Shown: positions 1 to 64,000 of the stretch, piece by piece
Layout: each line of letters opens with the position of its first letter
Position numbering within the stretch: position 1 is the first letter of the stretch
Source of the DNA: Treponema sp.
GTDB lineage: Bacteria; Spirochaetota; Spirochaetia; Treponematales; Treponemataceae
DNA: 64,000 nucleotides
Reading direction: 5' to 3'
Assembly: GCA_016286365.1 (NCBI GenBank)
Contig: JAEESN010000002.1
Coordinates: forward strand, 1 to 64,000
The notes under the pieces: model-generated
What the model was told of the DNA's origin: nothing
Seen by the model: the letters and a program-made list of their open reading frames with translations, nothing else
The model's database searches: none
Program-made: the position numbers and the translations under genes

Positions 1-53
1 ATTTTTTTAATGCTTTTCAGGCATTGTTTTTATAAATCGTTAAGGAGGATTTA

Positions 54-293
54 ATGGAAAATCTTACAATTAAAGTTTATGGCAGCGGCTGCAAAGGTTG
101 CCAGACTTTACATCAGAATGTGATTGATGCTCTGGCCGAAATGAATATTGCGGCTGACGTTCAATACATTACAGACATGCAGAAAATTATGGAAGCCGGA
201 ATCATGGGTATGCCAGCTCTTGCGGTGAATGATAAGATTGTTTCGGCTGGAAAAGTCTTAAGTGTGACAGACATTAAAAAGTTTTTGGAGTAG
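54..293 (+). CDS. thioredoxin-like small redox-active disulfide protein
   Basis: 79 aa, VYGSGCKGC CxxC motif, GIMGMPALAVNDKIVSAG; RBS aaggagg upstream. Confidence 0.85.
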   Translation: MENLTIKVYGSGCKGCQTLHQNVIDALAEMNIAADVQYITDMQKIMEAGIMGMPALAVNDKIVSAGKVLSVTDIKKFLE

Positions 294-298
294 AAAAT

Positions 299-748
299 AT
301 GAATCACAAAGAAAAAGCGGTGAATTACTTTTCACAGAAATTGCATTGTTCTCAGGCTGTTTTAGCGGCTTTTGCAGAAGAATGCGGGATTACAGAAGAA
401 GAGGCCATTAAGCTTGGCAGTTGTTTTGGTGGCGGTATGCGCAAAGGAGAAGTTTGTGGAGCTGTAACCGGAGCTCTGATGGCTTTAGGATTATTATATG
501 GTCAGAAAGCTGCCTCTGACACAGAAGGCCGCCAGCTTTCAAATAAAGTAAATGATTTAATGATGGACCGCTTCAAAGAAAAATACGGCTCTTATATCTG
601 TAATGATTTATTGGGCTGTGATATTACTACAAAAGAAGGCCATCAGTATTGCATGGATAATAAACTCTTCACCGAGTTTTGCCCAAAGATGGTGGCTGCC
701 GCAGTGGAAGTAGTTGAAGACATTATTCTGGAACAGAAAAGCGTATAA
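299..748 (+). CDS. C_GCAxxG_C_C family redox protein
   Basis: GSCFGGGMRKGEVCGAVTGALMALGLLYG; typical Cys spacing. Confidence 0.9.
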   Translation: MNHKEKAVNYFSQKLHCSQAVLAAFAEECGITEEEAIKLGSCFGGGMRKGEVCGAVTGALMALGLLYGQKAASDTEGRQLSNKVNDLMMDRFKEKYGSYICNDLLGCDITTKEGHQYCMDNKLFTEFCPKMVAAAVEVVEDIILEQKSV

Positions 749-753
749 GTTTT

Positions 754-980
754 TTACGACTCATTAACCAGCTTGCCTGTCATGTGTTCAATTTCGAGCT
801 CAAGACATTGAACACGCGGCAAGGCATTTGTAAGTTCTTTTTCAAGATATGCCTGAATCATAAACGCAGAAGCTGACTTTGTCATAATTTTTGATGGCAT
901 CAATTTTGTGACCTTCCTTTGCGCAGTGAAAATAAATCTTATTATCTTCTTCGCTGTAAAGGTGGGAAAGAGGATTATTT
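754..980 (-). pseudogene. NimA-like pyridoxamine 5'-phosphate oxidase family remnant (5' truncated, internally deleted/frameshifted)
   Basis: Minus-strand translation NPLSHLYSEEDNKIYFHCAKEGHKIDAIKNYDKVSFCVYDSG, then in another frame ...CLELEIEHMTGKLVNES*. Confidence 0.65.
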
Positions 981-1421
981 TTACAACTCTTCCAGCTTCT
1001 TTAAAAGTTCTGCCTTCAGATAATTATAGCGTTCGTGTTTTTCTGTTTTCTGCCAATGGGTTTCGCGGAACTGTTCGGGATTGTTTTCGTAGCAGAGTTT
1101 TTCGTCGCCAAACTGTTCGCTGGTTAAATCAAAAACGCAGTCGCCGACAACATTGTAGCAGTGGTAGTTGCCGCCCTGACGAAGGATGCCGTAAACCTTA
1201 CCTCCAAAAATATCCTGGGCAAGAAAAGCTGTTATTGAACACTGGCCAACCGTCTGATTTTCGCGGGACCACTTTTCCCTCAGGCGGGGAGCGCAGGTAT
1301 ATTCACACCAGATTTCAGAGAGTATATCATAAAGATGTCGCGGATTCTGTATTTTTTCATAAGCCGGATCTGCCGGTTTGCAATCAGCGGTCTGCCATCC
1401 GTAGAATTTGTATTCTTTCAT
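981..1421 (-). CDS. YunG-like conserved hypothetical protein
   Basis: GQCSITAFLAQDIFGGKVYGI...GGNYHCYNVVGDCVFDLTSEQF pattern. Confidence 0.6.
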   Translation of the reverse strand: MKEYKFYGWQTADCKPADPAYEKIQNPRHLYDILSEIWCEYTCAPRLREKWSRENQTVGQCSITAFLAQDIFGGKVYGILRQGGNYHCYNVVGDCVFDLTSEQFGDEKLCYENNPEQFRETHWQKTEKHERYNYLKAELLKKLEEL

Positions 1422-1447
1422 TTTAATGCCTTCCTTTTTTATAGATT

Positions 1448-2245
1448 TTAGGAATTTTTGATAAAGCAGTAATCATCGCCATCCATACAGGATGTCTTAA
1501 TAAAACCATTTTTAAAATAAAAGCGTGCTGCTTTTTCATTATCTTTGTGAACTCCAAGAATAATCGGGTGGATTCCAAAATCATTATAAACCTTTTTTAT
1601 TGTGCTTTCCAGAATCCTGCTGCCTAATCCTTTTCCCCTGAAATTTTTATCAAGGACAAAAAATACCAGACGATAAAAAGGTTTATCCTTTAATTCTTCA
1701 GGATCATTTTCGCAATATAATCCTTCTCCAAGAAGAATTGTTCCAATAGCCCGGTCGCCCTTTGTGATTAAAAAAGCATGCCCCTTCAATTTGTTTTCAA
1801 AACCAAATTTCAAAGTTTCAATAAGGGTAGGAACATCATCAACAAAAGCTTCCGGAATATCAGTCCTGTCAATTTCATAGGCCCTTTCACAATTTTCAAA
1901 AGTTAAAGCTTCGAGGTAAAAGTCCATAGTTGATCTACCCTTCGAAGCTTTCTTTTCCGGAAGTTCAGCATACATGCCATCAAGAAGTTCCTGAATCAGG
2001 GGCCTGTCTTCAAAACTATCAAATACATGCATCAGAGTCTTTGATTCTTCATAGGGATAGCGCAGTTCGGAATCTGCAAGCAGTCTGTTTGAGGTCGGCG
2101 TTCGCTTTAAGAAAAGTTCATCACCACAAACGTCACCTATCAGCTTTCCATTAAAATATACAAGGTATCCGCCCATCATAGGTTTTATGACAATATCGCC
2201 TGCTTCAGAAAAACATTCGCGAACATATTCATTAAATTCATTCAC
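1448..2245 (-). CDS. TfoX N-terminal domain fused to GNAT N-acetyltransferase
   Basis: N-term KPMMGGYLVYFNGKLIGDVCGDELFLK (TfoX-like); C-term RLVFFVLDKNFRGKGLGSRIL...HKDNEKAARFYFKNGF (GNAT). Confidence 0.75.
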   Translation of the reverse strand: MNEFNEYVRECFSEAGDIVIKPMMGGYLVYFNGKLIGDVCGDELFLKRTPTSNRLLADSELRYPYEESKTLMHVFDSFEDRPLIQELLDGMYAELPEKKASKGRSTMDFYLEALTFENCERAYEIDRTDIPEAFVDDVPTLIETLKFGFENKLKGHAFLITKGDRAIGTILLGEGLYCENDPEELKDKPFYRLVFFVLDKNFRGKGLGSRILESTIKKVYNDFGIHPIILGVHKDNEKAARFYFKNGFIKTSCMDGDDYCFIKNS

Positions 2246-2266
2246 CTTGGTTGTCCTCCATAAAAA

Positions 2267-2899
2267 TCACAGTACATTTTGTGCTCTTATCCAGTCCAGG
2301 ATTTTTGTCTCGCGACCATTTTTTAGAATGGAATCAATTACATCTTTTTTTGACACAAGCTTATGTATGATTTTTTCATCCAGATTATTGAATACCTCTA
2401 AAGCATCAACCTGCCCTGTTTTTCTAATTTGTTTTAGAAGCTCTGTATCTTTAATCTTACGATTTTGTTCTGATTTCGGATAGCCTTGCCCGAATGGTTC
2501 TGAAAAAAGTCGTTCAATTGTCTGTTCAAGATTTTGCGGGCCTGTCCACGTGTACTCTTCTCCAAGCGGAAGAGAGATAACATTTCCATTATTAATCTGT
2601 GCAAACAAATATGCATCTTTAGGGGTTGGCGCATAACCACACAAAACTTCCGGCATACTGTTACAGGCAAGCATCATTCCCTGCCCTGAAGAACAACCTG
2701 TAACAACAAAATCTACAGCTTTACTCGAAATAAGTAAGCCAATTAACAAAGAGATTTCAATGTAACTATATTTTTCAACATCAGATTCGGTGCATCCAAA
2801 ATTATAGATTTGAGAGTTGGTTGCATATTTTTTTGTCGCATTAAAAATCAATTCATTTTTGCTTATTTGCGAGGAAGCCTGTATAACCGCGATTCTCAT
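2267..2899 (-). CDS. RpiB/LacA/LacB-family sugar-phosphate isomerase
   Basis: FVVTGCSSGQGMMLACNSMPEVLCGYAPTPKDAYLFAQINNGNVISLPLG. Confidence 0.8.
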   Translation of the reverse strand: MRIAVIQASSQISKNELIFNATKKYATNSQIYNFGCTESDVEKYSYIEISLLIGLLISSKAVDFVVTGCSSGQGMMLACNSMPEVLCGYAPTPKDAYLFAQINNGNVISLPLGEEYTWTGPQNLEQTIERLFSEPFGQGYPKSEQNRKIKDTELLKQIRKTGQVDALEVFNNLDEKIIHKLVSKKDVIDSILKNGRETKILDWIRAQNVL

Positions 2900-3206
2900 G
2901 ATTTTCTCCTAATTTTTTATTTCTTCGCCAGGTTTTTTATTAAATGATATTTTTTATTTCCCGCCCTTGCCTCTACTACGGGCAAAGGTTATTTGAGAAT
3001 TGTTGAGGATGGAGTTGTGAAGAGTGGGTTTATTCATTAGACTGATTATAGCACATCCTCCCCAAACTCATCCACATAATCATCATCGTGCTACACCCAA
3101 TGACAATCAGAAAAATAACACAGATATGCAGATTTATTCGGCTTTGTTTTATCACAGCAATATTTACCATAAATGTTCCAATTAATTGACTTTTTATCCG
3201 CTTAGT

Positions 3207-3245
3207 GTTAGTATCTACTAACTATTACTGTTAGTGCTTACTAAC
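3207..3245. promoter_or_regulatory. tandem GTTAGTNNNNACTAAC palindromes (two copies, 23-bp offset)
   Basis: GTTAGTATCTACTAAC at 3207-3222 and GTTAGTGCTTACTAAC at 3230-3245, 20 bp before the MptD-family CDS. Confidence 0.75.
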
Positions 3246-3265
3246 AAATACAAAGGAGTAATCTA

Positions 3266-3850
3266 ATGGATGATTCAAAAAAGCTTAAAGGTAAAGACCT
3301 TATTAACATTGGTATTTTTGCAGCCATTTATTTCGTAGTTATCATGGCGCTTGCCATGCTCGGTTTTATTCCGATTTTCATGCCGACATATTCTGTACTC
3401 ATGCCTTTACTTGGTGGCATTGTCTTCATGCTTTTCCTCACAAAAGTAAAAAAATTTGGAATGGTATGGATTATGACTATCATTATGGGAATTCTTATGT
3501 GGCTTACCGGCATGTCTTATTACGCACTTGCTATTGGAACAGTAACAGGTCTTATTGCAGAACTGATTTTGAAAAAAGGTGAATATAAAAGTGCAAAATG
3601 TGCTGTTCTTTGTCATGCCGTATTCTGCTTCTGGATTGTAAGCAACTATATTCCGCTCTTCTTCTTTGCAGACAAATACTGGTCTACAAGACAGAACTTT
3701 GGTCAGGAATATATTGATGCCCTTACAAGATTATTTCCTAAGTGGATGTTCCCTGTTCACATTCTTTTGTGCTTTGGCTTTGGAATTCTTGGCGGTCTTC
3801 TTGGTCGTAAGATTCTTAAAAAGCATTTTGCAAAGGCTGGAATTGTGTAA
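3266..3850 (+). CDS. MptD/Trep_Strep-family ECF transporter S component
   Basis: multi-TM protein KGKDLINIGIFAAIYFVVIMALAMLGFIPIFMP...; followed by EcfT and EcfA genes. Confidence 0.8.
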   Translation: MDDSKKLKGKDLINIGIFAAIYFVVIMALAMLGFIPIFMPTYSVLMPLLGGIVFMLFLTKVKKFGMVWIMTIIMGILMWLTGMSYYALAIGTVTGLIAELILKKGEYKSAKCAVLCHAVFCFWIVSNYIPLFFFADKYWSTRQNFGQEYIDALTRLFPKWMFPVHILLCFGFGILGGLLGRKILKKHFAKAGIV

Positions 3851-3855
3851 TAAAA

Positions 3856-4485
3856 ATGTCTGATGATAACTTTCAGTTTTCATTATTTGATGATGAAATA
3901 GAAAAGAAATCTCAGAGTCTGGATTTTATTACTATCGACTTTGAAACCGCTAACCAATATGGCAATAGTGCAATTTCTGTTGGACTTGTACGTTATATTG
4001 ATGGTAAAGAAGTTGATAGTATATATGAATTAATTTGTCCACCAACGGATTATTTTGTTCCGGAATGGATAAATGAAATTCACCACTTAACTTATAACGA
4101 TGTAAAAGATAAACCAAGATTCCCGGAAATCTGGGATAACAAGGTTGTTCCTTTTATAGAAAAGACTCCGGGCATTCCGCTTGTCGCTCACAATGCAAAA
4201 TTCGACACGACGGTTATCTGGGATGCCTGTAGTTTTTATCATCATAAAATTCCGCATTACAATTATTTTTGTTCATTGAAAATTTCAAAAAAAGTCTGGC
4301 CTGACTTGGAACACCACTCTCTTACCTTTCTGGGACAAAAATTTGGGATCAACTATCTGGCTCATGACGCTCTGGAGGATTCAAGAACCTGCGGACTGAT
4401 TGTTACTCTTGCAGCACAGAAATTACATGCCGCCAGTGTGGAAGAACTTCTTAAAAAGTGCGGCCTTAAAATGGAGAAATTATAA
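3856..4485 (+). CDS. 3'-5' exonuclease, DnaQ/Pol III epsilon-like
   Basis: FITIDFETANQYGNSAISVG (ExoI), VAHNAKFDTTV (ExoII), HDALEDSRTCG (ExoIII). Confidence 0.9.
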   Translation: MSDDNFQFSLFDDEIEKKSQSLDFITIDFETANQYGNSAISVGLVRYIDGKEVDSIYELICPPTDYFVPEWINEIHHLTYNDVKDKPRFPEIWDNKVVPFIEKTPGIPLVAHNAKFDTTVIWDACSFYHHKIPHYNYFCSLKISKKVWPDLEHHSLTFLGQKFGINYLAHDALEDSRTCGLIVTLAAQKLHAASVEELLKKCGLKMEKL

Positions 4486-4488
4486 AAA

Positions 4489-5214
4489 ATGGAACTGATG
4501 AAATCTTCTTCGCATAAAGCATTATTGGATCCCCGTACTAAACTTTTGCTGCTTACCTTTGTTTCCGTATTTGTACTTGGAAATGCCGGTGGAGATACTG
4601 CGGCAGAATTTCGTGTTGCCTTAAACTATCTTCCTCTTTTCCTCTTACTTACATGCGGCAAATGGAAGCCTTTTTTATTTGCAATTATTTTTTATACCCT
4701 CTCTTATGTTTTAGCGGTCTTTGTAATGCCTCACTGTACAGGATTTTTAAATTTCATAATTCTTGCAATGACCGGAATAGTACTCCGCTTTATGCCCGGT
4801 ATTTTTACAGGAATGTTTTTAGTTTCTACAACAACCGTAAGTGAATTCATTGCAGCCATGGAAAAAATGCACATAACTCAGAAAATCACAATTCCGCTTG
4901 CAGTAATGTTCCGCTTTTTCCCCACAGTAATAGAAGAAGCCGGCAGTATAAATAAAGCGATGAGTATGCGTGATATAAAATTTGGCGGGACAAAAGCACT
5001 GCAGATGATTGAATACAGGGTAATTCCTTTAATGACCTGCTCTGTAAAAATCGGACAGGAGCTTAGTGCAGCAAGTCTTACGCGCGGACTTGGAGGGCCC
5101 GATAAACGTACAAATATTTGTAAAATCGGATTTGGCTGGTGTGATGTGCTTGTGTTCCTGGCCCTGGGTGGTGGTCTTACCTATGTTATTATTCGTGCCT
5201 GCGGGGTGCTCTAA
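4489..5214 (+). CDS. ECF transporter T component (EcfT/CbiQ family)
   Basis: multi-TM; AASLTRGLGGPDKR Ala-Arg-Gly-type coupling motif. Confidence 0.85.
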   Translation: MELMKSSSHKALLDPRTKLLLLTFVSVFVLGNAGGDTAAEFRVALNYLPLFLLLTCGKWKPFLFAIIFYTLSYVLAVFVMPHCTGFLNFIILAMTGIVLRFMPGIFTGMFLVSTTTVSEFIAAMEKMHITQKITIPLAVMFRFFPTVIEEAGSINKAMSMRDIKFGGTKALQMIEYRVIPLMTCSVKIGQELSAASLTRGLGGPDKRTNICKIGFGWCDVLVFLALGGGLTYVIIRACGVL

Positions 5215-6825
5215 ATGATTGAATTAAAGAATGTCAGTTATACTTATGATACTGAAAATAGGAATTGCGAGTTTTCGCAAGAAAACTCGGTAAGGTCGCA
5301 AAGCGACCGACGGACTGCAGGTGGCCAGGGTGAAACCGTCTGGAATGGAAGCCTTCATGATATAAACCTGACGGTTAGTGACGGGGAATTTGTCCTTTTG
5401 ACCGGTGGATCTGGCTGCGGAAAAACTACCTTGCTCCGTCTTATAAACGGACTCATTCCACACTTTTTTGAAGGAAAGCTTGAAGGTTCTATTAAAATTA
5501 ATGACATTGATATCAGTCACGCTGAATTATACGATACTGCAAAGACAGTAAGCACAGTTTTCCAGAATCCGCGATCACAATTTTTTAATGTAGATACGAC
5601 AAGCGAGCTTGCCTTTGCCTGCGAAAATCAGGGAATGGAAGAAGGTGAAATTTTAAAACGGATTGAAAACACCGTAAACGCCCTTCATCTTGAGCCCCTG
5701 ATGAACAGAAGTCTTTTTGAATTAAGCGGCGGTCAGAAACAAAAAATTGCCTGTGCCTCTGTAGCCGTTACAGGAAACAAGGTAATCCTTCTTGATGAAC
5801 CAAGTGCAAACCTGGACCTTCAGTCAATCGATGAACTTTCGGGCCTGTTACGAAAATGGAAGGAAGAAGGTAAAACAATCATCGTTGCAGAACACCGTAT
5901 CTCATACTTATGGGACCTGGCAGACAGAACAATTATCCTGACCGATGGAAAAATCACACGAGAACTTTCAAGGGCCCAGATGAATAAAATCACCGAAACT
6001 GAACTTCACAAGATGGGGCTCAGAACGAATAAAACAACGCCGGTGGTTGAGCCCGTGGTCCCTGAGCCTAGTCGAAGGGTTGAAACCACCACAGAAAAAA
6101 AATCAACAAAAGATGATTTCGACAAGCTCAATCACCAACCTTTATCCAAACATCAGGAATTACTCAATCAGTTTGATTTTCTTACCCTCCAAAACTTCCG
6201 TTACAAATACAAAAACGGCTGTGTCGCCCTAAATATTCCTCGGATACAGATTCCTGTCAGAAAAATAACCGCTATAACCGGCAATAATGGCGAAGGAAAA
6301 ACCACCCTGCTCAACTGTCTTTGCGGTCTTGGAAGACGGTCAAAGGGGACTCTCCTCTACAACGGAAAAACCTACAAACCTCGACAACGCCAGAAACTCA
6401 TCTATCTTGTAATGCAGGATGTAAATCATCAGCTTTTTACAGAAAGTGTTTTAGACGAAGTTCTTATAAGCCAGGAAGAAGCAAACGAAGAAGCAGCACA
6501 CCGCATTCTTTCATCACTGGACATTGAACAGTTTGCAGACCGTCATCCCCAGTCACTTTCGGGTGGGCAGAAACAAAGGGTTGCAGTTGCATGTGCCATT
6601 GCAAGCGGCCGCGACATTCTTCTTTTTGACGAACCTACAAGCGGACTTGATTACACACATATGCTTCAGATTGGAAAAATTCTCCGCTCCCTGCAAGCAA
6701 TGGGTAAAACTGTCATCGTAGTAACCCACGACCGCGAGCTCATAAAAGAATGCTGCGACGAAGAAATCCGTTTACGTCATTTTAATGAATTACAGACAAA
6801 AGCTGCCGGAGAAATCAAAAAATAA
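5215..6825 (+). CDS. ECF/ABC transporter ATP-binding protein with two nucleotide-binding domains
   Basis: Walker A GGSGCGKTT and GNNGEGKTT; LSGGQKQK/LSGGQKQR signatures; ILLDEPSANLD/LLFDEPTSGLD. Confidence 0.93.
   Translation: MIELKNVSYTYDTENRNCEFSQENSVRSQSDRRTAGGQGETVWNGSLHDINLTVSDGEFVLLTGGSGCGKTTLLRLINGLIPHFFEGKLEGSIKINDIDISHAELYDTAKTVSTVFQNPRSQFFNVDTTSELAFACENQGMEEGEILKRIENTVNALHLEPLMNRSLFELSGGQKQKIACASVAVTGNKVILLDEPSANLDLQSIDELSGLLRKWKEEGKTIIVAEHRISYLWDLADRTIILTDGKITRELSRAQMNKITETELHKMGLRTNKTTPVVEPVVPEPSRRVETTTEKKSTKDDFDKLNHQPLSKHQELLNQFDFLTLQNFRYKYKNGCVALNIPRIQIPVRKITAITGNNGEGKTTLLNCLCGLGRRSKGTLLYNGKTYKPRQRQKLIYLVMQDVNHQLFTESVLDEVLISQEEANEEAAHRILSSLDIEQFADRHPQSLSGGQKQRVAVACAIASGRDILLFDEPTSGLDYTHMLQIGKILRSLQAMGKTVIVVTHDRELIKECCDEEIRLRHFNELQTKAAGEIKK
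5268..5308. repeat. two adjacent hairpins inside the EcfA-like CDS
   Basis: CGAGTTTTC-GCAA-GAAAACTCG (5268-5289) and GGTCGC-AAA-GCGACC (5294-5308), in frame. Confidence 0.8.
6042..6136. repeat. GTCGAA/TTCGAC...GAGC palindromic repeat in the inter-NBD linker of the EcfA-like CDS
   Basis: ggtggttgagcc...ccctgagcctagtcgaagggttgaaaccacc then tttcgacaagctcaatcacc. Confidence 0.7.
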
Positions 6826-6866
6826 CAGATATAACATTATAGATTTTAAGTCCTTTTTTTAAACTT

Positions 6867-6933
6867 GAGGTAAGAAACTTCAAATTATACCTCCAATAAT
6901 ATCTCCATTATATGGGCTGAAGTTTCTTACCTC
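6867..6933. terminator. 16-bp perfect inverted repeat with 35-nt loop between convergent genes
   Basis: GAGGTAAGAAACTTCA (6867-6882) / TGAAGTTTCTTACCTC (6918-6933). Confidence 0.55.
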
Positions 6934-6938
6934 GTCCT

Positions 6939-7745
6939 TTACTTTCTTATACTCTTCGGCGCAGTCGGGTCGAATGGCTTACCCATTTTACTCACAGCCG
7001 ACTCATCAATATGAGCAAAAAGCTTAGACATATCTGTCCTGATTCCGCTGTGGCCGGTGCATGCAACTTTTACACCCGAGCCGGTAATTTTATCACGCAA
7101 CCTTATAAGAGACTTTTTATTCAGAGCCGGGTTCTGCGTAAAAAACTCAAAGAGACTGTAGCCGCCGTTTTCGATTACCGCAAGACAATCCCCGCTGAAC
7201 AAAATCTTATCATCAATGATATAGCAGACGTGACCAACCGTATGTCCCATCACTTCAAAAACTTCAATCTTTATTCCGTCGATATTCAAAACCTGTCCGT
7301 CGCTTACAGTTTTATAACCGTCGCGAAGCCTTGCCGGGTTCATCAGCGGAATTCCCATTTTTATCATACGGCAGACATGACCATCAAAATAATTTTCCTC
7401 ACCCCTGCCGATATACACCTGGGCATTGGGGTAAAGATAGTTTTTATTAGTCCTGTCCACTCCACCAACATGATCAACATCAGAATGAGTAAGTAAAAGA
7501 GTTTTTATTGCCCGCGGATCTATCCCGATTTTTTCAAACTCTTTTTCGATTCCCTTAAAAACAAGATGTCCCGCATCAATCGCAATCGTCACGCCGTTTT
7601 TCGTATAAAACCAGAGATTTACATCATCCTCTTTAATACAGCTGATTCCATCCTGATAAATGCCCGTCTGTGAAGGATGCAGCATCCGCTTTCCATACAT
7701 CGTAAATCGTTTTAATTTACAGTCAAAAAAATACATGAACTTCAT
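6939..7745 (-). CDS. MBL-fold metallo-hydrolase (lactonase-like)
   Basis: LLLTHSDVDHVGGVD, HTVGHVCY, LFSGDCLA. Start placed at MKFMYFFDC (AGGAG RBS); the ORF extension to 7826 reads through a dispersed repeat. Confidence 0.85.
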   Translation of the reverse strand: MKFMYFFDCKLKRFTMYGKRMLHPSQTGIYQDGISCIKEDDVNLWFYTKNGVTIAIDAGHLVFKGIEKEFEKIGIDPRAIKTLLLTHSDVDHVGGVDRTNKNYLYPNAQVYIGRGEENYFDGHVCRMIKMGIPLMNPARLRDGYKTVSDGQVLNIDGIKIEVFEVMGHTVGHVCYIIDDKILFSGDCLAVIENGGYSLFEFFTQNPALNKKSLIRLRDKITGSGVKVACTGHSGIRTDMSKLFAHIDESAVSKMGKPFDPTAPKSIRK

Positions 7746-7761
7746 ATTAGACTCCTTTTTG

Positions 7762-7844
7762 TGGGAGGGGAAAGCCTTCCCCTGCGGCCGCATTTTATTG
7801 CGGCCTACCCCTTCTAACGGGGACACCCCGTAACGCCCCGTTAG
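7762..7844 (+). repeat. mosaic palindromic repeat (GGGGAA..TTCCCC head + CTACCCCTTCT..GGGGACACCCC tail), copy 1
   Basis: ggggaaagccttcccctgcggccgcattttattgcggcctaccccttctaacggggacaccccgtaacgccccgttag. Confidence 0.75.
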
Positions 7845-7901
7845 TCTTATCTTACAATGAAGCTTTACTGTACACTTCTAAAAATCTGCTTTTTATAATT
7901 A

Positions 7902-8615
7902 TTATTTCTGACTTTCCAAAACCTTTGTTACACTGATTCCGGTGAGCTTTCGGCATACATCAGAAAAATGTGATGGGGAAGAAAAACCTGCATCCATAGA
8001 AGCATCTGTCAAAGAGCGGCCTTTCATCACCTCGCGCCAGACATATTCAAACTGCCTCATCAAAAGATAACTTTTTAAGGCAATGCCGGTTTCGTTCTTA
8101 AAAAGATGTGTAAGATAACTTTCTGAATAAGAATATTTTTCTGCAAGCTCACTTACGCGTTCTCCAAGATGCTTAAAGCTGTCGATATTCTGGAGAATCT
8201 GTAAAATGCGTTCGTCAAGATTCAGTTTAGAAAGCTGAACCTCTCCCGCAAAATCAAATACAGTTTTTTTGATGATTTCTTCGGTAATGTTTGTTTTATC
8301 AAACATCAAATCCGGGAGATTAAATACTGCTATCGGTTCCCCTCGTAAAAACTTCTCTCTAAGAACTTCTGCAAAATGAGAGGTTGGATCTACAAAAAGA
8401 AAGAAAGCAATTTCGCCGTCCGGAGCTTTGTGATCAACATCGTTTTCAAGGATTATTATGTTGCCATGCACATCTTTCCCACCCGCCTGTAATTGTAAAT
8501 CCCCGTTACCGAAAAATACATGCAGCATATTATGGCGGTGAACGAGAGTATCCTTATAAGATGGAACAACGATGATATATGTTTTTTCAAAAAAAAGCTG
8601 AAATAAGTTGTGCAT
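7902..8615 (-). CDS. AraC family transcriptional regulator
   Basis: C-terminal ...YSYSESYLTHLFKNETGIALKSYLLMRQFEYVWREVMKGRSLTDASMDAGFSSPSHFSDVCRKLTG. Confidence 0.88.
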   Translation of the reverse strand: MHNLFQLFFEKTYIIVVPSYKDTLVHRHNMLHVFFGNGDLQLQAGGKDVHGNIIILENDVDHKAPDGEIAFFLFVDPTSHFAEVLREKFLRGEPIAVFNLPDLMFDKTNITEEIIKKTVFDFAGEVQLSKLNLDERILQILQNIDSFKHLGERVSELAEKYSYSESYLTHLFKNETGIALKSYLLMRQFEYVWREVMKGRSLTDASMDAGFSSPSHFSDVCRKLTGISVTKVLESQK

Positions 8616-8638
8616 TATTTTTCATCCCCCATAATTTT

Positions 8639-8654
8639 GTTAGTATTCACTAAC
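8639..8654. promoter_or_regulatory. GTTAGTNNNNACTAAC palindrome
   Basis: GTTAGTATTCACTAAC 24 bp upstream of the AraC start. Confidence 0.65.
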
Positions 8655-8779
8655 TTATAGAAATAAGATATTCATTTTCACCCTTTTATTCAAGGAGAGG
8701 ATAATATTTGTTCACCGAAAGAAGAAAATTGATGTAATTCTGCAGGAATTTATCGGAGCAAAATTGAATCATGTGCAAT

Positions 8780-9158
8780 TTTACATAAATTCCCGGCGCA
8801 GAAAACACAGAATTTATGTAATTTCATGAAGCTCTGACGTCGCGCCGGGTAAAAGAGCCCTGATTTACATAAATTCTGCCCACCAAAGGAATAAAATTTA
8901 TGTAATTCTGAAGAAATCTGTCGACGCAAAATTGAATCATGTGCACTTTTACATAAATTCCCGGCGCAGAAAACACAGAATTTATGTAATTTCATGAAGC
9001 TCTGACGTCGCGCCGGGTAAAAAAGCCCTGATTTACATAAATTCTAACCGACAAAGGGACAAAATTTATGTAATTCAGAGAAATATCGCCGGTAAAATGC
9101 TGCGGCCCACAAAATTTTACATAAATTCAGCCCGCAGAAAGGTGGAAATTTATGTAAA
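8780..9158. repeat. dyad array A: five TTTACATAAATT-N19-AATTTATGTAA modules, 84-bp period
   Basis: Left arms at 8780, 8864, 8948, 9032, 9116; every loop is 19 nt; modules 1-2 duplicated as 3-4 (168 bp); decayed right arm near 8727-8738. Confidence 0.92.
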
Positions 9159-9231
9159 ACAACAGGAATATTGTCGGAAGAAGAGAGAAAAAAGAATGCT
9201 GCAACGAAGAAATGAGGCTGAAAGGATTTAA

Positions 9232-10029
9232 TCATCCAATCGTACAAATCTTACCACGAAGAATATATCCTAATTTTGTATAGCAGGCGTTTGAGGCAGC
9301 GTAATCTGCATCTGTGTAAAGGGATGGAAGTAAGCCCTGCTTTACTGCTTCTTTACTAACCTGATAAACAAGATTTTCTGCGTAGTGTCTGCGACGATAA
9401 TCTTTGAGTGTATAAACAAGACTAAGGCTTGCAAGGTTGTTGGAAACCCTAAAGTTACAGCTTGCAACAAACTTACCTTCTGCGTTTTTCCAAAGGTACA
9501 TATGACCGTCTTCAATAATAGTCTTGGAATCTTTTCTATAGGTATCGCGATCCTGAACATCAATCTTGAGTTCTGTGTGAAAATTCTCTTTAAAATTTGT
9601 AAGCTCTTCTAAGTCTTCCATAGTGCAATGATGAAGTTCTCCGTCAACCTTTGTGATTTTCACCTCATCAACAAGCTTAGGACAATCGTATGCAAACATG
9701 TTTTTAAGGATAGAAAGTTTTTTGCCTTCGTCGGAAGCGCGCTTCATAAAATATTCTGCAAGCTCATACTTCATGACTATGCCGTGGTTCCCGTCTAAAA
9801 ATCCGTGCTCGGAGGCTTGCTTCCAGGCTTTATCCATTTCTTCCTGTGTCGCATCATCACCAGTCCATATCCACACAGGAAAAGGACTTTGAGAATAACA
9901 GATAATCATGCGGCTGTGATCAGTCAAAAGCAGTTCACAGTCTCTTTTCATAATGCGGGCAAGAACAAAAAAAGTATATTTATCTGCTTCAAGAATTTTA
10001 AAATCTCTTTCGTCTGCAAAAGTATCCAT
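9232..10029 (-). CDS. GNAT family N-acetyltransferase
   Basis: C-term VSNNLASLSLVYTLKDYRRRHYAENLVYQVSKEAVKQGLLPSLYTDADYAASNACYTKLGY. Confidence 0.8.
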   Translation of the reverse strand: MDTFADERDFKILEADKYTFFVLARIMKRDCELLLTDHSRMIICYSQSPFPVWIWTGDDATQEEMDKAWKQASEHGFLDGNHGIVMKYELAEYFMKRASDEGKKLSILKNMFAYDCPKLVDEVKITKVDGELHHCTMEDLEELTNFKENFHTELKIDVQDRDTYRKDSKTIIEDGHMYLWKNAEGKFVASCNFRVSNNLASLSLVYTLKDYRRRHYAENLVYQVSKEAVKQGLLPSLYTDADYAASNACYTKLGYILRGKICTIG

Positions 10030-10086
10030 GGGTTATCCTCTCTTTACAATGACAGGGACATAAATCATAAACTGATTGGTCTTAAA

Positions 10087-10413
10087 TTAAAAGGAAGACG
10101 CTTGTACAATTATTGTACCAATTCCTACTGCAAAATCTAAGAATATAATGATTACATTGATTATTTTGATTTTTGTTTTTGCTTGTATATTTTTAATCAC
10201 GCCTGTTATTGTCAGAATGATAAGCACAGGAAGTAAAACAACAACATAAAAAATGCTGATTCCCCCAATAAAAAGTAAAAGCTTTCTACTTACATTAAAA
10301 TTACCTGCAAGCAAACAAATGTAAACAATTTCTGTAATGATAATTATCAGAAGCACAATGAGATTGAGTATTATATTTTTTTGTTTTAACTTTTCCGTTG
10401 TCCCAATAGTCAT
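10087..10413 (-). CDS. small hypothetical membrane protein
   Basis: three predicted TM segments; no recognised family. Confidence 0.55.
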   Translation of the reverse strand: MTIGTTEKLKQKNIILNLIVLLIIIITEIVYICLLAGNFNVSRKLLLFIGGISIFYVVVLLPVLIILTITGVIKNIQAKTKIKIINVIIIFLDFAVGIGTIIVQASSF

Positions 10414-10577
10414 ATTTTATAATCCGGTAAAATTTCAAAACTGTTTTCGTTTAATAAGAAATCATAAAAACTTCCTACATAATATTTTTGCATACAGATG
10501 TACAAATATCAAGTAAAGTCTGACAACCCTCCAAAAATTTACCGTAGTCAAACTAAATCTATATAAACCCCCATACA

Positions 10578-11207
10578 TCATCCTCTGCCCATTGTCGTTT
10601 TAATCGCTCCTTTTGCATGAATCCTCACTACCCTATTTGTGTCGGTTTCTGAGATTTTTTTGAGAAGTTCAATATAGGGCACCACAAACTCAAGTCTCCT
10701 TTTCCCAAGAACTCTGAAAACCTCCGGTGCTTCCATTCTCACTTTATCATCCGGGTCAGAAAGAAGTTCTGTAAAAACATCCATGTACCCAGAATAAATA
10801 TCCGGAGTACTTGTTGCAATATTTTCCGATGCCCAGATGAAGTTTAATCGCACGTTTGGGGCTTCGTCTTTTGCAAAAAGAAATAGATCCTTCCAGTAAG
10901 GTTTGACTAACTCAAAATCTGCTCGACCGATTCTTCCAAGTGCATTGAGGGCGCGTTCACGAAGAAGTGAATCAGGGTTGTCCAGAAAGACGGTAATTTG
11001 CGGAACATACTCAGCAATTTTTTCCGGAAACTTCAGTCCCATCTCTCCAAGAAGCCACAGGACTTTAGCCTGGATTTTTGTAGAATCTGATTTAAGCAAG
11101 GAAGCAACCTCAGAAATACTCTTCTCCCATTCACCTTTATTTTTTGTAAGCTCGCCGAGTTTTTTATAGAGTTCTTCTTCCGTCATTTCTTCATTTTTAT
11201 ATTTCAT
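10578..11207 (-). CDS. HEAT-repeat domain protein
   Basis: LLRERALNALGRIG, VRLNFIWASENIA, VRMEAPEVFRVLGKRR helical repeats; overlaps padR-like start. Confidence 0.75.
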   Translation of the reverse strand: MKYKNEEMTEEELYKKLGELTKNKGEWEKSISEVASLLKSDSTKIQAKVLWLLGEMGLKFPEKIAEYVPQITVFLDNPDSLLRERALNALGRIGRADFELVKPYWKDLFLFAKDEAPNVRLNFIWASENIATSTPDIYSGYMDVFTELLSDPDDKVRMEAPEVFRVLGKRRLEFVVPYIELLKKISETDTNRVVRIHAKGAIKTTMGRG

Positions 11208-11704
11208 AACTTTCTAAGAGTTTCCTTTTCCATCTGAATTATCTGAATCATCCTGTCTATGGAACAGATATTGATATAAGGAATTTTTTGTGAAAGCATT
11301 ATGTCGCGGTGTTCCTTAGTTCCTTTTTCATATTCATCTAAAAGGGCGGCGCGTTTTTTCTTTTCTGCTTCAAGCTCTTTTTTTGTAAGCACCCCTGAAT
11401 AAATCACTGCAAGGCAAAACCACACAGAATCAAAATCAATTCGTTCAAAAAGTTCGCAGATTGTACCTTTCAACTCCGCTCGACCGCTTTCCGTCAAACG
11501 GTAAACAGCTTTGTTTTCGGCTTTACCTGTATCTTCTATAAGGCCTTTTTTTTCAAGCCGAAGACATGTTTCGTAAAGTGTAGTCGCTCCAATCGGATGC
11601 CAGTACTGCATGTTCATATTATCAATCATCTTGAGCATGTCGTAAGCATTCATTTCGCCTTCCAAAAGCATTCCTGCAATTACGATTGAAGTTTTAGACA
11701 GCAT
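11204..11704 (-). CDS. PadR family transcriptional regulator
   Basis: GMLLEGEMNAYDMLKMIDNMNMQYWHPIGATTLYETCLRLEKKGLIEDT...YRLTESGRAEL. Confidence 0.85.
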   Translation of the reverse strand: MLSKTSIVIAGMLLEGEMNAYDMLKMIDNMNMQYWHPIGATTLYETCLRLEKKGLIEDTGKAENKAVYRLTESGRAELKGTICELFERIDFDSVWFCLAVIYSGVLTKKELEAEKKKRAALLDEYEKGTKEHRDIMLSQKIPYINICSIDRMIQIIQMEKETLRKL

Positions 11705-12431
11705 TACGTTTTCTCCTTCTGATTATGAAAATCCAGATTGCTGATAAAGCCAGAATCACAAGCGCAATGATAAATGATTCAAGATTTTTGATTTCGTTCC
11801 CCGCTTCCGAAGAAACAATCACATCCCATAAAGCACCAACTCCCCAGAAGAAAGGAAATATAATTAAAAGATTTTGTGTGATGTAATAAACCGAGCAATA
11901 CATGAGTCCGACCAAGAACAAATGAAGGAACTCCGGCTGAAAGCCCGCATGATGGAAAGAATAAAATGCACTGGTCAAAAGAATTGCAGGAATAATACCA
12001 AACGCCTTTTCAAAGCTTGCACGAAGATAACCATAAATAAAGGTCATCTCAAAAATCCCTGCTACAAGAATATAAGTTGCCGCATAAAGATTTTTGATTT
12101 CCAGGATTCCCGTAGGCCTTTCATCTTTCAAAAACATTGCAAGAAGTCCGGCTGCAAAAACAAAATCCAGCACAAGACTCAAAACTGTTTTTCGCCCTGT
12201 AAAGCCGATTGCTTTCATCCCTTCTTCCTTCTTTCCGACATAGAGCGAAACAAAAACAACACCAAGCCCAAAAATCATCAAGAGATCACGGAGAACAAAA
12301 GACATTGCTTTATCAAAGAAAGAATCTCCGCCAAAAAGGAGCATTATTAAACTGAGAAAAATCATTCCCGCCCCGGCATAGAATGCCACAGCAGTTTCTT
12401 TTGTGAAATTGAATCGAAATAACTTATTCAT
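11694..12431 (-). CDS. CPBP/CAAX-like membrane protease family protein
   Basis: multi-TM; EMTFIYGYLRASFEKAFG...LLTSAFYSFHHAG; start taken at MNKLFRFNF. Confidence 0.65.
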   Translation of the reverse strand: MNKLFRFNFTKETAVAFYAGAGMIFLSLIMLLFGGDSFFDKAMSFVLRDLLMIFGLGVVFVSLYVGKKEEGMKAIGFTGRKTVLSLVLDFVFAAGLLAMFLKDERPTGILEIKNLYAATYILVAGIFEMTFIYGYLRASFEKAFGIIPAILLTSAFYSFHHAGFQPEFLHLFLVGLMYCSVYYITQNLLIIFPFFWGVGALWDVIVSSEAGNEIKNLESFIIALVILALSAIWIFIIRRRKRNAV

Positions 12432-12454
12432 AATCACCTCCATTGGGGTGAATT

Positions 12455-12472
12455 TACTACGTATACGTAGTA
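12455..12472. promoter_or_regulatory. 18-bp perfect palindrome, candidate PadR operator
   Basis: TACTACGTATACGTAGTA upstream of the CPBP-PadR-HEAT operon. Confidence 0.65.
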
Positions 12473-12551
12473 TTGTCAAGTAAGTTATTCTTTTTTTTTT
12501 CTGGAATGATTTTGCATTATTTATAAGTCAATTTTCATTACGTATATACTA

Positions 12552-12589
12552 AAAAAAAATCCGCCGAACTTTTCGGTAGGGCGGATTAG
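12552..12589 (-). terminator. rho-independent terminator downstream of enolase
   Basis: minus strand aatccgccctaccgaaaagttcggcggatttttttt. Confidence 0.8.
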
Positions 12590-12610
12590 ATGGATTTAAT
12601 TTCCTGAATT

Positions 12611-13995
<1,385 letters not shown>

Positions 13996-14054
13996 ACAAC
14001 AAAATAATCTAGCACGAGGAATTTCACACCACTAGAAACTTTTTTCCTACACAT

Positions 14055-15005
14055 CTAATCAAAGAGCTCAGGCTGACTGATTTTTTCATCCTGCGGAAAC
14101 TCTTCTATCCACTTAAAAACGCTATCTGTTCCAAGCATGATGTTATTCTTTCGGCAGAGATCTTTTAAATAAATCATAAGTTCATGTTCGTGCGGACTTG
14201 GTGCCATATAATTATAACCAAAAGTTTTCATATAACGTTCTTTGAGCCCTTTGAATATAACTCCGGTTCCTTCATTATTTGAGTATATCTCTTCTTCCGC
14301 CTTTGCCAGCCTGTCCAGCGCCTTATAAAAATATTCCCTGTTTCCATCGCGGAGTGTAAGACCGATTCCAAAACAGAGAATTGCCTTCACTCTGGCGCGA
14401 ACACAGTAATCAATAATACCATCAATGTTTTCCCGCGTGTCATTTATAAAAGGAAGGAGCGGGCTGAACCATACAACGGTAGGAATACCCGCATCACGGC
14501 AGGCACATAAAACTTCAAATCGACGGCTTGTGGGACAGACTCCCCCTTCAATCTTTCGGCATAATTCATCGTCTGCAGTGGTGAGCGTCATCTGAACAAC
14601 AGCCTTTGTTTTATTGTTTATACGTGTAAGGATGTCCAGGTCACGGAGTACAAGATCTGATTTTGTTATAAGCGTTGAGCCAAAATTGTAGCGCTCGATA
14701 ATTTCAAGACAACGACGCATAAGTCCTAGATCTTTTTCAATCGGGATGTAAGGGTCTCCCATACTGCCTGTGCCGATCATGCATCGTTTGCTTTTTTTTC
14801 TGAGTGTTTCTTCCAGAAGTTCCGGCGCATTCTTTTTTACTTCGATGTCTTCAAAATCATGTGTAAACTGATAGCACCTGCTCCGCGAGTCGCAATAAAT
14901 ACACCCATGCAGACACCCGCGGTAGATGTTCATGCTTCGAGGAGTCAGAATTGTCTTGGCGTTCACAAAATGCATGAGCCTATTATACCACATAAAATAT
15001 GACAA
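14055..15005 (-). CDS. radical SAM protein, spore-photoproduct-lyase-like
   Basis: SMNIYRGCLHGCIYCDSRSRCYQ; IGTGSMGDPYIPIEKDLGLMRRCLEI; STLITKSDLVLRD. Confidence 0.85.
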   Translation of the reverse strand: MSYFMWYNRLMHFVNAKTILTPRSMNIYRGCLHGCIYCDSRSRCYQFTHDFEDIEVKKNAPELLEETLRKKSKRCMIGTGSMGDPYIPIEKDLGLMRRCLEIIERYNFGSTLITKSDLVLRDLDILTRINNKTKAVVQMTLTTADDELCRKIEGGVCPTSRRFEVLCACRDAGIPTVVWFSPLLPFINDTRENIDGIIDYCVRARVKAILCFGIGLTLRDGNREYFYKALDRLAKAEEEIYSNNEGTGVIFKGLKERYMKTFGYNYMAPSPHEHELMIYLKDLCRKNNIMLGTDSVFKWIEEFPQDEKISQPELFD

Positions 15006-15084
15006 GTGGATGTCATATTTTTAATGAGAGAGGTTGAGGCGCAAACATGTATTCTTGGGAAAAACTAATAGCAAATAAACAGGA

Positions 15085-15509
15085 TTTTACGGACGAAATG
15101 CTCAAAAATCGTGATTTCGTCCGTAAAATATGACATTGTGGGGCATTTTGGGAGATGGGAATATGGATTTGCCACAAGATTTTACGGACGAAATAGCTAA
15201 AAACAACGGTTTCGTCCGTAAAATACTAAATTGCAGCTTCATTCCGGAGAATGAAATATGGATTTGCCACACATTTTTACGGACGAAATGCTCAAAAACA
15301 ACGGTTTCGTCCGTAAATATAATCATTGCAGCTGTATTTCGGGAGATAGAATATGGCTCTGGCACAAGTATTTACGGACGAAATGCTCAAAAATCATGAT
15401 TTCGTCCGTAAAATACTAAATTGCAGCTTCATTCCGGAGAATGAAATATGGATCTGCCACACATTTTTACGGACGAAATGCTCAAAAATCGTGATTTCGT
15501 CCGTAAAAA
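15085..15509. repeat. dyad array G1: five TTTACGGACGAAA-N16-TTTCGTCCGTAAA modules, 95-bp period
   Basis: Left arms at 15086, 15180/81, 15276, 15371, 15466; related 52-bp linkers; last module starts 5 nt past the stop of the 15513-16898 CDS (minus strand). Confidence 0.93.
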
Positions 15510-15512
15510 AGA

Positions 15513-16898
15513 TTAAAAACTAAACTTTGCATTAAAACTGATGCTGCTCAAATCCTTGTAGGCGCCGTATTTTCCGTCGCGGTCGGGGCCGGGGATAAAG
15601 ATGTAGGCATTCAAGGCAAGGCTTATCTGGTCAGAAAGGCTGTATTTTACCGATGGCGAAAGCATGCTGTCAAAATCGTTCAGGCCGATGACTCCGGCAA
15701 AGCTCAATTCCATTGTTTCGTTAAGAAGTGATTTTGAAATGCTTAAAGTTGCACCATGCTGATATGCATCTTTACGATCCAATGACTCAAGGCTGCCAAA
15801 AACATAATCACAATAGTACTGCGCTGTGATTGTCCATCCTGATGGCATCCAGTCTATACCGGCAAGAGCAGAAAGCTGATTGCGACGTTCAGAGATTTCC
15901 GTTTGGGCAGGATCTGTTGCACTAAGGTTTTCGGAAATAATCCCGTCTGCTTTTTTCTGAAAATGCCTCATCGGGAAAAAGGCTGTTTCAAGGCGGAGAA
16001 CTGTTGCACCAATCGGGAGTGCCGCATCTATACCAAGCATTGCCATTCTTTTGTAATCTCCGCTGACTATCATCTTTTCCGGCATTGCAGTAGACGGATC
16101 CGAAGGATTTGTCGGTGCTCCGAATATAATCTGATAGTTCATAAATGGAAGATCATCCCATCCGTAAAAACCATAGAAAGAAAAATCCAGAGCCGAAAAA
16201 TATCCGGAAACTTTTAAGCCATATTCACCGTTCCAGATTGCTGCCTCTGGTTTAGAAATATTTCCGATGTAGACTGGAAGCGGAAGAACAATACCTGGTC
16301 CTGCTGGGAAACTGATTATAGAAGGAACAACGTATTTTTTAAGAGGATTATCTTCTGCGAGTGGAAGTGCTGATGGTGTAAAAAATGGAATCCAATATGC
16401 ATCCATAGTGAACTGATCGCCTGAAAAGGAAAGACGGATCGCATCAAATGGAAGTTTTGAATTATCAGAAATCATTGCAGAAAAGCTTGACATATCCGAA
16501 GGACACAAAACATTTGTGATATCGATTCCATCAGCTTTACCCCACGCTGCTTTCTGTCGCCCGATGCGGATTCCCCAGAATGAATCTGTATAATCAAGCC
16601 AGAGTTCACCAAGAGATATATCAAATCCATCGGAAGGGTTTGCCGAAGTCCCGTTTAGAACTCCGGTTGCATCGTAGGAAAAAGTTCCTTCGGCATAGGC
16701 AGAACTGTTTCCATAATATGCCTCTACTTTTCCTGTGAAGTCAGTATTAGCTAACGAAAAATCGCCTGCAACTTCGTCGTTTGTCCACGGAGCAAACACA
16801 CCCCAGGTGGTAGAGATATCGCCGGAAAAGGATGCACCTTCGGCAAAGAGATATATACACGATAATAAAAATGATAAGGTTAGAAATTTCTTTTTCAT
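15513..16898 (-). CDS. predicted outer-membrane beta-barrel protein (DUF1302-like), RND-operon associated
   Basis: signal peptide; GRQKAAWGKADGIDITNVLCPSDMSSF; terminal ...ISFNAKFSF; co-directional with LolA-like and RND genes. Confidence 0.7.
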   Translation of the reverse strand: MKKKFLTLSFLLSCIYLFAEGASFSGDISTTWGVFAPWTNDEVAGDFSLANTDFTGKVEAYYGNSSAYAEGTFSYDATGVLNGTSANPSDGFDISLGELWLDYTDSFWGIRIGRQKAAWGKADGIDITNVLCPSDMSSFSAMISDNSKLPFDAIRLSFSGDQFTMDAYWIPFFTPSALPLAEDNPLKKYVVPSIISFPAGPGIVLPLPVYIGNISKPEAAIWNGEYGLKVSGYFSALDFSFYGFYGWDDLPFMNYQIIFGAPTNPSDPSTAMPEKMIVSGDYKRMAMLGIDAALPIGATVLRLETAFFPMRHFQKKADGIISENLSATDPAQTEISERRNQLSALAGIDWMPSGWTITAQYYCDYVFGSLESLDRKDAYQHGATLSISKSLLNETMELSFAGVIGLNDFDSMLSPSVKYSLSDQISLALNAYIFIPGPDRDGKYGAYKDLSSISFNAKFSF

Positions 16899-16954
16899 AA
16901 AAGTTTTCCTTTTTAGATGAGGGTAAGATTCGAAGAAAAAATTATAAACTACGT

Positions 16955-17050
16955 TAGCGCTGGGAGCCCCTTGCCGACCGGAACGAAGTGAGGACGGTGA
17001 GCGTTAGCGAAGGGCAGACATAGCGACCGCGAGCAATGCGAGCGGGAACG
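16955..17050. repeat. intergenic palindromic-mosaic sequence
   Basis: acgttagcgctgggagccccttgccgacc...gcgttagcgaagggcagacatagcgaccgcgagcaatgcgagcgggaacgcccaacgc. Confidence 0.5.
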
Positions 17051-17079
17051 CCCAACGCAATATTTGTATTTTATTTTTC

Positions 17080-17877
17080 CTACTTAATTCTTCCCTTCTC
17101 CAATGCTGCGACTGTGAACAATGAATCGTCGATGTCGCCGTCGTTGTATTTAATATTTTTTGTTTCGATGAGCGACCAGGTTCCAGTCTGAACATTTTCC
17201 ATCTTCATCTTCTGGGCAGTTGTATAGCCTTTGATTGTTGTAAAATCAGTGCAGGTAAGAACGCGGTGAAGCTGATTCTGTCTGTCGTAAAATTCACACT
17301 TGCGCATGATGTAATCTTTTTTACCAATATAAGTGATGTAGCGTGGATCTTTCTCTGTTCCCTTTTTGCTTTTACATTCAACCTTGTAGCAGTCAACGCC
17401 ATCAACTTTTTCTTCGCCAAGAAGTTTATAATCATAATCATTAAGACTACGCTCGCCCATATCCTGATAGGTAAAATCAGTTCCCATAAAACTTCCTTCG
17501 CTTTCAGAACCGCTTGATGCAATACGGCGAGTCTTTTTCATGGCTGGAAGATAGAGCCAGTTGTCGGCATCCTTTTTGTTACCCTTTGCATCTTCTTCGT
17601 AATTGAACATAAGATAACCTGTGCCTGCAACATCCTTTGGTGTGGTAAATACGATAACGCTTTTTTCTACGTCACCATAATCCTTACTCTTCATGATTAC
17701 TTCGCGGACTCTGTCTGAACCCTTCTTTGAATGAATTGTAAGAGTGGCAGTTGATGATGAAGTTTTTGGTTCAGGAACTTCGTCTGCCTTTTTCATGATG
17801 TCGTAACCTGTGAGGCTCTGTGCAAAAAGCGAGCCTGCAAGTAAAAGTGTTGAAAGTGTTGTGATAAGTTTTTTCAT
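17080..17877 (-). CDS. outer membrane lipoprotein-sorting protein (LolA-like)
   Basis: ATLTIHSKKGSDRVREVIMKSKDYGDVEKSVIVFTTPKDVAGTGYLMF...NWLYLPAMKKTRRIASSGSESEGSFMGTDFTYQDM. Confidence 0.88.
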   Translation of the reverse strand: MKKLITTLSTLLLAGSLFAQSLTGYDIMKKADEVPEPKTSSSTATLTIHSKKGSDRVREVIMKSKDYGDVEKSVIVFTTPKDVAGTGYLMFNYEEDAKGNKKDADNWLYLPAMKKTRRIASSGSESEGSFMGTDFTYQDMGERSLNDYDYKLLGEEKVDGVDCYKVECKSKKGTEKDPRYITYIGKKDYIMRKCEFYDRQNQLHRVLTCTDFTTIKGYTTAQKMKMENVQTGTWSLIETKNIKYNDGDIDDSLFTVAALEKGRIK

Positions 17878-17962
17878 ATAAATCTCCTTATTTCCTCTCT
17901 CCCGCGCCTCGATAAATCTCGGCGAACCATTCTCTCGTTAATCCTAAAATAACCCTGTCGGC

Positions 17963-20332
17963 TTATTTTTTAACGGATTTTCGATCTTCGGTACCAAATG
18001 GTTTAGTTATAAACAAGAGAACTGGGGTCAATGTGTAGTCGGCAATCAATGCGCTGCCAAGACCTACAATCGAAAGCCAGCCGATATTTACTAAAACAGT
18101 CATTGTGCTTGTAAGGAAGATTCCGAACATTGCGCACAAGATGATTGTTGTCATGATCATTGTTTTTCCGATTTCGCGGTATGAGTTCAAAACTGCCTGC
18201 CTGTAATTTCCTGTAAGCTCAAAGTGATACTTGATGTGATTTGTAAAGTGGATTGTATCATCAACGGCAATACCAAGAATCATCGGTATAATCATTGCAG
18301 TAATCATGTCGAGATTGACTCCGGCGTATCCCATAATTCCTCCGATGATTGCAATTGGTGCAACGTTTGGAATCATTGCGATAAAACCAGTTCTAAACGA
18401 TGTGAATGCCAGGATGAGCAAAAGCAAAATTACGATGAGCGAAGTTCCGATTGAGCTGAGTGAACCACGAACAAGTTTTCCGTTCATCTGTGCATACTGA
18501 ACAACCTCACCTACTACACCGGCATTCGATGCATCAGGGAAAAGCTCTGCACACCATTTTTTTACTTCCTCAAGATTACGAACAATTTCTTCGCCGTCAT
18601 ATCCATTAAGTTCTATATGAAGATAACCGGCCTTAAAGTCTTCGCTTACGTAATTATATAAATCAGAACCACCAGAAATCTCGTAGAGGAACATTTCCTG
18701 ACTTACAAGCTCCTGATCATCCGGGATAACATAGAAGGCAGGATCGTCGCTGTTCAAAGTGCGGTTCATTTCTTTGATTACTTTGGTAACAGAAGAAACA
18801 CGTGGCTTTCCGTTAGAAACTTTTGTAGAGCTGAGTGTTCCAATACGGGCCGCAAGTTCATCCATATTTTTAAGAACTTCCGGATTTTTAAGAGCGTCCT
18901 CTTCCTGATATTCAACAAGAACTTCGTAACTGTACTGACTTCCAAGCTGGCTTCGTGTGATTTCCATAAGGCGCTTGATGTATGGAGTACGCTCGCCCAT
19001 CATATCAGCATAGTTCATGTTTACCTTGATTTTGAACATGCCCGGAACTACTGCAAGAATAACTGCGGCACCGGCAATAATTGTAATCCATTTTTTATTA
19101 AGAATTGATTTTCCCATTGCTTCTACACGAAGGTCAGAATTAGTTGATCCTTCATTCTGTACATATGTTGGATCAGGTTCCTGATTTTTTCCAAAGCTGT
19201 AAAGAACAGGAAGAAGTATGATTTCGAAAATGAAAACTGCAAGAACGGCAGCGGCTGTAATTCCACCGACCCAGCGCATAGGTCTGATGTTTGCAGAAAG
19301 GAAAGAGAGCATACCGGCCATTGTTGTGATTACTGTAAAGAAAAGTGCCCATCCGGAATCTCTGATTCCCATTATTACAGATTCTTTTCTCTGTCCTGTT
19401 TTTCTAAAGTATATCTTAAAGCTGTTGATATAGTGAACTGCATAACCTACCGCAAGAGCCATGGCAAGAAGAACAGTTACGAGAATCATTGTGTTGTTTC
19501 CCTTTATGTTCATCCAGGCAGAAAAACCAAGTGTTGTACAAATAGCTCCGATTGTAGCAATTGAAGGAACAACAACTCCACGCAATGAACGGATAAAGAT
19601 GATTAAGAATAAAATCATGACTACAAATCCGATTGCAATTCTGCTTATACACTGTGTAGTAATCTGATCTTCTTCTTCGTATTCTGTATAAGAAAGTCCA
19701 GCAGGGCGGATTTCCCATTTATCTGATTTATACTTTGGGTCATTAAAGATTGACATTGCAGGTGGAGCAATTTTATGCATTGCCTCATCAAGTCCTTCGG
19801 AATACTGTTCAAGATTTACGATGAGCCATGTTTCCGTACAGTCGGCACTTACAAGATTGTTTATCAAAGACTCACGACTTAAGATGAAGGCCTTTTTCTC
19901 GGCTAATTCCTGTGGATCTGTTGGAACACCATCTTCGAAAGGACTTTTTACTTCAAAGCCTTCGTCTGTTCCTATTGGAAGAGATAATTCCATTAATGAT
20001 GTAATACTTCCGGCATAAGGAACATTGTTTAAAAGATCGTCACCAAGTTCATCAATCATCTGAAGAACATCCGGATCAAAAACATTGTCTGCTTTTATGT
20101 GAGCAAGAAGTGAATCTGTAGAACCGAAAATACTTTCAAAATGATCCTGGTTTACTTTTGTTGTTTCCCAGTCATCAAACCAGTCTTCTTCTCCGTTATC
20201 AAGTTTAATACGCGGAAGGCCAAGACATCCGATTATTGTGATTACAAGAAGGCCAATAATAAACCCCCATCGATGCTTTACTTCAAAACGACCGAATTTT
20301 TCAAACCAGTCGTTGATTTTAGTTACTTTCAT
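17963..20332 (-). CDS. RND/MMPL family transporter
   Basis: two SSD-like TM repeats; FVVMILFLIIFIRSLRGVVVPSIATIGAICTTLG; ILGIAVDDTIHFTNHIKYH. Confidence 0.92.
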   Translation of the reverse strand: MKVTKINDWFEKFGRFEVKHRWGFIIGLLVITIIGCLGLPRIKLDNGEEDWFDDWETTKVNQDHFESIFGSTDSLLAHIKADNVFDPDVLQMIDELGDDLLNNVPYAGSITSLMELSLPIGTDEGFEVKSPFEDGVPTDPQELAEKKAFILSRESLINNLVSADCTETWLIVNLEQYSEGLDEAMHKIAPPAMSIFNDPKYKSDKWEIRPAGLSYTEYEEEDQITTQCISRIAIGFVVMILFLIIFIRSLRGVVVPSIATIGAICTTLGFSAWMNIKGNNTMILVTVLLAMALAVGYAVHYINSFKIYFRKTGQRKESVIMGIRDSGWALFFTVITTMAGMLSFLSANIRPMRWVGGITAAAVLAVFIFEIILLPVLYSFGKNQEPDPTYVQNEGSTNSDLRVEAMGKSILNKKWITIIAGAAVILAVVPGMFKIKVNMNYADMMGERTPYIKRLMEITRSQLGSQYSYEVLVEYQEEDALKNPEVLKNMDELAARIGTLSSTKVSNGKPRVSSVTKVIKEMNRTLNSDDPAFYVIPDDQELVSQEMFLYEISGGSDLYNYVSEDFKAGYLHIELNGYDGEEIVRNLEEVKKWCAELFPDASNAGVVGEVVQYAQMNGKLVRGSLSSIGTSLIVILLLLILAFTSFRTGFIAMIPNVAPIAIIGGIMGYAGVNLDMITAMIIPMILGIAVDDTIHFTNHIKYHFELTGNYRQAVLNSYREIGKTMIMTTIILCAMFGIFLTSTMTVLVNIGWLSIVGLGSALIADYTLTPVLLFITKPFGTEDRKSVKK

Positions 20333-20433
20333 AATGGATTTATCCTCCTGAGGGAAAACCATTAAATGAGTTTGGCAAGGCTTTAAGCATAGCGTACCTT
20401 GAAATACTCATGTTATAGTTTTCTGTTTTATAC

Positions 20434-20449
20434 GTTAGCAGTTGCTAAC
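20434..20449. promoter_or_regulatory. GTTAGC-type palindrome
   Basis: GTTAGCAGTTGCTAAC in the RND/TetR divergent region. Confidence 0.5.
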
Positions 20450-20455
20450 AAAATT

Positions 20456-20604
20456 GATAACACTGTTATCGTTAACAGATGATAATGATAACAGTGTTAT
20501 CTTGTCAATAGAATTCAGGAAAAATTCAGCCCAAAATGCAAAAAATTAACAAATTTTGATAACAATGATTTACCTTCTTGATTTTTTTAGATAACACTGT
20601 TATC
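20456..20604. promoter_or_regulatory. three GATAACASTGTTATC operators between divergent RND and TetR genes
   Basis: 20456-20470, 20487-20501, 20590-20604; the last lies 10 nt before the TetR ATG. Confidence 0.85.
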
Positions 20605-20613
20605 GTTAGTATT

Positions 20614-21243
20614 ATGAGCGAATCAGCCGCAGAAACAAAAAGTAAAATTCTCGAAAGTGCTAAAAACGAATTCCTGGATAAAGGATTTATGAATGCATCG
20701 CTTCGTACGATTGCTGCAAACGCAGGACTGACCACGGGCGCAATGTATCGTCATTTTAAAGATAAGGATGCCCTTTTCTGCGCCCTTGTAGACGATGCAA
20801 TCGATGTAACAACAAAAGCCGTTATGGCTGCTGATGTAGTGATGCACCAGGGGGAAGAAAACCCTGTAAGCGAAGAACATCATAAAAAAGAAAACGCAAT
20901 CTTAACGAATCTTCTGGATTATTTATATGCCAATTTTGATGCCTTCACCCTGCTTCTTACAAAGGCTTCGGGAAGTACCCATGAAAACTTCCTCGACGAA
21001 ATGTGCGAGCTTTATACTAAAAACTGTATGAAGACATTTAAATGGTTTTATAAGCAGGGACTGGCAAAAAATGCTCCTGATGAAATGACAGTTCATGTAA
21101 TCGCATCGAGCCTCATAAACGGATTTGCAGAAATCATCCTGCATAAGATTTCGAAACGCAACGCAATAAAATTCGTAGAAAATATAAGTAATCTCTTCCA
21201 CTACGGTACCATCCACATGATGGGCATTCCGTTTAAGGACTAA
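20614..21243 (+). CDS. TetR/AcrR family transcriptional regulator
   Basis: KSKILESAKNEFLDKGFMNASLRTIAANAGLTTGAMYRHFKDKDALF; start at MSESAAE. Confidence 0.93.
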   Translation: MSESAAETKSKILESAKNEFLDKGFMNASLRTIAANAGLTTGAMYRHFKDKDALFCALVDDAIDVTTKAVMAADVVMHQGEENPVSEEHHKKENAILTNLLDYLYANFDAFTLLLTKASGSTHENFLDEMCELYTKNCMKTFKWFYKQGLAKNAPDEMTVHVIASSLINGFAEIILHKISKRNAIKFVENISNLFHYGTIHMMGIPFKD

Positions 21244-22019
21244 CCCAGAGCAACATCCAGAATCATCATCAGGGCAAAGCCGAGCATAAAGGTGATTGTG
21301 CCCCAGTTAGAATGTTCGCCTTCTGCCATTTCTGGAACAAGTTCTTCTATTACGACATAAATCATAGCGCCGGCTGCAAAGCTTAAAAAATATGGAAGGA
21401 CGGGCATTACAAGGCTTGAAAGAAGGATTGTAAGTAAACCCGCAATTGGTTCAACAATTCCGGAAAGAACACCATACCAGCAGGATTTTGCTTTAGAAAG
21501 ACCGCGGGAATGAAGCGGCATGGAGATGATTGCTCCTTCCGGAAAGTTTTGAATCGCAATTCCAAGGGCTAGAGAAAGAGCACCTGCCTGCGAAATCTGT
21601 GCAGATCCACTTGCCCATCCGGCATATAAAATACCAACGGCCATTCCTTCAGGAATATTATGAAGGGTAACTGCTAAAACCATCATCGTAGTTTTCTGAA
21701 GTTTAGACTTTGGACCTTCCTCGGTTTCATCAAGGTGCATGTGAGGAACAGTCTTATCGAGAATCAAAAGGAAAATCATCCCGATACAAAATCCTACCGC
21801 AGCAGGAATAAAAGAAAGTTTCCCCCAGTCAGAAACCATTTCCATAGAAGGAATAAGAAGACTCCAGACAGAAGCGGCCACCATAACACCTGCGGCAAAG
21901 CCCGAAAGCATTTTCTGAATTTTTGAATTCAACTCCTTTTTCATAAAGAAAACAAGGGCCGAACCAAGAGCAGTTCCTAAAAATGGAATTAAAAGTCCTT
22001 TCGCAATTATGTAAGTCAT
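21240..22019 (-). CDS. ZIP family metal transporter
   Basis: AVTLHNIPEGMAVGI; GIAIQNFPEGAIISMPL; VEPIAGLLT. Confidence 0.93.
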   Translation of the reverse strand: MTYIIAKGLLIPFLGTALGSALVFFMKKELNSKIQKMLSGFAAGVMVAASVWSLLIPSMEMVSDWGKLSFIPAAVGFCIGMIFLLILDKTVPHMHLDETEEGPKSKLQKTTMMVLAVTLHNIPEGMAVGILYAGWASGSAQISQAGALSLALGIAIQNFPEGAIISMPLHSRGLSKAKSCWYGVLSGIVEPIAGLLTILLSSLVMPVLPYFLSFAAGAMIYVVIEELVPEMAEGEHSNWGTITFMLGFALMMILDVALG

Positions 22020-22094
22020 GACTAATAGTATACACTATTTTCCTGGATTTTTGTAGATATATCATTTTTTGAACAACTGTAACCGGCTGATTTG

Positions 22095-22110
22095 GTTAGT
22101 TTTGACTAAC
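22095..22110. promoter_or_regulatory. GTTAGTNNNNACTAAC palindrome
   Basis: GTTAGTTTTGACTAAC upstream of the HXXEE-domain gene. Confidence 0.65.
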
Positions 22111-22219
22111 TCTAGCAAAGAGTATATAATGTCATTTATGACAATCAAACGCCTGTGTCCCTGCAGCTTTTTGAGTGTGTCAAAAAACAGTTTTTAAAAA
22201 TCAGTTTATGGAGGTTTCA

Positions 22220-22750
22220 ATGAAAGAATATGTCTGGCTTTTTCCAATCATTTTTATGTTTCACGACATGGAAGAAATAATCGGCTTTAAATTTTTCTTA
22301 CGTCAGAATCAGGCAGAACTCAAAAAACGCTTTCCATTCATCCTCCACCGTTACAAAGATTTTTCCACAGAAGGATTTGCACTTGCCGTATACGAAGAAC
22401 TGATTTTATGTATTTTAATTTCCACCCTCGCCTATTTTATCGACCGTAATTTTTTGTGGTACATCTGGCTAGGAGCTTTCCTTGGCTGCGACATCCATTT
22501 TTTTGTACATTTAATCCAGGTAAGTATTTACCGCCGCTATATTCCTGCATGCATCACAAGTCTTATCTGTCTTCCAATCAACACGCTGATTATCTGTAAG
22601 TGCATTTTATTTATTGAAGACTCTGCTTTATTTGCAGGGGCCTTTATGCTTTCGGGTGCAATCCTTGTTTTTGTAAACATCATGATTGCCCAAAAGCTTA
22701 TGGGATGGTTTACAAAAATTACAAAAGACCAAAAGTATGACCAAGCATAG
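22220..22750 (+). CDS. HXXEE domain-containing membrane protein
   Basis: FMFHDMEEIIGF motif; TM segments; GGAGG RBS before MKEYVW. Confidence 0.75.
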   Translation: MKEYVWLFPIIFMFHDMEEIIGFKFFLRQNQAELKKRFPFILHRYKDFSTEGFALAVYEELILCILISTLAYFIDRNFLWYIWLGAFLGCDIHFFVHLIQVSIYRRYIPACITSLICLPINTLIICKCILFIEDSALFAGAFMLSGAILVFVNIMIAQKLMGWFTKITKDQKYDQA

Positions 22751-23624
22751 TTGTCCACGATTCAATTGAGTTCACCGTTATATATTTTTTTACCTCATTA
22801 ACGGCGCCCTTTGGAAGCCACGGATTAAAATGATTGAACACTACATCAACTTTTTTCTGCAAAAGAACATCCTTATTTCTGATAATAAAATCTCTGACTG
22901 GCGCACACATTCTGAACACCCAGATTGGAGTAACGATGATGATCCTGTCATAATCAGAAAGAGAAACTTCAAGCTCACGAGTTTTCATCTGCCACATATG
23001 CATGCCAAATCGTCCGCACCACCAAAAGCCGAGCGTTCCTTCTGTCATCTCATCAGTTTTTAATTCTGTGATTTCCGAGCCTTCGCGGTCTGCAGTCATA
23101 TAGGCGATACGCTTTGTATACTTCATCCTCGAAAAATAAACTGTGAGTGTTTTTGATTTTTTGCTGATATTTTTATAAGCCGCTTCATCAAACTTAAAAT
23201 TCACCTGATTAAAACAAACAAGAGCATTGTAGCCGAAAAAGAGCTGTAAAACGCCAAAAGTAAAATAACAGTTATCGAGGATGTTTGGCGGGAAGATTAT
23301 AAACTGAATCGTAATCCAAAGCATGAGCGTAAATCCAAAAATTGTTCCAAGGACAAAGCCCGCCTTTTTATTTTTTATAAGCAAAAATGAGGCAATCAGA
23401 TTAGAAATCCCGTTCACAATAATCAGCATGATGCCTGAAAAAATATAATCCTGAAAAAGCACATCCGAAAATGGCAGCACGGCAAAATAAGGAAGCATAG
23501 CCTGCATGTGCAAAATACTTCCATCCGGCGCGATGAGCATGGAAACCCCGCCAACCATTGCCCCAAGCCCGATGAACAGACACCAGAATAACAATATACC
23601 CTTTAATACTTTAAGTTTTCGCAT
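22719..23624 (-). CDS. membrane protein with C-terminal flavodoxin-like domain
   Basis: N-terminal TM helices; LTVYFSRMKYTKRIAYMTADREGSEITEL...YDRIIIVTPIWVFRMCAPVRDFI. Confidence 0.65.
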   Translation of the reverse strand: MRKLKVLKGILLFWCLFIGLGAMVGGVSMLIAPDGSILHMQAMLPYFAVLPFSDVLFQDYIFSGIMLIIVNGISNLIASFLLIKNKKAGFVLGTIFGFTLMLWITIQFIIFPPNILDNCYFTFGVLQLFFGYNALVCFNQVNFKFDEAAYKNISKKSKTLTVYFSRMKYTKRIAYMTADREGSEITELKTDEMTEGTLGFWWCGRFGMHMWQMKTRELEVSLSDYDRIIIVTPIWVFRMCAPVRDFIIRNKDVLLQKKVDVVFNHFNPWLPKGAVNEVKKYITVNSIESWTTMLGHTFGLL

Positions 23625-23805
23625 GTGTTGAACTCCTTAGGATTATTATAGCATTTTTTTAAGGTTTGATGAAAAAAAATCAGCTTTGGAAAATTATTTT
23701 GGATTTACAATTTCTATTTCATAACTACAGAAAAGTTCAGCCTAACGACGCCCATAAAATTTGCCTTTGCTTTAAATAATCAGATTTATCAATTATAATT
23801 ATCTT

Positions 23806-24555
23806 ATGCGAAAACTTATTATGCCATTAGTATGCCTTTTCGTTATGACATCATGCGATCCATTTTCCTTAATCGACACAGAACCGCAGAATGCACGTGA
23901 ATTTCTTGAAGCAAATTTTGAAGGAAGTTTTACTAATGAACGTCAGATTACTTTAGACCCGGACTCCACCAGATATGATTCATCAGAATATTCATCATGC
24001 AAGCTTACAAAATTTTATTCTTCATTTTTACAGACTGATGTTGTTGTAGTTGATAAGCTTCCTGACAAGGATGATAAATTACACTCATTTTCGACCAATT
24101 TTCTTTTTATTCAATATAACAATTATTATACAGATGAAATTCAAAAACTTATAACCCCTGATTTTTCGGATTCAAAAGTGCTGTATGATTATGACTGGAT
24201 GTTTTCGCATGTAACACAAGGGGAAAAAAATAAGCAAGAGTTTTTAGATTATGAGTGGTATGCTTTTAAAAGACACAATCTGTACATCCTGATTAATGTA
24301 TCCAGTGAAGAATTACCGGAGATAGAAACCAGACTTAAATCTATAAGCTTCAGGCTTTACAGCAAAAATAGAAAAAATCATTTTACCGAAGTACCAATAT
24401 ACTTTTTTATAACCACTCCTCAGTCACGTTCAGGAATAACTTTTGATTATGATTCAATTATAGTTGATGATTTTTTTAATAACCAGGAAGTAAGACAGAT
24501 AATATCAAAAGCTTATAAACAGGAAGACCTGCGCTTGGAGGAAATACAGCCATGA
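23806..24555 (+). CDS. hypothetical lipoprotein
   Basis: N-term MRKLIMPLVCLFVMTSCDP lipobox. Confidence 0.6.
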   Translation: MRKLIMPLVCLFVMTSCDPFSLIDTEPQNAREFLEANFEGSFTNERQITLDPDSTRYDSSEYSSCKLTKFYSSFLQTDVVVVDKLPDKDDKLHSFSTNFLFIQYNNYYTDEIQKLITPDFSDSKVLYDYDWMFSHVTQGEKNKQEFLDYEWYAFKRHNLYILINVSSEELPEIETRLKSISFRLYSKNRKNHFTEVPIYFFITTPQSRSGITFDYDSIIVDDFFNNQEVRQIISKAYKQEDLRLEEIQP

Positions 24556-25307
24556 AAAAATTATCATTTCTAATCTTACTAGCCTGCTGTATACTTCTAA
24601 CAGGCTGCCCTTTATTTTATTCAGACAAACTTGAAAATCACAAGAGCATGACAGCCGAAGAGCTCACAGAATATATCAATTCTCTGGATTATGGCACAAC
24701 ATTTACATTGATAGATTCTGATTTTTCACAAAACAAGGATACAAAAACCACGACAGTATATCTTAAAGCTCAAGATTTACCCGAAAAAACAATAAGGGCA
24801 TATCAACACTGGTGTATGTATGGAGGTGATATTGACTCCATAGCACGAACCACAATACCAGCCTACCATGACATATATTATTGTGATTACCCATTTTATA
24901 AATTTGAAAATGAAATTACATCATATTTTGAAGAGCTTTATTCCCCGCTTGTAAAGAATCTTGAAAAAAATAAAGAATGGAAAATTCTTATAAAACCAAA
25001 GATGAGCACTTTTTTTGCTTCTAAATATGATGTTTCCCGTGATTACGAAACTTGCGAAGAAACTTTAGAAAACACAAATTATTATATTTACCTTTTAATA
25101 AACAAAGAATTAACTTCACAGACAGAACGTGAATATAATTCTTTTATGTATGATTTAAAACAGTCCGTTAGCGATAGGCGCTGGTTCTGGGATGATTTTT
25201 CCTGCTACTATTCCACCACCTATTCCGCCAAAACCATTTCCGACCAGACCCTCTCCGATCCAGATTTCCCTTCCCGCACCGGAGTTTTCATTCCTGATGG
25301 AGAATAG
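24552..25307 (+). CDS. hypothetical lipoprotein
   Basis: MKKLSFLILLACCILLTGCPLF lipobox; overlaps previous CDS by 4 nt. Confidence 0.6.
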   Translation: MKKLSFLILLACCILLTGCPLFYSDKLENHKSMTAEELTEYINSLDYGTTFTLIDSDFSQNKDTKTTTVYLKAQDLPEKTIRAYQHWCMYGGDIDSIARTTIPAYHDIYYCDYPFYKFENEITSYFEELYSPLVKNLEKNKEWKILIKPKMSTFFASKYDVSRDYETCEETLENTNYYIYLLINKELTSQTEREYNSFMYDLKQSVSDRRWFWDDFSCYYSTTYSAKTISDQTLSDPDFPSRTGVFIPDGE

Positions 25308-25367
25308 GGGGGGGCTGGAGGAAAAAAAGCTTGAAAGTACATTGAATTTGTACATTGTTATAGGACC

Positions 25368-25663
25368 TTTACATAAATTTCTAAGCTTCTGGCCACGTTT
25401 TTTATGTAAAAATTCTGTCTTTTTTCCATTTTGGCTGTAGATTTCCGTGGAATTACATAAATTTTGGCTTTTTTGCGGGCCGAATTTATGTAATTATCCG
25501 CTCATTTTTATATTTATGCAATTATATTTCTGATTTTTTAAAAGATTTTACATAAATTTCAAAGTTTCCACCACTAAGTTTTATGTAAAATTCCACTCAT
25601 TCACCCTTTCGCCAAGCAAAATTACATAAATTTCACCTTTTTTTAGCCCTAAATTTATGTAAA
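25368..25663. repeat. dyad array B: four TTACATAAATT/AATTTATGTAA modules
   Basis: Left arms at 25368, 25452, 25547, 25621 (offsets 84, 95, 74); every module 43 bp. Confidence 0.9.
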
Positions 25664-25942
25664 TCCCCCTCCAGACAGCCCAATTCTGTTTGAAGCCCCT
25701 GCAAATTATTACCATCATCAGCCAAATAAAAATCACCATCATCCTCCCCCTCACACTCCCCACAACAGCACCCCCAGCAGCTTCAGATTAATTCTTCAAA
25801 AAAATTTTTCACTGCCAAATCAACAATAAGTTTCCAAGAATCACTCTAACAACCTGCTCTTTTTGACAAAACAACAAACAACAATCTTATGAACGAATTG
25901 CATTCTTTGACAAAACCCTGAACTCCAATTATCATTAATCTC

Positions 25943-27040
25943 ATGAAAACCAAACATGCCATAAAAACAATTTTCTTATTAATTTTTACAATCTTCATTT
26001 TCTCATGCAGTCATGAAGCAAAAGCTAATTTTGCAATTGGTGAAATTACGGTAATAGATTCAAGTTCGATTTCGGCGCTGAAAGGATATTATCCTGATGG
26101 GAAACTATGCACGATTCAAACAGGCGAAAATGAGTGGCAGATGTTTTGGGCAGAAAAGAATGATTATTTAACTACAGCTACAAGTCCATGGCCGGAAGAT
26201 CACTGTTCACAGGTAAACAATTCAAATATGGTTTTTGGTAAAGATAAGCTTCAGCAAAACCCGGAACACAAAATCACAAATTTTAATGAAAACGGCGCCT
26301 GGTTCATCGGTGTATTTCCATTGAATGATCCAAACGACGGAAAATATGTGGGCTTTTTTCATGCAGAAAGTCACTACGATAATGAGGGAACTGCGCATAA
26401 ATCGATTGGAGCAGCCTACTCTGATGATTATGGAAGAAACTGGAAAGATGTTCAGCCGATAATCCTTTGTGAACAGGCAAAAGGTACGACTACTGCATGG
26501 ACAGGAATTGGTGATGGATGCGTAATAAGGGACAGAACAAATTCACGCTGGATCTGCTACTATCAGGGAAAGGCAAAGGATTCAGGTGGTTCTATAGATA
26601 ATCGACTTTGCATGGCAGCATCAGATGATCCAAAAGGAGAATCCGGCACCTGGAAAAAATGGGATGGTGAAAGTTTTTCCATACCGGCATGTAACACAGA
26701 AACAATGACAGGTGGTAAAGAATGTGCAATAAAAAATCTGGCAAAAGTTCCCGGCGCAAACCCGAGTGTTTCCTGGAATGAATACCTTCAAAAATATGTG
26801 ATGGTTTATGCATCCTGGTCACATAAGATTTACATCACCTTCAGTAGCGATGCAATAAACTGGTCAAAACCTGTTCACGTCATCGGTTCAAAAGAAAATC
26901 CATTATGGTACCCAAACCTAATCAGCGAACAGGGTGATACAATTTCCACAAAATGCAACAAACTTTATTTTTCATACCAGCAGGGTGATGATGGAAAAAG
27001 AAAAATTGCATATGTGGATATTGAGTTTAATCTACAGTAA
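25943..27040 (+). CDS. sialidase/beta-propeller-like lipoprotein
   Basis: FLLIFTIFIFSCSHE lipobox; AAYSDDYGRNWKD, YASWSHKIYITFSSDAINWSKPVHV Asp-box-like repeats. Confidence 0.6.
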   Translation: MKTKHAIKTIFLLIFTIFIFSCSHEAKANFAIGEITVIDSSSISALKGYYPDGKLCTIQTGENEWQMFWAEKNDYLTTATSPWPEDHCSQVNNSNMVFGKDKLQQNPEHKITNFNENGAWFIGVFPLNDPNDGKYVGFFHAESHYDNEGTAHKSIGAAYSDDYGRNWKDVQPIILCEQAKGTTTAWTGIGDGCVIRDRTNSRWICYYQGKAKDSGGSIDNRLCMAASDDPKGESGTWKKWDGESFSIPACNTETMTGGKECAIKNLAKVPGANPSVSWNEYLQKYVMVYASWSHKIYITFSSDAINWSKPVHVIGSKENPLWYPNLISEQGDTISTKCNKLYFSYQQGDDGKRKIAYVDIEFNLQ

Positions 27041-27979
27041 TTGATAAACGCTGATGCTTCCAACCGAAATGTTGTTTTTCAGTGCCTCAATAAAGAACTG
27101 AGGAGTATATTCTGTAATCTCACCTTCTGGAATTTCAAAAATAATATTTCGCCATCTGTTCTTCTTATCCTTTGTGATTTTTGCTTCGTAACTGTTACCC
27201 TTGTAATTGAGGATAAGTTTTTCATTGCTGGTAGAAACATCAGTACGGATAATAATTACAGTCTTACGGCCTTTTACAACATTTCTAAGATTAAACTGAA
27301 GACTAGTTTCCTGAAGATTATAAACAGTATCGGAAACCTGAACTCCATCAGGATAGTTGAAAGATTCTTGTGATTTTGAATACTTGCTTTTATTACCTTT
27401 GGCTTTTTCTTTTGTTGAAAGAGAAACTCTGTGGGCTTCGGTAGATTCCGCTGAATAGAATTGTAAAGTATCAACAAGAGTAAGGCGTTCTGAACCATAC
27501 AAAAGGATGCGTGGAAGTTTTGACATCACTGAAATTTCTTCCTTTATATCGGGAACCTTCTCTGGCTCTATAACCTTTTCTTTACTTACAACAACTGCCA
27601 CCTGAACATAAGCACCGCCGTCAGTAAGAGAGTCATTGTACTTGTAGCGTTCCATAGTATGCTTTGCTTTTAAAGCATCATTTTCTTTAATTGATTTAAG
27701 ATATTTGTCCAGTTTTTCGTTAGCAAGTTTTTCTGCAGCATCACGGGCCATTTCCAGCGAATAGATTTTATCACTGCATTTGACATTTGCACATGCATAA
27801 TAAGTCTTATCGACAAATACAACCCAATCTCCGTTTGCATTCTTTCTTGTAATTTCCTGTTCCGAAGTTGTTACCTCTTCTGTATACCATGAAGGAAAAT
27901 CTTCGGCAAAAAGAGCTGTTCCCATAAGGGCCACAAAAGCAGTTATAACTGCAAGACAAATAGTCTTTTTCATAGACAT
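27032..27979 (-). CDS. hypothetical exported protein
   Basis: signal peptide MKKTICLAVITAFVALMGTALFA; no recognised domain. Confidence 0.55.
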   Translation of the reverse strand: MSMKKTICLAVITAFVALMGTALFAEDFPSWYTEEVTTSEQEITRKNANGDWVVFVDKTYYACANVKCSDKIYSLEMARDAAEKLANEKLDKYLKSIKENDALKAKHTMERYKYNDSLTDGGAYVQVAVVVSKEKVIEPEKVPDIKEEISVMSKLPRILLYGSERLTLVDTLQFYSAESTEAHRVSLSTKEKAKGNKSKYSKSQESFNYPDGVQVSDTVYNLQETSLQFNLRNVVKGRKTVIIIRTDVSTSNEKLILNYKGNSYEAKITKDKKNRWRNIIFEIPEGEITEYTPQFFIEALKNNISVGSISVYQLL

Positions 27980-28170
27980 TTTTGTTCTCCTTTTTTTTAC
28001 TTCAATAAATTTACTTTATTTGATTCTAGATTTCAAGAGAGTAATCCCTTCATCAGCTTTATTTGAATTATCAAAAATCAGCTGCGAGCCAGATAATGAC
28101 ATGAAATATTTTTGATTCCTTCACTGAGAAAACTTGAAGATGACTTGGATTTGTACGTTGTTATAGGGCT

Positions 28171-28466
28171 TTTACATAAATTTCTGAGCTTCTGGCCCCG
28201 GTTTTTATGTAAAAATTTTGTCTTTTTCCAATTTTGCCTGCAATTTTTCGTGGAATTACATAAATTTTCCCACTTCTGCGGGCAAAATTTATGTAAATCG
28301 CCTCTGATTTTCAGTTTTACTCAATTGTATTCCTGATTTTTCAAAAACTTTTACATAAATTTCTGAGTTTCCACCCCCGCTTTTTATGTAAAATTCAACT
28401 CAGCCGCCAATTCTCCCTGCAAAATTACATAAATTTCACCACTTTTCAGCCCAAAATTTATGTAAT
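28171..28466. repeat. dyad array C: four TTACATAAATT/AATTTATGTAA modules, paralogous to array B
   Basis: Left arms at 28171, 28255, 28350, 28424 (offsets 84, 95, 74, identical to array B); shared 5' flank ttgtac(g/a)ttgttatagg. Confidence 0.9.
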
Positions 28467-28497
28467 TCGCCCCTCCGACGTCCCCAACTTGCTCAAA

Positions 28498-29211
28498 TCA
28501 ATATGTATAAGTTGCAACTGCACTAAAATCGCTTGTGGCACTTGTTTTTGAAATCTCATCGGCAGATTTTATCCAGAAGTAATAAGTTCCTGACGATGGT
28601 AGTGTCATTTCATATGGTAAAAAACTAGTTCTTTTTTCACAGGTTGCGCTCGAAGAATCATTTATAGTGTTATAGTAAATGTAGTAATAATGAGAACCGT
28701 TATCCTGGCAAGAGATATTTACTTTATCTTGTGATGTCGAAGCTGTAACTGTTACTCCTGTAGGTGCAGAAAGAGGTGTATAAGTAAAATTATAGGAACA
28801 AGGCAAACTGTTGAAATCACTTGTGGCGCTGTCATCATTTTTTCCATCTGCGGCTTTTATCCAGAAGTAATAAGTTCCCGAAGATGATAAAAGCATTGAA
28901 TATCCCACAGATGCAGTACCTGATCTTAAATTTTTAGTTTGACAGGTTGCAGTCGAAGGATCATATACAGTGTTATAATAGAGCCAGTAATAAGCTGAAC
29001 CGTTATCCTTCCAGGTTATTTTCACATAATGAGTATATTCTCCCGCTTCTGCTTTTACCCACTTTGGGGCAGAAAGACTGCTTGAATTATTCCCGGACGA
29101 TGAGCCACCGTTTCCCGAAAAAGATGGTGTTGAATTCTGACATCCTGCAAACACCAGCACGGAAAAGATACTAAATAAAAGAACAATACTGTTTCTGATT
29201 TGTTTAATCAT
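28498..29211 (-). CDS. lipoprotein with two fibronectin-type-III-like repeats
   Basis: FSVLVFAGCQN lipobox; duplicated SAP..VTV..YYWLYYNTVxDPSTATC..SGTYYFWIKAADG. Confidence 0.65.
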   Translation of the reverse strand: MIKQIRNSIVLLFSIFSVLVFAGCQNSTPSFSGNGGSSSGNNSSSLSAPKWVKAEAGEYTHYVKITWKDNGSAYYWLYYNTVYDPSTATCQTKNLRSGTASVGYSMLLSSSGTYYFWIKAADGKNDDSATSDFNSLPCSYNFTYTPLSAPTGVTVTASTSQDKVNISCQDNGSHYYYIYYNTINDSSSATCEKRTSFLPYEMTLPSSGTYYFWIKSADEISKTSATSDFSAVATYTY

Positions 29212-29237
29212 TTTGATACTCCTCTCAAATAAATTTT

Positions 29238-29314
29238 AACGCAAAACAAGCGTAGCAATGTTTTGCGTTAAAGGGATCCGTCAATCCCTTTGTCAATGGT
29301 ACCATTGACAAAGG
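29238..29314. repeat. three consecutive palindromes including a 28-bp perfect palindrome
   Basis: TAACGCAAAAC-N11-GTTTTGCGTTA; AAGGGAT..AATCCCTT; CCTTTGTCAATGGTACCATTGACAAAGG at 29287-29314. Confidence 0.85.
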
Positions 29315-29388
29315 ACCCAAAAAAAATTTTTTATTTGAAAGTGTAAAATTATGATTTAAGTTTGCCGGTAAAAAGTTAAAAATTTTCC

Positions 29389-29985
29389 TTACAACACCAC
29401 ACCCTTCACAAAAATCTCGATTCCAATACCGACTAAAATCACGCCGCCTAAGAGTGTGGCTTTAGAACCAAGTTTTTCGCCGGCTTTTTTACCGATCAAA
29501 AGACCTGTCATACAGATGGCAAAAGTCACGCCCGCAATTATCACAGAAGCAACAAACGCCATCAGTAATCCGTAATCAGCGATTGTAAAACCGACAGAAA
29601 GGGCATCTATAGAAGTGGCAACTCCCTGAATCAAAAGGGTGGCGAAAGTGAGTTTTGTTAATGCATTTTCATCGTCACTGTCTTCTTCGCCACGCACGGC
29701 TTCCCAGATCATTTTACCGCCAATCCACAGTAACAGGGCCAGTGCAATCCACGGAATAAATTTTTCAAAGTTTTGAAAATATTCTACTATAGTGTGAACA
29801 CAGATCCAGCCAATCATCGGCATGGCAAACTGGAAGAATGCATAAACGCCCGCAATAAAACACATCCGGCTTTTTTTCATTCCGGACTCCCCTAATGCAT
29901 TTGCGATTGAAACCGAAAAGGCGTCCATTGCGAGTCCAACGCCAAGAAGAATGCTGTTTACAAAAAAGATAAGATTCCATTCCAT
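29389..29985 (-). CDS. mntP: MntP family manganese efflux pump
   Basis: LGVGLAMDAFSVSIANAL...LLIQGVATSIDALSVGFTIA. Confidence 0.92.
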   Translation of the reverse strand: MEWNLIFFVNSILLGVGLAMDAFSVSIANALGESGMKKSRMCFIAGVYAFFQFAMPMIGWICVHTIVEYFQNFEKFIPWIALALLLWIGGKMIWEAVRGEEDSDDENALTKLTFATLLIQGVATSIDALSVGFTIADYGLLMAFVASVIIAGVTFAICMTGLLIGKKAGEKLGSKATLLGGVILVGIGIEIFVKGVVL

Positions 29986-30264
29986 AAGTTTAATAGCCTT
30001 AAATCATGAGTCTCGCAATTTAATACAAGCCAGGATTGTCCTTCAAAACCAGGAACAATTCCAGTATGTTGACTTGTTACGTCAAAAACGCCAGCTACTC
30101 CCTCATGGAAGATTTAGTGATTAATTCATTATGGCACGATTTTAGTCAGGAGGTCAACAATCAATCAATTTCAAAAACTCCCGTCAAAGAAAATAAATTG
30201 CAGAATGGAGTATTTTTTGCCTTTTGGAGTAGTGACCAATTGTGTGGAATTATATTATAATGCT

Positions 30265-30280
30265 GTTAGTTTTAACTAAC
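30265..30280. promoter_or_regulatory. GTTAGTNNNNACTAAC palindrome
   Basis: GTTAGTTTTAACTAAC 20 bp before the AraC start. Confidence 0.7.
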
Positions 30281-30300
30281 ACAAACAGGCGGAAAATAAT

Positions 30301-31275
30301 ATGAATAAATTACCGGCAGATAAACTTTTTCAAACCTATTTGGATTTAATCAGTAAACAGGAAAGCGAAGAAATCTATCGTTTAAATGAACCTGTCGGCG
30401 AAGGCATTATGAAGCACTCCCACATTGCAAGGGGAATTGAACTTGTTTATTCAGAACTCGAAAGCTATAACCCGAACTATCAGGCAGAAAAAAAGGAAGT
30501 TGACGGGCTGGAAATAATGTACATCGTCGATGGACACGGAGAATTTGAATTGCAGAACCGACAGTTTGCAAGCGGAGAAAAAGGCGATGTAATGATTTTC
30601 AACTGTAAGACTAGTGTAAAAAAAGCCATGCTTGGAAAAAGCGGAATGAACTGCATAAGCATTATTCTTTTTACAGAAGACGCAGTTTCTTTTCTGAATG
30701 ATTTTCTTGGCACAAATGAATTTTCAGAAGCACGTTTTTTTAACGAAATCAGAAAAACAGACTGTGCCGTAACATTCCCCTGCGGTGAACTTCTGGAAAA
30801 GCTTTTTCTGGAAACAATCAGACTGCCCGGGGCTTATTCAAAACTAACTGTAAAGCTTGCAGTAGTTCACGCAATTATTCTGTTAATTCAAAAATTCAGG
30901 GACAAGGACAGCCTTGATATTCGCACAAGAAGCGACACGCCCGATGCATACTTTAGCGGATCTATCGGACGAAAAGTTCAGAATGTACGCCGAATCATAA
31001 ATTCAAATCTGGAAAACGAAATCTCCATCGAAGAGCTGTCTGCCAAGGTAAACTTAAACCGCACTACCCTGCAAAAAAATTTTAAAGAAATGTACGGACT
31101 TACGATAAATGAATACCGTACAAAAGCGCGTCTTCAGTTTGCAAAAAATATGTTAGCTTCTACTAACTACACTATAACAGAAATTGCCGGCCGCTGTGGT
31201 TATGCAAACGCAAGTAAATTTTCACAGGTTTTCAAAAAACACGAAGGATGCCTTCCAAAAGAATGGCGGAAATAA
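30301..31275 (+). CDS. AraC family regulator (PchR/YbtA-like)
   Basis: C-term ISIEELSAKVNLNRTTLQKNFKEMYGLTINEYRTKARLQFAKNMLASTNYTITEIAGRCGYANASKFSQVFKKHEG. Confidence 0.88.
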   Translation: MNKLPADKLFQTYLDLISKQESEEIYRLNEPVGEGIMKHSHIARGIELVYSELESYNPNYQAEKKEVDGLEIMYIVDGHGEFELQNRQFASGEKGDVMIFNCKTSVKKAMLGKSGMNCISIILFTEDAVSFLNDFLGTNEFSEARFFNEIRKTDCAVTFPCGELLEKLFLETIRLPGAYSKLTVKLAVVHAIILLIQKFRDKDSLDIRTRSDTPDAYFSGSIGRKVQNVRRIINSNLENEISIEELSAKVNLNRTTLQKNFKEMYGLTINEYRTKARLQFAKNMLASTNYTITEIAGRCGYANASKFSQVFKKHEGCLPKEWRK

Positions 31276-31300
31276 ACAAAGGATATAACTGGAGGTTTAT

Positions 31301-33169
31301 ATGTCAGATAAAAAAACTAAACGTCCTGCACAAAATAAAAGTTCAAGCTTTAAATCCCCTCATCGTGGACTTATAGGCTGGATTTTTTATTTTGCAGGAA
31401 GCAAAAAAGGACAGTACATAGTAAGTGTGTTCTTTGCCCTTTTGAGTGTGGCATGCTGTATTGCACCATACTTCATAATTGCACGAATCGTTCAGCAGCT
31501 TCTGGACGGTGTTCGTGACTGGAAACTGTTCTTGCAGGAATGTGGAATTACTGCTGCCTTCTGGGCTGGTAATGTAATCTTCCATGCAATCTCTACAAGC
31601 ATGAGCCACATGGCAACCTTTAATCTGCTTGGAAACATCAGAAAAGGAATGTGCGACAAGCTTTCACGACTTCCACTTGGAACCGTTCTTGATATGCCAT
31701 CAGGTTCGCTCAAAAATATCATCATCGAACGAATCGACAGCATGGAAACAACTCTTGCCCACATCGTCCCTGAATATACATCGAACATTGTTCTTTCAAT
31801 CGTTCTTGTTGTTTATCTTTTTGTAATAGACTGGAGACTTGCACTTGCATGTATGGCCGTCCTTCCAATCGGTATTATCGCCATGTGTTTTATGTTGAAG
31901 GATGGAGAAGCACGCTTTAAGTTTGCACTCGATAAGACAAAAGCTTTGAACGATACAGCCGTTGAATATATCAATGGTATAGAAGTTATCAAGGCATTTG
32001 GAAAATCTAAATCAAGTTATGAACGCTTTGTCGTTGCTGCCCAGGAAGGCTCTGCCTGCTATGTTGAATGGATGCGCGACTGTATCTGGCCACATGCCGT
32101 TGCAACAGTTGTTACTCCTACCCTGCTTTTCTCCATTCTTCCAATCGGTGGATTTATGTTCCTCAATGGAAGCATCACAGCATCGCTTTTTATCACAGTG
32201 ATTGTTCTTGCCGTGAGCGCCATCCAGCCGTTCTTAATCGCCTTTACCTACCACGATGATATTGCAAAAGCCGGAGCAATTTTTGGAGAAGTCGGTTCCA
32301 TCATGACACTCGAAGAACTTAAGCGCCCGACAGTTGATGTAAAAAAGCCTGCAGATAATTCTATCGTGCTCAAAAATGTCAGGTTCAGCTATCATAAGGT
32401 GGGGGAAGACTCCCCCTCGCGCCAGCCTGCTTCGCAGTCTTCTGCTACCCCTTCTCCTAAGGGGACACCCCTTAAAAACCCCGAGATCTTACACGGCATA
32501 AACATGACATTGCCTGAAGGATCATACACAGCATTTGTAGGACCAAGCGGTTCAGGAAAATCAACAATTGCACGCCTTATCGCATCGCTTTGGGATGTAG
32601 ATTCAGGAAGCGTAGAAATCGGTGGTGTAAACATAAAGGATTTATCTTTGGAAGAATACAACAACCGCGTTGCCTATGTTTCACAGGATAACTTCTTATT
32701 CGATATGAGTGTACGGGAAAATATCCGCCTTGGCCGCCAGGATGCAACAGATGCAGAAGTAGAAGAGATTGCAAAAAAAGCCGGCTGCTACGATTTTATC
32801 ATGTCGCTCGAAAAAGGCTTTGACACAATCGTCGGTGGAAGCGGTGCACACTTAAGCGGTGGAGAACGCCAGCGTATTGCCATTGCCCGTGCCATGATGA
32901 AGGATTCACCTATCGTAATTTTGGACGAAGCCACAGCCTACACCGATCCTGAAAACGAAGCAATCATCCAGAAGTCGGTAGCACAGCTTGTAAAAGGCAA
33001 AACCCTCATCGTAATTGCCCACCGCCTTTCTACAGTAAAAGATGCAGATAAATTGTACGTCATAAAAGACGGTGTAATCGACAGCGAAGGCACACATAAC
33101 GAGTTACTTTCAAAAAATGGTTTATATGCAGAGATGTGGAAAGCACATGTAGGAGCCCGCGATAAGTAA
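31301..33169 (+). CDS. ABC transporter, fused permease-ATPase (siderophore/YbtP-Q-like)
   Basis: six TM N-term; GPSGSGKST, LSGGERQRIAIARAMMKDSPIVILDEATA. Confidence 0.9.
   Translation: MSDKKTKRPAQNKSSSFKSPHRGLIGWIFYFAGSKKGQYIVSVFFALLSVACCIAPYFIIARIVQQLLDGVRDWKLFLQECGITAAFWAGNVIFHAISTSMSHMATFNLLGNIRKGMCDKLSRLPLGTVLDMPSGSLKNIIIERIDSMETTLAHIVPEYTSNIVLSIVLVVYLFVIDWRLALACMAVLPIGIIAMCFMLKDGEARFKFALDKTKALNDTAVEYINGIEVIKAFGKSKSSYERFVVAAQEGSACYVEWMRDCIWPHAVATVVTPTLLFSILPIGGFMFLNGSITASLFITVIVLAVSAIQPFLIAFTYHDDIAKAGAIFGEVGSIMTLEELKRPTVDVKKPADNSIVLKNVRFSYHKVGEDSPSRQPASQSSATPSPKGTPLKNPEILHGINMTLPEGSYTAFVGPSGSGKSTIARLIASLWDVDSGSVEIGGVNIKDLSLEEYNNRVAYVSQDNFLFDMSVRENIRLGRQDATDAEVEEIAKKAGCYDFIMSLEKGFDTIVGGSGAHLSGGERQRIAIARAMMKDSPIVILDEATAYTDPENEAIIQKSVAQLVKGKTLIVIAHRLSTVKDADKLYVIKDGVIDSEGTHNELLSKNGLYAEMWKAHVGARDK
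32398..32482 (+). repeat. mosaic palindromic repeat, copy 2, in-frame inside ABC CDS
   Basis: ggtgggggaagactccccctcgcgccagcctgcttcgcagtcttctgctaccccttctcctaaggggacaccccttaaaaacccc. Confidence 0.85.
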
Positions 33170-33260
33170 CAGGGTTTTAGGGGCTTCGACCTTCGCAGCA
33201 CAGCTGCTCGGAGATTCGCTAAAAACAGTCCACAGGACTGTTTTTGCCCTGCCTGGCAGG

Positions 33261-33330
33261 GCCGCTCCCTATCTAGGAGAAGGGGTAGTCCACAACAACG
33301 TGTGGACTCAGGGGAAGGCTTTCCCCTCCC
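33261..33330 (-). repeat. mosaic palindromic repeat, copy 3 (inverted), intergenic
   Basis: reverse complement gggaggggaaagccttcccctgagtccacacgttgttgtggactaccccttctcctagatagggagcggc. Confidence 0.75.
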
Positions 33331-33343
33331 AAGGAGAAAAAAT

Positions 33344-35167
33344 ATGTTCAATACGTTAATAAAATTTTTTAAATTCTGTGATGAAGAGAACCGTAAAAAG
33401 TTTACAGGTTCGATTATTGTCGGAATCTTTAATTCACTTTTTATGGCTCTCAGAATTGGTGCGGTTGCCGTTATGCTCCGCGGAGTAATCGGAACTGCAA
33501 TAGAAGGACAGCCGTTTGAAACAAAAACAATCTGGCTTTCATTTGGGATTATGTGCGTTAGTATAATCGGTGGAATTATTACACGTAAGGTTACATCGAT
33601 GTGGCAGTGCGAAGGCGGATACAGAACCTGTGCAAAAAAACGTATAGAGATTGCAGAGCACCTTCGTTACCTTCCAATGGGATACTTCAACGAAAACAGT
33701 CTTGGCGAAATTACGTCAGTTACGACTAACACAATGGAAAGCGTAGGAGACGTTGCGACCCGTGCCGTCATGATGGTTTTCCAGGGACTGCTCGATACAT
33801 CGCTCATCATTCTTATGCTCTTTGCGTTTGACTGGAGAATTGCACTTGTAGGACTTGCAGGTTTTGCTCTCTTTGAATTCGTAAACTTCTTTATGCGCTT
33901 TGCGGTAAAAAATATCTCTGCAGATAAAATCCGTGACGATGCAGCAGAAATCGGAAAGGTTTTGGAATACATCCAGGGAATTGCAGAAGTTAAATCATAC
34001 AATCTTATTGGAAAAAGAAGCCGCGAATTAAACGAGGTAATTAATAGAAGAAAAAAGACTTTGATTAAAATGGAAATGAGATGTATCCCCGTTTCTAACA
34101 TCCAGTCGTTAGTTGCAAAGCTCAGCGGAGTTGCAATGATGATCACATCTTTATATTTCTATCTTGCTGGCTCTATGACTCTTGCAGACTGCTCGACAAT
34201 GCTTGTCTGTTCATTCATGCTCTTTAATGCACTCGAAGCCGGCGGTAACTACTCTGCCCTTCTTCGTACAATTGATCTTGGCGTTACAAAAGCAAGTAAG
34301 ATTTTAGCATTACCTACAATGGATATAAATGGTAAAGATGAAGGGGAAAGCCTTCCCCCTGGTCTCAAAGCGCAGGCGCTTTTCGACGCACCCCCTTCTC
34401 CTAAGGGGAGACCCCTTAAAAACCCTGCGCCACTCATCCAGGCAGACAAAATTGACTTTGCTTACGACAAAAAGAAAATCATCGATAGTATTTCCCTTTC
34501 AATTCCGGAACACTCAACAACTGCAATCGTTGGTCCAAGTGGTGGCGGAAAGACAACCTTCTGTCACCTTCTTGCACGCTTCTGGGATGTAGATAAAGGA
34601 AGTGTATCTCTGGATGGAAAAGATGTCCGCGATTACAGCATGGATAATCTTATGAAAAACTACAGCTTTGTTTTCCAGAACGTTTACCTCTTCCACGATA
34701 CAATCGCAAACAACATCCGTTTTGGTCAGCCCGAAGCTCCTATGGAAAAAGTAATCGCAGCGGCAAAGAAAGCCTGTTGCCACGAATTTATCAGCGCTTT
34801 ACCGAACGGCTACGACACAGTAATCGGTGAAGGTGGAGCAAGTCTTAGTGGTGGAGAACGCCAGCGTATTTCAATCGCACGTGCCATCATGAAAGATTCT
34901 CCAATCATCATCTTAGACGAAGCAACTGCCAATGTGGACCCTGAAAACGAGCGTGATCTTATGGCTGCCATAAAAGAACTTACAAAGGAAAAGACAGTCA
35001 TCATGATTGCACACCGCTTAAAGACAGTACGTAATGCAGACCAGATCGTTGTAATAGACAAAGGCCGCATTGCCGAAAAAGGCAAGCACGACGACCTCGT
35101 TAAAAAAGGCGGAATCTACGCCCGCTTTATCGATTCTCGTAAACAGGCAGTAAGCTGGAAGCTGTAA
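33344..35167 (+). CDS. ABC transporter, fused permease-ATPase (siderophore/YbtP-Q-like)
   Basis: six TM N-term; GPSGGGKTT, LSGGERQRISIARAIMKDSPIIILDEATA; start at MFNTLIKFF (aaggag RBS). Confidence 0.9.
   Translation: MFNTLIKFFKFCDEENRKKFTGSIIVGIFNSLFMALRIGAVAVMLRGVIGTAIEGQPFETKTIWLSFGIMCVSIIGGIITRKVTSMWQCEGGYRTCAKKRIEIAEHLRYLPMGYFNENSLGEITSVTTNTMESVGDVATRAVMMVFQGLLDTSLIILMLFAFDWRIALVGLAGFALFEFVNFFMRFAVKNISADKIRDDAAEIGKVLEYIQGIAEVKSYNLIGKRSRELNEVINRRKKTLIKMEMRCIPVSNIQSLVAKLSGVAMMITSLYFYLAGSMTLADCSTMLVCSFMLFNALEAGGNYSALLRTIDLGVTKASKILALPTMDINGKDEGESLPPGLKAQALFDAPPSPKGRPLKNPAPLIQADKIDFAYDKKKIIDSISLSIPEHSTTAIVGPSGGGKTTFCHLLARFWDVDKGSVSLDGKDVRDYSMDNLMKNYSFVFQNVYLFHDTIANNIRFGQPEAPMEKVIAAAKKACCHEFISALPNGYDTVIGEGGASLSGGERQRISIARAIMKDSPIIILDEATANVDPENERDLMAAIKELTKEKTVIMIAHRLKTVRNADQIVVIDKGRIAEKGKHDDLVKKGGIYARFIDSRKQAVSWKL
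34342..34425 (+). repeat. mosaic palindromic repeat, copy 4, in-frame inside ABC CDS
   Basis: aggggaaagccttccccctggtctcaaagcgcaggcgcttttcgacgcacccccttctcctaaggggagaccccttaaaaaccc. Confidence 0.85.
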
Positions 35168-35201
35168 TATCCAGTTCCATAACATCATAAAAAATTACAA
35201 T

Positions 35202-35246
35202 ACAAAGCCAGCGCAGAAGAATTAATTGTCTTCCCGCTGGCTTTGT
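35202..35246 (+). terminator. inverted-repeat terminator
   Basis: ACAAAGCCAGCG ... CGCTGGCTTTGT. Confidence 0.65.
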
Positions 35247-35334
35247 TTATGTCTTTAAAAACAAATCTTTCCCCTCCGGGCGCGCAGTCTTTTCCACTTG
35301 ACTTGTTATACAAGACTAACTAAAATATCTAATT

Positions 35335-35350
35335 GTTAGTAATACCTAAC
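35335..35350. promoter_or_regulatory. GTTAGT-type palindrome upstream of feoA
   Basis: GTTAGTAATACCTAAC; further ACTAAC half site 35315-35320. Confidence 0.65.
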
Positions 35351-35366
35351 ATTATAAGAGGAAATC

Positions 35367-35597
35367 ATGAAGAAATTATCAGAACTCACAAAGGACGAAA
35401 CGGGCGTTATCGCTTCCATCAATGGAGATGCGCGTTTTGTCAGCAGGATTACATCCATCGGACTTACTCCCGGATGCAGTATCACAATTATAAAAAATGA
35501 AAAACGCAGGCCCATCCTTGTTTATTCACGCGACACCATGATTGCGTTGAACCGTAAGGAATGTGACGATATCGAAGTAAAGGAGGCATCTGTATGA
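35367..35597 (+). CDS. feoA: ferrous iron transport protein A
   Basis: MKKLSELTKDETGVIASINGDARFVSRITSIGLTPGCSITII; precedes feoB. Confidence 0.92.
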   Translation: MKKLSELTKDETGVIASINGDARFVSRITSIGLTPGCSITIIKNEKRRPILVYSRDTMIALNRKECDDIEVKEASV

Positions 35598-37618
35598 CAG
35601 AAAATGGAGAAACAGTAATCGCACTTCTTGGTCAGCCTAACTCCGGAAAATCAACTTTATTCAATGCTCTTACCGGATTAAAACAGCATGTAGGAAACTG
35701 GCCTGGAAAAACAGTAGAAAAAAAAGAAGGTACTTTTGAACATGACGGAAAAAAATATCTTGTAGCAGACCTTCCAGGAACTTACAGCCTTAGTGCAAAT
35801 TCAGACGAAGAAATCATCACCCGTGATTATATCGCAAGCGGAAAAGCAGATGTTGTATGTATTCTTGCAGACAGTTCCCAGCTTGAACGAAGCCTTTACA
35901 TGCTCGCCGATTATGCGGAAATCCGTGTACCGACTTTCTTACTTTTGAACATGAGTGATGTTGCCTTAGAACAGGGAAAATACATCAATTACAGCGCAAT
36001 AGAAGAAAAACTTAAAATACCTGTAGTACTCTTTTCGGCACAGGACAGAAAAAATTATGATTCCTTCTACAATGCCCTGAACAAGACAATCGAAAAGAAA
36101 ACAATACTCGACACAAAAGCACTGGAATCAAAATACGAAAAAAATGCTGAATACAAGGCTATAAAATCTTTGATTCCGGAAATTGTTATCCCTGGTTATT
36201 CTTCTACATGGCTCGCAGTAAAAGCGATGGAAGGAGATGCTCCGGTAATTGCTAAAATCAGTGATGCACTTATCGGTGAAAAACGCAAAGCTTTTACCGA
36301 TGCAGTTTCAAAAATCCAGAAAGGAATGCTCGTATCAGGCGAAATCAAGTTTGAGTGGATCGATGAACTTCTTAAAGGAAACGTTGCATCAGAAGCAAAG
36401 ACAAGAAAGCTTGGAAAGTTCGACAGAATGATTACTCACCGAGTATGGGGTAAACCTGTTGTAGTTCTCACAGTATTATTCGGACTCATCGCATCATTCA
36501 TCCCTGCCCTGCCGTTTATGGGAATAGGTTCTGCAGTGGGTGCACTTGCAAATCCAATCAGTTCTGCATTAACGAGTGCAGGCTGCCCGAACTTTATCAT
36601 CGCAATTCTCTGTGATGTTCTTATCAACTCGCTCAGCTTTATCTTTAAGATGCTCGGCTTTGTATTCGGTGTTACTCTTGTTTTCGGCTTACTCGAAGAA
36701 GTCGGTGTAATGGCACGAATCTCATATGTATTCGACAACACAATGTCTAAGCTTGGCCTTCAGGGAAAATCGGTTATGCCTTTCCTTGTAAGTTTTGGAT
36801 GCACGATGGGAGGAGCCGCAGGTGCCCGTGTAATCGATAACTGGGGACAGAAAGTTTTGACAATCGCTCTTGCCTGGGCAATTCCTTGTGGTGCCGCATG
36901 GGCAGTTGTACCAATGCTTTCTACAGTCTGGTTTGGTGCAGGCGCTCCTCTTGTAATTGTGGCAATACTCGCCGTAATGGTACTTCACATGTGGATCACA
37001 TCAAAAGTATTCGGACGATCTCTTGTTAAAAAAGAAGACCGCTGCGGTATAATTATGGAGCTTCCTCCTTATCATAAACCACGCTGGGGAAGCCTTTTCC
37101 GTTATGTTCTTGGTCGCACAAAGGATACTTTCTTCCGCGTACTCAAAGTAATCCTCCTTGTTTCTTTTGTATTCTGGCTTCTTACATTTACAAATACCGG
37201 CAGCATGGATAATTCCATCATGTACAAAATCGGACAGTTTATAGAACCTGTAACAAAGATATTCGGACTCGGTTGGAAAACCTTCATGGCATTCATCGTA
37301 TCTTCTCTTGGTAAAGAAGGTGCAATCGGTGTTTTGAGTACAATCTTTACAGATCACAGCATGCTCACAGTCGGAAGCACAGTTACAGGAGGAGCCGTTG
37401 CAAACATCAATGAACTTCTTGTTGCCAACGTTGCAAAACCTGAAGCACTCGCATTTATCTTTGCAATTACATTTAATATGCCTTGTATAGTTGCCCTCGC
37501 TGCAACCTATCAGGAAACACACTCTGCAAAATGGACAACACTCATTGCGCTTTATTACACAATCGGTGCCCTTTTGATTGCGTGTGTTGCATATCATATC
37601 GGACTTTTAATCTGGTAG
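35594..37618 (+). CDS. feoB: ferrous iron transport protein B
   Basis: GQPNSGKSTLFNALTG, VADLPGTYSL, GCTMGGAAGARVIDN, multi-TM. Confidence 0.96.
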   Translation: MTENGETVIALLGQPNSGKSTLFNALTGLKQHVGNWPGKTVEKKEGTFEHDGKKYLVADLPGTYSLSANSDEEIITRDYIASGKADVVCILADSSQLERSLYMLADYAEIRVPTFLLLNMSDVALEQGKYINYSAIEEKLKIPVVLFSAQDRKNYDSFYNALNKTIEKKTILDTKALESKYEKNAEYKAIKSLIPEIVIPGYSSTWLAVKAMEGDAPVIAKISDALIGEKRKAFTDAVSKIQKGMLVSGEIKFEWIDELLKGNVASEAKTRKLGKFDRMITHRVWGKPVVVLTVLFGLIASFIPALPFMGIGSAVGALANPISSALTSAGCPNFIIAILCDVLINSLSFIFKMLGFVFGVTLVFGLLEEVGVMARISYVFDNTMSKLGLQGKSVMPFLVSFGCTMGGAAGARVIDNWGQKVLTIALAWAIPCGAAWAVVPMLSTVWFGAGAPLVIVAILAVMVLHMWITSKVFGRSLVKKEDRCGIIMELPPYHKPRWGSLFRYVLGRTKDTFFRVLKVILLVSFVFWLLTFTNTGSMDNSIMYKIGQFIEPVTKIFGLGWKTFMAFIVSSLGKEGAIGVLSTIFTDHSMLTVGSTVTGGAVANINELLVANVAKPEALAFIFAITFNMPCIVALAATYQETHSAKWTTLIALYYTIGALLIACVAYHIGLLIW

Positions 37619-37710
37619 GGCGTTCGCCGTTCGCCTGCGGTGGACTGTCGGGCTTTGCGTCCCCAGAACGCTTCGCGCCCCTACAATCCCGGACGCTTGA
37701 GGAATATGTA

Positions 37711-38043
37711 ATGGAAAAACTTTTACAACTTTTATCCGATGGCCGTTCCAGAACAATCGAAATGCTTGCCGATGAGTTAGGTACAACTACCAGCGACATC
37801 CTCCGTAAAATTGATTTTCTGGAACGATCAAAGATTATCCGCCGTGTTGCAACCTCTTACCCGAAAGGGGAAACGCTTCTCACGGCCGGAAAAGATAAAA
37901 ACAATGTTCCCGCCTGCCCGGGGCATTGTACCTCATGTTCAGGCTGCTCGCACAAAGGTGGCACAGGTTCAAAAGCCTGTACAACCTGCATGCCCAAAGG
38001 CGGCTTTAAGAACATGGGAATTATGTGGGAAGTAGTAAAATAA
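37711..38043 (+). CDS. FeoC-like winged-helix protein with Cys-rich C-terminus
   Basis: MEKLLQLLSDGRSRTIEMLADELGTTTSDILRKIDFLERSKIIRRV; CPGHCTSCSGCSHKGGTGSKACTTC; the 5' extension of the ORF overlaps feoB out of frame. Confidence 0.75.
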   Translation: MEKLLQLLSDGRSRTIEMLADELGTTTSDILRKIDFLERSKIIRRVATSYPKGETLLTAGKDKNNVPACPGHCTSCSGCSHKGGTGSKACTTCMPKGGFKNMGIMWEVVK

Positions 38044-38047
38044 TTAA

Positions 38048-38255
38048 CTACTGATAGGGGATATAATCATCTCTTTCCCCTATTGCATCAGAACCAAGCA
38101 TAACCATTTTGCCAGCATCGACAAAATGGTCTGATATATCATGCCCTTTTTTTTCACATGATATTTTTGCTCGTTTTATTGCTTCTTCAAATCTTCTCCA
38201 TTATGAATACTCTAATACAGACTGCAATTCGCGAGCATACCAAAATTCCTGCTAA
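38048..38255 (-). pseudogene. DinD-like (DNA-damage-inducible protein D) N-terminal remnant
   Basis: Minus-strand translation EFWYARELQSVLEYS*WRRFEEAIKRAKISCEKKGHDISDHFVDAGKMVMLGSDAIGERDDYIPYQ* with an in-frame stop. Confidence 0.7.
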
Positions 38256-38313
38256 AAAAAAATTAAAAATCAATTTCGAATTGAATTATTTTTATATTAA
38301 TGATATTTTATAT

Positions 38314-38329
38314 GTTAGCACTAACTAAC
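38314..38329. promoter_or_regulatory. GTTAGC/ACTAAC-type palindrome
   Basis: GTTAGCACTAACTAAC 18 bp upstream of the HMA-domain CDS. Confidence 0.55.
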
Positions 38330-38346
38330 ATATAAAAGGATAAAAT

Positions 38347-38718
38347 ATGGGAACATCAGTTACAATTATTATTTTAATTATTATAGTTATTCTGGCGGTG
38401 ATTAGTTCTATAAAAAGAATCAGACACGGATCTGCATGCTGCGGCACTCACGATTCCGGGCCAAAAAAGATTCGCGTGCACGATAAAAATAAATCACACT
38501 ACCCTTACACTTACACGCTCACTGTGGATGGAATGCACTGCTCAAACTGTGCTACGCACGTAGAAAATGCACTTAACACAAAGGAAGGAGTTTGGGCCCG
38601 CGTCGATTTGGGAAATAAAACAGTGCTGGTGCGTACAAAAAGCCCAATGGAATGGCATGATTTTTCCGCAGCAATTAAGGAAGCTGGATACACATTGATT
38701 TCCCAGGCTTCGGATTAG
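38347..38718 (+). CDS. membrane-anchored heavy-metal-associated (HMA) domain protein
   Basis: YTLTVDGMHCSNCATHVENALNTKEGVWARVDLGNKTVLV. Confidence 0.85.
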   Translation: MGTSVTIIILIIIVILAVISSIKRIRHGSACCGTHDSGPKKIRVHDKNKSHYPYTYTLTVDGMHCSNCATHVENALNTKEGVWARVDLGNKTVLVRTKSPMEWHDFSAAIKEAGYTLISQASD

Positions 38719-38742
38719 TTTTCTGGTGGGGGGAAACATATT

Positions 38743-39165
38743 TTTACGGACGAAATGCACAAAAAACACATCTTTCGTCCGTAAACTTTCACACCGCAGC
38801 TTCATTTTGCAGGCTGAGATTTGCCTTAAACACAGGATTTTACGGACGAAATGTTCAAAAACTCACCTTTCGTCCGTAAACATTCACATCACAGCTTCAT
38901 TTTGCAGGCTGAGATTTGCCTTAAACACAGGATTTTACGGACGAAATGCACAAAAACTCATCTTTCGTCCGTAAACATTCACATCACTGCTTTATTTTGC
39001 AGGCTAAAATTGCCCGTAGACAACATTTCTTACGGACGAAATGCACAAAAACATACCTTTCGTCCGTAAATATCCACATCACAGCTTCATTTTGCAGGCT
39101 GAGATTTGCCTTAAACACAGAATTTTACGGACGAAATGCACAAAAACTCATCTTTCGTCCGTAAA
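38743..39165. repeat. dyad array G2: five TTTACGGACGAAA-N16/17-TTTCGTCCGTAAA modules, 95-bp period
   Basis: Left arms at 38743, 38839, 38934, 39029, 39124; conserved linker cattcacatcacagcttcattttgcaggctgagatttgccttaaacacag. Confidence 0.93.
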
Positions 39166-39200
39166 ATCCCCTCCACGTAACGCCTGCATCAATCCACAAA

Positions 39201-40112
39201 TTATTTTCCCGAAGAAAAATCTCTTTCACCACCAAGGTTACTAATCACAATTCCTGCCAGAACAAGGATAATTCCAGCCGCAACGCTCCACGACATTTTT
39301 TCTCCGAACAAGATGATGCCGTTCAACGTTGCAACAACTGGTTCAATCGAAGCAATAATCGAAGCCTGGCCGTTTTCTACAGATTTTAAACCGCGGGTAT
39401 AAGTAATATATGGAATCACAGTGGAAACAAGAACAAACACAAACGCAAGGCCCACACCGGAAAAAGAAGAAGCCACTGTGGTCGTAACATCCAGAGGTTT
39501 TGCAAAAAACAAAGTCGCAAAGGCGGCAAACAAAAAAGTATAAAAACTGATGGTATAAGATTCGTAACCGCGTTCAATTGCAAAGCGGCTGAAAATCGAA
39601 TAAAGAGCATATCCAAGCCCAGCCCCCAGTCCAATCATGATTGTAGAAAAATTGAGCCGCTCTACACCGCTTCCACCTAAAACGCCGGTAACAAAAATAA
39701 GACCTGTAAAAGAGAGAATAAGCGCAATAATTTTTCGGACAGAAAGCCTCTCCTTAAAGCAGAATGCAGAAATAATCATCACAAAAGCGGGAGCAGTATA
39801 CAAAAGGATTGCCGCAACAGAAAGAGATGTAATCGTAATTTCCTTAAAATAGCAGAGATTAAAAAACACGATACTCAAAAGCCCGGTTCCAAGAAAGCAC
39901 CAGATATCACGCAGTCGGATTTTAAAAAGAGATTTATCCTTGATCAAAAGAAGCAGGGCCATAAAAACAGTCGTAAGAACCGCACGCAGAAAAACAATAT
40001 CCCACGAAGAAAGCCCCATGTCATTCAGTGGCCGCACAAAAAGCCCCATACAGCCCCAGAGGACCCCCGCAAGTAAAATCAATATTTTTGAAAAGTAAGA
40101 TTTTTTTTGCAT
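39201..40112 (-). CDS. EamA/DMT family transporter
   Basis: ten TM; LLAGVLWGCMGLFVRPL; SIEPVVATLNGIILFGEKMSW. Confidence 0.9.
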   Translation of the reverse strand: MQKKSYFSKILILLAGVLWGCMGLFVRPLNDMGLSSWDIVFLRAVLTTVFMALLLLIKDKSLFKIRLRDIWCFLGTGLLSIVFFNLCYFKEITITSLSVAAILLYTAPAFVMIISAFCFKERLSVRKIIALILSFTGLIFVTGVLGGSGVERLNFSTIMIGLGAGLGYALYSIFSRFAIERGYESYTISFYTFLFAAFATLFFAKPLDVTTTVASSFSGVGLAFVFVLVSTVIPYITYTRGLKSVENGQASIIASIEPVVATLNGIILFGEKMSWSVAAGIILVLAGIVISNLGGERDFSSGK

Positions 40113-41807
40113 TTATTTTCTCACAAGCTCTTTAAACATTGAATGTCTTTTTTCATCCTGCATCAAAAGATTCAACTTAAACTGACCATCTCGGGCACCT
40201 GCAAGGATACATCGTTCTTTATAAGTTTCAAAGGAATTTTTCTGCATAGCAAATGGTATGGGTTCTGCAATTCTGAGGGAATCCCTTTTTGATTCATATT
40301 CACAATTAATTTCCATAAGTTTTTTATCTACAACAGAATTGAAATACTTTACGAGTGTTTCTTCAAGATCGATTTTTTCAAACTCATAATAAAAATCATA
40401 TACAGAATTCTGGACATCAGCAAAACCTACAAAGAATTTTGTCTTTATTCCTGTTTCTTCTTCTGCAAGATGAACTGCTTGAATAAACTGACGCTCATGT
40501 ACTTTTTCTCCGGTCATAGATATAATTCCATTAATTTTTTGGACAAACTGAATTGTAGGAATCGTTCCATATTTTCCGGTAATTTCAATTAAATCATTCA
40601 TATTATATCTGTACAGGCCTGCAAAAGTTGTTACATAAATTGAATAGCGTTTACCAACTTCTATCTCATCTATCCGCAAGAATTTTTTTTGTGAAGATTC
40701 AATCTCATCCTCCGAGACAAATTCAAAATAATGCATGTGTGGAAAAAGAACAGTATCATTTTTACCATTAAGTACCAAACCTGTTCTACATTCAGATGAA
40801 AAATAACTAAACTCCTGATAGAGCATATGTTCAGGAAAAGAGTCTTTAAATTTTTCTACATAAACACTTGTATTTCCACATTTCCAGGTAGTTAAAATCT
40901 GAATATCTGGCCAGTAATGTTTTGGAAGAACTTTTCCATACTTTTCTTTAAGAGCTCTAAGTTCTGCCGCTCTCTTCGGATTTGGATGAAGCATAGGTGC
41001 TAAAGCTTTACGAATTTCAGGTGAAATATTTAGTTTTTCGTTAAGCGTTCCTTGTTCAATATCATTACAATAATCATCAAAAAACTGATTAACATTATTC
41101 TGCATCTCAACAATTGTAGAAGGGTTAGCTGTAACAATAACATGGATATCCTGCTCAATCCCAATACGCATGATTGTATAATAACGGGCAGTATAATCTG
41201 TTATATCAAAAACATCCGCCGGAGCAGAATATATTGGCTTTACAAATTCCGGGATATCACGGCGGGTAACTCCAGAGACCGAACCATATACAGTACCATC
41301 CGGAGCAAAACCTTCAATAGCTTTTCCGACGATAGTCATTGTTGGTCCTTCAACACATTTAGGTCTATGCTTAAGAAAAGTATACAACCAGATGTTTGTC
41401 ATTTTGCTGTATACATTATCATAATACTTATTTGTAATAGGAATCCATTTTGGTTCATTCGTGGTTCCACTAGTTGTAGCATACATTTTGGGTTTACCCG
41501 GGAATAAGATATTTTCTTCTCCATGTTTATGCCGTTCTACAAAAGGACGTAAATCTTCGTAATCCTGAGGAGGAATATTTTTCTGCCAACGTGAATATAA
41601 TTCTTCGGATTTTTTTGCCGCAAGAATTTCAGAAAAATGATGCATCTTTCCCCATTCCGTATCTTTTGCATATTCCAGTATTTTTCTGAGTGTATTTTCA
41701 GAAGCTTTTTTGCAGTTTTTCGATGCTCTTTTTACTTTAGTAAAATGTATTTTACCAGCGATTGTAAGGGCATATCTGATAAGTAAAGCATTTTTTAATT
41801 TAGACAT
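40113..41807 (-). CDS. GH3 auxin-responsive-promoter family (acyl-adenylating) protein
   Basis: TSGTTNEPKWIPIT; YSSECRTGLVLN...; GLYRYNMNDLIEITG; TGEKVHERQ. Confidence 0.85.
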   Translation of the reverse strand: MSKLKNALLIRYALTIAGKIHFTKVKRASKNCKKASENTLRKILEYAKDTEWGKMHHFSEILAAKKSEELYSRWQKNIPPQDYEDLRPFVERHKHGEENILFPGKPKMYATTSGTTNEPKWIPITNKYYDNVYSKMTNIWLYTFLKHRPKCVEGPTMTIVGKAIEGFAPDGTVYGSVSGVTRRDIPEFVKPIYSAPADVFDITDYTARYYTIMRIGIEQDIHVIVTANPSTIVEMQNNVNQFFDDYCNDIEQGTLNEKLNISPEIRKALAPMLHPNPKRAAELRALKEKYGKVLPKHYWPDIQILTTWKCGNTSVYVEKFKDSFPEHMLYQEFSYFSSECRTGLVLNGKNDTVLFPHMHYFEFVSEDEIESSQKKFLRIDEIEVGKRYSIYVTTFAGLYRYNMNDLIEITGKYGTIPTIQFVQKINGIISMTGEKVHERQFIQAVHLAEEETGIKTKFFVGFADVQNSVYDFYYEFEKIDLEETLVKYFNSVVDKKLMEINCEYESKRDSLRIAEPIPFAMQKNSFETYKERCILAGARDGQFKLNLLMQDEKRHSMFKELVRK

Positions 41808-41853
41808 AAAAACCTCTGATTTTTTTAACTTCAGATAAAATATATCATATTAT

Positions 41854-42004
41854 AAGGGAGAGGTCTCCCCCTCGCTCCAGCCATAAAAAAAACTGGAGTT
41901 TTCTTTGAAAACTCCAGAAAGCCATAGATTTATTTCCTATTCGAAAAAAACCTTTTATGTCTTCCGCTACCCCTTCGCCTAAGGGGACACCCCTTAAAAA
42001 CCCC
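41854..42004 (+). repeat. mosaic palindromic repeat, copy 5 (head and tail separated by a terminator-like hairpin)
   Basis: aagggagaggtctccccctcgctccagcc ... ctggagttttctttgaaaactccag ... cttccgctaccccttcgcctaaggggacaccccttaaaaacccc. Confidence 0.7.
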
Positions 42005-42094
42005 GGGATTATTTCTTGCATTCAAATATATAATAAGCCAATGCCAGAACAAGAATTCTTGTTGAACTTTCAATGGCATTATATAATAAAGAAT

Positions 42095-42781
42095 ATGACC
42101 CAAATCCAGAAAATCCTTTTTAAATATCAGGATAAAAAATACGGTGATTTTTCTGCAAAGCTTGTGCCAACCCTTCCACGAAAGACATTTATCGGGGTGC
42201 GCTCGCCTGTATACAAAAATATAATCAGCGAGATAAAAACTCTTCCTCCGGGCGAGCTCGAAAATTTTTTTAAAGATCTTCCGCATAAATATCACGAAGA
42301 AAACTGCTTGCACATCGCATTAATCAACAAAATCAAAGATTATGATGAATGCCTTAGAGCCCTTAAAAATTTTCTCCCATATATAAACAGCTGGGCCGTT
42401 AGTGACGGACTTAATCCGCCGGCTCTCAAAAAAAACAGACAGAAACTTCTACCCGACCTTCAAGCCTGGATGCGAGACACAGCTCCTTTTACCAAACGTG
42501 TCGGTATGCTTCTTTTAATGAAATATTTTCTGGATGATGATTTTAAACCTGAATACCTTGATCTTCCGGCGAGCATCCGGAGCACTGAATATTATGTAAA
42601 CATGATGACTGCATGGCTATTTTCCGAAGCACTTGTAAAACAGTGGGATACGGCAATCACTTTTATTCAGGATAAGAAGCTTGACACGTGGACTCACAAC
42701 AAGGCAATCCAGAAAGCTTCTGAAAGCTTTCGTGTAAGCGCGGAACATAAAGAGTATTTAAAGACGCTCAGGATATATTAA
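42095..42781 (+). CDS. DNA alkylation repair (AlkD-like) protein
   Basis: KLVPTLPRKTFIGVRSPVYKNIISEIK...FLDDDFKPEYLD; MTQIQKILFKYQ start preferred, ORF start at 41957 lies in a repeat. Confidence 0.8.
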   Translation: MTQIQKILFKYQDKKYGDFSAKLVPTLPRKTFIGVRSPVYKNIISEIKTLPPGELENFFKDLPHKYHEENCLHIALINKIKDYDECLRALKNFLPYINSWAVSDGLNPPALKKNRQKLLPDLQAWMRDTAPFTKRVGMLLLMKYFLDDDFKPEYLDLPASIRSTEYYVNMMTAWLFSEALVKQWDTAITFIQDKKLDTWTHNKAIQKASESFRVSAEHKEYLKTLRIY

Positions 42782-42791
42782 GCCCGGAAGA

Positions 42792-43000
42792 ATTACTGTT
42801 CTTCGTAAGAGAGCATGCGTTTAATATATCTTTTTTCTTCGCGGCTGAGGAAGAACAGCTTCATAAAACATTCTTCTTGTACTGATTAAATTTTCTTCAT
42901 CAACTGGAATATAAACACCAATGTAATCGTCGTCCACATTTCCAAGAAAATATGAATCTACTGTTTTTGGTTGATTTTTCTTTTCTGTTCGATTTCTTTG
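42792..43000 (-). pseudogene. frameshifted remnant of unknown protein
   Basis: Minus-strand TVDSYFLGNVDDDYIGVYIPVDEENLISTRRMFYEA(frameshift)LFFLSREEKRYIKRMLSYEEQ*. Confidence 0.5.
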
Positions 43001-43006
43001 AATTTT

Positions 43007-43186
43007 TCAGTTTGATTCGTCTGCCTTTTCTTCTGAACCTTGTCTTTTGCCATCTCTAAAAGCGTAATTCTGCATCATTTCTACAGTCATATACTGTTTC
43101 CTCCATTGCGTGTTGTGTCTGGCGTCTTCTACATAGGTGTGCAGTTTCGAGGTGTAATCATAGCCAGTATTGTTTGAAATAAAGAT
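43007..43186 (-). pseudogene. second, truncated copy of the Rpn C-terminal cassette
   Basis: FISNNTGYDYTSKLHTYVEDARHNTQWRKQYMTVEMMQNYAFRDGKRQGSEEKADESN* versus the intact gene's DARHNTQWRKQYMTVEMMQNYAFRDGMEKG... Confidence 0.85.
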
Positions 43187-43381
43187 TTATTTATTTATCT
43201 CTTTTTTAAGTTCCCGGACTTTTTCAAGAGGAAGACCAATGCATTCAGTGATAATACTTTCGGATATACCTTTTTTCAACAAATTCACAGCATCTTCTTC
43301 GGCCTTTCTGTTTGCACCTTCAATTACACCTTTCTCCATGCCATCTCTAAAAGCGTAATTCTGCATCATTTCTACGGTCAT
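43187..43381 (-). other. possible internal translation product (RpnS-like, 64 aa) nested in the Rpn gene
   Basis: minus strand TGGAGGAAACAGTATATG: GGAGG with 9-nt spacing to an in-frame ATG (MTVEMMQNYAFRDG...). Confidence 0.5.
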
Positions 43382-44014
43382 ATACTGTTTCCTCCATTGT
43401 GTGTTGTGTCTGGCGTCTTCTACGTATTTATGCAGATTTGAAGTATAATCATCACCAGTTTTGTTAGAGATAAAAAAGTCAAAAAAAGTTTTTGCCTTTT
43501 CATCTTTAATCATTTTAGCACACAGTGGAGCAATAAAAAAGAGTTTAGATGTGCGGTCTCCAAGCTCGATATTTTTATCTTCCTTACAAAGATATTTAAA
43601 ACTATATAACGGAAGCCCCAAACCAAAAATATCCTCCATGCATATAAATATGACATATGAATCTTTAAGCTTATCATACGTCTGCCCCGGCTTTAACATA
43701 TCCACATCCATCACACTCTGATAGTATCGTGCACGCTCAGGAAGATCATGCGTATTTACAACCTGAACTTCAACATCGTAAACATGATTAGAGTTCTTTA
43801 CGTAAACATCAAGCCTTATGGCTTTTGAATCGTGATCGATAATCAGTGTTTCTTCATTCGACATCTCCATATTTTCGATTTTGATGTGTAATAAAAGTTC
43901 AAGAAGATGCTTACAGGCCTCCGGGTGGGTGTGCATTACCTTGTAAAAGATAAAGTTGTTTGCAAGTGTGATGTTCTCCCATTTTTCTTCGAGTGATAAA
44001 GTTTTTTCATTCAT
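43187..44014 (-). CDS. Rpn family recombination-promoting nuclease / PD-(D/E)XK nuclease family transposase
   Basis: NNFIFYKVMHTHPEACKHLLELLLHIKIENM...RLDVYVKNSNHVYDVEVQVVNTHDLPERARYYQSVMDVDMLKPGQTYDKLKDSYVIFIC. Confidence 0.88.
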   Translation of the reverse strand: MNEKTLSLEEKWENITLANNFIFYKVMHTHPEACKHLLELLLHIKIENMEMSNEETLIIDHDSKAIRLDVYVKNSNHVYDVEVQVVNTHDLPERARYYQSVMDVDMLKPGQTYDKLKDSYVIFICMEDIFGLGLPLYSFKYLCKEDKNIELGDRTSKLFFIAPLCAKMIKDEKAKTFFDFFISNKTGDDYTSNLHKYVEDARHNTQWRKQYMTVEMMQNYAFRDGMEKGVIEGANRKAEEDAVNLLKKGISESIITECIGLPLEKVRELKKEINK

Positions 44015-44167
44015 ATTAAATCCTCCTCTAAATGAAAAAAGTTCATACCCTAATATTGCTTTTTTACGCGATTTCGGACCATTTTTGAAAAAAAAAATTG
44101 AAAATTTTAACTTTTTTTTATTGCTTTAAGCAATTTATGAGGTCATAATACTTTCAGGGAGAAAAAG

Positions 44168-45091
44168 ATGAAAAAGTTTTTTTGTATTCTGGCAGTTATG
44201 GTGGCAGGGGGGCTTTTTTGTAATTCATTCGGATTTGCAAAGGATATATCCAGATCACTGTCATTCAGGGTTTTGAGCGATGTTCCTTATGACGAAAACC
44301 TTAAACCAGAAGAATATCCTGAAAACACAGAACCATTTACTTATTTTGATACATTCAATAAAGGATTTAAAACCGTATTTGTAGAAAAACAGGGATTATC
44401 CTTCAAAGATTCAGATATAAAAGAAGTCATACTAAAGAACAATAATTTTGGAGAAACAACCATCGACTTTACTTTCACAGAAGAGGGAGCAAAACTTCTA
44501 AAAAGCTTTACGGAAAAAAATTTGGGAAAAGAAACAGCGATGGATGTAAACGGAACAATCATTGTTGTAGCTATAATCCATGATGTAATTTCGGGCGGAG
44601 GTTTAATGCTTTCTTCATCAGAAACAAACGCCATCTATCATGTTGCAAAAGCTTTCGGTCTTAAAAATGATTACGAACTTTCAGAAAACACCACTACCAT
44701 CAAAAAGGAAAATCAATTCACAAAAATTGAAAAGCCTGATTTTTCAAATCCTACCGACGTAATCACAAATTTCTTCTGGAGCATTTATAATGATGAAGAA
44801 AGATTTTATGATTATATAACCCCAGAAACAGAGTTTCCAGATTGGGTCTATGAACGCATTATTAAAAACTTTGAAGAGTTTAAAGAATCACTGATTACAA
44901 AATACGAAGATTGCACTATAACAATCGATACTTCTACCCCTATAAAAAGAAGTATCATGAATACCTTAAAAAAAGAAAAAGCATCTGTAAAAGTAAACTG
45001 TGTAATCAAAATAAATAATTATGATTACGTATGTGAAATATACCTTTCGGCTGGTAAAGACGGGAAACTCTTTATATATGAAATAAAATAA
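44168..45091 (+). CDS. hypothetical exported protein
   Basis: signal peptide MKKFFCILAVMVAGGLFCNSFGFA; no recognised family. Confidence 0.55.
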   Translation: MKKFFCILAVMVAGGLFCNSFGFAKDISRSLSFRVLSDVPYDENLKPEEYPENTEPFTYFDTFNKGFKTVFVEKQGLSFKDSDIKEVILKNNNFGETTIDFTFTEEGAKLLKSFTEKNLGKETAMDVNGTIIVVAIIHDVISGGGLMLSSSETNAIYHVAKAFGLKNDYELSENTTTIKKENQFTKIEKPDFSNPTDVITNFFWSIYNDEERFYDYITPETEFPDWVYERIIKNFEEFKESLITKYEDCTITIDTSTPIKRSIMNTLKKEKASVKVNCVIKINNYDYVCEIYLSAGKDGKLFIYEIK

Positions 45092-45190
45092 TCCCACGCT
45101 CAACACAAACTGTATTTTTGTTTCTATTAATAAGAATTTTTTAGTTGACTTTATTTTTATATTCAAATAAAATTAATTATACTGCAAAGA

Positions 45191-45220
45191 GGCAGAACTG
45201 TTGTCCAGTTCTGCCTTTTT
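45191..45220 (+). terminator. rho-independent terminator
   Basis: GGCAGAACTG-TTGT-CCAGTTCTGCC-TTTTTT. Confidence 0.85.
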
Positions 45221-45245
45221 TATTTTAAAATTTTCAGGAGTTTTT

Positions 45246-46745
45246 ATGATTGAAAAAATTACCTCTATAATTACCTCTATCAATAATTCCATAAACGGTG
45301 CAGTTTGGGGAACTTTTGGTATCACACTCCTTTTTGCTGCAGGTCTTATAATGACCATCGTTAACAAAGGATTTCAGTTTACTCATTTTATTTACTGGAT
45401 TAAAAAAACTATCGGAGCAATCTTTAAAGACAAAAAGATTACAGCTCACACAGGAAAAGACAACAAAGCTATTTCACAGTTTCAGAGTCTTTGTACTGCC
45501 CTTGCCGCAACAATCGGTACAGGAAATATCGTCGGTGTTGCAACTGCCATAATTGCAGGTGGTCCTGGAGCAATCTTCTGGATGTGGGTAATGGCAATCT
45601 TTGGAATGATGACCAACTATTCAGAAAATGTCCTTGGTATTTATTTTAGAAGAAAGGGAATGAATGGTGAATGGCGTGGTGGTGCCATGTATTATCTTAA
45701 AGACGGATTTGGTGCCTATAAATTTATGAAGTATCCGGGAATCGTCCTTGCAATCTTATTCAGTGTATTCTGTCTTCTTGCAAGCTTTGGTATTGGAAAC
45801 ATGAGCCAGGTAAACTCTATTGCCGGTAACATGGAATCGGCATTCAATATTCCAACATGGGTAACAGGTATTGCTCTTGTAATCATTGCTTCTATTGTCA
45901 TTCTTGGCGGATTAAAGAGAGTTGCTTCTGTAACAGAAAAACTTGTTCCTGTTATGGCAATCATCTATATAATCGGTGCACTCATCATCTTCTTTGCAAA
46001 CATAACTTCTGTTCCTGCCGTATTTGCAGCAATCTTCAAGGGAGCCTTCTCGGTAAAATCTGCTACAGGTGGTATTGTAGGATACGGAATCCAGAAAGCA
46101 ATCACAATGGGATTTAAACGAGGTGCATTCTCTAACGAAGCTGGTCTTGGTTCTTCTGTAATGGTTCACTCATCTTCAAACGTAAAAGAACCGGTTCGTC
46201 AGGGTATGTGGGGTATCTTCGAAGTATTTGCAGATACAATCATCGTTTGTTCATTAACTGCTTTCGTAATTCTTTCTACCGGTGTTGTAGATCTTGAAAC
46301 AGGTATGATGATTTCACAGAATGCCGGTTCAGGTCTTGTAGGTGAAGCATTTGCAACAATCTTTGGAAGCTTTGGTCCAAAATTCATCGCCATCGCAATT
46401 CTTCTCTTTGCCTTCTCTACAGTTCTTGGATGGAGCCACTACGGAGCAACAGCATGGCAGTATCTCTTTGGAGAAAAAACACAGGTTATTTATAAAGTCA
46501 TCTTCGTAGTGATTATTTATTTTGGATGTACAATGAGCCTTGATCTTGCATGGGATATTTCCGACACCTTCAACGGCCTTATGATGATTCCAAACTTAAT
46601 CGGTGTAATCGCCCTCTGTCCTCTTGTTTCTAAAATTACTAAAAACTACGTTGATCGTAAGATTCATAAAAAAGATGTTGAACCAATGATTTCTAAATTC
46701 GCTGAATATCAGGTTGACGAAAAAGAACTCGAAGCAGAAGAGTAA
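45246..46745 (+). CDS. alanine/glycine:cation (AGCS) symporter
   Basis: ALAATIGTGNIVGVATAIIAGGPGAIFWMW; KRGAFSNEAGLGSSVMVHSS. Confidence 0.95.
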   Translation: MIEKITSIITSINNSINGAVWGTFGITLLFAAGLIMTIVNKGFQFTHFIYWIKKTIGAIFKDKKITAHTGKDNKAISQFQSLCTALAATIGTGNIVGVATAIIAGGPGAIFWMWVMAIFGMMTNYSENVLGIYFRRKGMNGEWRGGAMYYLKDGFGAYKFMKYPGIVLAILFSVFCLLASFGIGNMSQVNSIAGNMESAFNIPTWVTGIALVIIASIVILGGLKRVASVTEKLVPVMAIIYIIGALIIFFANITSVPAVFAAIFKGAFSVKSATGGIVGYGIQKAITMGFKRGAFSNEAGLGSSVMVHSSSNVKEPVRQGMWGIFEVFADTIIVCSLTAFVILSTGVVDLETGMMISQNAGSGLVGEAFATIFGSFGPKFIAIAILLFAFSTVLGWSHYGATAWQYLFGEKTQVIYKVIFVVIIYFGCTMSLDLAWDISDTFNGLMMIPNLIGVIALCPLVSKITKNYVDRKIHKKDVEPMISKFAEYQVDEKELEAEE

Positions 46746-46827
46746 TTTCTTAGAACTATAAAAGCCCGTAACAAAGTTCATCTTGAGTGGTGAACATTTT
46801 CCGAGGCTGATTATAAGGACTGATTCA

Positions 46828-46855
46828 TAATTATGGGTCAGTCTTTTTTTTTGCC
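46828..46855 (+). terminator. rho-independent terminator
   Basis: gactgattcataattatgggtcagtcttttttttt. Confidence 0.7.
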
Positions 46856-46904
46856 CCCGCGACTAATACTTTTTATCCACATCCCCATTTCTTCCCCATC
46901 CCCC

Positions 46905-46933
46905 TTGACAATAGTTTTATATAAAACTATTAT
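46905..46933 (+). promoter_or_regulatory. sigma70-type promoter whose spacer is a 22-bp perfect palindrome
   Basis: TTGACA (46905-46910) -17 bp- TATTAT (46928-46933); AATAGTTTTATATAAAACTATT 46910-46931. Confidence 0.7.
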
Positions 46934-46939
46934 TCAGTC

Positions 46940-47941
46940 ATGAAAAAATTATTATTAGCTTTATTACTCATTCCTGTTTTGTTTTCAGGATGTTCAAAAA
47001 AAATCGGCGGTAAATCAATTGCCGTTTTTGTTCCGGGCATAATCGACGACAGTCCGACTTATGCAAAACTCACACGCGGCGTTCAGAAAGCGGTAGATGA
47101 ATTAAATGCGGGAGCTGATGAAGCTTCTAAAATCAACCTCTATATTCTGGAAGCCGGAACCAATCAGGCTGAATGGAGTGCCAAAATCACAAGCCTCTGT
47201 GCTGAAGGAAAATACGATGTAATCATCTCTTCTAACCCTTCCCTCCCTGATCTTGCAGAACCGATTATCAAACAGTTCCCATCCCAGAAATTCATCCTTC
47301 TTGATGCAACAAAAGAAGGTAATCAGAATATACACACCGTAAGCTATGATCAGTCACAGCAGGGATATCTTGCAGGCTACGTCGGAGGACTCATGAGTAA
47401 AACTCACCGCCTTTCGCTCATCGCTGCTCAGGAATATCCTGTTATGAATGAAATAATTTATCCTTCGTTTGTAAAGGGTGCAAAAGATGCCTGTGCCGAT
47501 ACCGAAGTTGATTTCCGTGTTGTAGGAAACTGGTACGATGCAACAAAGGGTGCAGAAATTGCAGACGCTGTTATTAAAAACGGTGTTGATGTAATTCTCC
47601 CGATCTGTGGTGGAGCAAGCCAGGGTGTAATCGCTTCTGCAGTAAACGCAAAGGTTTATATTTCATGGTTTGACGATTCAGGATTTTCCCGCGCTCCGGG
47701 AACAATCATCGGAAGCAGCACAGTAAATCAGGAAAAGATGGCATACCAGAAGACAAAAGAATACATCGAAGGAAATACTCCATGGGGAAAAGCATTCATG
47801 GTTGGAATGCAGGACGGCTTTATTGATTTTATCCAGGATGATGAACTTTACATTCAGGCTGTACCGGAAGATATCCGTGCAAAGATGGCTGAACTTGTAA
47901 ACGACATCACTTCGGGAAAACTTAAAATTGAACTTAAATAA
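46940..47941 (+). CDS. BMP family (PnrA/TmpC-like) nucleoside-binding lipoprotein
   Basis: LLIPVLFSGCSKK lipobox; DDSPTYAKLTRGVQKAVDEL; YVGGLMSKTHRLSLIAAQEYP. Confidence 0.9.
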   Translation: MKKLLLALLLIPVLFSGCSKKIGGKSIAVFVPGIIDDSPTYAKLTRGVQKAVDELNAGADEASKINLYILEAGTNQAEWSAKITSLCAEGKYDVIISSNPSLPDLAEPIIKQFPSQKFILLDATKEGNQNIHTVSYDQSQQGYLAGYVGGLMSKTHRLSLIAAQEYPVMNEIIYPSFVKGAKDACADTEVDFRVVGNWYDATKGAEIADAVIKNGVDVILPICGGASQGVIASAVNAKVYISWFDDSGFSRAPGTIIGSSTVNQEKMAYQKTKEYIEGNTPWGKAFMVGMQDGFIDFIQDDELYIQAVPEDIRAKMAELVNDITSGKLKIELK

Positions 47942-47956
47942 AAAAGACGACAGAAG

Positions 47957-49060
47957 ATGCTCACGCTTAAAAATATATGTGTCAGATATTCGTATAAAAC
48001 AGTTCTCAAAGATGTTTCGCTTTCTTTCGACAGGGGAAAAATCTATTCACTCCTTGGAGAAAACGGAGCGGGAAAATCAACTCTGGCACATGTAATCTGC
48101 GGAGACTTAAAACCGACTGCCGGAAAACTTTTTATAAACGAAGAAGAAGTTTCTTTTAAAACTCCTCACGCTGCCATAAACCGTGGAATTGTGTGTGTTC
48201 ATCAGCGGCCACTTTTAGCACCGGGCATTTCTGTCTTTGAAAATTTAAAACTCGGCCAGAAAGATTTTGATAAGGACCGTGCAGAAAAAATCCTTAATAG
48301 CTGGATCCCCGAAATAAAAAAATCATTTCTGGTAAAAAATCTGACGGAAGAACAGCGCTTTTTTGTTTCACTTACAGGCGCCCTTCTCCGCTTTCCAAAG
48401 CTTTTGATTTTAGACGAACCTCCATTCATTAAAGAAGAAAAACTTCGCACACTCACAAAAGAAGGAATATCAATCATCATGATTACGCATAACCTTAAAG
48501 AAGCGCTTGAAAAATCTGATGAAGTAATTCTCCTTCAGGACGGAAATGTCTTAGAAAAAAAGCCGACAGAAAATTATACCGAAGAAGAAATCAAACAAAA
48601 GCTTTTTGGAATCTCTAAGGAAGTAAAAATCCCTTCGTTCATACAAAAAGAAAATATAACCGAAGAAGAAGTTTTAAAAATGCGCGCAAAAAAAACTGAG
48701 GTACGGGCGGGCTACATCCCTTCCGATAAAACCTTCCGCGCTTCGAATCCAGAACTTACAATTTTACAACTCTGCACGGCTTACCACACAGATAAAAAAT
48801 CAGAAGATGAAGAAAAGTTTACAAAAGAGATTTTAGAAAAAGCACAGGTAGAAATAAAACCCTACGAAAAGGCCAGAAATCTTTCGGGCGGAATGCTACA
48901 GAGAATCATTCTTGAACGAGAGATTATGGAAAGGCCCCGGGTGTTATATCTTTTTAATCCAACAAAGGGCCTTGATGTAGAAAGCACAGAACGCCTGTAT
49001 AAAAAATTAAAAACCCTCCACGAAGAGGGAACCAGGATTGTTCTTTCGGAGGCAAACTGA
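47957..49060 (+). CDS. ABC transporter ATP-binding protein (nucleoside/sugar type, two NBDs)
   Basis: GENGAGKSTLAHVICGDLKPTAG; LSGGMLQRIILEREI. Confidence 0.88.
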   Translation: MLTLKNICVRYSYKTVLKDVSLSFDRGKIYSLLGENGAGKSTLAHVICGDLKPTAGKLFINEEEVSFKTPHAAINRGIVCVHQRPLLAPGISVFENLKLGQKDFDKDRAEKILNSWIPEIKKSFLVKNLTEEQRFFVSLTGALLRFPKLLILDEPPFIKEEKLRTLTKEGISIIMITHNLKEALEKSDEVILLQDGNVLEKKPTENYTEEEIKQKLFGISKEVKIPSFIQKENITEEEVLKMRAKKTEVRAGYIPSDKTFRASNPELTILQLCTAYHTDKKSEDEEKFTKEILEKAQVEIKPYEKARNLSGGMLQRIILEREIMERPRVLYLFNPTKGLDVESTERLYKKLKTLHEEGTRIVLSEAN

Positions 49061-49947
49061 TGAATCTTTTTTATTTTGGTTCTGCCTTAAACTTTGCCGC
49101 CATCTACATGATTGCAGGAACGGGAGGCGCTTTTTCCATAAAATCCGGAAACTTAAACTTTGGTGGAGAAGGACAAATCTATCTTGGGGGTTTTATAACA
49201 GGAATCATCCTTGCGGGAGCTAAAAATCTTCATCCATTAATTGCACTTCCCCTGGCCCTCATCCTGGCATTTTTATCTTCTGGGGCACTCGCTCTCATTT
49301 CGGGCTTTTTAAAACAGTACAAAAATGCAGACTTTCTATTCACATCGTTTCTGGCATCGAGTGCAGTCTGCCCGATAATAAGCGGATTAATTCAGGGACC
49401 TTTCCGAAGCAAAACCGATAACCTTCTGGCAACTCAATTCATAGAAGAAAAGTTCAGATTCGGGAGCATCCTAAAACCTTCCACACTGAACGCATCTTTT
49501 TTTATAGCGATTCTTCTGTGCGTTTTATTCTGGTATTTAATCAATAAAACTTCTTACGGAAAAAAACTCACTATTTACGGAGTCTCACCAGAATTTTCGC
49601 GCTTTGCAGGATACAATAATTCAAACTTTGTTTTTACAAGCGCCTTTGTCTCTGGCGGGATGCACGGTCTTGCAGGATTTTTTGCAGTAACCGGAACCTA
49701 TTTTACCTGCCACGAAAACTTTTACGCCGGCATGGGATGGACCGCTTTTTCTGCAGCACTCCTTTCACGGGCAAACCCTCTTTTTATGATTCCGTCTGCA
49801 ATTTTCTTAGGCTTTGTTACAACCTACGCAAACCGATACGCATTTTTAAATAACATCAACTTTGATATTTCAAGTCTGATTCAGGCAGTCATACTTTTGA
49901 TAATATCTTTTACACTTTTTAAAAAGGAGAAGTCTTATGCTGATTGA
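49060..49947 (+). CDS. ABC transporter permease (BMP/nucleoside type)
   Basis: multi-TM; GGAFSIKSGNLNFGGEGQIYLGGFITGII. Confidence 0.88.
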   Translation: MNLFYFGSALNFAAIYMIAGTGGAFSIKSGNLNFGGEGQIYLGGFITGIILAGAKNLHPLIALPLALILAFLSSGALALISGFLKQYKNADFLFTSFLASSAVCPIISGLIQGPFRSKTDNLLATQFIEEKFRFGSILKPSTLNASFFIAILLCVLFWYLINKTSYGKKLTIYGVSPEFSRFAGYNNSNFVFTSAFVSGGMHGLAGFFAVTGTYFTCHENFYAGMGWTAFSAALLSRANPLFMIPSAIFLGFVTTYANRYAFLNNINFDISSLIQAVILLIISFTLFKKEKSYAD

Positions 49948-50833
49948 TATCCTTTCTTTTTCGTGCCCCCTTCTCCTCTGCTCGTTCGCAGCCCTTTTTA
50001 CAGAATACGCCGGTTCCCTTGCCCTCTTTTTAGAAGGACTTGCTACTTTTTCGGCTTTTGTTTTTTATTCGTTTTTTGCAGCATTTAATCAGACAGGGGG
50101 GACAACCCTCGATGCAACAATGGATCAATTTACAACGGGGACACCCCTCAGTGCTTCCATCCCAGCCGCCCTCCTCACAATCCTTTTAATCACGCTGATC
50201 ATCTTTGCCTTTTCGTATTTAATAGAAAGATTCCGTGCGCACAAATTTATAGCGGGGACAGCCCTCAATTTATTCTTTACATCGATGACATCTTTCCTCT
50301 CTGTAATGATTTTCAAAACCCGCGGAGTACTCACAAATCCTTCATACAGATTCGACGTAAACACCACAAAAATCCTTACAATCATCATCACAGGATTAAT
50401 CGTTGTACTTTCTGTTTTATTTTTATCTAAGACAAGAATCGGACTATATTTAAGAATTACGGGAACAGACAGCGACGTACTCACAGCCAAAGGAGTAAAC
50501 CCCAAAGTAGAAAGAATTTTATCGTGGACACTGGCAGGAACTTTCTGCAGCCTGGCGGGAATATTTTTAACATTAAGGATTTCATCTTTTGTACCGGGTA
50601 TTTCGAGCGGGCGCGGCTGGATGGCACTGGCAGCAATTTTCTTGGGAAGAAAAAAGCCACTTATAATGCTCACAGCCGTTGTAATCTTTTGTGCAGCAGA
50701 TTATTTTGGCGTACACATCCAAAACATTTTCCCGAACATCCCGTCATCCATCCTTCTTTCGCTCCCATACGTTGTAGCATTATTATTGACGATGATGGGA
50801 AAGAGGGAGAAGTCTCTCCCTCAGCTCATCTAA
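49937..50833 (+). CDS. ABC transporter permease (BMP/nucleoside type)
   Basis: multi-TM; IGLYLRITGTDSDVLTAKGVNPKVERILSWTLAGTFCSLAGIFL. Confidence 0.88.
   Translation: MLIDILSFSCPLLLCSFAALFTEYAGSLALFLEGLATFSAFVFYSFFAAFNQTGGTTLDATMDQFTTGTPLSASIPAALLTILLITLIIFAFSYLIERFRAHKFIAGTALNLFFTSMTSFLSVMIFKTRGVLTNPSYRFDVNTTKILTIIITGLIVVLSVLFLSKTRIGLYLRITGTDSDVLTAKGVNPKVERILSWTLAGTFCSLAGIFLTLRISSFVPGISSGRGWMALAAIFLGRKKPLIMLTAVVIFCAADYFGVHIQNIFPNIPSSILLSLPYVVALLLTMMGKREKSLPQLI
50096..50155. repeat. two GGGGACAACCCTC-type repeat units in-frame in a permease CDS
   Basis: ggggggacaaccctcgatgcaacaatggatcaatttacaacggggacacccctcagtgc; matches the intergenic array at 56.2 kb. Confidence 0.85.
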
Positions 50834-50879
50834 AGAATCGCTTACCCTCTCTAACGGGGGCACCCCGTAGCGCCCCGAT
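50803..50879 (+). repeat. mosaic palindromic repeat, copy 6, spanning the permease C-terminus to the lysS stop
   Basis: gagggagaagtctctccctcagctcatctaaagaatcgcttaccctctctaacgggggcaccccgtagcgccccgatt. Confidence 0.7.
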
Positions 50880-52510
50880 TAATATACGCTTAAAATCTTA
50901 CCAAGTTCATCCTTACCGATGATTCTCATAAAGCTTCCAAGACGTGGGCCCTGGTCTTTATTGATGAGAGCGTTGTACATGGCTGTAAACAATGCCTTTG
51001 CATCAAGTCCCATTTCGGTAGCGATGTCGTACATAGCCTGCTGGCATTCTTTATCCTGAGTAAAGCTTTCCATTTTTGGAAGAACTTCGTCGCGTACACG
51101 CTTAACTGCAGTAAGAAGGTCACCGGAAAGCTCAGCCTTGCTTCCGTCTGTGCGGAGTGCAAAACAAAACTCAGGTGCGCAGTCAGGGGCTGAATGCTGA
51201 ATCCAGAACCATGCACATTCAATTCTGCGTCGGAGGCGTTCTTCCTGTTCAGTTTTAACATCACCAAGCGAAGCAATTACCTTATCTACATCGCCTGAAT
51301 AAATCTGGAGTAAAGTTGTGAGCATACGGAATGTAATCTGGTATGGCATAGTTTCAGGAATTTTTCCATCGATCTGAGAAAGCATATAAATGCGTTTTTC
51401 TTTATTAAAGTGATCATCAGATTTAGCCTTGTCGATTCCGTAAACAATTCGTTCAGTCTTGTCGTAGTCTTCGTAAACTTTAAGAACATCCATATCAAAA
51501 CTGATGGCAAATTCTGTATTAGGGCGAGTTCCTGCAAAAAGATAGCGGAGAACTTCTGCCTGGTAAACATCGAGCGCATCCGGGAGAGCAATTACCTTTC
51601 CTTTAGAAGAAGACATCTTTCCGGGAACGCCTTTAAGGTTTACAAAGTCATAGCGCATTGTAACAGGAGCATCCCATCCGTAAATACGTTTAGAAACAAG
51701 CTTTGCAGTATCGTATGAACCACCAGGACTGATGTGATCTTTTCCACCCGGTTCAAATACTACTTTTTCTTCGTTCCATCTCATTGGCCAGTCAACACGC
51801 CAGCCGAGTTTTGCTCCCTTAAAAGTACGGATATCTGCAGTTTCTGAATGACCGCATTCGCACTTATAAGTGATTCCATATTCACCATCGTAATCAGTGA
51901 TTTCTGTAGTATCTTTGTTACACTTTCCGCAGAAAATAGAAACAGGCCAGTAAACATCTTCTGGCTTCATCTTGTGAGCGTCATCACGGTATTCGTTTAA
52001 ACATTCCTTGATAACATCACGATTCTGCATAGCCTTTTTCATACCTTCTGCATAACGGTTTGCACGATAGCGGCTTGCCTGATATAAAAATTCCGGAGCA
52101 ATACCAACGCGTGGAAGCTGAGTTTCGATATCAACTTCGTGGTGGCGCGCATAGTTTTCGTTACGACCAGTTGTGTCCGGTACTTCTGTAATTGGATAGC
52201 GGAGATATTTTTCGAGTACTTCAGGGTCAGGCATGTTAGCTGGAACCTTACGGAAAACATCATAATCATCCCAGGAATAAATAAAGCGTACTTTCTTACC
52301 GCGGTCGCGCAATGCACGCACAACTAAATCTACAGTGATGATTTCGCGGAAGTTTCCAAGGTGAACTGTTCCCGAAGGAGTAATTCCCGATGCACATGTA
52401 TATGAATCTAAATCGCCTTTTTCGCGTATAATCTGACTTGCCATCTGATCCGCCCAGTGACAAAGAAGCGGATCTCTCTTTTCGTTATTGTTCTGATTTT
52501 CGTTACTCAT
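50879..52510 (-). CDS. lysS: class I lysyl-tRNA synthetase
   Basis: CASGITPSGTVHLGNFREIITVDLV; KMSSSKGKVI (KMSKS); class I LysRS length. Confidence 0.95.
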   Translation of the reverse strand: MSNENQNNNEKRDPLLCHWADQMASQIIREKGDLDSYTCASGITPSGTVHLGNFREIITVDLVVRALRDRGKKVRFIYSWDDYDVFRKVPANMPDPEVLEKYLRYPITEVPDTTGRNENYARHHEVDIETQLPRVGIAPEFLYQASRYRANRYAEGMKKAMQNRDVIKECLNEYRDDAHKMKPEDVYWPVSIFCGKCNKDTTEITDYDGEYGITYKCECGHSETADIRTFKGAKLGWRVDWPMRWNEEKVVFEPGGKDHISPGGSYDTAKLVSKRIYGWDAPVTMRYDFVNLKGVPGKMSSSKGKVIALPDALDVYQAEVLRYLFAGTRPNTEFAISFDMDVLKVYEDYDKTERIVYGIDKAKSDDHFNKEKRIYMLSQIDGKIPETMPYQITFRMLTTLLQIYSGDVDKVIASLGDVKTEQEERLRRRIECAWFWIQHSAPDCAPEFCFALRTDGSKAELSGDLLTAVKRVRDEVLPKMESFTQDKECQQAMYDIATEMGLDAKALFTAMYNALINKDQGPRLGSFMRIIGKDELGKILSVY

Positions 52511-52602
52511 AGGAAAAGATTATACTAAAATTGACGAGAAGTGAAAAGAGAGAGCAAAATTAAAAGAACTGTATCTGCGGACGTTTTAAGTATAAATAAA
52601 AA

Positions 52603-52630
52603 ATCCCTGCAACCGGGTGGCTGCAGGGAG
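52603..52630 (-). terminator. rho-independent terminator
   Basis: minus strand CCCTGCAgccacccggtTGCAGGGattttttattt. Confidence 0.8.
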
Positions 52631-52649
52631 AAAAATATTCTATTCAAAT

Positions 52650-53378
52650 TTATTTAATCCTGTATGTAACGACTACTTCGCGGTTAGAAGAAAGAATACC
52701 TGGGGCTACTACAAAGCCTGATGTGCTGTTCAAAGATTTATTCTGGGAAACGGCAGCATAATCACTTTCGTAAGCATAAGCAGAATAACTATAAGCAGTG
52801 TCGACATCGGAAATGTATAATACTTCACAGATTTTTACGCCCATGCGTTCAGCCATTTTTTCGGCAGAAATTTTTGCATCGTCCAAAGCTAAAAGATTTG
52901 CTTCTGCATCAAATTCGTTCTGCTTAGAATGAGAATATTTAAAACTTCCAATTGAATATACCTGAAGCTCAAAGATTTTACCTGTAAACTCTTCGAGTTT
53001 TGAAATGTCCTTTAGTTTTATTTTAGTACTCTGTTCTGATCTGAAACCTTTAAAAACACGATTATTTCCGTTCCACTCATATTCCCTGCCTGTCTCGGAA
53101 TAACTTGTTTTTACATCCTCGTCGGGAATTGAATATTCAGCACAGAGCTTTAATAAGTTCTGAGTTTTTTCCTTTGTTGTTGCTAAAGCAGATTTTAAAA
53201 CCGGTTCAATTTCTTTGATTGTTACAGTAAAAGAAACCGTATCGGGAACATATGTAACTTCTCCGTTTCCAATTACCTTGATTGTCCTTGCTCCTGGTTT
53301 TGCACAAGAAACACCCATAATCAAAAATGAAAGGCCAAAAGCCATAGTTAAGATTTTTTTAGCTGATAATTTAATCAT
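52650..53378 (-). CDS. SIMPL domain-containing lipoprotein
   Basis: lipobox IMGVSCAKPG; IKVIGNGEVTYVPDTVSFTVTI... domain pattern. Confidence 0.8.
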   Translation of the reverse strand: MIKLSAKKILTMAFGLSFLIMGVSCAKPGARTIKVIGNGEVTYVPDTVSFTVTIKEIEPVLKSALATTKEKTQNLLKLCAEYSIPDEDVKTSYSETGREYEWNGNNRVFKGFRSEQSTKIKLKDISKLEEFTGKIFELQVYSIGSFKYSHSKQNEFDAEANLLALDDAKISAEKMAERMGVKICEVLYISDVDTAYSYSAYAYESDYAAVSQNKSLNSTSGFVVAPGILSSNREVVVTYRIK

Positions 53379-53398
53379 ATATCACCCCTTAAAAATTT

Positions 53399-54397
53399 TT
53401 AGTCCACCGGATAGCAGTCGTGTCCTGCGCTTCTTAATCTGTCTGCAAGATTGCCGCTTCCGTCGTCGTTTACAAGAACAATATAATATGTTGTTCCGCT
53501 TACACGGGTCTCTGTTGTAATATAAGGTTTAAATCCCTCTTTTTTAAGCTGCTCTATAAGACCTTTTGCATTAGCTTCTGTTTTAAAAAGCCCGAGCTGC
53601 CATTTAGTTACTTTATCGCTTGAAGAAGTTTCAGTTTCTTTTGATTCAGCCTCTGCTTCCTTGTATGAATCGGAGAAGGTACCGGTTCCCTGCTCTGCAA
53701 CACCACTTTTTGGAACAAAGAACCAGAAAGGAACAGGAAGAAGCTGAACATCCCCATTTACAATTGCAGCCTCTGTTGAACCGGCAAAATCCTTTGTAAT
53801 CTGTTTTGAATACTGACTATCTCCTGTTACATACCACAAAGTTAAAAGGATAACCGGGTGAAGAGCCTTCATCGAACTGACCTTAAGATAAGCTTTTAAA
53901 AGTTCAAGCGGTTCCTGTAAATCTTCCTTTTTTTCTACCTTGCAAAGGGCACTCCACTGAGTATAAAGCTTAATATAATTCTGAATGTTCTGATCTTTAG
54001 AATTACGAACGCTGGAATTCAAAAACGAATCTGCCACAGCATAATCGCCGGTACAAAGGGCACAACGCACTGCATCCAAAACAAGCTGTTCATTTGTCTT
54101 TTTAGACATTCCTTCTGCAGCTCCCGCAGAAATTGCTGCCGCCTGTGAATAAGATTTCTGTGCATCTTCGTAAAGATTTATCTCTTCCTGAATCGATGCA
54201 AGGAAAATATAAAGAGCGCGCTTTTCGGCCGGAGCAGTAGTCTTTTTAATCTGTTCTTTGATATAAGAAATTGACTTATCTGTGTTTTCTTTTTTGAGAG
54301 CCTCCTGAACAACAGTCTTTGCCTTTACTTCGGCACCGAAAGCTGCAAGAGGTATAAATGATAATATTAATAATATAGAAAAAATTCGTTTACTCAT
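53399..54397 (-). CDS. SPOR domain-containing exported protein
   Basis: C-term VTKWQLGLFKTEANAKGLIEQLKKEGFKPYITTETRVSGTTYYIVLVNDDGSGNLADRLRSAG. Confidence 0.75.
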   Translation of the reverse strand: MSKRIFSILLILSFIPLAAFGAEVKAKTVVQEALKKENTDKSISYIKEQIKKTTAPAEKRALYIFLASIQEEINLYEDAQKSYSQAAAISAGAAEGMSKKTNEQLVLDAVRCALCTGDYAVADSFLNSSVRNSKDQNIQNYIKLYTQWSALCKVEKKEDLQEPLELLKAYLKVSSMKALHPVILLTLWYVTGDSQYSKQITKDFAGSTEAAIVNGDVQLLPVPFWFFVPKSGVAEQGTGTFSDSYKEAEAESKETETSSSDKVTKWQLGLFKTEANAKGLIEQLKKEGFKPYITTETRVSGTTYYIVLVNDDGSGNLADRLRSAGHDCYPVD

Positions 54398-54725
54398 TGC
54401 TTAATTTATCGGAATTATCTTTGTTTTTATTTAATTCTGATGATTTTGCAAGAGTGCGTTTTAAAAGTGATTTTTTCTTTGTATCTGATTTTTTATCGTC
54501 GAGCTTTTCTTCGGTTTTTACCTTGTTCTTTAAAACCTTACTCAAAGAAATGAGGATGAGTGAAAAAACGATTCCTGCGGCAAAAGCAATAAAAACTAAA
54601 ATTGCAACCGGTAAATCGGTGTAGGTTTTAAAAAACCAGAATGTACACAGGTTCGAAAGATTCTTTCCAATAAAGAAAGCCAGAAAAACAATTACAAATA
54701 AAAATATAACCAGTGTCGCTATCAT
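54390..54725 (-). CDS. LapA-like small membrane protein
   Basis: two TM segments FLFVIVFLAFFIGKN...VAILVFIAFAAGIVFSLILI then charged tail. Confidence 0.55.
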   Translation of the reverse strand: MIATLVIFLFVIVFLAFFIGKNLSNLCTFWFFKTYTDLPVAILVFIAFAAGIVFSLILISLSKVLKNKVKTEEKLDDKKSDTKKKSLLKRTLAKSSELNKNKDNSDKLSNE

Positions 54726-54788
54726 CGTTTACTCCATAAGAAGGCCTTTATAGGTATGAGTCGCACACTAAAAGTGTGCTTATCGAGT

Positions 54789-56162
54789 TTATTGCATAAA
54801 CTCGCCATGATAAGTGTGTCCACTCAATGAAACTATTTTAACACTAACAAAGGTTCCTATCAACTTTGAAGGGGCTTTAAATGCAACTTTTTCATGCTGC
54901 TCGGTCTGACCAAGAACTTCTTCGGGATTATCACGGCTGATTGATTCAACAATCACTTTTACAGTTTTACCAACACGCTCTGTCATACGCTCTTTTGTAT
55001 GTTCAAGCTGTAAATCTATAACACGCTGAAGTCTTTCCTTTCTGATTTCTTCGGGAATCTGTTCAAGCTTTGCAGCAGGAGTTCCTTCCCTAGGATTATA
55101 ATAATACATCATTGCAGATTCGTATTTAATCTTACGCATCAAATCAAGGGTGAGTTCAACATCCTCTTCTGTTTCGCCGGGGAATCCCATCATTATATCT
55201 GTGGTTAAAGAAACATCAGGGATTTTATCTTTGATTTTCTGAACAAGTTCCAGATACTGCTCGCGGGTATAACGGCGGTTCATTGCTTTTAATACAGAAG
55301 AAGAACCATGCTGAACAGGAAGATGAATGTGATTACAGATTACCTCTTCTTTTGCAATTACGTCGATTACAGAATCAGTAAAATCCTTTGGATGCGAAGA
55401 CATAAAGCGCACCCACTGAATGCTTGATTTAGTTTCCCTAAGATGATCAGCAATCAGCTGTAAGAGAGAAGCAAAATCAGTGTCGCCATCGTGATAAGAG
55501 TTTACGTTCTGCCCGATTAAAGTGATTTCGCGTACACGAAGGCGATTCAAAGCATCAAGCTCTTTTAAGATTTCCGAAACAGGACGACTTATTTCCCTGC
55601 CCCGCACATAAGGAACAATACAGTAAGTACAGAAGTTGTTGCAGCCGTGCATGATTGGAACAAAAGTAGAAAAAGCTTCCGGCTCTGCAGAAACAGACGC
55701 AAAGTGGTAAGGCTCATCATCACGAACTTCAAACGATGATTTTTTTTCTTCTATATTTTCTATAATTTCGCCAAAGTGATGCTTTCCGAAAGTTCCGATA
55801 ACATAATCAACAAAAGGATACTGCTTTTTAAACTCATCAATCATCCTTTCTGCAAGACAACCTGTAACAATTACAGTGAGCGGGCGCGGACCATCCTTTA
55901 CATATTCAACAGCCTCTTCCAAAAGCTTTGTTTTAGCCCCGGCTTTTTTCTCCCTTACAGCCTTAAGACCGCTTATCCAGCCAAGACGCCCTTCTATACG
56001 CTCGTCCGCCGACTTTCTGATGGTACACGTATTCACTACCATTAAATCGGCCGTCTGTGGAGAATCAGCTTTTGTCCATCCGCGTGCTAAAAGAATCTGC
56101 TCCATCGAAGCTGATTCCGCAATGTTCATCTCGCATCCATATGTTTCGAAAAAATAAGTCAT
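54789..56162 (-). CDS. miaB: tRNA-2-methylthio-N6-dimethylallyladenosine synthase
   Basis: YFFETYGCEMNIAESASM; MHGCNNFCTYCIVPYVRGREISRP; start at MTYFFETYG, longer ORF runs into repeats. Confidence 0.95.
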   Translation of the reverse strand: MTYFFETYGCEMNIAESASMEQILLARGWTKADSPQTADLMVVNTCTIRKSADERIEGRLGWISGLKAVREKKAGAKTKLLEEAVEYVKDGPRPLTVIVTGCLAERMIDEFKKQYPFVDYVIGTFGKHHFGEIIENIEEKKSSFEVRDDEPYHFASVSAEPEAFSTFVPIMHGCNNFCTYCIVPYVRGREISRPVSEILKELDALNRLRVREITLIGQNVNSYHDGDTDFASLLQLIADHLRETKSSIQWVRFMSSHPKDFTDSVIDVIAKEEVICNHIHLPVQHGSSSVLKAMNRRYTREQYLELVQKIKDKIPDVSLTTDIMMGFPGETEEDVELTLDLMRKIKYESAMMYYYNPREGTPAAKLEQIPEEIRKERLQRVIDLQLEHTKERMTERVGKTVKVIVESISRDNPEEVLGQTEQHEKVAFKAPSKLIGTFVSVKIVSLSGHTYHGEFMQ

Positions 56163-56195
56163 GGGGTAAGTATAATGGAATAAAGGACGGTGGGA

Positions 56196-56322
56196 CAAGG
56201 GGGACAACCCTCTGTGCAACAATGTAATTTACAAGGGGGACAACCCTCGGTGCAAAATCAATTTCGGCAGGGGGAACAACCCTCTGTGCAACAATGATTT
56301 TACAAGGGGGACAACCCTCGAA
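56196..56322. repeat. tandem repeat, four units of about 36 bp (GGGGGACAACCCTCNGTGCAACAATGTAATTTACAA)
   Basis: unit anchors at 56201, 56237, 56273, 56308. Confidence 0.88.
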
Positions 56323-56363
56323 GAAAACTCCAAAATCCTATATAATATCCCCCGGAGTCGCAA

Positions 56364-57023
56364 ATGTCTTTTACATTCAAACAATTCATCGTGCCAAATT
56401 TCAAAAAACGCCTGTGCTTCATGCTTCCGGCAATCGTTCTGATGGGATTTTTTGTTTCTATCCTGGTGGAAATAGGCTGGGGAACAGATCCTGCAAACTT
56501 TATGAACCTTAATATCGCAAAGCTTTTGGGCTGGCAGCTTGGAAATACCGCAGTTTTAGTTTACGGCCTTATGCTCATCTTTACGTTTATCTTCGGCCCC
56601 CAGCTTATAGGATTCGGCTCCCTTGCAAACATGATTTTAATAGGCTACATAGTTGATTTTTGCCGCTGGCTCTGGGAAAAGACCGGATTTTCTGCATTCA
56701 TACAAAATGCCTCTCTTCCAATCCTGATTACGCTTTTTACAGTGGCACTCATACTCTTTGTGATTGCCGCTTCTATTTATATGAACGCTCAAATGGGAGT
56801 AGCCCCTTACGATGCAATGCCACAGATAATTAGCGGCTGGCTTCCAAAGATTCCGTTTTTTGTAGTAAGGATGCTTTTTGATTTTTCTGCAATTTTAATC
56901 GGAGTTCTGACAGGAAAGCTTTCGGGAGGAATTGAAGGCTCCCTTATCGGTTCAGTAGCAATGACCTTACTTTTAGGGCCGGTCATCACGCTCGTGGGAA
57001 AACCGCTTAAAAAGATTTTATAA
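56364..57023 (+). CDS. YczE/YyaS/YitT-like membrane protein
   Basis: five TM; VEIGWGTDPANFMNLNIAKLLGW; AQMGVAPYDAMPQII. Confidence 0.7.
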   Translation: MSFTFKQFIVPNFKKRLCFMLPAIVLMGFFVSILVEIGWGTDPANFMNLNIAKLLGWQLGNTAVLVYGLMLIFTFIFGPQLIGFGSLANMILIGYIVDFCRWLWEKTGFSAFIQNASLPILITLFTVALILFVIAASIYMNAQMGVAPYDAMPQIISGWLPKIPFFVVRMLFDFSAILIGVLTGKLSGGIEGSLIGSVAMTLLLGPVITLVGKPLKKIL

Positions 57024-57108
57024 AAGCTGCCCGGCCCCCATGCATACCCGTACCCCATGCATATACGCACAAGCCCGGACAAAAAGACAAACCCGGGGGT
57101 AGAATGAT

Positions 57109-58263
57109 TTACCAGATTCTGTATCTTCCGCTCAAGGCCAAAAGTGCAAAAAGATAAAGACAGTTATCGTAGTAGCGTCTTACACCCTTTCTTGGTGGCT
57201 CATTCCAAAGCCATTCAACCCATTTACGCGCAGTTTCAAAATCACTGCCCTTTTTATCTGAATAAGGAACAGTTAATGCACCCTGCGCTATGGTAGAAAG
57301 AAGCCCAAGCGGATGAAGGACTGGTCGGTCAGTAGGAGTTCCATCAGTTGTATATTCACAGCGGACAGCTTCTAAATCAGTTTTAAAGAAATTCATCATT
57401 TTTAAAGGCACACTAAACTGCCCCTTATCTTCTCCGCCCCACAAAGCATCAAGACCGATATTTGCCGCAGTTCTGTAGGCATCGCTAAAGAAATTTCCAA
57501 AGTAGCCCCACGGAAGTTTTTCTGATAAAGGAGTTCCGTCAAAATTTGCATATTCAGCGCATAAGCCTGTTTCTTTGTGACATGCACTTACAAGATATTT
57601 TCTGCTTGCATCTGCCGCTTTTTTCCAGAAAGGCCTGTCCTCTTCGTAAGCCCATAAAGCAAATAAATCGTAAAAATGTGGAAGATGATAAGAAGGATCT
57701 GTAAAAGGACTTCCCGGCACAAATAAAATCTGGGCATTGTCTTTATTCCACATTGCCTTACCGCTTCGTCCGTTTTCGCCCTTATGAAGACAGGCTTTTA
57801 AAATCTCCTGAGCTTCGTGACTGTAATTAAAGATTCCTTCTCCATTACCCCATCTGTGCGAAGCAAAAAAGAGTGCCATTGCAAAAAACTCTTCGCCGTC
57901 CGGAGCCGGACCATAAGCATTTTTAGTTCCGTCTGTTTTACAAGACCAGGCAAAATATCCTTCGTTTTCGCCATCAGCCATGAACATATAAGTTTTTGCC
58001 CATTTCCAGATGCGGTCAAATTCATTTTTTTTATCAAGCTGAACACACATCATCATGCCGTAAGACATTCCTTCCGTGCGCGCATCATTGTTTCCGGTAT
58101 CTACAAGATATCCAAGATCACTTCCTTCTTCGCGGTAAATCCTTTCTTCATCATCATAAAAAAAGGCCTCTACACATTCAGAAAGCTTTGCATTTATTTC
58201 TTCTTCGGTTTTCCCGATTTCCTTAAAAATATTTCTGTATTCTTTTTTCTTAAAATCTTCCAT
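57109..58263 (-). CDS. glycoside hydrolase family 8 (reducing-end xylose-releasing exo-oligoxylanase-like)
   Basis: VDTGNNDARTEGMSYGMMMCVQLDKK...DGEEFFAMALFFASHRWGNGEGIFNYSHEAQEIL; start at MEDFKKKEYRN with GGGAG RBS. Confidence 0.9.
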   Translation of the reverse strand: MEDFKKKEYRNIFKEIGKTEEEINAKLSECVEAFFYDDEERIYREEGSDLGYLVDTGNNDARTEGMSYGMMMCVQLDKKNEFDRIWKWAKTYMFMADGENEGYFAWSCKTDGTKNAYGPAPDGEEFFAMALFFASHRWGNGEGIFNYSHEAQEILKACLHKGENGRSGKAMWNKDNAQILFVPGSPFTDPSYHLPHFYDLFALWAYEEDRPFWKKAADASRKYLVSACHKETGLCAEYANFDGTPLSEKLPWGYFGNFFSDAYRTAANIGLDALWGGEDKGQFSVPLKMMNFFKTDLEAVRCEYTTDGTPTDRPVLHPLGLLSTIAQGALTVPYSDKKGSDFETARKWVEWLWNEPPRKGVRRYYDNCLYLFALLALSGRYRIW

Positions 58264-58327
58264 ATTAAATCTCCCAAAAATCATTTTTCCTATAAACAAT
58301 TTTATAATTTTTTTAAACTCAAGTTGA

Positions 58328-58960
58328 TCAGATTTCTATATACCTTCTGATTCTGTATTCTGCTCCAATCTTCTGGCATAACTTGCGGCATTCTTCTTCA
58401 TCTTCTTTTGTGATTGTAGTGCTCACAGTTGTCATAATGACACGCGGAAGGTTTTTACAAGCCTCCGATGCAAATTTTATTAAAGCCGGATAAGCTTTTT
58501 CTTTAAAAGACGGACGCACAGTTTTTTCGTACAAGACAGGGTCCGAAGTATTAAGGCTGATCGAAACTACATCAATTTTTCCTTTTAAAAGAGGCACAAC
58601 CGGTTTATTATTGATTAAATCTGCAAGCCCGTTTGTGTTGATTCTTACAGGAAGATTAAAATTCTTTTTAAGATAATCACTCACTTCCAGAAGGACATCG
58701 AGCGCCTGTGTAGGTTCCCCGTATCCGCAGAAAACAAATTCCTTATAATTTTTAAACTCCGGTTTTTGTGATTCAAGATTAATAGCCTCTATAACTTCTG
58801 CTGCAGTCGGTTCACGTTCAAGCCAGAGAGTATCGACATTTTCAAACTCATTATTTTTCCCCTGACGGATGCAGAAAGTACAGGAACACGGGCAGCGGTT
58901 TGTAAGATTGATATAGAGTCCTTCGTATTCAGGATAAATAATCGTCATACCTTTTTTCAT
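58328..58960 (-). CDS. TatD-linked radical SAM protein
   Basis: GLYINLTNRCPCSCTFCIRQ (CxxxCxxC variant); VFCGYGEPTQALDVLLEV. Confidence 0.85.
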   Translation of the reverse strand: MKKGMTIIYPEYEGLYINLTNRCPCSCTFCIRQGKNNEFENVDTLWLEREPTAAEVIEAINLESQKPEFKNYKEFVFCGYGEPTQALDVLLEVSDYLKKNFNLPVRINTNGLADLINNKPVVPLLKGKIDVVSISLNTSDPVLYEKTVRPSFKEKAYPALIKFASEACKNLPRVIMTTVSTTITKEDEEECRKLCQKIGAEYRIRRYIEI

Positions 58961-58981
58961 TTTGTTTTCCTTTTACACTGA

Positions 58982-59803
58982 TTAGAATCTTCTGAGCGGA
59001 CAGTCAGATAAAGTGATTTTTTTACAAAGCTCGGGAAAGCCTGCAGAAATAAAATAATCACACAGAACATCTTTTGTCACCCTTGCCTGAGGCCCAATGC
59101 AGATTTCTGTAAATAAATCAGAATATTTGATGCAAAGCTTTTCGCTTATCTGTCTGAGCTTTAAGATATAATATTTTTTGATATTAGTCTCTTCCACAAA
59201 GAACTGCGGCTTTCCAAGATATTCATTCACTTTATATGGAAGGGAAACAAGGCGGTATTCTTTTTCGCTTATAAAAGATGGATGTTTAAAAAGCGGAGAG
59301 CTTGCAATCAGTTTATTAAAAAGGATTCTTTCTTCCTGAGGATTTTTGTTTTCCGATTTGATTAAGGATGCAATTTCTTCGACAATTTCAAGATTATCGC
59401 AGCTTTTAGAATAATTCACTCGGCACAAAGGAGCATGACCTTCGTCTCCGATTTTCTGAAGAAGCTCTTTATTAAATGCAATGCACACTCCCATCCCGTT
59501 TTTAGCATAGCGGGCCCACTGGGAAGCATCGTCGGCATATTCACTAAAGCAGCTTGCATAACTCGAAAGATTATCAAAATCCTTAAGGTTTTCCGAAAAA
59601 ATCCTGTCCATCTTTTCATAAAAACTTTCCGGAATCGATTTTTTTACCGCAGCCTTAAGTTCGTTAATAAAATACTGCATCTCCTGACTGTCGTTCATTC
59701 TCCTGAGGTTCCACAGCCAGATTTCCCCATTCACGATGATTCCGTTCATCGCATTAAAATCCGTATAGTGATATAAACTTTGCATACGCTGATTATACCA
59801 CAA
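58982..59803 (-). CDS. DUF2971-like protein
   Basis: LYHYTDFNAMNGIIVNGEIWLWNLRRMNDSQEM...SYASCFSEYADDASQWARYAKNGMGVCIAF. Confidence 0.85.
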   Translation of the reverse strand: MWYNQRMQSLYHYTDFNAMNGIIVNGEIWLWNLRRMNDSQEMQYFINELKAAVKKSIPESFYEKMDRIFSENLKDFDNLSSYASCFSEYADDASQWARYAKNGMGVCIAFNKELLQKIGDEGHAPLCRVNYSKSCDNLEIVEEIASLIKSENKNPQEERILFNKLIASSPLFKHPSFISEKEYRLVSLPYKVNEYLGKPQFFVEETNIKKYYILKLRQISEKLCIKYSDLFTEICIGPQARVTKDVLCDYFISAGFPELCKKITLSDCPLRRF

Positions 59804-59817
59804 ACCCCCAAAAACAA

Positions 59818-59870
59818 CGAGGGTTGTCCCTGTTGATGAGGTTTAATTTATCTACCAGGAGGGTTGTCTT
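59818..59870. repeat. two GAGGGTTGTC units (GGGACAACCCTC family, reverse orientation)
   Basis: cgagggttgtccctgttgatgaggtttaatttatctaccaggagggttgtc. Confidence 0.65.
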
Positions 59871-59931
59871 CATCAGTTTTCCCGATTTCTTTAAAAAGAT
59901 TCCTGTAGATTTTTGATTTAGTGTCGTGCAT
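59848..59931 (-). pseudogene. truncated GH8 N-terminus (paralogue of the 58.3-kb GH8 gene) ending in a GGGACAACCCTC-family repeat
   Basis: MHDTKSKIYRNLFKEIGKTDEDNPPGR* versus MEDFKKKEYRNIFKEIGKTEEEINAK; GGAG RBS retained. Confidence 0.75.
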
Positions 59932-59990
59932 TTTTTCTCCAAAAGCTAATTCTATCCTCTGCCGTTTATACAAATGACAGAGGATTTTTT

Positions 59991-62900
59991 TTACGGTGTA
60001 ACAATTGTTCTTACGATACGGGCACCACAGTTATTCCAGCGCATAGTTGAGGTATTACTTGTTTGCCTGTCGATAACGCGTTGGCGGTTCTCATCCTGAT
60101 AGTCTACAGAACCTCCACGAACAATTCTTCTTGGTATACCTGCATAACTATCTCCTGTAGAACACCATGCATGGTCCTTACTAACCCCATATGGATAAGT
60201 TGTGTCAGTAATAGTCCCTTTCCAGTCCCAGCACATTTCATAAACATTTCCACTCATATCATATAAACCAAAGGAATTAGGATCTTTTAGTTTAACCGGT
60301 CTTGGTTTTTTATAACTATCCGCATCTCCGGAAACAAACGTATTAACATAATACCAGGCAACATCTGTAGCAGTGTTGCTTCCACTAAATTTTGTTGTTC
60401 CATCCCCCCTTGCAAGATATTCCCATTCTGCCTCTGTCGGAAGCCTCCAGCCGTTTTTAGATGGATCCATTGTAATAGCATCCCAGGAATCCACAAGACC
60501 ATTTGGACCACAATATTTTCCATTAGAAGGATCACATTGATCCCACTTTCTAGGATCTGTTTCTGTACCTAAGCTATAAACAGGGTCAAGACCTTCTGCC
60601 ATACTCCTTAAATTACAATAAACAAACATATCATATATACACATCCCGTAAGCAGGATAAATATACGAATCTCCAGAATATCCTGAAATATAATTACCTT
60701 CTGGGGGTTTACTAATATTAGTTGCTTTATAATAGCAGTATTTTTCGTATTCAGGCTGTGTTAACTCAGTAACACCAACACACATATTAGGAATATTTAT
60801 AGTTCGCCCCGTTATAAAAACCTCTGAAGAAACGCCGCCACTTGATAAAGGACCATTTATTGTAGCTTTATCTACCTCTGTATAGTTATTATTATTTGTC
60901 ACAACTTTTCCCTTGTCTGTATCAGATGTTTCAATATAATACCAGTTTCTATCTCCACGCTGAACTACATTAAACCTGCTACAGTTACCACTTATAAGTC
61001 CACTTGTTGATTCTTCTAGAACAAGTTGCGTAGCCGAAGGACTCGAAAGATAATCATCATAACCAGGCGTAATTGTTGCTACAGTTAAATTAGTACTTGT
61101 CAAATTCCCTGTAAGTGTAACAGGGTAAGAATTATTGCTATTTTTAAAGATATACACATCATTCACCCTTTCTTTATAACCGAAAGGAATATATATAGGG
61201 CCTTTCATAGTACAGGTAGCTTTCTGAAAGATCGCCCCCCCCTTTCCGGAAGTATCGGTTACTTTATTCCAGTCGTCATCCTCACCGGTTTTTCCTATAG
61301 TTCCGCCTTCGAGATTTAAAATTCCATTATTGTATATGCCACCACCGGCAGTTTCTGCTTCATTTCCAGAAATTGTTCCGCCCTGGAAAGTAAAAGTTCC
61401 ATAAGAAGAATCACTATACCAATATATATTAACTCCACCACCAACCCCTGCTGTATTAAAACTGATTTTTCCTCCAGTCATGGTAAAAGAAGCTCCGTTT
61501 GAAACATATACTCCACCTCCACTAGTTTCAGCAGTATTAGGGGCTTCTTTTGTCCCAATTTCTCCAGCACTCATTGTTGAACTACCATCTTCCATGTATA
61601 TGCCACCACCAGTTTTCGCTGTATTACCCCTGATTCTCCCTCCAGTGATCGTAACTGGACCATAAATTCCACCACCCCAATTCCTACAATAATTAAAAGA
61701 AACATCACCACTGTTTATTATAGTTGTAGCAGAAGAAGTACTATAAATTCCGCCACCCCATCCACCAGTTTTATCAGAATTTCCTATTACACCATATCCA
61801 TCCGTAATGTCACATTCTTCATTAACCATAGAAGATGTATAGTCACTGTAACCAAGATAAACTTTACCCCCCTCATTATAAATTCCTCCTCCCCTATCAC
61901 CAGTACAATAATTAGCTGCATCTGTATAGCCAGTTGGAGCCGTTGTTCTTGTTGCACTGTCTCCAATCAAGGCTCTTGCAAACATAAAAAGAGTTCCGGA
62001 AGAAGCAACATATACACCCCCACCATTCGTAGCAAAATTGCCTGTAACTATACTTGCATCTCCAAGCTTTACAGTTCCGTTTGTAATTGCAATGCCACCG
62101 CCATTACCACTCGCTTTACCTTTTGTTAAAGTAAGCGTTTCTATTTTTACTTCGGCATTTACTGTAAGGTTTAAAACACGACACTTGGAATTTGCATCAA
62201 GGATATCTTTAGTATTATCCGTAAGACCTATAAGGTTTATCGTTTTTCCATCGTAATCAGAAGAAGAGATATCTACAAAGCCATTAGCGGAAGAATAAGT
62301 ATTATTTGCCATAACCTTTCCGACAATATAGATGTCCCAGGGGGTGGTTGTGTCGGAGGCGTAGACTTCCTTAAAATATTCAAGGGCGGCGTTTACTCCA
62401 CCGTGGGTTACGTCGTAGCAGACAACCCGTTTACAGGTGATGCTTCGGTCTGCAAAGGCATTAACCATATCAGCCTGGCTCGAAGAAGTTGTAAAAGCGC
62501 CGCCTGTTCCTACGACACAGACTTTTACATCTGAATTTTTTACAACTATCATATCTTCAAGATTAAACTCAATATAATCAGCTTCTGAACCATCCGAAAC
62601 ACTATATGAACTTTCCATGTTTGAATAAACTACGACCATGTATGTTATGGTTACGTTTCCTGTTGTAAAATTTGAATCTTCAGAAACTGTAAAATTTATA
62701 TGGTGAGTACCAGGTATTACATCTTTAATTTTAAACTCTTTTGTATCCGTACTTGTAGACTTTAATGTTACTGATTTTTTGCTATCACTATCTATTTCGC
62801 GGGAAACACCATCATCTATTTCTGCCTTTATATAAAAAGTACGATCCGACTCACCCAAAGGAAGCATTGGAAACCTAACCTCTATTGAAACACTTCCATA

Positions 62901-63353
62901 CTGTGCAGTATCTGTATAAGGCTTAAGACTTAAGTTATAAGAAGGTGTGGAAGTGCTGATTGTAACAGTCTGATTATCAGATTTTAATACTACAGTGCCG
63001 TCATTCTTTGCCGCTTCTATCTGGATTGTGTGATTACCGGGTAAAAGATTTACATCAAGCGAAGAAGTTTCTTCTGAATAAGGTTTTTCTATAAAGTCCG
63101 AAGAGGCGGTTTCTCTATCTATATAAACTTTTAATGATGTTACTCCAAGTTCAGTATCCAAGTTACTAATTGTAATATCTTTCGAAGGAATTATGACACT
63201 GCGTTCAAAGGAAGGAAGCCCCAGATAAAATCTTACAGTGATTGTTCCATCCTCATTTATTTTTGCTTTTTCCGGAGTACTGCCCGTAGAAAAATCGCAG
63301 CTTAAACAGAAAATCGAAAATAATACTAAAAAAACTACGCTTAATCTTTTCAT
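59991..63353 (-). CDS. large lipoprotein: beta-helix (GGGIY repeats) plus C-terminal formylglycine-generating-enzyme/sulfatase-modifying-factor (SUMF1) domain
   Basis: LFSIFCLSCDFSTG lipobox; repeated GGGIYxxG motifs; WRLPTEAEWEYLARG...DMSGNVYEMCWDW...RRIVRGGSVDYQDENRQRV...CGARIVR. Confidence 0.85.
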   Translation of the reverse strand: MKRLSVVFLVLFSIFCLSCDFSTGSTPEKAKINEDGTITVRFYLGLPSFERSVIIPSKDITISNLDTELGVTSLKVYIDRETASSDFIEKPYSEETSSLDVNLLPGNHTIQIEAAKNDGTVVLKSDNQTVTISTSTPSYNLSLKPYTDTAQYGSVSIEVRFPMLPLGESDRTFYIKAEIDDGVSREIDSDSKKSVTLKSTSTDTKEFKIKDVIPGTHHINFTVSEDSNFTTGNVTITYMVVVYSNMESSYSVSDGSEADYIEFNLEDMIVVKNSDVKVCVVGTGGAFTTSSSQADMVNAFADRSITCKRVVCYDVTHGGVNAALEYFKEVYASDTTTPWDIYIVGKVMANNTYSSANGFVDISSSDYDGKTINLIGLTDNTKDILDANSKCRVLNLTVNAEVKIETLTLTKGKASGNGGGIAITNGTVKLGDASIVTGNFATNGGGVYVASSGTLFMFARALIGDSATRTTAPTGYTDAANYCTGDRGGGIYNEGGKVYLGYSDYTSSMVNEECDITDGYGVIGNSDKTGGWGGGIYSTSSATTIINSGDVSFNYCRNWGGGIYGPVTITGGRIRGNTAKTGGGIYMEDGSSTMSAGEIGTKEAPNTAETSGGGVYVSNGASFTMTGGKISFNTAGVGGGVNIYWYSDSSYGTFTFQGGTISGNEAETAGGGIYNNGILNLEGGTIGKTGEDDDWNKVTDTSGKGGAIFQKATCTMKGPIYIPFGYKERVNDVYIFKNSNNSYPVTLTGNLTSTNLTVATITPGYDDYLSSPSATQLVLEESTSGLISGNCSRFNVVQRGDRNWYYIETSDTDKGKVVTNNNNYTEVDKATINGPLSSGGVSSEVFITGRTINIPNMCVGVTELTQPEYEKYCYYKATNISKPPEGNYISGYSGDSYIYPAYGMCIYDMFVYCNLRSMAEGLDPVYSLGTETDPRKWDQCDPSNGKYCGPNGLVDSWDAITMDPSKNGWRLPTEAEWEYLARGDGTTKFSGSNTATDVAWYYVNTFVSGDADSYKKPRPVKLKDPNSFGLYDMSGNVYEMCWDWKGTITDTTYPYGVSKDHAWCSTGDSYAGIPRRIVRGGSVDYQDENRQRVIDRQTSNTSTMRWNNCGARIVRTIVTP

Positions 63354-63366
63354 ATATATCTCCTTA

Positions 63367-64000
63367 CTACTGAACAATAATCTGATAATTCTTTTTTGTG
63401 ATGATTGTCATAGAATCCGCCGCTTGTGCATAAACCTGAATATTATTAGGACCTAAAGAACAGTCTGATGGTATTGGTATATCTGCATAATATCCAACAG
63501 AAACATCTGATTGAATTTTTGCCTCACCATAACTGGTAAACCAGTACTGTATATATCTGTCTGTACCCCACAGATTAATTGCATTATAAGCATCGCTTGA
63601 AACAATGAACCGTATATAACCATCTGAACGGTAAACATTAAGCGACGGGAAGTCTCCCGGATCTATTTCTGTATAATCATCTGGAATTTCAACCCCAAGC
63701 CCAATGCCATAACTCTGCATCTTTATGTAACCGGCCTTATTTGTGCTGTCGTAAACTATTACATAGCCTTCCTGGGTACAGGTGAATTTATTAATACCTG
63801 CATATACATAATTACCGTTATTACTATCTATTAATACTTTAGGAGAGTCTGCATAAACATCTGACTTAATCTTTGCAACTAGAGGCGCTAAAAGGTTGCC
63901 GGCATCTTGAATTTTAATATTTGCAGAAGTTGGGGCACTATAAGCTTCAAGATAAACAGGAGTGTCAAAATATGTGCTTCCGTCTACTGTAAGAGTTTTG
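63367..64000 (-). CDS. hypothetical protein, C-terminal part only (extends past the window)
   Basis: minus-strand frame stays open from 63720 to the window edge (...KTLTVDGSTYFDTPVYLEAYSAPTSANIKIQDAGNLLAP...). Confidence 0.6.
   Translation of the reverse strand, partial: KTLTVDGSTYFDTPVYLEAYSAPTSANIKIQDAGNLLAPLVAKIKSDVYADSPKVLIDSNNGNYVYAGINKFTCTQEGYVIVYDSTNKAGYIKMQSYGIGLGVEIPDDYTEIDPGDFPSLNVYRSDGYIRFIVSSDAYNAINLWGTDRYIQYWFTSYGEAKIQSDVSVGYYADIPIPSDCSLGPNNIQVYAQAADSMTIITKKNYQIIVQ

What the first reader, a model, noticed from the sequence alone, without database searches (positions are those of the whole stretch)
43187..43381. Rpn nuclease gene with an internal Shine-Dalgarno and ATG: possible intragenic antitoxin
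In the intact Rpn-family gene, TGGAGGAAACAGTATATG places GGAGG 9 nt before an in-frame ATG that would yield a 64-aa C-terminal protein (MTVEMMQNYAFRDG...KKEINK). For E. coli Rpn proteins, a small C-terminal product made from an internal start has been reported to inhibit the full-length toxic nuclease in an anti-phage context. This sequence has the same layout in a spirochete.
Basis: partly seen in the sequence, partly recalled or inferred. Interest (0 to 1): 0.7.

Follow-up and report, generated by a model that had tools for sequence, protein, structure and literature searches.

The report
Nuclease gene with nested antitoxin gene
This rumen Treponema gene for an Rpn-type DNA-cutting enzyme almost certainly contains a second, smaller gene for its own C-terminal tail, with its own ribosome-binding site and probably its own promoter; this is the arrangement known from E. 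coli Rpn toxin-antitoxin genes, so it is a well-supported new example of a known kind.

Summary
Window 43187-44014 (-) is an intact 275-aa Rpn gene (TIGR01784, 118 bits) with GGAGG 9 nt before in-frame ATG 43381, giving 64 aa. Alone the site is unremarkable: 18 of 407 in-frame ATGs in this window look as good. Comparison settles it. In 124 relatives with the Met, a 5-nt or longer SD precedes it in 83 (synonymous-codon null 20.5 +/- 4.0), and Arg208 is AGG in 84 of 99, never CGN. A second nuclease subfamily reaches the same GGAGG through different codons (6 nt or more in 63 of 71; null 8.9). Tails vary in 4-aa steps, are swapped between nucleases, and occur as stand-alone downstream copies. All this matches the RpnL/RpnS gene-within-gene toxin-antitoxin of Zhong et al. 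2023: a new member of a known kind. Translation, toxicity and neutralisation were not tested. New here: evidence of selection on the nested start, the predicted nested promoter, and spare downstream tails. The window's own spare tail (43007-43186) is decayed.

The parts
43187..44014 (-). full-length Rpn nuclease (RpnL-like), 275 aa, own SD GGAGG at 44026-44022
   Evidence: (TIGR01784 118.4 bits, profile 4-273/273); dN/dS 0.06-0.11 among the three full-length paralogs over residues 1-205
43763..43810 (-). predicted catalytic residues D69 ... E82-V-Q84
   Evidence: invariant in 46 aligned homologs; correspond to RpnA D63/E82/Q84, where changes D63A, E82A and Q84K abolish activity (PMC5350276)
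43512..43541 (-). nested promoter-like element C-TTTTTT(-35, 43540-43535)-N14-TGC(43520-43518)-TAAAAT(-10, 43517-43512)
   Evidence: one of the two most constrained stretches of silent sites in the gene; matched by 116 of 130 homologs against 8.6 +/- 2.8 expected. The name 'promoter' is an inference; a plain TTGACA/TATAAT scan does not list it
43391..43395 (-). internal Shine-Dalgarno GGAGG, made by the codons of Trp207-Arg208
43187..43381 (-). nested ORF (RpnS-like), 64 aa, starts at Met212
   Evidence: predicted helices 3-36, 41-48, 52-63
43307..43330 (-). 8-residue insert GVIEGANR (two 4-aa units) in the long tail helix; the two other full-length copies in this genome carry 0 and 4 residues here
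   Evidence: 4-aa steps family-wide
43007..43186 (-). decayed downstream second copy of the hinge and tail start (homology 43183-43048), SD 43104-43100, ATG 43090, ends after 27 codons

Best explanation
This is an RpnL/RpnS gene-within-a-gene toxin-antitoxin locus. The long frame makes a PD-(D/E)XK DNA nuclease that ends in a helical oligomerisation tail. A second initiation site, GGAGG plus ATG at Met212, makes the 64-aa tail alone, probably also from a separate short mRNA started by a nested promoter about 136 nt upstream. Free tail pairs with the tail of the nuclease through the long helix and keeps the nuclease inactive. The helix length, changed in 4-residue steps, sets which tail matches which nuclease. 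The nuclease is released under some trigger, possibly phage infection. Shown here: nuclease family and intact catalytic residues, purifying selection on the nuclease, selection on the internal SD and on the upstream element, tail modularity. Inferred: translation, transcription start, inhibition, pairing specificity, trigger.
For: TIGR01784 118.4 bits over the whole profile. Met212 in 124 of 127 homologs; Arg208 codon AGG 84, AGA 15, CGN 0, against 21% AGG elsewhere. SD of 5 nt or more at Met212 in 83 of 124, null 20.5 +/- 4.0, maximum 35 in 2000 resamplings; other internal ATGs of the same genes 21 of 852. Family B: SD of 6 nt or more in 63 of 71, null 8.9 +/- 2.8; Glu229 always GAG (70 of 70); codon 228 ends in G across six amino acids. 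Phylum sample: 23 of 29, null 10.5 +/- 2.1; the E. coli rpnA control returns its known 49-aa start. Nested promoter-like element: 116 of 130 against 8.6 (A), 34 of 72 against 1.6 (B). In each family the two silent-site constraint peaks are this element and the SD. 4-aa steps: 104 of 107 (A), 47 of 54 (B). Tail profile reaches RpnA_S 7th0, E = 0.046. The C10 locus in the same genome has a truncated downstream tail copy with intact SD and ATG. Independent precedent: RpnS made and inhibitory in E. coli (PMC10327210); internal TSS in rpnB stronger than the main one (PMC10469882).
Against: No expression or toxicity data exist for this gene. The -35 of the proposed nested promoter (TTTTTT) is poor and the element is not listed by a simple sigma-70 scan. 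Nine of 124 relatives lack a 4-nt SD at the tested spacing, although four of them have GGAG 6 nt before an ATG three codons upstream. The 7th0 match is marginal and Foldseek did not list 7th0 among the first 50. No PADLOC defence family matches the gene or three neighbours tested.
Confidence: 0.8

Rival explanations
1. The tail is translated separately, but as a helper or structural subunit of the nuclease complex (as Cas11d is for type I-D Cascade), not as an inhibitor.
For: The sequence evidence shows selection for separate initiation, not the sign of the effect. Zhong et al. cite Cas11d as a nested complementary product (PMC10327210).
Against: The Rpn proteins tested by Zhong et al. (RpnA, RpnB, RpnC, RpnP2) are all counteracted by their RpnS (PMC10327210). 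The 4-aa repeat variation fits specificity matching.
Confidence: 0.13
2. The GGAGG and ATG are a by-product of a conserved protein motif (Trp-Arg-x-Gln-Tyr-Met) and are not used.
For: The motif is conserved as protein, and one such site in a window is expected by chance (18 of 407).
Against: Arg208 avoids CGN completely while other conserved Arg columns use all six codons. Family B keeps GGAGG with different amino acids and a constant wobble G. Synonymous resampling excludes it.
Confidence: 0.03
3. The locus is a decaying gene family remnant; this copy and its downstream partial copy no longer work.
For: The downstream copy in the window is frame-broken. The C19 paralog of the same family ends in the hinge.
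Against: The nuclease ORF is intact with catalytic residues, and dN/dS against paralogs is 0.06-0.10. SD, ATG and promoter-like element are all intact.
Confidence: 0.04

Closest known systems
RpnL/RpnS toxin-antitoxin of E. coli (RpnA-E, RpnP2) and C. difficile Rpn (Zhong et al. 2023, PMC10327210)
   Same: PD-(D/E)XK nuclease with D/E/Q residues; internal RBS and ATG before a short three-helix C-terminal tail; tail helix varies in 4-aa units; internal transcription start (predicted here, measured there); stand-alone tail genes downstream of some copies (rpnC, rpnE there; C10 here)
   Different: SD built from Trp-Arg (family A) or x-Glu-Val (family B) codons instead of Lys-Glu as in RpnA; tail 64 aa against 49 aa; very high copy number; no activity data here
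TIGR01784 / COG5464 Rpn family (T_den_put_tspse); Pfam PF12784 PDDEXK_2
   Same: Full-length TIGR01784 match, 118.4 bits against a cut-off of 52.1; PF12784 43.7 bits against 27.4
   Different: The models describe the long protein only and say nothing of a nested product; E. coli Rpn proteins are filed under PF04754 (PMC5350276)

Membership tests
Rpn nuclease family (TIGR01784) | profile match over curated cut-off | tested here: met
   118.4 bits against 52.1, profile 4-273 of 273
Rpn nuclease family (TIGR01784) | PD-(D/E)XK catalytic Asp, Glu, Gln | tested here: met
   D69, E82, Q84 invariant in 46 sequences; correspond to RpnA D63, E82, Q84; best fold matches are McrC nuclease chains, weak (E 0.001-0.002)
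RpnL/RpnS gene-within-gene toxin-antitoxin | internal RBS and start codon before the C-terminal domain | tested here: met
   present in window and under selection in the family
RpnL/RpnS gene-within-gene toxin-antitoxin | tail helix varies by 4-aa units starting 8-20 residues after the internal Met | tested here: met
   104 of 107 family A tails in one 4-aa register; 0/4/8-residue inserts among this genome's three full-length copies
RpnL/RpnS gene-within-gene toxin-antitoxin | tail folds like RpnA_S (7TH0) | tested here: inconclusive
   predicted three helices, pLDDT 80; profile hit to 7th0 E = 0.046; 7th0 not in the first 50 Foldseek matches
RpnL/RpnS gene-within-gene toxin-antitoxin | internal transcription start for a short mRNA | tested here: inconclusive
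   conserved promoter-like element upstream of the start; no RNA data
RpnL/RpnS gene-within-gene toxin-antitoxin | small protein is made, binds RpnL, blocks toxicity and cleavage | not testable with these tools
   needs expression, toxicity and cleavage assays
RpnL/RpnS gene-within-gene toxin-antitoxin | protection against phage | not testable with these tools
   no PADLOC match in the gene or the three neighbours tested; needs phage challenge

The most novel reading that the evidence does not exclude
The Treponema loci work as switchable cassettes. A nuclease is followed by one or more spare tails that share the hinge sequence, so recombination in the hinge replaces both the nuclease's own tail and its nested antitoxin in one step. 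This would keep toxin and antitoxin matched while changing specificity.
Probability: 0.25. Interest if true: 0.65.

Novelty: new member of a known kind. Interest (0 to 1): 0.45.

Why it matters
It indicates that the nested antitoxin start of Rpn genes is under selection well outside E. coli: in two nuclease subfamilies of one spirochete genus and, with a smaller sample, across the phylum. It adds a predicted nested promoter that can be tested directly. In this gene the SD can be removed by a silent Arg codon change, which gives a cleaner test than the amino-acid changes needed in E. coli RpnA. With relatives in 179 of 196 genus genomes, often many copies each, the system offers natural material for how tail length sets specificity.

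Tried and rejected
Chance SD: plausible for one site (18 of 407), rejected by the family test. Protein-motif by-product: rejected by codon choice. Window 42760-43030 as a known element or a second tail: no DNA match in 38 related genomes. Defence island context: no PADLOC hit for the gene, a family B paralog or three neighbours. Foldseek of the tail gave only generic helix-turn-helix matches; of the full model, weak McrC matches and many chance nucleases. Equal helix length between a gene and its downstream spare tail, as a sign of matched pairs: by eye it holds in C10, L235 and L245 but not in L113, L097 or L044, so it is not claimed. Literature search found no paper on Rpn nested starts in Treponema in the held library.

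Full report
The minus strand of 43187-44014 encodes an intact 275-aa protein, and TGGAGGAAACAGTATATG at 43396-43379 places GGAGG 9 nt before an in-frame ATG whose product is 64 aa. NCBIfam names the protein Rpn family TIGR01784 at 118.4 bits over essentially the whole profile; Pfam gives PDDEXK_2. D69, E82 and Q84 are invariant in 46 aligned homologs and correspond to RpnA D63, E82 and Q84, where D63A, E82A and Q84K abolish activity (PMC5350276). Among the three full-length copies in the genome, dN/dS over the nuclease part is 0.06-0.11, so the nuclease is maintained.

One site alone proves little. In this window 18 of 407 in-frame internal ATGs of ORFs of 200 aa or more have a 5-nt or longer SD match. 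I therefore used relatives. The protein has matches in 179 of 196 genomes of the genus; named records show mostly rumen and gut Treponema. From the fetched loci I took 130 non-identical full-length homologs.

Met212 is ATG in 124 of 127 sequences with a residue there. Arg208, which supplies AGG to the SD, is AGG in 84 and AGA in 15 of 99 and never CGN. AGG makes up 21% of Arg codons elsewhere in these genes, and other conserved Arg columns use all six codons. Column 208 has the highest silent-site bias of 265 columns, and the second highest with a bias-corrected score. With amino acids fixed and codons redrawn, a 5-nt or longer SD is expected in 20.5 +/- 4.0 genes (maximum 35 in 2000 trials) and found in 83 of 124. 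Other internal ATGs of the same genes show it in 21 of 852. The sequences are related, so the resampling figures are not strict probabilities; but the same genes use all six Arg codons at other conserved positions, so silent sites are well mixed.

A second nuclease subfamily (family B; for example L015, TIGR01784 38.8 bits, below the cut-off) shares the tails but not the nuclease sequence at the junction. It has its own internal site, as in ACGGAGGTTATCAATATG. Here the SD uses x-Glu-Val codons: Glu229 is GAG in 70 of 70, and the codon before it ends in G although the residue varies among Thr, Arg, Ala, Glu, Lys and Ser. SD of 6 nt or more: 63 of 71, null 8.9 +/- 2.8. A phylum-wide sample of 29 genes (E. 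coli rpnA included as control) shows a similar excess, 23 against 10.5 +/- 2.1, and the control returns its known start.

A second element not in the finding appeared in the silent-site scan. In both families the two constrained peaks are the SD and a stretch well upstream of it. In family A the stretch reads C-TTTTTT-N14-TGN-TAAAAT. The wobble C before the T run is present in 98% although that residue varies, and the T that opens TAAAAT is fixed whether the residue is Asp or Ala. In family B the best conserved subset reads TTGCCG, a 17-nt spacer, and an extended -10 that begins TGN-TAT. Both parts together: 116 of 130 against 8.6 +/- 2.8 expected (A), 34 of 72 against 1.6 (B). I read this as an extended -10 promoter for a short tail mRNA; in the window it is 43541-43512, its -10 starting 136 nt before the ATG. 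This is inference: the -35 is poor and a simple scan does not list it. It agrees with internal transcription starts reported inside all five E. coli rpn genes (PMC10327210) and with an internal start in rpnB stronger than the main one (PMC10469882).

The tails behave as RpnS tails do. The distance from the internal Met to the tail core changes in steps of four residues: 104 of 107 family A tails and 47 of 54 family B tails fall in one register. The three full-length copies in this genome carry 8, 4 and 0 extra residues. Half of the nuclease pairs that are at least 85% identical have tail cores under 50% identical (43 of 87 in A, 18 of 25 in B), and 50 of 160 tail cores have their nearest neighbour in the other family. 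The predicted tail is a long helix plus two short ones. A tail profile reaches RpnA_S 7th0 only marginally (E = 0.046).

Truncated second copies lie downstream of many genes. Of about 28 such tail ORFs, most keep the SD, the ATG and an open tail. In this genome the C10 copy is intact from the SD onward, and a family B copy on C19 has a broken nuclease part but an intact 77-aa small ORF. In the window the downstream copy at 43007-43186 keeps SD and ATG but ends after 27 codons. Zhong et al. describe stand-alone rpnS genes downstream of rpnC and rpnE. Two intact tails behind repeated hinge sequence would also allow tail replacement by recombination; that is the novel reading, not shown here.

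It is a new member of the known RpnL/RpnS kind. Separate translation is very likely (my estimate 0.93), the antitoxin role likely (about 0.8, by homology and precedent), and a phage-defence role unproven.

Noticed in passing
window 43512-43541 (-): Promoter-like element inside the nuclease gene, conserved at silent sites across the family; not part of the original finding.
   Followed up: yes
window 43007-43186 (-): Decayed second copy of hinge and tail start directly downstream, with its own intact SD and ATG.
   Followed up: partly
L007/L010, G000:C10:56407-56697 (-): Stand-alone downstream tail copy with intact SD, ATG and 56-aa tail, same helix length as the tail of the gene before it.
   Followed up: partly
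L013, G000:C19:14428-14671 (-): Family B gene with broken nuclease part but intact internal SD and 77-aa small ORF.
   Followed up: partly
L009, G000:C19:19474-20070 (+): Family A nuclease part that ends in the hinge and lacks a tail.
   Followed up: no
window 38742-39165: Tandem array, period 95 bases, 4.5 copies, 86% matches, after a small gene at 38347-38718.
   Followed up: no
window 42760-43030 (-): Stretch between the decayed tail copy and the next gene has no DNA match in 38 related genomes.
   Followed up: partly
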